Under the pieces are notes generated by a model, which worked only from the letters and a program-made list of their open reading frames with translations, did no database searches and was not told where the DNA came from. The position numbers were made by a program, and so were the translations under genes. From an uncultured Alphaproteobacteria bacterium (GTDB taxonomy: Bacteria; Pseudomonadota; Alphaproteobacteria; HIMB59; GCA-002718135), in NCBI GenBank assembly GCA_902605135.1, contig CACLBK010000011.1:1-32696 (forward strand): a DNA stretch of 32,696 nt, in the 5' to 3' direction. This document shows positions 1 to 32,696 of the stretch, one piece after another. How positions within the stretch are numbered: position 1 is the first letter of the stretch; the number at the start of each line of letters is the position of its first letter.

Positions 1-48
1 ATGTTGTTTTAAAAAAATTAAAGTTAAAAATTAACAATTTTGACACAC

Positions 49-1113
49 TTAAATGTCTAACCACTTTCCAGAATCACTACTTTCGTAACATTTATCTAGG
101 ATTTGCTGTATTTCAGCTCCTCTTTCAAAATCAGGCTCATGATTTGTGTTACTTTCAATAGATTCAATAAATTTTTCAAAATTAGTCGGCGAAGGAGGGC
201 AGTTAATTTCTTCCCATTTTAATTTATCCTTGCCTGATAATTCTCGTTCAGTATCATTAGTAAACATAAACTTATTACCTTCATTAACAGGATCATCAAA
301 TTCAATTTTAACGGCACCTTTATCTCCAAATATTCTTAGTTCTAATCTATTTGAATAACCAGTTGCAAATCTAGTTGCATTAATAGTTCCTATTGCACCA
401 TTATCAAATTCCACCATAGATAAAAAAGTATCATTTGCATCCAAAATATAATCTTTAATTTTTTCTCCTTTTGAATGAAAAGTTTTTAAAAAAGAATTTA
501 GTCTCTTGATCTTTCCAATCGGCCGAGAAGCAAAATCAAAAATGTGAACGCCAATGTCACCTAATGTACCTTTGCTACCATGTTTTGTCGATAATCTCCA
601 AAGCCATTTATCTTGTTCTCTCCAGTTACCCCAGTAGTTTGATGTTAGCCAAGATTGATTATAATTTGCATCCATATGCATAATATTACCAATTTTACCT
701 TCTCTAACCATCTTGCAAAGTTCTTGATACCCAGAAGAATTACGGTAACTAAAATTAACCATGTTAATAAGGTTTTTATCTTTAAGTGCTTCACACATTA
801 ATTGAGCATCAGCATAATTTTCAGCTAGAGGTTTCTCACAAAAAATATGTTTATTTTTTTCTATAGATTTAATTGATATTTCTTTATGAAAAGCATCAGG
901 TGTTGTGTTAGAAATTGCATCTACATCTGATTTTTCTAAAAGTTCATCGACACTATTATATCTATGATGAATATTAAATTTTTCGCAAAACTCATTTAAT
1001 CTATCATTGTTTACATCGCATGCTGCAACAACATTTGAATTTTTGTTATCATTAAAAGCACTTGCATGCCATTCTGCTATTCCACCTGTTCCAACAATAC
1101 CAATCTTAATCAT
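49..1113 (-). CDS. Gfo/Idh/MocA-family NAD(P)-dependent oxidoreductase (ThuB-like)
   Basis: 354-aa ORF; N-terminal Rossmann motif GIVGTGGIAEWHA; EKPLAE motif typical of the family; adjacent to a ThuA-like gene. Confidence 0.93.
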   Translation of the reverse strand: MIKIGIVGTGGIAEWHASAFNDNKNSNVVAACDVNNDRLNEFCEKFNIHHRYNSVDELLEKSDVDAISNTTPDAFHKEISIKSIEKNKHIFCEKPLAENYADAQLMCEALKDKNLINMVNFSYRNSSGYQELCKMVREGKIGNIMHMDANYNQSWLTSNYWGNWREQDKWLWRLSTKHGSKGTLGDIGVHIFDFASRPIGKIKRLNSFLKTFHSKGEKIKDYILDANDTFLSMVEFDNGAIGTINATRFATGYSNRLELRIFGDKGAVKIEFDDPVNEGNKFMFTNDTERELSGKDKLKWEEINCPPSPTNFEKFIESIESNTNHEPDFERGAEIQQILDKCYESSDSGKWLDI

Positions 1114-1895
1114 TTTTTATAGTTGTGATCGACTTGATATCCTTTAGTTTCAATTGGTTCAATAGGAGTTGTTCTTTCCATATTATCTATACCTTTAGCA
1201 ATTCTATCAATCCAAACACCTGATGTTTTTTCAGGACAAACCCAATGGACAGAATTTTTAACTACTCTTTGAACATCTTTATTATAATAAACCGGGTAAG
1301 ACTCATGACCTGGTCTAAAATAAAAGATCTTCCCATTACCTCTTTTATAACAAAGTCCTGATCTAAAAACCTCACCTCCTTCAAACCAACTTACAAATAC
1401 AGTTTCATCTGGTGCTGGAACTTGAAAAGGTTCTCCATACATTTCAGTCATTTCAATTTCAAAATATTCATCTAGACCCTCTGCAATAGGATGACCAGGA
1501 TTGCATATCCAAATTCTTTCCTTTTCACCTCTCTCAGCCCATCTAATATTTGCTGTAGTTCCCATCATTCTTTTAAAAATTTTAGAATGATGTCCAGAAT
1601 GTAAAACTAAAAGACCCATTCCTTCTAAAACTCTTTGCTGAATTCTATCGACAATTCTATCTTCAACCAATTTATGAGCTTTATGACCCCACCAAATTAA
1701 TACATCAGTCTTTTCTAATAACTCCTCACTTAAACCATGATCTTTTTCTTCAAGAGTAGCTGTTTTAATATTTAAATTTTTATCTTCAGATAAAAAATCT
1801 TTTATACAACCATGAATACCTTTTGGATAAATCGATTTTACATGTTCATCTTCCTGTTCATGAACAAATTCATTCCAAATAACTATGTTGACCAT
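1110..1895 (-). CDS. ThuA-like (trehalose utilization) domain protein
   Basis: 261-aa ORF; VNIVIWNEFVHEQ...IYPKGIHGCI, DVLIWWGHKAH and FYFRPGHESYPVY are typical of the ThuA family; overlaps the next gene by 4 nt. Confidence 0.9.
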   Translation of the reverse strand: MVNIVIWNEFVHEQEDEHVKSIYPKGIHGCIKDFLSEDKNLNIKTATLEEKDHGLSEELLEKTDVLIWWGHKAHKLVEDRIVDRIQQRVLEGMGLLVLHSGHHSKIFKRMMGTTANIRWAERGEKERIWICNPGHPIAEGLDEYFEIEMTEMYGEPFQVPAPDETVFVSWFEGGEVFRSGLCYKRGNGKIFYFRPGHESYPVYYNKDVQRVVKNSVHWVCPEKTSGVWIDRIAKGIDNMERTTPIEPIETKGYQVDHNYKK

Positions 1896-1899
1896 TATA

Positions 1900-2874
1900 T
1901 TACCTTACTCTTTCACCGTGTAGTCTATGACCAAGAAGAGCTAATAAAATAATTAAACCATTAAAAAACTGTCTCCATTCACCACTCCAACCTATTGCTA
2001 TTATACCAATTTCCATATATGCGATAATTCCTACACCAAAAACTGCCCCAATAATTGTACCCAAGCCACCCCAGTAAGGAGTGCCGCCAACAAACACTGC
2101 CGCAAGAGCTAATAACAAATATCCAAAACCTTGAGTTGGAAAAAAAGTATATGTAATCATAGTAGTAAATATTCCACCTATTGCTGCACCAACACCAACA
2201 AACATAAAAGCTTTTATTTTAACAGCATTTACATTAATTCCCATTTGTTCAGCACTTACTGTATTATCTCCAACGTGTTGAATATGGATTCCAAAAACAT
2301 GTTTATTAAAAAAATAGTAACAAAAAATTACAAATAATGCTGCCCAAAATATTTGCATCGGGAAGCCATAAAAATTGCCCACTAGTAAAGGATAAATCCA
2401 ATGATTTTCAACTTCCATAATTGTAATTGATCGACTATTCGTTAATAAAAGTATTACACCTCTTAGTAAAAATAACATTCCAAGAGAGGCCACAAGAGAT
2501 GAAAGTCTAAAAACAACTATTAAAGTACCTACTAATGCTCCTATAGCAGCTCCAGTTAAAATACCTAAAACAAAGCAAATTCCAGGATCTACACCATTTT
2601 TTACTAGTAATGCAAAAACGTAAGCTGCCACTGCATAAGTAGAGGCAAAAGAAAGATCTATTTCACCTGATGCAACTAAAAAAACTAAAGGAATAGTTAA
2701 AAAAATTAAAGTAGGCATCATTACAAATACAGATTGATGAAGATTAGGTCTAATCCATGCTTCAGGAGCGCCTATAAAAAAAATAACCATTAATAATATA
2801 AAATATCCAATACTTCCTAACGCTCTTCCATTTCTATGAAAGTAGTTACTAAAATTTGAATTTTTATTACTCAT
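1900..2874 (-). CDS. Sugar ABC transporter permease, RbsC-like family
   Basis: 324-aa hydrophobic ORF; motifs SGEIDLSFASTYAVAAY and AAVFVGGTPYWGGLGTIIGAVFG. Confidence 0.93.
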   Translation of the reverse strand: MSNKNSNFSNYFHRNGRALGSIGYFILLMVIFFIGAPEAWIRPNLHQSVFVMMPTLIFLTIPLVFLVASGEIDLSFASTYAVAAYVFALLVKNGVDPGICFVLGILTGAAIGALVGTLIVVFRLSSLVASLGMLFLLRGVILLLTNSRSITIMEVENHWIYPLLVGNFYGFPMQIFWAALFVIFCYYFFNKHVFGIHIQHVGDNTVSAEQMGINVNAVKIKAFMFVGVGAAIGGIFTTMITYTFFPTQGFGYLLLALAAVFVGGTPYWGGLGTIIGAVFGVGIIAYMEIGIIAIGWSGEWRQFFNGLIILLALLGHRLHGERVR

Positions 2875-3620
2875 TAGTGTGTCTTTATTGTTTCTCTCAT
2901 TATTTTCATAAGTTCTTCTGGTGTAGATATATCATTTTTATTTAGTTGATGCACAACTTCTCCTCTATCTAAAATTACAAATCTATCTGAAATATCGTAA
3001 ACATGATAAATATTGTGACCAATAAATAGAACTGATCTATTTGATTTTTTAACATTTAAAACAAAATCAAAAACCTTCTGTGTTTCGTTCAAAGATAGAT
3101 TGTTTGTTGGCTCATCAAGTACAATTAATTCTGCATTATTATAAATAGCTCTTGCTATCGCTACACCTTGTCTCTCACCTCCAGACAAATTACCAACAGG
3201 AGATTCAGCATTTATTAATTTAGATGTAAAGCCTATTTCTCTGATTAATCTATTTGCTTCATAAATTTGTTCTTTTTCTTTTATAAATCCAAATGGATAT
3301 CTTAATTCTTTACCCATAAAAATATTTTTAACTATTGATTGTTGTGGTGTTAAAGCTCTATCCTGAAAAACTGTTTCGATGCCTGACTCTCGTGCTTTTA
3401 ATGCATTCCAATTAGTAATTTTATCGCCTCTTATAAAAATTTCTCCTTCATCCGGGCTATACACACCCACTAATGTTTTAATTAATGTTGATTTACCTGC
3501 TCCGTTATCTCCAATTAAACCGACAACTTCACCTCGAGTAACTTTTAAAGAAGCTTTGTTTAAAGCCGTAATGCCTCCAAATCTTTTTGTAACTTTATTT
3601 AATTCAATGATGTTTTCCAT
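2874..3620 (-). CDS. Sugar ABC transporter ATP-binding protein, single-domain RbsA/FrcA-like
   Basis: 248 aa; Walker A GDNGAGKST, signature NLSGGERQGVAIARA, Walker B LIVLDEPTNNL. Confidence 0.95.
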   Translation of the reverse strand: MENIIELNKVTKRFGGITALNKASLKVTRGEVVGLIGDNGAGKSTLIKTLVGVYSPDEGEIFIRGDKITNWNALKARESGIETVFQDRALTPQQSIVKNIFMGKELRYPFGFIKEKEQIYEANRLIREIGFTSKLINAESPVGNLSGGERQGVAIARAIYNNAELIVLDEPTNNLSLNETQKVFDFVLNVKKSNRSVLFIGHNIYHVYDISDRFVILDRGEVVHQLNKNDISTPEELMKIMRETIKTH

Positions 3621-3632
3621 AAATTATTTATC

Positions 3633-3659
3633 GCTAACCCATTTTTTAAATGGGTTAGC
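3633..3659 (-). terminator. Intra-operon stem-loop between binding-protein and ATPase genes
   Basis: Perfect 12-bp inverted repeat GCTAACCCATTT-TTT-AAATGGGTTAGC located just 3' of the binding-protein gene on the minus strand. Confidence 0.7.
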
Positions 3660-3671
3660 AAAGTAAGAAGA

Positions 3672-4667
3672 TTATCTTAAACCTGCATCAGCTAAAGCTT
3701 TAACAGCTTGATAATTATTTGTATCAACAAATCCTGCTCCAGTATCTTGGTTTATCGCACCAGTACCAAGTACAGCTGTTTGGCAAAGTGATAGAACTGG
3801 AAGATAACCTTGAAGGAAAGGTTGTTGATCTGAAGTTAGATGAACATATCCTTTTTCAAAAGCTGACATTATTTGTGGACTAGTATCAAAACCAATTTGA
3901 AGTAATTCACCAGGCCCATAACCTGCAGCTTTAGCAATACCCTCAGCAACATTCATAATATCACTTCCAGAGTGAACAATAACTTTTGTTTCTGGATTTG
4001 CATTAAGAGCTGCTGAAAAAATTGGAATAGTCATATTAGGGTCTGAGGCATATTTAGGATCACCATCAAGAACAGTAACTGTCATACCATGCTCTTCAAA
4101 TACGATTCTTGCACCATCTTCTCTTTGAGCTCTAGCATAGTCACCAAGGGGAACCATTACTATGGCGTGATCTCCTGCTTCAAAACCAAATTGTCTAATT
4201 GCTTCTCTTGCAAGAGCTTTACCTTGAGTTGCTAAATTTGCACCAACGTATCCGCCACCGTATTTTGCTCTTACACCTGATGGATCAACGTTTTGATATG
4301 TCATCAAAATACCATTATCAGCAGCTTGTCTCGCTAAAGGCATAAGTGCTTCATCTCCTGGATGTCCCATCATTGCAATAGCGTCAACACCAAGACCAAC
4401 GGACTCTCTAAGTTGACGAACCATTTTTTCAAAATCCCATTCTGAATAAATAATTTCTGCATCTGCACCAGTGTCTCTAATTGCATTCATTGCCCCTGCT
4501 GCAACTATACCAGCAAAACCACCTGCTTCAGGACCACCAGCATAAAAATGCATTTTTACATCTGAGCACCATTTATCACCTAGGTCTTGTCCAGTTGGAG
4601 CAGCATAAGCTTGCATAGAAACTGGAAAAAGAAATAAAGTAATAAGAAGTAATTTAATAATTTTCAT
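3672..4667 (-). CDS. Sugar ABC transporter periplasmic substrate-binding protein, RbsB-like
   Basis: Signal peptide MKIIKLLLITLFLFPVSMQAYA; GGPEAGGFAGIVAAGAMNAIRDTGADAEI. Start placed at 4667, not 4748, because of the GGGAGGA Shine-Dalgarno and the signal peptide. Confidence 0.9.
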   Translation of the reverse strand: MKIIKLLLITLFLFPVSMQAYAAPTGQDLGDKWCSDVKMHFYAGGPEAGGFAGIVAAGAMNAIRDTGADAEIIYSEWDFEKMVRQLRESVGLGVDAIAMMGHPGDEALMPLARQAADNGILMTYQNVDPSGVRAKYGGGYVGANLATQGKALAREAIRQFGFEAGDHAIVMVPLGDYARAQREDGARIVFEEHGMTVTVLDGDPKYASDPNMTIPIFSAALNANPETKVIVHSGSDIMNVAEGIAKAAGYGPGELLQIGFDTSPQIMSAFEKGYVHLTSDQQPFLQGYLPVLSLCQTAVLGTGAINQDTGAGFVDTNNYQAVKALADAGLR

Positions 4668-4748
4668 ATTTCCTCCCACGGATTTATTTTTAAAAGTAAT
4701 ATTAAATAATAATAATAAAGTTAAACTAAAATTACTTGTAAATGTCAA

Positions 4749-6185
4749 CTAGTAGAGTCTTCTACTTATTCGCTTTGTTTGTCCATGACTATAAACGCCA
4801 TCAACCCCACCATCTCTTCCATAACCTGACCTTTTATATCCTCCTCCAGGAAGATTATTACCATCTACAAACCAATCATTTTGCCAAATTATTCCAGCCT
4901 GAATTCTATCAGCAGTCCATTTTGCTTTTTGGTCATCTGAGGTAAACACTCCCGAAGCAAGACCATATTTTGTTGAATTAGCTATATTTATTGCTTCTTC
5001 TTCATCTTCAAAATCAAATATTGAAGTAACAGGACCAAATATTTCTTCTTGAGCAATCGTAGCATCAACTTTGACATTATCGAAAATAGTTGGTTCATAG
5101 AAATTACCATCATCTCTTTTAGCTTTATCTCCGCCTATGGTTAAGGTAGCACCAGATTGTATACCAGATTTTACATAATTTGAGACTCTTTGTAATTGAT
5201 CAGTCGATATTAAAGGTGTTACATCCGTTCCTTCCTCATCACCTGCACCTATTTTTAATTTTTGCGTTTTTGCAACTAGCTTTGTCATATACTCATCTTT
5301 TATTTTTGGGTGAATAATAACCCTAGACATTGCAACGCATATTTGACCAGCATTAGGTTTAAAGATTCCTTTGACTGTACTATCTACAGCTTTGTCTATA
5401 TCAGCATCAGGATAAATTATAGCTGCAGATTTACCGCCTAGCTCAAAATGTGTAGGTATAATTCTGTCTGCTGTTTCTTTAAGAATTTCTGAAGCAACCT
5501 CCGGTGAGCCGGTAAAAACAATGTAATCACTTCCTGGGTGCTGCACCAATTTACGTCCAGTTGTTTCTCCATAACCATGGACAATATTTATAATTCCTTT
5601 TGGAACACCAACATCTTCAAATATTTGTCCATAAAAATTTGAAGAAATAGGGCATAGTTCAGGAGGTTTTATTACTATAGTATTCCCTACAATCCAGTTT
5701 TGTGCAACCATCCCTGAAAATATAGAGACAGGATAATTCCAAGGAACAATTTGCAGCGCTACTCCGAAAGGTTCAAGAACTACATAGTTTAAAGTATCAA
5801 GACCAGAGGGTATTAATTTATGTTCTATTTTATCAGTTAATCCTGCATAAAAATCAAAAGTATCTGCTGCTCCTTTAAACTCATCTACACATTGTTTAAT
5901 TGTTTTTCCATTTTCTTGACTAAGGAGTTTTCCACCTTCATCTTTTCTCTCTCTTAATTTTTGAGCAATCGCTCTCATCATATTAGATTTATCTTTAGCA
6001 TCCATATCCAATAAAATTCTTTTATCGAAAGCTCTTTTTGCTGCTTGAAATGCTAAATCTATTTCTTCATCTAAAGCTTCATCAATATTACCTACAATTT
6101 TTTGGTTTGCAGGATTTAAAACTGCAATATTTTTTTTAGATAATGAATTAATGAATTTACCATCAATAAAATTTCTCAACTCCAT
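4749..6185 (-). CDS. Aldehyde dehydrogenase family protein
   Basis: 478 aa; PWNYPVSIF, FTGSPEVASEI, FELGGKSAAIIYPDAD, catalytic Cys region PNAGQICVAMSR, QEEIFGPVTS. Confidence 0.95.
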   Translation of the reverse strand: MELRNFIDGKFINSLSKKNIAVLNPANQKIVGNIDEALDEEIDLAFQAAKRAFDKRILLDMDAKDKSNMMRAIAQKLRERKDEGGKLLSQENGKTIKQCVDEFKGAADTFDFYAGLTDKIEHKLIPSGLDTLNYVVLEPFGVALQIVPWNYPVSIFSGMVAQNWIVGNTIVIKPPELCPISSNFYGQIFEDVGVPKGIINIVHGYGETTGRKLVQHPGSDYIVFTGSPEVASEILKETADRIIPTHFELGGKSAAIIYPDADIDKAVDSTVKGIFKPNAGQICVAMSRVIIHPKIKDEYMTKLVAKTQKLKIGAGDEEGTDVTPLISTDQLQRVSNYVKSGIQSGATLTIGGDKAKRDDGNFYEPTIFDNVKVDATIAQEEIFGPVTSIFDFEDEEEAINIANSTKYGLASGVFTSDDQKAKWTADRIQAGIIWQNDWFVDGNNLPGGGYKRSGYGRDGGVDGVYSHGQTKRISRRLY

Positions 6186-6231
6186 ATAATCTTATAAATA
6201 AAACTAAAGTTAAAGATGTGTCAAGTACAGT

Positions 6232-7245
6232 TTAGTTATTAGGAACTTTAACAGGAATAAAGTAATCAGGATTTTTAGATTTCTTAATAACAGCTGGTAT
6301 AATTTCTTTATAAGCTGAAAATAATGTCTGTGGTTCTGGTAATTGTTCTTTTATTACCTCATACAATTTTGGAAGATTATATGATGGAACCATTGGAAAC
6401 ATATGGTGTTCAATATGATACTCCATCTTCCAATATATAAAACTAAAAATAGGATTTAATCTAACAGATCTTGTAGACAGCCGATGATCTTTGGTATTTT
6501 CTTGAAGGCCCATATGCTGAGTTAACCCCCATATGCCATTAAAAGTTGAGAAAAATTTTGGCACTAAAAATAATAAAATTGGAAGTAAGGAAGCAAAGTA
6601 AATTGAAGAAATGATTATACAAACCCAAAGTAAGATAAAAATTCTAGAACTATTAATGCATTTACTTGTTTGATCTTCAGGAATACAATCTTTCATTACA
6701 TCTGTTTTTACTCCAAAAGCATGCAATATTATCTCAACATAAAGAGATTTATGAATAGTAAAAAAACCAATTCCAGGAATAAAGTTTATTAAAAAGCTTA
6801 ATAGGGTATGTTTAGAAAAAATACTTCCATCAGCTTCATAGTCATGTGGATCAACTGAAGCTGTATAACTATGATGAAGAGAATGACTCCATCTCCAACG
6901 AACAGGTTCGAAATTATTCATGAAACTTGCAATATGATAGAAAAAATCGTTTAATTTTCGTGTTTTGAAAGCTGTTCTATGGCCACACTCATGCCAAATA
7001 GCATCTGCTCCACCCCAAAACATACAATATGTGAGATAAAAAGGTATGAACCACCATGTTTGCCAAAAATAAACTGATAGAAAACCTAAAGCAGACAAAG
7101 ATAAGGCAAAAATTATTAAATGTTTCCATCCTTCATAATTAGTTCTTTTGGAGAGATTTTTTAATGTTTTTCGGTCTATATTGGCTCTAAACCACTCACT
7201 GGAAATACTATTAATACCAGTCTGTATTTTTTTATTATTTGACAT
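6232..7245 (-). CDS. Membrane fatty acid desaturase family protein
   Basis: 337 aa; three His boxes HECGH, HSLHH and HIEHH; multiple TM segments. Confidence 0.92.
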   Translation of the reverse strand: MSNNKKIQTGINSISSEWFRANIDRKTLKNLSKRTNYEGWKHLIIFALSLSALGFLSVYFWQTWWFIPFYLTYCMFWGGADAIWHECGHRTAFKTRKLNDFFYHIASFMNNFEPVRWRWSHSLHHSYTASVDPHDYEADGSIFSKHTLLSFLINFIPGIGFFTIHKSLYVEIILHAFGVKTDVMKDCIPEDQTSKCINSSRIFILLWVCIIISSIYFASLLPILLFLVPKFFSTFNGIWGLTQHMGLQENTKDHRLSTRSVRLNPIFSFIYWKMEYHIEHHMFPMVPSYNLPKLYEVIKEQLPEPQTLFSAYKEIIPAVIKKSKNPDYFIPVKVPNN

Positions 7246-7361
7246 AATTTGTTTATAATTAATAAAAAATTAATAATTTTCCAGTTATTTCCTATTAATA
7301 ATTTATAACAAATGAGTAATAATTAGTTTATTTAGCAAAAATTGGAAAAAATTTTAAGATA

Positions 7362-8657
7362 ATGAATCTTACAATAGTTGGAACAGGTTATGTCGGGTTA
7401 GTTACAGGCGTATGTTTTGCAGAGTTTGGTTATTCCGTAAAATGTATCGATAAAGATTCGAAGCGACTTGAAAAACTTAAATCTGGTAAGTGCCCATTTT
7501 ATGAGCCTGGAATGGATGAACTTTTAGATAAGCATATCAATAAAACCAAATTGATATCTTTTGATTACACTCTACAAAATAACTTAAATAATTCTGATAT
7601 TGTTTTTATTACTGTTGGAACTCCTACAAGAAGATTAGAAGATGAGGCTGATTTAAGTTTTGTTTGGCAAGTCGCAGAAGAAATTGCAGAAAATATAAAT
7701 AAATATTGTTTAGTTGTAACCAAATCAACTGTTCCAGTTGGAACGACAAGAGAAGTAAAAAAAATTATTTCAAACAAAGTTGATGAAAAACTTTTTGATG
7801 TTGTATCAAACCCAGAATTCCTTCGTGAGGGCTCTGCAATTGATGATTTTATTAGGCCAGATAGAGTAGTTATTGGAACAGAAAATAAAAAATCTGAAAC
7901 TATAATGAAGAACCTATATAGACCTCTGTTTCTCAAAGAGACCCCTATAGTATCTACTTCAATTGAAACATCAGAAATTATTAAATATGCATCAAATAGT
8001 TTTCTCGCAACAAAAATAGCTTTTATAAATGAAGTTGCTGATTTATGTGAAGTTGTTGGTGCAGATGTTCAGCAAGTTGCTCACGCAATGGGTATAGATA
8101 AAAGGATAGGATCTAAATTTTTAAATGCGGGCCCTGGTTTTGGTGGTTCTTGCTTTCCCAAAGATGTAAAAGCTTTTTCATCAACTGCTAAAAAGAAAAA
8201 TGTTGAACTATTAATTATTAATGCAGTTAATAAATCTAATCAAGAGCGTATAAAAAAAATTTCAGATAAAATTATCTCTAATATAAAAAAAAATTCTACC
8301 ATTTGTTTTCTTGGCTTAAGCTTCAAACCTAATACTGACGATGTAAGAGACTCTACATCTATTAAAATTGCATCAAAATTATTTGAAAAAGGCTATAAAC
8401 TTCAATGCTATGATCCTGAAGCAATGAAAAATGCAAAAAATGAAAATTCAAATTTATTTTTTTTTAGTTCTGCTTATGAAGCATGTGAAGGAGCATCAGC
8501 AATTATCATTGGAACAGAATGGAATGAATTCAGGGCATTAAATTTTAATAAAATATCAAAAATACTAAAAGAAAAAATAATTTTTGATTTAAGAAATATT
8601 TACATCCCAGAAGATTTAAAAAAATTAGGATTTGAATATTATGGCACTGGTAAATAA
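7362..8657 (+). CDS. ugd: UDP-glucose 6-dehydrogenase
   Basis: 431 aa; MNLTIVGTGYVGLVTGVCFAEFGY, SNPEFLREGSAIDDF, GPGFGGSCFPKDVKA, GLSFKPNTDDVRDS. Confidence 0.95.
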   Translation: MNLTIVGTGYVGLVTGVCFAEFGYSVKCIDKDSKRLEKLKSGKCPFYEPGMDELLDKHINKTKLISFDYTLQNNLNNSDIVFITVGTPTRRLEDEADLSFVWQVAEEIAENINKYCLVVTKSTVPVGTTREVKKIISNKVDEKLFDVVSNPEFLREGSAIDDFIRPDRVVIGTENKKSETIMKNLYRPLFLKETPIVSTSIETSEIIKYASNSFLATKIAFINEVADLCEVVGADVQQVAHAMGIDKRIGSKFLNAGPGFGGSCFPKDVKAFSSTAKKKNVELLIINAVNKSNQERIKKISDKIISNIKKNSTICFLGLSFKPNTDDVRDSTSIKIASKLFEKGYKLQCYDPEAMKNAKNENSNLFFFSSAYEACEGASAIIIGTEWNEFRALNFNKISKILKEKIIFDLRNIYIPEDLKKLGFEYYGTGK

Positions 8658-10047
8658 ATTGAATATTGAAAATTTTGATAAAGAGGTACTAAGAGAGTAT
8701 GATATCAGGGGAATAGTTGGAGACAATATTAATAAAAATACAGCTTATACAATTGGTCGAACATTTGGATATACTGTTTTAAATAGATTAAAATCTAACA
8801 TAATTGCCACTGGTTATGATGGAAGATTAACATCACCAGATTTACACCAAGCACTTTGCGAAGGGTTAAAGGATTCTGGAGCAAAAGTTATAAATATTGG
8901 TATGGGGCCAACTCCAATGACCTACTTTGCTCATTACCATCTTAAAGCGGATGCAGTTATAATGGTGACAGGCTCTCATAACCCTTCAGAATATAATGGC
9001 TTTAAAATGGTTCTTAATAAACATTCTTTTTATGCTCATGATATTCTTAGTTTGCAAAAATTAATTGATCAAAAAAAATTAGAATCAATAGAGGGTGAGA
9101 TCATACATAAAGATATTAAACAAAATTATGTTGATCGATTATTAAAAAACATCAATCTAAATAAAAAAATAAAAATAGCCTGGGATATAGGTAATGGGGC
9201 TATGGGCGCAGTAATTAAAGAAGTAATAAAAAATCTTAATAATTCAGAAAATATATTAATTAATGATAAAGTTGATGGTAATTTTCCCAATCATCACCCA
9301 GATCCTACTGTTCCAAAAAATATGGAACAATTAATAAGTATAGTTAAAGAAAAAAATTGCGATGTTGGGCTTGCTTTTGATGGAGATGGTGATCGATTGG
9401 GAGTAGTTGATAATTTAGGTACTTTGATTTGGGCTGATCAATATATGCTTTTACTTTGTAGTGAAATTGCAAATTTATATAAAAACCCAAAAATCATTAT
9501 GGACGTAAAATGTAGTAAAGTATTTTTTGATGAAGCAAAAAAACTTGGTTGTGATCCTATTATGTCTAAAACTGGCCACTCCCCAATAAAAGAAAAAATG
9601 AAGGAACTTGAATCTCCATTATCAGGAGAAATGAGCGGTCATGTTTGTTATGCAGATGATTTTTTTGGTTACGATGATGCTATGTATGTTGCTTTACGTC
9701 TATTAAGGATATTATGCAGCCAAGAAAATTCATTGAGTGAATTAATTAATGTTTACCCAAAAACTTTCTCGACTCCAGAAACAAGGTTTGATGTTGATGA
9801 AACAAAAAAATTTTTAATAATTGACGAAATTAAACAGAGAATACAAAAATCAGAAGTTAAAATAATTGACATAGATGGCATACGAGTTGAAAATGATGAA
9901 GGTTGGTTTTTAATGCGAGCAAGCAACACTCAAAATCAATTAACTTGTCGAGCAGAGTCTATAACTCAAGAAGGCCTAAAATCTTTAATCGGAATAATCG
10001 AAAATCAGTTGTCACTTAGTGGTGTAAATTATAAATTTACGATCTAA
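8641..10047 (+). CDS. Phosphomannomutase/phosphoglucomutase
   Basis: REYDIRGIVG, TGSHNPSEYNGFK (catalytic Ser), FDGDGDRLG, GEMSGH. Start placed at ATG 8641 rather than TTG 8632; overlaps the ugd 3' end by 17 nt. Confidence 0.93.
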   Translation: MALVNKLNIENFDKEVLREYDIRGIVGDNINKNTAYTIGRTFGYTVLNRLKSNIIATGYDGRLTSPDLHQALCEGLKDSGAKVINIGMGPTPMTYFAHYHLKADAVIMVTGSHNPSEYNGFKMVLNKHSFYAHDILSLQKLIDQKKLESIEGEIIHKDIKQNYVDRLLKNINLNKKIKIAWDIGNGAMGAVIKEVIKNLNNSENILINDKVDGNFPNHHPDPTVPKNMEQLISIVKEKNCDVGLAFDGDGDRLGVVDNLGTLIWADQYMLLLCSEIANLYKNPKIIMDVKCSKVFFDEAKKLGCDPIMSKTGHSPIKEKMKELESPLSGEMSGHVCYADDFFGYDDAMYVALRLLRILCSQENSLSELINVYPKTFSTPETRFDVDETKKFLIIDEIKQRIQKSEVKIIDIDGIRVENDEGWFLMRASNTQNQLTCRAESITQEGLKSLIGIIENQLSLSGVNYKFTI

Positions 10048-11134
10048 CAAAACAATCGCGGTTATATTTTTCCAATCTTTTACAGGCATCATAAGCTTCT
10101 TTTTTTGAAAAATTTTCAAATCTAGATTCATAAAGTTGTTTACCACTAACTTTTATTAGAACTACGTTTGATGTTTTATCTCTAGTTGATACTGGATATT
10201 TATTTTTAATTAATTTAATTTGTTTTTCAGCATTATTTCTATATTTAAATGTTCCTACAACTATTGAGTAACTATCTGTTTCAATTTCTTTTGATTCCTG
10301 TTTAACTATTTTTTTCTCGTTAACAATTGAAGTAATATTTAATTCAGCAAATTCTTTATCCATGATAATTTTAAGTGATTTATTTCTTTGATTACCAGTA
10401 TCTCCACCAAAAAGAATTCCTATCAGTCTTTTGTCATCTCTCACTGCTGAAAAAGCTAATTGAAAACCAGAAGCTTTTATATAACCCGTCTTAATTCCAT
10501 CGGCGCCTTCATAGCTTAACATTAATTTATTATGTGTCTTATAAGTTTTACCTTTGTAAGAAAATTTTGTTTGATTAAATAACTTATACTCATCTGGAAA
10601 ATTTGAAATCAAAGCATGTGAAAGTTTTGCAATATCTCTGGCAGTTGTTAACTGTGCTCTATTAGGAAGACCTGATGCATTTTTAAATGTTGTGTTGTTC
10701 ATACCTAAATTTTTTGCATAACCAGTCATTAGTATTGCAAATTCTTTTTCAGTTCCTGATATATTTTCTGCAACGACAGTAGCTACATCATTTGCTGATT
10801 TAATTATTAATGCATTGACTGCGTCTTTCACTTTAATGCTCGAACCTGTCTCTAAGTATAATTTACTGGGTGACCTTGATGCAGCAACACTTGAAACACT
10901 TAATTGACTATCATAAGTTAGTTTTCCTTTTTTGATATAATCAAATACTATGTAGAGAGTCATAATCTTAGTTAGGGATGCAGGATAGTTTTTTGTATCA
11001 GCATTAATCTCGAATAAGACTTCCTCAGTGTCAAAATCTATGACTATTGCAGCTTTTTTAGCAATTAGATTTGAAGAAAAACTTAGTATAAAAATACTAT
11101 TTAAAAATATGATTAAAAATAAATTTTTTTTCAT
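10037..11134 (-). CDS. D-alanyl-D-alanine carboxypeptidase (penicillin-binding protein 5/6 family) with C-terminal SPOR-like region
   Basis: PASLTKIMTLY (SxxK), SANDVA (SxN), DGIKTGYIKASG (KTG); C-terminal YSIVVGTFKYRNNAEKQIKLIKNKYP resembles SPOR. Confidence 0.92.
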   Translation of the reverse strand: MKKNLFLIIFLNSIFILSFSSNLIAKKAAIVIDFDTEEVLFEINADTKNYPASLTKIMTLYIVFDYIKKGKLTYDSQLSVSSVAASRSPSKLYLETGSSIKVKDAVNALIIKSANDVATVVAENISGTEKEFAILMTGYAKNLGMNNTTFKNASGLPNRAQLTTARDIAKLSHALISNFPDEYKLFNQTKFSYKGKTYKTHNKLMLSYEGADGIKTGYIKASGFQLAFSAVRDDKRLIGILFGGDTGNQRNKSLKIIMDKEFAELNITSIVNEKKIVKQESKEIETDSYSIVVGTFKYRNNAEKQIKLIKNKYPVSTRDKTSNVVLIKVSGKQLYESRFENFSKKEAYDACKRLEKYNRDCFVRS

Positions 11135-11217
11135 TTTTTTTTGATTAACATATGATTTTCGATGTTTTCAAACACAAAAATACTTTAAAATATTTTAAAA
11201 CATATTATTTATTAACT

Positions 11218-11553
11218 ATGGCAAATGAAGATCAAAATAATGACAATAATAATCAAGATTTTCAAAGGGGCGTTCTATTAGACACTAAGCCTAAGACAAA
11301 AAAACCCTCAATGTATAATGTTTTATTATTAAATGATGATTATACACCAATGGAATTTGTTGTAATGGTTTTGGAAAAAATATTTAATAAAAAACAAGAA
11401 GAGGCAACGCAAATTATGCTTCATGTTCATAAAAATGGTGTCGGTGTTTGTGGCACTTTTACATATGAAGTTGCAGAATCTAAATGTAAATCTGTTATGG
11501 ATATGGCTAAAAAAAATGAACATCCCTTACAATGCACAATGGAGAAAAGTTAA
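11218..11553 (+). CDS. clpS: ATP-dependent Clp protease adaptor ClpS
   Basis: [42 protein letters not shown]. Start set to internal ATG at 11218 (MANEDQNN). Confidence 0.95.
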
Positions 11554-13826
11554 TGTTATCACAAAATTTAGAAAAAACTTTAAGAGAAGCTTACCAACTA
11601 GCAACAACATACAAGCATGAGTATGTTACTCTAGAACATTTACTCTTATCTCTTCTTGAAGATAAAGACGCAATCAGTGTATTAAAAGCATGTGCTGTTG
11701 ACATTGATAATCTGAAGGAAAGTGTAGAAAAATTTATTATCAACGATTTAGAAAGTCTTAAGGATAATTTTACCGGAGAGCCAAAATTAACAAACGGCTT
11801 TCAAAGAGTTTTACAAAGAGCAGCAATACATGTTCAGTCAAGTGGAAGAGAAGCTGTGACAGGAGCTAACATGATCGTTGCTTTATTTTCTGAAAAAGAA
11901 AGTCATGCAGTATATTTTCTTCACCAACAGAATATGAGTAGACTAGATGCAGTTCAGTATATTTCACATGGCATTTCAAAAGCGGATGAAAGTTTTGATA
12001 ATGAAGATCTTGCTAACGATCAAGGTTCAGAAAATAATGAACAAAAAAATGCTAAAAGCGCACTAGGGCAATTCTGTATTAATTTAAATGAGAAATCTAA
12101 AAATGGAAAAATAGATAAACTTATAGGTAGGAGTAAAGAACTAGATAGAACTATTCAAATTTTATGCAGAAGACAAAAAAATAATCCCTTATATGTAGGG
12201 GATCCAGGTGTTGGAAAAACAGCAATAGCTGAAGGCTTAGCAAAAAGAATTACCGATAAAAATGTTCCTAAAATTATGGAAGATGCAGTAATTTATTCAT
12301 TAGACATGGGGGCTTTATTGGCTGGCACAAGATACAGAGGAGATTTTGAAGAAAGATTAAAAGCTGTCTTAAAAGAATTACAAAAAAAAGAAAAAGCTGT
12401 TTTGTTTATTGATGAAATACACACTGTTATTGGTGCTGGAGCAACGAGTGGAGGTTCTATGGATGCAAGTAATTTACTTAAACCATCTTTAGGTAATGGT
12501 TCATTAAAATGTATAGGGTCTACAACGTATAAAGAATTTAAAAACTATTTTGAAAAAGATAGGGCATTGGTAAGAAGATTTCAAAAAATAGACGTCAAGG
12601 AACCAACTAAAGACGAAACTATAAAAATTTTAGAAGGTCTTAAAACTTATTATGAAGAACATCACAATATTAAGTACTCACCTGAAGCAATAATTAGCGC
12701 AGTCGAATTATCTAATAAGTATATTGGAGATAGAAAACTTCCTGATAAGGCTATTGATGTTATAGATGAGGCAGGAGCTTCGCAATACTTATTACCTGAA
12801 GAAAAGAGAAAAAAAATTATTCTTTCAAAAGATATAGAAGCAGTTGTTGCTTTGATGGCAAGAATACCAACGAAATCTGTAAATCAAAGTGATAAAAACA
12901 GTCTAAAAAATTTAGAAAGAGATCTGAAAAATTTTGTTTTTGGTCAAGATAAAGCTATTGAAGAATTATCATCATCAATTAAGCTAGCTAGAGCTGGTTT
13001 GAGAGAAGATGGAAAACCTATTGGTTCATATTTGTTTTCAGGGCCAACTGGTGTAGGTAAAACCGAAGTAGCAAAACAATTAAGTAATACACTGGGTATT
13101 AAGCTTCTAAGATTTGACATGTCAGAATACATGGAGAGACACACAGTAAGTAGACTTATTGGAGCTCCTCCAGGCTATGTTGGCTTTGATCAAGGTGGAT
13201 TATTAACTGATGGTGTGGATCAAAATCCTCACTGTGTTTTACTTTTAGATGAAATTGAAAAAGCACACTATGATCTTTTTAATATACTCTTACAAGTAAT
13301 GGATTACGGAAAATTAACTGATCATAACGGTAAAACAATTGATTTTAGAAATGTTATATTAATTATGACAACAAATGCTGGTGCGATAGATGTTTCTAAA
13401 AATAAAATAGGTTTTAATGCAAAAAGATCGAATGATGATAGCAGCGATGCGATTAATAGAATCTTTTCCCCTGAATTTAGAAATCGTATTGATTCCATTA
13501 TTCACTTTAATCATTTATCAAAAAATATTGTCCTGTCTATCGTTGATAAATTTATTATAGAAATTGAAGCACAACTTGAAGATAAAGGTGTTTCTTTGTC
13601 AATTAATAAAGAGGCAAAAGAATTACTTGCTGAAGATGGCTATGATGAAGTCTATGGAGCTAGAGAGTTAGGAAGAGTAATACAAGAAAAAGTAAAAAAA
13701 CCAATGGCTGAGGAATTAATTTTTGGGAAATTAGCAAAGGGTGGTCATGTTGAAATAACATGCAAGGATAAAAAAATTGCCTTTGAATTTTCAAATAAGC
13801 AAGAGGTTAAAAAAGAATTAGCCTAG
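11553..13826 (+). CDS. clpA: ATP-dependent Clp protease ATP-binding subunit ClpA
   Basis: Two AAA+ modules (GDPGVGKTAIAEGLA, GPTGVGKTEVAKQL), Clp N domain; TAATG overlap with the clpS stop and GGAG upstream support start 11553 (MLSQNLEK). Confidence 0.96.
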   Translation: MLSQNLEKTLREAYQLATTYKHEYVTLEHLLLSLLEDKDAISVLKACAVDIDNLKESVEKFIINDLESLKDNFTGEPKLTNGFQRVLQRAAIHVQSSGREAVTGANMIVALFSEKESHAVYFLHQQNMSRLDAVQYISHGISKADESFDNEDLANDQGSENNEQKNAKSALGQFCINLNEKSKNGKIDKLIGRSKELDRTIQILCRRQKNNPLYVGDPGVGKTAIAEGLAKRITDKNVPKIMEDAVIYSLDMGALLAGTRYRGDFEERLKAVLKELQKKEKAVLFIDEIHTVIGAGATSGGSMDASNLLKPSLGNGSLKCIGSTTYKEFKNYFEKDRALVRRFQKIDVKEPTKDETIKILEGLKTYYEEHHNIKYSPEAIISAVELSNKYIGDRKLPDKAIDVIDEAGASQYLLPEEKRKKIILSKDIEAVVALMARIPTKSVNQSDKNSLKNLERDLKNFVFGQDKAIEELSSSIKLARAGLREDGKPIGSYLFSGPTGVGKTEVAKQLSNTLGIKLLRFDMSEYMERHTVSRLIGAPPGYVGFDQGGLLTDGVDQNPHCVLLLDEIEKAHYDLFNILLQVMDYGKLTDHNGKTIDFRNVILIMTTNAGAIDVSKNKIGFNAKRSNDDSSDAINRIFSPEFRNRIDSIIHFNHLSKNIVLSIVDKFIIEIEAQLEDKGVSLSINKEAKELLAEDGYDEVYGARELGRVIQEKVKKPMAEELIFGKLAKGGHVEITCKDKKIAFEFSNKQEVKKELA

Positions 13827-14956
13827 TTTTTGAAGGGAAGAAAATCGTCTAGTTTTTCTTTCTGATTGTCAATTAGCTGACCTTCATTGTCTAGAAAATT
13901 TTGAATTGCTTTACTGAATTCTTGATCTCTGATCCAATGGGTGCTCCAAGTTTTAGTGGGAACATAACCTCTTTGTAATTTGTGTTCACCTTGTGCTCCA
14001 GCTTCTACAATCTTAATATTATTTTTGATAGCGTATTCTATTGCTTGATAGTAACAGAGTTCAAAATGTAAAAATGGTACTTCGTATTTTGATCCCCATA
14101 AACGTCCATAAAGATGAGTTCTGCTTATAAAATTAATTGCTGATGCAACCATTTTTTCTTCTTGAAAAGCCATAATAAGTAATATTTTATCTTTAAAATT
14201 ATTTAATATTTCAAAGAAAAAATCTTTTGTTAAATATGTGGATCCCCACTTTCTACCTGTAGTATCTAAATAACATTCATAAAAAAACTTAATATGCTCT
14301 TCTTTAATGTCTTCTCCATTAAGCAATTTTACATTGAGGTTATTTTTTTCAATGCATTGTCTTTCACGTCTAATAATTTTTCTTTTTCTTGAAGATAAGT
14401 CATTTAAAAAATCATCAAATTTTTTATATTCATTATTATGCCAATGAAATTGAATACCTGATCTAATCATGATGTTATCAACATCATGCCAATTAGAAAC
14501 ATCATTAACAAAATTAAAGTGTAGCGAAGAAACATTAATTTTTTTTGCTTCTTCTATAATATTATTGATTACTTCAACTTTCTTTTTCTTTTTATTTTTG
14601 ACACATCTATTTAAGACAATTCTATCCCCTGTTACTGGTGTGAAAGGAATGGCTGATTGAAGTTTTGGATAATAACTAATTCCATATCGATGATACGCAT
14701 CTGCCCAAGAATGATCAAAAATATATTCACCAAACGAATGGTTTTTTATATAAAGTGGGCACAAAGAAATAATTTTATCATTTTCTCTTTCAATAAAGTG
14801 ATAGGATTGCCATCCTGATTTAGTATTTGCGCTTTTACTTTTTTCTAGTGCGTAGAGAAATTCATATTGTAAAAAAGGATGATCATCACCAACACATTCA
14901 TTCCATTCTGATTTATTAATTTCACTTAGAGAAGAGCAAAAAAAATATTTACTCAT
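13823..14956 (-). CDS. COG3146-like GNAT/FemAB-type N-acyltransferase ('peptidogalycan biosynthesis' family)
   Basis: 377 aa; ISLCPLYIKNHSFGEYIFDHSWADAYHRYGISYYPKLQSAIPFTPVTG and VEAGAQGEHKLQRGYVPTKTWSTHWI are typical of this family. Confidence 0.85.
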   Translation of the reverse strand: MSKYFFCSSLSEINKSEWNECVGDDHPFLQYEFLYALEKSKSANTKSGWQSYHFIERENDKIISLCPLYIKNHSFGEYIFDHSWADAYHRYGISYYPKLQSAIPFTPVTGDRIVLNRCVKNKKKKKVEVINNIIEEAKKINVSSLHFNFVNDVSNWHDVDNIMIRSGIQFHWHNNEYKKFDDFLNDLSSRKRKIIRRERQCIEKNNLNVKLLNGEDIKEEHIKFFYECYLDTTGRKWGSTYLTKDFFFEILNNFKDKILLIMAFQEEKMVASAINFISRTHLYGRLWGSKYEVPFLHFELCYYQAIEYAIKNNIKIVEAGAQGEHKLQRGYVPTKTWSTHWIRDQEFSKAIQNFLDNEGQLIDNQKEKLDDFLPFKN

Positions 14957-14966
14957 TTTAAATATT

Positions 14967-15431
14967 CTACTTAATTTTAATTATAGCGTCTATTTCAACT
15001 GAAATATTTAGAGGTAATGCATTTGAGCCAACTGCAAAACGAGAGTGCCTTCCTTTATCACCAAAAATATTTACTAATAAATCAGATGCCCCATTAATAA
15101 TCTTGGGTTGATCATTAAATTCATTATCACAATTTACAAAACCACCAAGCTTTAAAAAAGTATCTAATCTATTCCAATCACCATTTATGGAAGATTTAAG
15201 TGCAGCAATAATGTTAATGCAGCAAAGTTCAGCTGCTTTTACTCCTTCTTCTTGAGAAATTTCATTACCTACTTTTCCACTATATATAATTTTACCATCT
15301 ATCACTGGACCTTGACCAGATACATAAACAGTATTATCAGAAACTTTATAAGGTACATAATTTGCGAGCGGTGATGGTAAATCAGGGATTTTTAAATCTA
15401 ATTTCTTGATATTCTCTTCAAAGATGTGCAT
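14967..15431 (-). CDS. RidA (YjgF/YER057c/UK114) family protein
   Basis: 154 aa; YVPYKVSDNTVYVSGQGPVIDGKIIYSGKVG, VFGDKGRHSRFAVGSNALPLNISVEID-type C terminus. Confidence 0.88.
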   Translation of the reverse strand: MHIFEENIKKLDLKIPDLPSPLANYVPYKVSDNTVYVSGQGPVIDGKIIYSGKVGNEISQEEGVKAAELCCINIIAALKSSINGDWNRLDTFLKLGGFVNCDNEFNDQPKIINGASDLLVNIFGDKGRHSRFAVGSNALPLNISVEIDAIIKIK

Positions 15432-15476
15432 TAAATACTATATAAAACAATTTGAGTGAAGGTAAAGAAAACAAAG

Positions 15477-16043
15477 ATGATTAAATTTCAAAAACTATTT
15501 ATTTTCATCTTCTTATTCTCAATATTTTTAAAAGGGGGGATTGCTATGGCTGATGAAAAAAAAGATATTATTCATATGACACTGAAAGATGGAGTTGTTG
15601 TGATAGAGACAAAACCTAATATTGCACCAAAACATGTAAAACAAATCAAGCAACTTATAGAAGAAGGTCAATATGATGGAGTTGTTTTCCATAGAGTAAT
15701 TGATGGATTTATGGCTCAAACCGGAGATGTAGAGTTTGGAAATTCTAGTAAAGATAATTTTAATTTATCAAGAGCAGGCACAGGTGGATCAAGCCTCTCC
15801 AATATTGAGGCAGAATTTTCTTCTGAAAATCATGGTAGAGGTACTTTATCTATGGCAAGAGCTCAGAACCCTAATAGTGCTAATAGTCAATTCTTCATAT
15901 GTTTCAATGATTGTTCGTTTTTAGATGGACAATATAGTGTTTGGGGTCAAGTAACAGAAGGTATGGAGTATGTTGATAACATTACTAGAGGTGAACCACC
16001 TGCTGACCCTGATAAAATAATAAAAATGGAAATTATTAAATAA
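15477..16043 (+). CDS. Cyclophilin-type peptidyl-prolyl cis-trans isomerase
   Basis: FHRVIDGFMAQTGDVEFG, MARAQNPNSANSQFFICF, FLDGQYSVWGQVTEGM. Likely signal peptide MIKFQKLFIFIFLFSIFLKGGIAMA; alternative internal start at 15546. Confidence 0.93.
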   Translation: MIKFQKLFIFIFLFSIFLKGGIAMADEKKDIIHMTLKDGVVVIETKPNIAPKHVKQIKQLIEEGQYDGVVFHRVIDGFMAQTGDVEFGNSSKDNFNLSRAGTGGSSLSNIEAEFSSENHGRGTLSMARAQNPNSANSQFFICFNDCSFLDGQYSVWGQVTEGMEYVDNITRGEPPADPDKIIKMEIIK

Positions 16044-16047
16044 CTAA

Positions 16048-17130
16048 ATGTTTGTTGCAGATTTGCATAATGATCTTGTGCAAAGAGTTATTGAAGGCGA
16101 AGATGTAACCAAGTTTACACCACATGGTCACACCGACATACCACGTTTATTAGAATCTAAAATTGACTTAGAAATTTTAATTATTTGGGTCTCAAGTAAA
16201 TCTTCTGACCCAAAATTCTTTGAAAGAGCCAACAAAATGTATGATGAAATAGAAAAAATTTCATCAAACCAAAAAATAGTTATACCTAAGAAATTCTCAG
16301 ATATCAGTGACGGTATAATTGATAATAAGTTAATGCTTCCAATTGCAATGGAAGGTGGAGAGGGAATAGAAAATAATATTAATAACCTTTTTCACTTTAT
16401 TGAAAAAGGTCTTTTATATTTTGGTCCAACTTGGAATCATTCTTTGGAATGGGTATCATCCAATTATGATGAAACATATAATTCATCTAATCTTAAGAGT
16501 CATGGTTTAAATGAATTTGGAAAAGAAGTAATTAATGTATGTCAAGAAAACAAAGTTTTAATTGATGTTTCACATATTGGAGAAAAAAGTTTTTGGGATA
16601 TTGCCAAAATCAGTTCTAAACCTATTATTGCTTCACATTCTAGTGTTTATAATTTATGCCCACATTTTCGAAATTTAAAAGACGATCAAATTGAAGAAAT
16701 AAAAAAATCAAAAGGCTTGATAGGATTAAACCCTTATCCTTTTTTTATCGATAAATCATTTAAAGAAAGAGAAAATAAAGAAAGAAAAAAATATTCCGAT
16801 GATTTAAACTCAATAGAAAGAAAGTATTCAAATAAAATATCTCAATGGATTGCAAAACAACATTTTCTTCAAAAAAAATTAGCTGATATATGTCCAAGTA
16901 TAGAAATCTTTGTCGATCATATTGAGTATGTGATTAATAAAATTGGTATTGATTATGTTGGTATTGGTAGTGATTACGACGGACTTGATTGTTTGCCAAA
17001 TAAGTGGAATGATTGTTTAGACCACATGATAATTCAAGAAAGTTTAGAGAATAGGGGATATAAAAATTCAGAAATTGAGAAAATTATGGGAAAAAATATA
17101 CTAAGGGTTTTGGAAGAAATCCATAATTAA
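16048..17130 (+). CDS. Membrane (renal-type) dipeptidase family protein
   Basis: DLHNDL metal motif, AMEGGEGI, LIDVSHIGEKSFWDI, PIIASHSS, YVGIGSDYDG. Confidence 0.92.
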   Translation: MFVADLHNDLVQRVIEGEDVTKFTPHGHTDIPRLLESKIDLEILIIWVSSKSSDPKFFERANKMYDEIEKISSNQKIVIPKKFSDISDGIIDNKLMLPIAMEGGEGIENNINNLFHFIEKGLLYFGPTWNHSLEWVSSNYDETYNSSNLKSHGLNEFGKEVINVCQENKVLIDVSHIGEKSFWDIAKISSKPIIASHSSVYNLCPHFRNLKDDQIEEIKKSKGLIGLNPYPFFIDKSFKERENKERKKYSDDLNSIERKYSNKISQWIAKQHFLQKKLADICPSIEIFVDHIEYVINKIGIDYVGIGSDYDGLDCLPNKWNDCLDHMIIQESLENRGYKNSEIEKIMGKNILRVLEEIHN

Positions 17131-17718
17131 AAAAATACCAATTAAGACTAAGACTATTCCTGATATTTTTTGAATAATATTTTTTCTTCTATGAAAAAAA
17201 TCACCCATTCCATAACTTGTCACAATAATTGAAACTATAATGTACCAAATACCATCTATAAACGATGCAGTAATAACAAGTACTGAATGAGAAAAAAGTG
17301 TAGCATCTATTTTAACAAATTGCGAAAATACAGCTGAAAACCATATAAGAATTTTAGGATTAAAAATTGCTATTGAAAAACCTTGTAGGAAAGAATTGAA
17401 ATTTTTTTGATCATTTATATTTTCAATTTCTTGATCTTTTTGAAATAAAAACTGAATCCCTATAAATAATAAAAATAGAATTCCTATGATTTGTATGATT
17501 TGAAATATAAATTCATTTGTGGTTAAAATAATTATAAGTCCAGTTACGGCAAAGACTGCGTATAAACCCATACCTAATCCATGACCAATAGAAGTCATCA
17601 GACCAGCAAATCTATTTATTTTAACACTGTTTCTGATAATTAATGCTAGACTAGGTCCAGGTGACATTGCCCCAGCAATACAAACGGAGGCAAACTGAAG
17701 CCAAAAAATAAAAGTCAT
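17101..17718 (-). CDS. LysE family amino acid exporter
   Basis: 205 aa; SPGPSLALIIRNSVKINRFAGLMTSIGHGLGMGLYA; FNPKILIWFSAVFSQF. Confidence 0.9.
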   Translation of the reverse strand: MTFIFWLQFASVCIAGAMSPGPSLALIIRNSVKINRFAGLMTSIGHGLGMGLYAVFAVTGLIIILTTNEFIFQIIQIIGILFLLFIGIQFLFQKDQEIENINDQKNFNSFLQGFSIAIFNPKILIWFSAVFSQFVKIDATLFSHSVLVITASFIDGIWYIIVSIIVTSYGMGDFFHRRKNIIQKISGIVLVLIGIFLIMDFFQNP

Positions 17719-18453
17719 TTAATTTTTTGTTAAGGATAAATATTTTTTTATTGTCTCTTCTAAACCAAATTCAAAAGTATCACATATAAGTGCGTGACCT
17801 ATAGATACTTCTTTAATATCTTTAATATTATCTAAAAAAAATTGTAAATTATCCAAATTCAAATCATGGCCAGCATTTAATTCAATTTTTGGAAATTCTT
17901 TTCGAAGGAAATTTGATACATCTATATAAGATTTAATTGATTTATCACTATTTTCTTTAAAAATATGTGCAAAGTCATAGGTATAAAGTTCAACACGATC
18001 CGAATTTATTATTTCTAAATTTTCTAGTCCCTTAATTGAAGGGTTAATAAATATTGATACTCTAATTTTATTTTGTTGAAATTCACTTACTGTATCATGT
18101 AGAAAATTTTTATTCTCCTGACAATCCCAGCCAAAAGAAGAAGTTAAAGCTCCAGGAGGATCTGGTACTAATGTAACTTGATCTGGTTTAACTTTTATGA
18201 TTTTATTTATAAAAAAATCAGATGGATAACCTTCAATATTGAATTCTTTATTTTCAAAATTTGATATTAAATTTTTTAATAGTTCTAAATCAGAAAATTT
18301 CGCATGTCTTTCGTCAGGTCGTGGATGAACTGTAATTCCATCTGCTCCGTATGTTAAACACTTACTGCTTAAGTCTACTAAATTTGGAAGATCTGCACCT
18401 CTCGCATTTCTAACGAGGGCAAATTTATTCACATTTACACTTAAAGCTGTCAT
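17719..18453 (-). CDS. pdxJ: Pyridoxine 5'-phosphate synthase
   Basis: 244 aa; VNKFALVRNARG, GADGITVHPRPDERHA, QVTLVPDPPGALTSSFGWD, ELNAGHDLNLDNL, SIGHALI. Confidence 0.94.
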   Translation of the reverse strand: MTALSVNVNKFALVRNARGADLPNLVDLSSKCLTYGADGITVHPRPDERHAKFSDLELLKNLISNFENKEFNIEGYPSDFFINKIIKVKPDQVTLVPDPPGALTSSFGWDCQENKNFLHDTVSEFQQNKIRVSIFINPSIKGLENLEIINSDRVELYTYDFAHIFKENSDKSIKSYIDVSNFLRKEFPKIELNAGHDLNLDNLQFFLDNIKDIKEVSIGHALICDTFEFGLEETIKKYLSLTKN

Positions 18454-18528
18454 ATTTAATTAATTTTTTTGTTATCTAGTTTATTTATAAATTTTAGAAA
18501 CAAATACCACCAAAATAAAAGGAGTAAT

Positions 18529-18849
18529 ATGAATAAATTTTATATAATTGGAAAATTAAGTCCTGAATACGTAAAAGGGTATATGAGTAATCCAGATCAA
18601 GATAGAGCAGCTATTGTAGGTAGTGCAGTAGAAAGAGCAGGTGCAAAATTACTTAGTTTAGAATTTGTAAGAGGTGATTATGACATTATTGCTATCACAG
18701 AAGGCGAATATGAATCTATGCTTGCAATGAAAATCACAACTTTACAATCAGGAATGTTAAAAGAATTACTTATTCTAGATACTAATTTTGATATGATTGG
18801 TACTATTAAAAAAGCAGCCGCAGCTTCTGGGACTTATAAGGCTACATAA
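18529..18849 (+). CDS. GYD domain-containing protein
   Basis: AVERAGAKLLSLEFVRGDYDIIAITEG matches the GYD family; start at ATG 18529 preceded by AAAGGAG. Confidence 0.82.
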   Translation: MNKFYIIGKLSPEYVKGYMSNPDQDRAAIVGSAVERAGAKLLSLEFVRGDYDIIAITEGEYESMLAMKITTLQSGMLKELLILDTNFDMIGTIKKAAAASGTYKAT

Positions 18850-18856
18850 GAAGTAA

Positions 18857-19513
18857 TTAAATAATTTTTCCATATGTTTTAAGCATCCATTCGTTAACTT
18901 TTGGATGCTTATAAACTTCTTCTCTCAATACTTTTATTTTTTTGTATGGTTCTAGAATATTTGTTGGTACACCATCTAAAAGGCCAGAGCTTAACCAACC
19001 AAGTAATCTCCAAATAGCTAAATCAGCAATAGATATTTTTTTTCCAATAAAAAAATTAGATTCTTGATTTTTTTCAAGTAAATTTTCTAAAAATTGAAAC
19101 CATTTTGGTAGATGTTTAGTTGCTAATATTTTTCTTGCTAATTCTAATCGATCTTTTTCCTTATCTCTGCCAGAAAGAGTTACAAGATAATTGATATCTT
19201 GTGCAGCTTCTATAATTTGATCAATTTGAGCAGCTTCAAGATCATTATTCTTAGGATATAGACCAGATAATTTTCCACAAAATCTTGCAATAGCTCCAGT
19301 TTGCGCAAAGATTTTACCATCAACATCTAAAACTGGTAACTGCTTAAATGGCGCTATTAGTCCGTTGGGTAGTTTTCCATCTTTTTTTAACAAATCTGTA
19401 TCTCGACTTTCAAAACGATAATCTTTGAAAGGAATATCACCAATAAAAAGAGCTAGTCTTGTAACCTCAGCTCTCCAAAAAGGTATTTTGAAATAGTATA
19501 ATGTAATTTCCAT
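18857..19513 (-). CDS. Glutathione S-transferase family protein
   Basis: 218 aa; N-terminal thioredoxin-like domain YYFKIPFWRAEVTRLALFIGDIPF...FKQLPVLDVDGKIFAQTGAIARFCGKLSGLYP and helical C domain. Confidence 0.88.
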   Translation of the reverse strand: MEITLYYFKIPFWRAEVTRLALFIGDIPFKDYRFESRDTDLLKKDGKLPNGLIAPFKQLPVLDVDGKIFAQTGAIARFCGKLSGLYPKNNDLEAAQIDQIIEAAQDINYLVTLSGRDKEKDRLELARKILATKHLPKWFQFLENLLEKNQESNFFIGKKISIADLAIWRLLGWLSSGLLDGVPTNILEPYKKIKVLREEVYKHPKVNEWMLKTYGKII

Positions 19514-19548
19514 ATTGATAAATTCTTACAATTATATGATACACAGTT

Positions 19549-19947
19549 ATGAAGAAAATAATAGATATTTCCATTATTCTAATAAACTTATTATTTTTTA
19601 GTTATTATTCAATTCAATTATTAATTTTTACTGATGAATTTGCTTTAAATAATCTAGGTTTTTTTAATCACGCTGTGGCTGGATTATCAGAAGTATTAGG
19701 AATAATTTTTTTAACTTTTGTTATTGGTTTTATTTTTATTTTTTTTAAAGGAATAGAAAAGCAGTTACCATTTATTTTTTCAATTTTTATCTTACAACTT
19801 CTTGCTTCATTAAATTTTTGGAGATATGTCCTTACAGACAGCCCTGGAGAAACAAGTATTCAAGTAATTATAATAAATGCAATAATTTTTTCTCTAGTTA
19901 GTTTTCTTAGTTTAATAATGATAATTAATAATATAAGAAAATTGTAA
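19549..19947 (+). CDS. Small integral membrane protein of unknown function
   Basis: 132-aa ORF with about four hydrophobic segments; fills an otherwise empty interval. Confidence 0.65.
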   Translation: MKKIIDISIILINLLFFSYYSIQLLIFTDEFALNNLGFFNHAVAGLSEVLGIIFLTFVIGFIFIFFKGIEKQLPFIFSIFILQLLASLNFWRYVLTDSPGETSIQVIIINAIIFSLVSFLSLIMIINNIRKL

Positions 19948-20001
19948 TTAAATTATTAAAATTTTAAATATAATTATTAGATTGTGTAGGTATTAAATTA
20001 G

Positions 20002-21171
20002 ATGCATTCAAAAATACTAAGTGAAAAAATTCAAAATATTTTTGAAAAATATAAAATTCCATCATTATCTGTAATTATTACAAATAAAGATCAGAATTTA
20101 TATGAAAACTATTTAGGTTTTAAAAACTCTAAAAATAAAACTCCTTTTGATGAATTATCAATTGTTAGAATTGCATCTATGACGAAGCCTATTACATCGC
20201 TATGTATTTTCCAATTAATTGAGCAGAATTTAATTAGTTTAGAAACAAATTTACAAGACATTGATAAGCGATTCTCTGATGTAAAAATCATCAAAAAAAC
20301 AGATAACAAAATTAATTACATAAAACCTAAATCAAATATAAAAATTAAGCACTTATTAAATCATACCTCAGGTTATGGATATCAGTTCTTAAATCCTGAA
20401 ATTAAATACTTAGTTGATAATAAATTATTACAAGATTTAAAAGACGATGGAGCAGATTTTCTAGATGCTCCTATTTTATTTGAACCTGGAGAAAGATGGA
20501 ATTACGGCATTGGAATAGATATATTAGGTTATATAATTGAAAAAATTTCGAACAAAAAATTAAATGAATATATGAAAGAAAATTTATTCAATAAACTAGG
20601 TATGAATAATACCACTTTTCATTTAGATGATACAAAATTTAAAGATCTTGCATATGTATATAATTACTCTCAAGATCAAATTAAAATTGATCAAGAAAGA
20701 GCTGATGAGCAAGAAAATAAAATAAATAAAACTTTTCATGCAGGGGGTGGAGGATTACTGTCAACAACTCGAGACTATGCTAAATTTATGAGATTATTTC
20801 TAAAAGAACAAAATGAAATTATTTCTCAAAAATCAATAAATTTGATGAAAAGTAATCAAATAGGATCATTAGAAGTTAAAAGAATGCCTTCAGTTGATGC
20901 TGAGTTATCCGCTTCTTTAGACTACGACGATAATATTGAAAAGAAATTTGGATATGGTTTTATGATTAATAATCAAAAAACAAATGAAGGTCGTCCAAAA
21001 GGTAGTATATTTTGGACAGGAATTTTTAATAGTTTTTTTTGGATAGATTTTGAAAATAAAATTGGATGTGCAATATTCATGCAAATGCTACCTTACTTAA
21101 ATGAGATTTCCCTCAAAACATATAATGAAATAGAAACTGCTATTTATCAAAATATTGACACAAAAAAATAA
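20002..21171 (+). CDS. Beta-lactamase-like (class C/esterase) serine hydrolase
   Basis: 389 aa; IASMTKPIT (SxxK), HTSGYGYQ, WNYGIGIDILGYIIE (YxN-like), HAGGGGLLSTTRDYAKF. Confidence 0.9.
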   Translation: MHSKILSEKIQNIFEKYKIPSLSVIITNKDQNLYENYLGFKNSKNKTPFDELSIVRIASMTKPITSLCIFQLIEQNLISLETNLQDIDKRFSDVKIIKKTDNKINYIKPKSNIKIKHLLNHTSGYGYQFLNPEIKYLVDNKLLQDLKDDGADFLDAPILFEPGERWNYGIGIDILGYIIEKISNKKLNEYMKENLFNKLGMNNTTFHLDDTKFKDLAYVYNYSQDQIKIDQERADEQENKINKTFHAGGGGLLSTTRDYAKFMRLFLKEQNEIISQKSINLMKSNQIGSLEVKRMPSVDAELSASLDYDDNIEKKFGYGFMINNQKTNEGRPKGSIFWTGIFNSFFWIDFENKIGCAIFMQMLPYLNEISLKTYNEIETAIYQNIDTKK

Positions 21172-21558
21172 TTAACATTTATCACTTTCCATTTCTTGTT
21201 TTCTCATTGGCATAGAATCAATAATTTCAAAAAGTCTTAACAATATTTTATCATCAGAGCTAAAATTTTTAATTTCCCCATCATAACCTATTAGCCAAAT
21301 ACCTTTTTTACCTTTAATAAATTTTGGAGTATCAAATTTCTTATTTAAAAATTTTTCAAAATAAATAATCTCTAATTTTCTATCATTAATTTTACATTTA
21401 TTACTTATTATGAATTTTTTAGTTTGAATAAGTAATTCATCCTCTTTATTTTCATAAGATACGATCAGTAGTCTTTTTTGCCAATTAAGTTCTGAGATTT
21501 TTTTTGCCATTATTTCAAAATTTGTAAAAATTAATAAAAATAAAAATATATATTTCAT
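21172..21558 (-). CDS. DUF4174-like domain protein
   Basis: 128 aa with N-terminal signal-like segment; LNWQKRLLIVSYEN, GIWLIGYDGEIK and IIDSMPMRKQEME at the C terminus resemble DUF4174. Confidence 0.75.
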   Translation of the reverse strand: MKYIFLFLLIFTNFEIMAKKISELNWQKRLLIVSYENKEDELLIQTKKFIISNKCKINDRKLEIIYFEKFLNKKFDTPKFIKGKKGIWLIGYDGEIKNFSSDDKILLRLFEIIDSMPMRKQEMESDKC

Positions 21559-21563
21559 TTAAA

Positions 21564-21638
21564 TGGTGCCACAGGGCAGATTCGAACTGCCGGCTTACTC
21601 ATTACCAATGAGTTACTCTACCCCTGAGTTACTGCGGC
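21564..21638 (-). tRNA. tRNA-Thr(GGT)
   Basis: Reverse complement GCCGCAG-TAACTCAGGGGTAGAGTA-ACTCA-TTGGTAA-TGAGT-AAGCC-GGCAG-TTCGAAT-CTGCC-CTGTGGC-ACCA; full cloverleaf with encoded CCA; anticodon GGT. Confidence 0.95.
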
Positions 21639-21672
21639 TCAATTGATACTCTAGAAACATAAAATATAAGAT

Positions 21673-22830
21673 TTAATTATTTTTTAAACTGTTTTTATTA
21701 ATTAGATAATACAACGCTAATCCATTAAAAGCCCAAATAAAAGAAAGTAAGTACATGTTAAATGTTAAGCCCATAAATTCTGCCAAATAACCAACTATAA
21801 CTGGTCCAAATATAAAACCACCAAAACCTAAAGTTAATAAATTTGATATTGTAAGACTAATTGATTCATTTGTTTCACTAATTGCTTGTCTTAACACAAT
21901 AGCAATAAAATTTGCCGTTCCAAACCCAAAGATTATTATTCCACTTAAAATTATATATAAGTTCATGGTGAATATTGAGATAAATAAAATTATACAAGCG
22001 ATTATACTAAAATAACATCCAATAACTATTTCACCATATCTATTGATTAAATTACTTCCTGAAACTCTTGCGATTATTTCACCACCATTAAAAAACATTA
22101 TTACTAACCCTCCAAGAAATAATGGTGCTCCTAAATCTTTTGTAAGCCATACTGGTGACCAATCTATAATAATTCCTATAGTTGCAAAGTTCATCATTAA
22201 TAAAAAACCATAAATTAGAATATTATTCTGTGGCAATTTAAATTTTTCTATTTTTTCATTCCCTTCTAATTTCTTTTTAAAACCAAAAAAATAAAACATA
22301 GTAGAGTATAAAAGAAATAAGCTTCCTACAATTATGAATGTAATTCTAGGATCAGGTATTAAATTCATAAAAATACCTGCTGCAAGTGCACCAAATAATG
22401 ATCCAGCAGAAAAAAAAGCCTGAGTCATTGGAAGTAAAACTCTACCTGTTTTCTGTTCAATAATAGCTATCTGAGAATTAATTATAGGAAAAATAAAACC
22501 CGCACCAATACCAATTGGTATAAAAAAAAGAGTAAAATAAAAATAATTAGGAGCACTAGCTATAGCAAGAGGCAAATACGAGAAAATAAATATTCCCAAT
22601 ATTATTGTATTTGTTGTTCCTATTTTTGGAACAATAACTCTAGCTCCTAGTTGATTGGCAAATAGGTTAGCAAACCCAAAAGCACAAATTGATATACCTA
22701 GTTCAGATTCGGTTATATCTAAACGATCAATGTTCCAAGGAACATAAACAAAATATATACCAATCATAAACATTATTAAAAAAGCACCACCGAAACACGT
22801 AATTACTTCTTTCTGAAATTTTTCTTCCAT
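21673..22830 (-). CDS. MFS transporter
   Basis: 385 aa with about 12 hydrophobic segments; FIPIGIGAGFIFPIINSQIA and two-half MFS architecture. Confidence 0.85.
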   Translation of the reverse strand: MEEKFQKEVITCFGGAFLIMFMIGIYFVYVPWNIDRLDITESELGISICAFGFANLFANQLGARVIVPKIGTTNTIILGIFIFSYLPLAIASAPNYFYFTLFFIPIGIGAGFIFPIINSQIAIIEQKTGRVLLPMTQAFFSAGSLFGALAAGIFMNLIPDPRITFIIVGSLFLLYSTMFYFFGFKKKLEGNEKIEKFKLPQNNILIYGFLLMMNFATIGIIIDWSPVWLTKDLGAPLFLGGLVIMFFNGGEIIARVSGSNLINRYGEIVIGCYFSIIACIILFISIFTMNLYIILSGIIIFGFGTANFIAIVLRQAISETNESISLTISNLLTLGFGGFIFGPVIVGYLAEFMGLTFNMYLLSFIWAFNGLALYYLINKNSLKNN

Positions 22831-22898
22831 TGTCCTTTTAAGTTATATTATTTATAAAAATGAAATATAATTAAGAAAAAAATTAATCATATAATTAA

Positions 22899-22931
22899 AA
22901 AAATCAGTAGGAAATTGTCCTACTGATTTTT
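22899..22931 (-). terminator. Rho-independent terminator of the minus-strand paralog cluster
   Basis: AAAATCAGTAGGA-AATTG-TCCTACTGATTTT stem-loop with a T-rich tail on the minus strand, directly 3' of the 22938..23552 gene. Confidence 0.82.
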
Positions 22932-22937
22932 AATTTT

Positions 22938-23552
22938 TTAATTCCAAGTAGTTTCTAAAACTCTTGCAAGAGTCATTCCTCTAGGTTCTGTTTCATCTAA
23001 AAATTCTATATGATTTGACCAAAAGTTTTCACCATTTAGTTTATCTTGTGCAAGACCATAATCTTTCATGTTGTTAAAACGAACTCCAAATCCATAAGAG
23101 TCATTATCATTTCCATTCAATCTTCCAACAGTGCCACCTGTTGCTCCATTTTCCATCCAAGCTTTAATAAAAATTTCACCTTTAGATTGAATTAATTCAG
23201 CATCTTTATGGTAGAACATCCAATTAGCAAATACTGGTTTTACTCCTGGATCAGGGGGCATATTGTGAGTCATTGGTTCGTAAAAATTGTTTGTTTCCCA
23301 ATTAGTATCAGCAAAATATGGCTCCATGTCAGAAGCAAAATTTTCATCATTTGATATTTTATCATCTACTTCCCCGAAATGAGCATAATTTTCATAACCA
23401 ATATTAACAGTGTATGATCCATTATTTTTTCCAAGATGACTTAAAATTGCCGATCCTAATGCTCCATATTTTTTAAAATATATCGAAGCCGTATTAAACG
23501 CCTTAATAGCATTTGCGTTAGATATTCTATAAGTCCAACTACCTACTATCAT
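22938..23552 (-). CDS. Conserved hypothetical protein, paralog A of a tandem family (probable duplicated ferredoxin-like/DABB fold)
   Basis: 204 aa; NANAIKAFNTASIYFKKYGA...GKNNGSYTVNIGYENYAHFGEVDD aligns by eye with the two paralogs downstream; AAAGGAGGT Shine-Dalgarno. Confidence 0.85.
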   Translation of the reverse strand: MIVGSWTYRISNANAIKAFNTASIYFKKYGALGSAILSHLGKNNGSYTVNIGYENYAHFGEVDDKISNDENFASDMEPYFADTNWETNNFYEPMTHNMPPDPGVKPVFANWMFYHKDAELIQSKGEIFIKAWMENGATGGTVGRLNGNDNDSYGFGVRFNNMKDYGLAQDKLNGENFWSNHIEFLDETEPRGMTLARVLETTWN

Positions 23553-23692
23553 AAAAACCTCCTTTTTTTACAAGACTATTAATTTTTAGCTTTAAAAAAA
23601 TATTAAAATTAAATTTTATGTGGACAATTCAAAAGATTGAATAATTATTTAAAATTAATAAAATTAAATTTTTATTATTAAAATTTAGTTTG

Positions 23693-23715
23693 AAGCAGGA
23701 ATAATATTCCTGCTT
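23693..23715 (-). terminator. Stem-loop between the YdhR-like gene and paralog A
   Basis: AAGCAGGAAT-AAT-ATTCCTGCTT perfect inverted repeat just 3' of the 23722..24039 gene (minus strand). Confidence 0.7.
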
Positions 23716-23721
23716 GATCAA

Positions 23722-24039
23722 TTAGGATATTGCTTTTGTTGCTGCTCCTGCAATTATTGAAGGGCCATCAATCACACCATGTTCTTTAGTAGTAAAGTTA
23801 CTAAAATATTCATTTGTAGATAAAAACTCAAATATTGGGCCTTTTTTATACTTCTCAAGACTTTCTTCATCTTTAAAAATATATACTCCTCCAAAAATAT
23901 TATCACTTTCATCACCTATGAAATATTTTGATATTAGTCCTTCGACCCCTCTAAAATCCATTGCATCTATGTGCGCTTGAGCTTTGAAGTCATCAATGCT
24001 TAAATTTTTAAGATTAAAATTGATTATCAATATTTTCAT
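23722..24039 (-). CDS. YdhR-like putative monooxygenase (dimeric alpha/beta barrel) family protein
   Basis: 105 aa; FRGVEGLISKYFIGDESDNIFGGVYIFKDEESLEKYKKGPIFE resembles YdhR-type DABB proteins; ATGA overlap with the upstream gene. Confidence 0.72.
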   Translation of the reverse strand: MKILIINFNLKNLSIDDFKAQAHIDAMDFRGVEGLISKYFIGDESDNIFGGVYIFKDEESLEKYKKGPIFEFLSTNEYFSNFTTKEHGVIDGPSIIAGAATKAIS

Positions 24040-24665
24040 GATTTAAATCTCTCAAATTTTAAACTTCTACCATTAAAATTTTTTATAATTTTAATTTTTG
24101 AATGATAATCCGAAAGATCTTTACCATAAGAACTTTCTCCCATTTTATCCCAATTAGCTCCTAAGTCTTCCATTGATTTAAATCTGGCGCAAAACATGAA
24201 TGTATTATTAGATGCATAATCACCTCCACTTATTCGATGAATATCTATTCCTGTACAACCTCCATCTTGATAATATTTCCAATCTGCTTTATGACTATCT
24301 CTTACAGCTTGAACATCATTGCATTCAAAAATGAAATTTGAAAAAACCTCAGGTGATTGATCACCTTCTATATTGCCAGCCATCAAATTTAGATTATATG
24401 TTTCAATTAAATGGGTATCACTTAAATTGTTTGCCATAATTTTATCCATTTCACTATCTGGAGCATTCCACATATCATCCATTTTTCCATATGCTTTCAT
24501 GTTTTCAAAGCCTACTGCAGTTATAAAAGATCCATTATCTGCACCTGTTGTGATGAACATATTAATCCAATCTGCTCCTGCATCTTTATGAAACTTAGAA
24601 ATCTTTCCAAAAGAATCATAAGCATTTTCAAAGTTTGTTCTATATTTCCATGCTACAATCATCAT
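24036..24665 (-). CDS. Conserved hypothetical protein, paralog B (probable duplicated ferredoxin-like/DABB fold)
   Basis: 209 aa; FENAYDSFGKISKFHKDAGA...GADNGSFITAVGFENMKAYGKMDD; GGAGGAAAT Shine-Dalgarno; start at 24665 or 24662. Confidence 0.85.
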   Translation of the reverse strand: MMIVAWKYRTNFENAYDSFGKISKFHKDAGADWINMFITTGADNGSFITAVGFENMKAYGKMDDMWNAPDSEMDKIMANNLSDTHLIETYNLNLMAGNIEGDQSPEVFSNFIFECNDVQAVRDSHKADWKYYQDGGCTGIDIHRISGGDYASNNTFMFCARFKSMEDLGANWDKMGESSYGKDLSDYHSKIKIIKNFNGRSLKFERFKS

Positions 24666-24677
24666 ATTTCCTCCTTT

Positions 24678-25292
24678 TTAATAAATATCTCTTCTAATTA
24701 CTCTGGCATTATAATTAAGATGAATACTTAAGTTTGCATAATAATCTTTATGACTTGCCCAATAATCTGGAGAATTTTGGCTAGCATCCATGCACTTACC
24801 TAATTCTTGCATACTGTTAAATCTTGCAGCAAATAAATATTGATTATTTCTATCACCAAACATTCTATGAATTGCAATTCCTGAGGCACCATTTGACATG
24901 TAGTGTTTTTCATCAATTTCAAAACTTTTTTTTATAGCATCCACATCTGGATGACTAAAAACAAAATGTGCCCAAACAGGCATTTGCTCAGTAGCACCTT
25001 TAATATTTCCAATCAATTCAGTTAAATAAACAGCTTCAACTAATTGATTGTTTACAAAATTTGGCTGCATTTTTTGCCACCATTCTGGAGATGAAGCCCA
25101 AGCATCATCATTTTTTCCAAATGCTTCATAACTTTCAAATCCTGCTACAATAGTAAATGTATTATCATCACCACCAATATTATGCGTAACATTAGTCATT
25201 CGAGCTCCACTTTCTTTAAACCAAGGCGAAACTTTATCAAACATATCTACAGCATTTGCGTAGTCTGTTCTTATTTTCCATGTCGCAAACAT
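24678..25292 (-). CDS. Conserved hypothetical protein, paralog C (probable duplicated ferredoxin-like/DABB fold)
   Basis: YANAVDMFDKVSPWFKESGA...GGDDNTFTIVAGFESYEAFGKNDDAW; start moved from 25373 to 25292 (MFATWKIRT) given AAAGGAGGTATTTATG and homology with paralog N termini. Confidence 0.86.
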   Translation of the reverse strand: MFATWKIRTDYANAVDMFDKVSPWFKESGARMTNVTHNIGGDDNTFTIVAGFESYEAFGKNDDAWASSPEWWQKMQPNFVNNQLVEAVYLTELIGNIKGATEQMPVWAHFVFSHPDVDAIKKSFEIDEKHYMSNGASGIAIHRMFGDRNNQYLFAARFNSMQELGKCMDASQNSPDYWASHKDYYANLSIHLNYNARVIRRDIY

Positions 25293-25384
25293 AAATACCT
25301 CCTTTTTCAAAACAATTAAAATAAGGTAATAATTACAAAACAAAAAAATCATTAAAAAAATATTAATTTTCAATAGTAAAAAAT

Positions 25385-25462
25385 GGTATTCTAATTTATC
25401 TTAAATAACCATTAATTTGATTAAAATTTAATACATTAAATTTTTATTAAAATTAGAATACC
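25385..25462. promoter_or_regulatory. Divergent intergenic region with a perfect 13-bp inverted repeat (GGTATTCTAATTT ... AAATTAGAATACC) and a nested AT-rich palindrome
   Basis: Arms at 25385-25397 and 25450-25462; nested AAAATTTAAT-AC-ATTAAATTTT at 25423-25444; lies between the divergent paralog C and GST genes. Confidence 0.45.
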
Positions 25463-25487
25463 TCTAAAAAGGGACTGTTTTTAAAAT

Positions 25488-26339
25488 ATGAGTATTGAAA
25501 AAATTACACTAGGATATTGGAGTACTAAAGGTTTAGGATCAGCTTCAAGGCAAATGATAATTTATGCTGGAGTGCCCCTTATTGCAAAAATTTATAGACT
25601 AATTCCAAAATTAGAGAATAATTCCCTAACTTATGATGGTAGTGAATGGCACGAAAAAGATAAAATTATTTTAAAGAAAAAAAATAGTTTAATTAATTTA
25701 CCTTATTTACTATTTAATGAGGGAAGTAAAGAAAAAATAATCGCTCAATCTATTACCTGTTTAGCTTATCTTGGTAAGAAATTTAATATGTTTGGAGAAA
25801 ACTCTAATGAAGAATTAGATTGCAATCAATTCCTTCAAGAAACTGTTGATTTAAGGAATATAGTTACAAGATTTGCTTATACGCATTTTGAAAATGAAAA
25901 TGATGAATTGAATGAAGCCTCAACTGTCTTCAATCAAGTCTTTGAGCATTCAAATGCTGGAAAGTTACAAAAATACGAACATTGGCTTAGTAAAAAAAAA
26001 AATACAGAAACTAAACTATTTCTAATAGGTAATAATATTTCTTCACCAGATTTTAATTTGTTCGATACGTTAGAACTTTATGTCGAATTTTTAAAATACT
26101 ATAGATTTGTAAAAAATATAAACTCTGATAATTTTTTTGAACAATTAGGATTTCCATTAGTTTCTTCATTTTTTTTAAATTTTAAAACCCTCCCTAAAAT
26201 GCAAAAATATTTTAATTCAATATTATATAAATTTCCTTATACAAATAAATCAGCTAAATTTGGATCTGGAAAAAATGGAATTACATGGGATCACAATAAA
26301 GAAATAGACTCAACACCTGAAGAAATAATTATCGAATAA
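25488..26339 (+). CDS. Glutathione S-transferase-like protein (Mu-like N-terminal domain, C-terminal extension)
   Basis: 283 aa; LGYWSTKGLGSASRQMIIYAGVPL...WHEKDKIILKKKNSLINLPYLLFNEG...QSITCLAYLGKKF. Confidence 0.8.
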   Translation: MSIEKITLGYWSTKGLGSASRQMIIYAGVPLIAKIYRLIPKLENNSLTYDGSEWHEKDKIILKKKNSLINLPYLLFNEGSKEKIIAQSITCLAYLGKKFNMFGENSNEELDCNQFLQETVDLRNIVTRFAYTHFENENDELNEASTVFNQVFEHSNAGKLQKYEHWLSKKKNTETKLFLIGNNISSPDFNLFDTLELYVEFLKYYRFVKNINSDNFFEQLGFPLVSSFFLNFKTLPKMQKYFNSILYKFPYTNKSAKFGSGKNGITWDHNKEIDSTPEEIIIE

Positions 26340-26365
26340 AAGAAAATAGTTTAAAAGGATTATTT

Positions 26366-26971
26366 ATGAAAGAAATAAATTTTTGGTTTTCTATTGGTAG
26401 TACATATACTTATTTAACAGTTAATAGATTACATCATGTAGCAAAAAAAGAAAATATCAAATTCAATTGGCATCCGTTCAGTGTTCGAAAAATTATGATG
26501 GACATGGATAATATTCCATTCACTCCGCCAGCTAAAAAAATAAAATCAGATTACATGTGGAGAGATATAGAAAGAAGAGCAAAATTTTATGGTTTTGAAG
26601 CTAAGGTTCCTGCTCCTTATCCTTTAAAAGAATTTGATTTAGCAAATCAAATTGCCATTCTTGGAATGAATGAGGGCTGGGGTGTTGATTACGTTTATAA
26701 AACATATCAAAGATGGTTTCAGCAAGGCAAAGAACCAGCTACTCAGCCAAATTTAAATGAAATTTTTCAGGAGCTTAATTTAGATGCTGATGAGACCTTA
26801 AAAAAAGCAAACGATCAGGAAATAAAAGACAAATACTTAAGCAATACTGAATATGCTTATAAAAAAGGAGTTTTTGGAAGTCCTACATTTATATACGATG
26901 GAAAGGAAGTATTCTGGGGCGATGATAGACTTGAAGATTGTATTAAATGGATTAAGTTACATAGTGATTAA
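26366..26971 (+). CDS. 2-hydroxychromene-2-carboxylate isomerase-like protein (DsbA/GST-kappa fold)
   Basis: 201 aa; FWFSIGSTYTYL, FNWHPFSVRKI, GVFGSPTFIYDGKEVFWGDDRLEDCI. Confidence 0.9.
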   Translation: MKEINFWFSIGSTYTYLTVNRLHHVAKKENIKFNWHPFSVRKIMMDMDNIPFTPPAKKIKSDYMWRDIERRAKFYGFEAKVPAPYPLKEFDLANQIAILGMNEGWGVDYVYKTYQRWFQQGKEPATQPNLNEIFQELNLDADETLKKANDQEIKDKYLSNTEYAYKKGVFGSPTFIYDGKEVFWGDDRLEDCIKWIKLHSD

Positions 26972-26977
26972 AGTATT

Positions 26978-27094
26978 ATGAAATTTTTAAGTTTTATTTT
27001 TCCTAAAGGTCAATGGTCTTTAACCAGGGTGGCAATACTATTTGCTATATTTATGATCCTTGATTTTATTGTTGTCTATTACAAAATTATATAA
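26978..27094 (+). CDS. 38-aa putative single-TM small protein
   Basis: ATG...TAA encoding MKFLSFIFPKGQWSLTRVAILFAIFMILDFIVVYYKII; fills the gap between two CDSs, 6 nt after the upstream stop; too short for the supplied ORF track. Confidence 0.5.
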   Translation: MKFLSFIFPKGQWSLTRVAILFAIFMILDFIVVYYKII

Positions 27095-27105
27095 GAATTT
27101 AATTC

Positions 27106-28920
27106 GTGGTAAGTGATTTATTATTTTCTCTCAGAGAAGTAGAAATTAAATTTGGAAAAAAAATAATTTTTCAAGATTTAAACCTCAATTTACACAAGGG
27201 CGATATGATTGCACTAGTTGGTAAGAATGGTGTTGGAAAAACTACCTTAATGAAAACTATTTATGGTGATCAAGATTTAGATGCAGGAGAATTATGGAAT
27301 TACCCTGGTCTTAAAGTTGGATATTTCAATCAAAAATTTGAAAAACTAGATAATAAAACCATTGAAGAGAATTTTTCAGACTTACTTAATGAACAAAATA
27401 AACATTTTGTTGAAATATTTTGTAATAAACTCAATTTAGATAAACTTGCTAATGTTGAAGATCTTTCAGGAGGTCAAAAAAGAAAAGTTTATTTAATTAG
27501 ATCTTTATTAAAAGACTCCGATGTTTTGTTATTAGATGAGCCAACCAATCATCTAGATTTGCAATGCATCGAATGGCTAGAAAGTTATTTACGAAATTTA
27601 AATAAGACAATTATATGTGTGAGCCATGATAGAACTTTTCTAAGTAATTTTACTAATAAAGTATTTTGGATAGATAGAGGAGAACTACGAGTAAGCCCAG
27701 GGGGATTTAAAAATTTTGACAAATGGTCAGAGGAGCTACTCGATCAAGAATATAGAGAATTAAGAAATAGAAAACAATTTGTCAACATTGAGCTCGATTG
27801 GGCAAATAAAGGAGTAAAGGCGCGAGTTAAGCGAAATGAAAAAAGATTAAAAAGAGCTAAAGAATTAAAAGCGCAATTAGAAAAGGATGAAGCTTCTTAT
27901 AGAAGTGCCATTAAATCTTTAAGACCTCAAGTTTCTAAAAAATCTACCGATCAATCTAAATTTATTGCAGAACTTCAAGAAGTGTTTGTGAAATATCCAA
28001 ATCAAAGTGAATTTGTTTTTAAAAATTTATCCATTAAAATTTCAAAAAATGATCGTATTGGTCTTCTAGGTAATAATGGGAGTGGTAAGTCAACTTTTCT
28101 TCGTACAATTCTTAATGAAATAAAAATTTCTAAAGGTAAAATTAAGTTGAAAAAAAATTTAGAATTTTCTTATTTTGATCAGATGCGTAATGATCTTAAT
28201 GGAAGAAAATCTATTAAAGATATTTTAGTTCCCTCTGGGGGAGACTATTTAAAAGTTCAGGGAAGAGATAGGCATGTCTGTAGCTATGTGAAAGATTTTC
28301 AGTTTGATCCTAAAAATGTTAACCATACGATACAAACATTATCAGGAGGAGAGCAAAATAGATTGCTTTTGGCAAAAGTATTAGCCAATCCTAAAACTGG
28401 ACTTATATTAGATGAGCCAACAAATGATCTAGATTTAGAAACGCTAGATCTATTAACTGAAATGCTATCAAATTATAATGGAACGTTACTAATAGTATCG
28501 CATGATCGAGATTTTTTAGATCAAACTGTAAACAAAATTTTACATTTCAAAGAGGATGGAAATGTATCATTGTTTTTTGGTGGATACAGTGATTTTTTAA
28601 AATCTGAAAATCAACAAGTTACTAAAAATAAAGAAACAAAAAAATCACATTCAGAAAACAACAAAGTAAAGAATTCTAAAGCTAAACTATCATATAAGTT
28701 TCAATATGAATTAGAGCAATTACCAAATCAAATAAAAAATATTCAACAAGAATTAGAAGATATTAAAAATGAATTGAAGGATACAAACCTATATTTGGAA
28801 AATTTTGAACGATATCAAGAAATAACTTCCAAAATGGAAGTTCTTAATAGTGATCTCAATACAAAAGAGAATAGATGGTTTGAATTAATTAAAATGGAAG
28901 AGGATCTAGTTAGTAATTAA
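27106..28920 (+). CDS. ABC-F family ATPase, Uup-like
   Basis: 604 aa, GTG start; two ABC domains (GKNGVGKTTL / GNNGSGKSTF; LSGGQKRKVYLIR / LSGGEQNRLLLAK; LLLDEPTNHLDL / LILDEPTNDLDL) and C-terminal coiled coil. Confidence 0.93.
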   Translation: MVSDLLFSLREVEIKFGKKIIFQDLNLNLHKGDMIALVGKNGVGKTTLMKTIYGDQDLDAGELWNYPGLKVGYFNQKFEKLDNKTIEENFSDLLNEQNKHFVEIFCNKLNLDKLANVEDLSGGQKRKVYLIRSLLKDSDVLLLDEPTNHLDLQCIEWLESYLRNLNKTIICVSHDRTFLSNFTNKVFWIDRGELRVSPGGFKNFDKWSEELLDQEYRELRNRKQFVNIELDWANKGVKARVKRNEKRLKRAKELKAQLEKDEASYRSAIKSLRPQVSKKSTDQSKFIAELQEVFVKYPNQSEFVFKNLSIKISKNDRIGLLGNNGSGKSTFLRTILNEIKISKGKIKLKKNLEFSYFDQMRNDLNGRKSIKDILVPSGGDYLKVQGRDRHVCSYVKDFQFDPKNVNHTIQTLSGGEQNRLLLAKVLANPKTGLILDEPTNDLDLETLDLLTEMLSNYNGTLLIVSHDRDFLDQTVNKILHFKEDGNVSLFFGGYSDFLKSENQQVTKNKETKKSHSENNKVKNSKAKLSYKFQYELEQLPNQIKNIQQELEDIKNELKDTNLYLENFERYQEITSKMEVLNSDLNTKENRWFELIKMEEDLVSN

Positions 28921-28927
28921 GCTACAA

Positions 28928-29716
28928 TTAATAAGCGCTAGTATTATCAGATTTAGTATCTACGTCTTTCAATTCTTTTAATAAACTTTCAGCATGTGAT
29001 GTCATCATTCTAAAATCAGAAAGTAATGTGGTAAATTGAAAACCGTACTCCATCATTTCTTTCATATACTTAACTGATCCATTATGAATACCAGCAATCT
29101 TTCCTTTTTCTTTTGCTTTTTTTGCAATCATTTTAATATTTGAAAATACCGGATCTTCACGAACATCAAATTTAGGTGGTAAACCATAAGAAGAACTCAT
29201 ATCCGCAGGCCCAATATAAATACCAGTTAAGTTTGGAACTGAAAGAATGGCATCTAGGTTCTCCACTGCTTGTTTCGTTTCGATCATTGCCAAACTTACG
29301 ATATTATCATTTGCGTGTTGATAGTAATCTGAACCATAAACTACTTGAGCCCTCATTGGACCAAAACTTCTTTGACCTATAGGAGGGTAATAACAATATG
29401 AAACAAACTTTTCACAGTCCTCTTTTGTATTGATCATTGGCGCAATAATTCCTTGAACACCTAAATCTAACATTTTCATAATAATACCTGGCTCGTTCCA
29501 TGGAACTCTTGTCATAGGAACAGTATCACTATTTGTTAATCCTTGAACCATAGAAATAGCAGTTGAATAATCATTTTGACCATGCTGCATATCTATAGTT
29601 ACTGAATCCCAACCCATTTTACCAAAGGCTTCAGCAGTAAACGAATTAGGTATTGAAAGCCATGCATTGATAGATGCTTTATTTTTTTTCCAAATATCAA
29701 ATAACTTATTTTTCAT
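28928..29716 (-). CDS. HpcH/HpaI family aldolase
   Basis: 262 aa; WDSVTIDMQHGQNDY, VPMTRVPWNEPGIIMKMLDLGVQGIIAPMINTKEDCEKFV, AMIETKQAVENLDAIL, YIGPADMSSSYG. Confidence 0.94.
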   Translation of the reverse strand: MKNKLFDIWKKNKASINAWLSIPNSFTAEAFGKMGWDSVTIDMQHGQNDYSTAISMVQGLTNSDTVPMTRVPWNEPGIIMKMLDLGVQGIIAPMINTKEDCEKFVSYCYYPPIGQRSFGPMRAQVVYGSDYYQHANDNIVSLAMIETKQAVENLDAILSVPNLTGIYIGPADMSSSYGLPPKFDVREDPVFSNIKMIAKKAKEKGKIAGIHNGSVKYMKEMMEYGFQFTTLLSDFRMMTSHAESLLKELKDVDTKSDNTSAY

Positions 29717-30027
29717 AATTATGATTAGAATTTAATAATATTTTATATTATATTATTATTATTCTTAAACATTATTTAACTTATAAAAACTATAAAAATG
29801 ATAAAATTTATAATTTGGTCCCTAATAGCAATTTTTTTAATAGTTATTTTTTATTTTTCTTTTAACTATTTTTTAAGTTTAATAAGGGATCAGATGATAT
29901 TTATGCTCTAGACAAATTATTTGTCGCAATTTCATATTTTCCTTTATTTTTTGGATCAAAATCATGCATAAATAGATTTACAGGATTCCTATTTGTAGTA
30001 TAAATTTGATATTAAATGGAGGAAATG

Positions 30028-31352
30028 ATGAATAAAATTTTAAATATTTTTTTAACTTTTATTCTTACAGCTTTTTTCGCAACTTCAACATTTGCTGCCA
30101 CTAAAGTAGTTTGGTGGATGGAAAGTAGTGCAGATACTGACCCTACAGTTCAAGAAATGATGTGTGATGCTTTTAATGCTGAACAAGATGAAGTAGAATT
30201 AGAATGTGTATTCAAGGAAGATATTAATGATACCATTAGACCAGCTCTTTTGTCAGGAAGTGGACCGGACATGTTTGATACACCTGGTGCTTCTTACATA
30301 AAAATTTACCAAGATGCAGGTCTTGTTAAATCTATGCAAGAGTATGCTGATCAATATGGTTGGGAAAATAAACTTCTAGGTTGGGCTTACAACTCAGGAG
30401 TATTTGATGGTGAATTATATTCAATTCCAAAAAACTATGAAACAATGATTTATTTTTATAATAAAACTTTGTTTGAAGAAAATGGATGGAGCACACCAAA
30501 TACTTTAGCAGAAGTTGAATCTTTGGCTGCAAAAATTAAAGCTAAAGATATGAATGTTTATGCATACGGTTCTGCTGGATGGCAGCCAACACACGAGCAT
30601 TTAGTAGGTAACTATTTCAACACATATGCTGGGCCAGAAAATGTCTATAAAGCCTTAATTGGTGAAAAAAATGGACTGATCCAGAGTTTGTAGAAGCAAT
30701 TGAACTTTTAAGAAAACACATGGTAGATGAAGGTTATTGGTCTGGTAATTTAGAGACATATTATTCTTTAGATTGGGATGATTTTAATAACGAGTTTGCT
30801 ACTAGAGGTTCTGCAATGCTAATGATCGGAACTTGGGGTTTCAATGTAACGGCAACGAATTTTGGAGAATCATCTGATGATTGGGATTGGAATCCTTTAC
30901 CAATTCTGAATTCACAGGCAGGAAGTGCACCCAATTATCAACTTGCAACTGGTGGAACTATGTCCATCAATGCCGCATCTAAAAATGCAGATGGAGCTGC
31001 AAAAGTAATTGATTGGATTCTTTCTGATAAAGCAAGAGCTCTTAAAGTTACTGGTAGCTTAGGTTATGGCGCTTGGTTGTTACCACTAAAATACACTGAT
31101 GCTGACTTTGACCCTAATATTGATCCAAGACAAAAAAGATTCTTAACTGAATTTGCCGAAGCTTCTGATTCAGGAAATTATGGATATACAACATGGACAT
31201 TCTATCCGAATGATCCAGGTGTTCATATATGGAAAGATATGGAAGTGGTTTGGGCTGGAGATATTACTCCACTTGAATTTATGGAAGAATCTCAAAGACT
31301 TTGGGACAAAGCTCGTGAAGACGATGCATTAGTTCCAGTTGGAAAAAGATAA
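30028..31352 (+). pseudogene. Sugar ABC transporter extracellular substrate-binding protein (COG1653-like), apparently frameshifted
   Basis: ORF 30016..30693 (signal peptide MNKILNIFLTFILTAFFATSTFA) and ORF 30720..31352 join into one protein if one A is added to the A7 run at 30665-30671 (GEKKWTDPEFVEAIELLRKHMVDEGYW); GGAGG Shine-Dalgarno upstream. Confidence 0.88.
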
Positions 31353-31364
31353 TTTAAAAATTTA

Positions 31365-31391
31365 AATAAGGGGAAATATTTTCCCCTTATT
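31365..31391 (+). terminator. Intra-operon stem-loop between binding-protein and permease genes
   Basis: Perfect 12-bp stem AATAAGGGGAAA-TAT-TTTCCCCTTATT immediately after the binding-protein gene. Confidence 0.72.
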
Positions 31392-31407
31392 AAAAATAAT
31401 AAAAATT

Positions 31408-32286
31408 ATGCCAAAATTTTTAACAAGTATAAATGCAATTTCCTGGTACTTTTTATTTCCAGTTATATTTATTCATTTCTTCGTGGTAGCATTTCCATCG
31501 ATACTTAGTTTATTGTTATGTTTAACCGACTGGAATGGTTTTGGCAGAATAAATTATGTTGGATTAGAAAACTTTCAAGAATTATTTAGAGATCGTGTTT
31601 TCAAGAAAGCAGTTAAACACAATATAATTTGGACAGTAATGTTCTTGACAATACCAGTAATCGTAGCACTTGTTATAGCTTATCTTTTAACTGGAATAAA
31701 AAGAGGACAACTTTTTTATAGGCTAGTATATTTTTTTCCATACATTCTAGCTAGTATCGTTAACTGTTTGATTTGGAGATATATATTCCATCCAAGACAT
31801 GGTTTAGGTGGTTGGTTTGAAAATCAAGGTATTGATTTTCTTGCTAAGTCACCTTTTGCTATGAAGGAGACTGCCTTATACGCTGTTGCCTGGGTAGATA
31901 TGTGGCATTTCTGGGGCTTCTTAGTTATAATTTATTTAACTGGAATGTATCAAGTTGATGACTCTCTCTATGAAGCAGCAGATATTGAAGGAGCAACAAA
32001 ATTTCAAAAATTTAGATATATTACTTTACCAATGATAAGACCAATTTTTGTTTTATCTTTAATAATTATAATTATCTGGTCTGTCCCTACATTTGACTAT
32101 GTATATATTTTAACAATGGGTGGACCAGCATACAGCTCAGAAGTTGTAGCAAACCATCTGTATTCGCAAGCCTTTCAACGAATGAATGTTGGTTACGCAT
32201 CCACTATAGGTGTTATGATGTTCTTCTATGTTGGTATTATAGTAGGTTTCTTTGCAATTTTAAGGCGGATGGGTTGGGAGGTATAA
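31408..32286 (+). CDS. Sugar ABC transporter permease (MalF/UgpA-like)
   Basis: 292 aa; multiple TM segments and EAA-type loop DSLYEAADIEGATKFQKFRYITLPMIRP. Confidence 0.94.
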   Translation: MPKFLTSINAISWYFLFPVIFIHFFVVAFPSILSLLLCLTDWNGFGRINYVGLENFQELFRDRVFKKAVKHNIIWTVMFLTIPVIVALVIAYLLTGIKRGQLFYRLVYFFPYILASIVNCLIWRYIFHPRHGLGGWFENQGIDFLAKSPFAMKETALYAVAWVDMWHFWGFLVIIYLTGMYQVDDSLYEAADIEGATKFQKFRYITLPMIRPIFVLSLIIIIIWSVPTFDYVYILTMGGPAYSSEVVANHLYSQAFQRMNVGYASTIGVMMFFYVGIIVGFFAILRRMGWEV

Positions 32287-32294
32287 AATTATAA

Positions 32295-32696
32295 ATGGCG
32301 ACTGCAAGATTTAGACAAAGATCGAGTTATATAAATCATGCCATTTTGATTTTTATGGCTTTAACAATTATTTTACCATTACTAGTTTTAGCTTTTAATT
32401 CTATAAAACCATCTTCTGAATTTGGAGCAAATCCTTTGGGTTTTCCAAATGAAATAAGATTAATGAATTATTATGATGCATGGGTTAATGGAAATTATAC
32501 TCAAATATTTACAAACTCACTCACCTTAGTTATTGGAACTTTAATATTAAATTTGACTGTTTCAGGTCTAGCTGCTTTCAGTTTGGCAGTTTTAAACCCA
32601 AAAGGAATTCAAACAATTGTTGTTGGTTTATATCTTTTAGTTGGAATAAGTATTCCTGCTCAATTATTTATTTTACCATTATTTTTAATGTGGAAA
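32295..32696 (+). CDS. Sugar ABC transporter permease (MalG/UgpE-like), truncated by window end
   Basis: Open from ATG 32295 to the window edge (134 codons): MATARFRQRSSYINHAILIFMALTIILPLLVLAFNSIKPSSEFG...YTQIFTNSLTLVIGTLILNLTVSGLAAFSLAVLNPKG. Confidence 0.88.
   Translation, partial: MATARFRQRSSYINHAILIFMALTIILPLLVLAFNSIKPSSEFGANPLGFPNEIRLMNYYDAWVNGNYTQIFTNSLTLVIGTLILNLTVSGLAAFSLAVLNPKGIQTIVVGLYLLVGISIPAQLFILPLFLMWK

Follow-up and report, generated by a model that had tools for sequence, protein, structure and literature searches.

A swappable cassette of three fused-barrel DUF6854-like paralogs and a YdhR-family protein occupies a flexible island in a marine alphaproteobacterial genus

We have described here a swappable cassette of genes, encoding three paralogous proteins (A, B and C) and a YdhR-family protein (Y), that occupies a flexible island bordered by a GST-like gene on one side and a DUF4174 gene on the other. 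Each of the three paralogs is a fused dimeric alpha+beta barrel of two domains, and together they represent a divergent branch of DUF6854; the superfamily is an ordinary one, and DUF6854, though known, is functionally unstudied. New here are the internal duplication of the paralogs, their link to DUF6854 and the solved structure 2PGC, the strict linkage of the YdhR gene, and the modular variation of the island. On balance we favor the reading that the fused barrels and Y are a cassette of cofactor-independent small-molecule enzymes catalyzing an ABM-type step. The features are listed in Table 1, in which positions refer to the window, the whole 32,696-nucleotide stretch of DNA analyzed.

Table 1. 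Features of the cassette and its surroundings in the window
Feature	Coordinates	Strand	Remarks
C, tandem DUF6854-like (fused dimeric alpha+beta barrel); opens the cluster	24678..25292	-	204 aa; PF21614 31.4 bits in two stretches; tree clade I
B, tandem DUF6854-like	24036..24665	-	209 aa; 12 nt past C; AlphaFold pLDDT 91.3; Foldseek top 2PGC
Y, YdhR-family (PF08803)	23722..24039	-	105 aa; 4-nt overlap with the end of B; Pfam 45.6 bits
A, tandem DUF6854-like	22938..23552	-	204 aa; tree clade II; 169 nt past Y; AlphaFold pLDDT 94.3; Foldseek top 2PGC
Hairpin, perfect 14 bp with T tail, just 3' of A	22899..22931	-	terminator-like site scan
MFS transporter	21673..22830	-	PF07690 72 bits; recurrent neighbor of A-type paralogs
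GST-like gene, divergent; fixed right island border	25488..26339	+	PF14497 24.5 bits
DUF4174 gene; usual left island border	21172..21558	-	PF13778 55.9 bits

The first-pass annotation placed all four open reading frames correctly on the minus strand, and the operon-like layout that it proposed is supported. A short gap separates C and B, and B and Y overlap, likely reflecting translational coupling. The best start for C is the ATG at 25292, preceded by AAAAAGGAGG, with an upstream TTG less favored, and the motif AGGAGG lies upstream of all three long genes A, B and C (direct repeats D6 and D14). C and the GST-like gene are divergent, with one short intergenic region between them. Seven terminator-like sites are present in the region relative to 1.2 expected, and the one following A, with its 14 pairs, is likely a bidirectional transcription terminator marking the end of the cluster; because this hairpin with its T tail stands after A, the MFS gene probably belongs to a transcription unit of its own.

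A, B and C are true paralogs with homology far above chance, as had been proposed for these proteins of about 200 residues from their shared motifs, and pairwise blastp comparisons give E-values of 4e-18 (A-B), 6e-30 (A-C) and 3e-41 (B-C) at identities of 29–37%. The previously noted N-terminal motif is present exactly in A and C and departs at one position in B (I for T), and all three share the second block, F..RF..M..(L/Y)G. These blocks are real, but rather than being separate N- and C-terminal elements they are two copies of one domain. When an alignment of 45 family members was split in two, HHalign matched half to half with 98.1% probability (E 6e-14), whereas none of twenty column shuffles exceeded 1%, and each protein is therefore an internal duplication. 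Six residues (W6, D63, D64, R161, D173 and R200, in B numbering) are invariant in all copies, and no invariant His or Cys is found in the 45 sequences, the commonest His columns reaching only 73%. The tree contains two deep clades, each fully supported, with C, B and their kin in clade I and A and its kin in clade II; proteins of the two clades are only about 25% identical to each other. Ortholog comparisons bear out the suggestion that selection maintains the copies, with dN/dS of 0.07–0.15 for A, B and C and 0.03–0.08 for Y by a simple counting method, with dS near saturation in several pairs, and all parts of the cassette are under purifying selection.

The first-pass annotation did not recognize this family, and it is correct that the proteins belong to no characterized enzyme family; the family can nevertheless be placed, as a divergent branch of Pfam DUF6854 in which one relative, 2PGC, has a solved structure. 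PF21614 (DUF6854) has a curated cut-off of 27 bits, which C exceeds, and B (21.5 bits) and A (18.9 bits) match weakly below it in the same region; as Pfam scores go, A and B are tied to DUF6854 only through their homology to C. Structure models without a common fold had been named beforehand as an outcome that would refute the first-pass proposal, and the AlphaFold models of A and B share one fold, in which the order beta-alpha-beta-beta-alpha-beta occurs twice. The best solved structure in Foldseek searches is 2PGC for both B (TMq 0.78, E 3.6e-14) and A (TMq 0.81, E 2.3e-12). This marine metagenome protein (JCVI_PEP_1096685590403) is a tandem dimeric alpha+beta barrel and a canonical DUF6854 member, giving a strong double match to DUF6854 (125 bits in two stretches) and a weak but collinear match to our family profile (E 0.005). 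The tandem two-domain barrel of 2PGC is found both in the AlphaFold models and Foldseek matches of A and B and in the half-to-half profiles. The resemblance extends to length, two-domain tandem architecture and whole-chain fold (TM 0.78–0.81), although identity is only about 15% and 2PGC lacks the DD of domain 1; moreover, relative to Pfam DUF6854 as a whole, the full-length clade described here is seen only in one marine Alphaproteobacteria genus. The next best Foldseek matches (TM 0.5–0.7, 8–14% identity) include the putative monooxygenases 3MCS and 3F44, the anthrone oxidase-like 5F9P and PenE (9KDP), which are ABM-type fused barrels with tandem ferredoxin-like barrels of similar length. 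Weak profile matches to TetR 3DEW, Apo A-II and an oligoendopeptidase were partial and low-scoring, and we dismissed them.

The 105-residue product interleaved with the paralogs had been described as YdhR-like, and its PF08803 score, above the curated cut-off of 27.1 bits, makes Y a YdhR family member; against the NCBIfam equivalog PRK11118 it scores 28.6 bits where 103 are needed, so by that measure it is not an ortholog of E. coli YdhR. The YdhR fold is a barrel, and kinship of the DUF6854-like proteins with this family of putative monooxygenases extends at most to the superfamily fold, a sequence relationship being rejected by a profile-profile probability of 0.1%. The genetic linkage of the two is strict: in the genus, each of the 18 full-length YdhR genes immediately follows a DUF6854-like gene, and in the loci read the two either overlap by 1 to 13 nt or lie within 42 nt of each other. 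The YdhR proteins of the genus are at least 84% identical to Y, and the upstream partner belongs to either clade I or clade II; because Y is conserved and its partners come from two clades, Y either works with both kinds of partner or follows its partner by cassette recombination. We also note short YdhR remnants with a stop just 3' of a DUF6854-like gene in two genomes (G720:C2:53162-53230 and G773:C22:6836-6910), which are signs of recent loss.

The island extends from the GST-like gene, behind which lies a DsbA/HCCA-isomerase-like gene, to the DUF4174 gene, and the GST-like gene keeps its place in most genomes that carry the island as well as at empty sites. The order C-B-Y-A-MFS is found in the window and in L089, and also in L088, where the contig ends. 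Other arrangements containing C are C-A with or without MFS followed by an ABC transporter, C-A'-ABC transporter and C-A'-Y, and those lacking C are B'-B-Y, B-Y, B, A'-Y and A alone; the island may also hold the ABC transporter alone (L109 and L110) or be empty (L104 and L105). A and MFS are adjacent in seven genomes, and in adjacent paralog pairs the GST-proximal gene is always of clade I in the loci read. The alternative transporter cargo (for example L026:10555-14389, as well as L109 and L110) resembles sugar/polyol importers; its genes encode a solute-binding protein and a pair of long permeases, each of about 400 residues, with no ATPase gene beside them. In one genome (G030:C4:43994-44843) the GST-like border gene is decayed with several in-frame stops, and the adjacent DUF6854-like and YdhR genes are open. 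A beta-lactamase-fold hydrolase (20002-21171 in the window), which scores 252 bits to the methyl acetate hydrolase AcmB (cut-off 550), adjoins the island in several genomes. The HIMB59 order corresponds to AEGEAN-169 (PMC10308909, PMC10734472), and its phosphate genes are reported in flexible islands at a fixed place (PMC10734472); if the genus belongs to this order, modular island variation would therefore not be unusual.

At least one full-length copy is present in 45 of 102 genomes of the genus, these genomes being incomplete and absences therefore soft. Of the 45 carriers, 23 have one copy and 17 an adjacent pair; three (the window, G715 and G728) have a three-copy cluster, and in the remaining two the copies lie on separate contigs. 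A search of 399 genomes of the phylum with the clade profile found no full-length copy outside the genus and only two single-domain matches, whose neighbors in large genomes (L094 and L095) are uninformative; relatives sought with C in the sister family of the order likewise include no full-length copy. DUF6854 itself occurs in three of 289 genomes of the class. All loci in a wider contig scan come from single-cell genomes labeled as marine-type uncultured Alphaproteobacteria. A viral, plasmid or phage origin was rejected, with no relative of B in viral contigs and none of C in plasmids or phages; a Sulfitobacter plasmid relative of a distant tandem DUF6854 protein is annotated as a hypothetical protein and has no telling neighbor.

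Elsewhere, DUF6854 genes keep company with cupin, ABM and SnoaL-like genes. In a distant alphaproteobacterium, the genes after a tandem DUF6854 gene encode, in order, a cupin, a 111-residue protein that matches no Pfam family, and a further cupin, and a divergent DUF6854-like copy in the genus of the window has, 24 nt on, a cupin that is 53% identical to the first of these. The arrangement of a DUF6854-like gene directly followed by a cupin is thus seen in two distant alphaproteobacterial lineages (L029:8711-9718 and L040:73-1104).

The superfamily, the lack of an invariant His or Cys, and the gene company of these domains lead us to propose that A, B and C are each small cofactor-independent enzymes that would bind a small organic substrate in the barrel cleft and carry out an ABM-type step such as oxygenation, cyclization, isomerization or decarboxylation. 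The paralogs could handle different substrates or successive steps, with Y, presumably translated off the same message, acting beside them, and the six invariant residues would be the first candidates for structure and catalysis. As proposed in the first-pass annotation, and judging from the superfamily and neighboring genes, the substrate may be a reactive or hydrophobic metabolite. Several considerations count against this reading: the same fold also serves in non-enzymatic binding and regulation, a sugar/polyol-type ABC transporter is hardly informative as to an aromatic or hydrophobic substrate, and the Foldseek neighbors include both ABM-type proteins and enzymes that use haem or iron, the putative assignment of A and B to ABM-type monooxygenases being one of fold similarity only.

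There are several alternative models to consider. The paralogs and Y could constitute one hetero-oligomeric enzyme to which each gives part of the active sites, and the adjacent paralog pairs with gaps of 10–41 nt in 17 of 45 genomes, the constant GST-proximal position of the clade I copy, and YdhR starts that overlap or nearly abut the upstream gene are consistent with this. However, the heteromer formation raised in the first-pass annotation cannot be obligatory, because 23 of the 45 carriers show a single copy and A, B and C occur in varying combinations, with A-type and B-type copies also found alone. The YdhR partners are moreover drawn from two strongly diverged clades, and the models suggest that the fused two-domain chain already makes the barrel that other members of the superfamily build by dimerizing; we regard this model as unlikely. 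We are slightly more doubtful of a role in detoxification or stress, in which the proteins clear a reactive metabolite together with the products of the GST-like and DsbA/HCCA-isomerase-like genes. These are the usual neighbors, and the shared intergenic region of C and the GST-like gene is suggestive, but both genes stay in genomes without a DUF6854-like gene (L104, L105, L109 and L110), and DUF6854-like genes occur without either neighbor (L029, L034 and L037) or without the GST-like gene (L090 and L112). Because the border genes persist around an empty island, they tell us little about function.

At E<1e-4, Foldseek also matches haem- or metal-dependent enzymes of the chlorite dismutase, DyP, HmoB or sulfur oxygenase reductase type, although these matches are well below that to 2PGC. 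The absence of an invariant His or Cys implies that there is no conserved haem or iron ligand, and we rejected a haem or iron enzyme (Cld, DyP or SOR) since the conserved His ligands are not found in the 45 sequences; this class is by far the least probable of those considered.

Returning to cofactor-independent enzymes, DUF6854 and YdhR have known folds, and our literature searches found no paper naming DUF6854 and no functional study of YdhR. A more ambitious version, to which we give little weight, is that lineage-specific fused-barrel enzymes and YdhR form a cofactor-free oxidation/cyclization module whose specificity proteins are interchangeable and which abundant surface-ocean bacteria exchange as cassettes; if true, this would provide the first function for both DUF6854 and YdhR. 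The strict linkages, with YdhR behind a DUF6854-like gene in the genus and a cupin beside DUF6854 in two distant lineages, provide a short list of partner proteins, and natural islands carrying zero to three copies offer matched comparisons.

We also note that homologous cupins in the sister family sit among small proteins of about 100 residues. Within the genus of the window, a group of genes at L092:5412-8162 (and in L093) encodes two DUF3764-like proteins, one SnoaL_2-like protein, two ABM proteins and one single-domain DUF6854 relative, and this group, which is near a GMC oxidoreductase, is a second small-barrel cluster.
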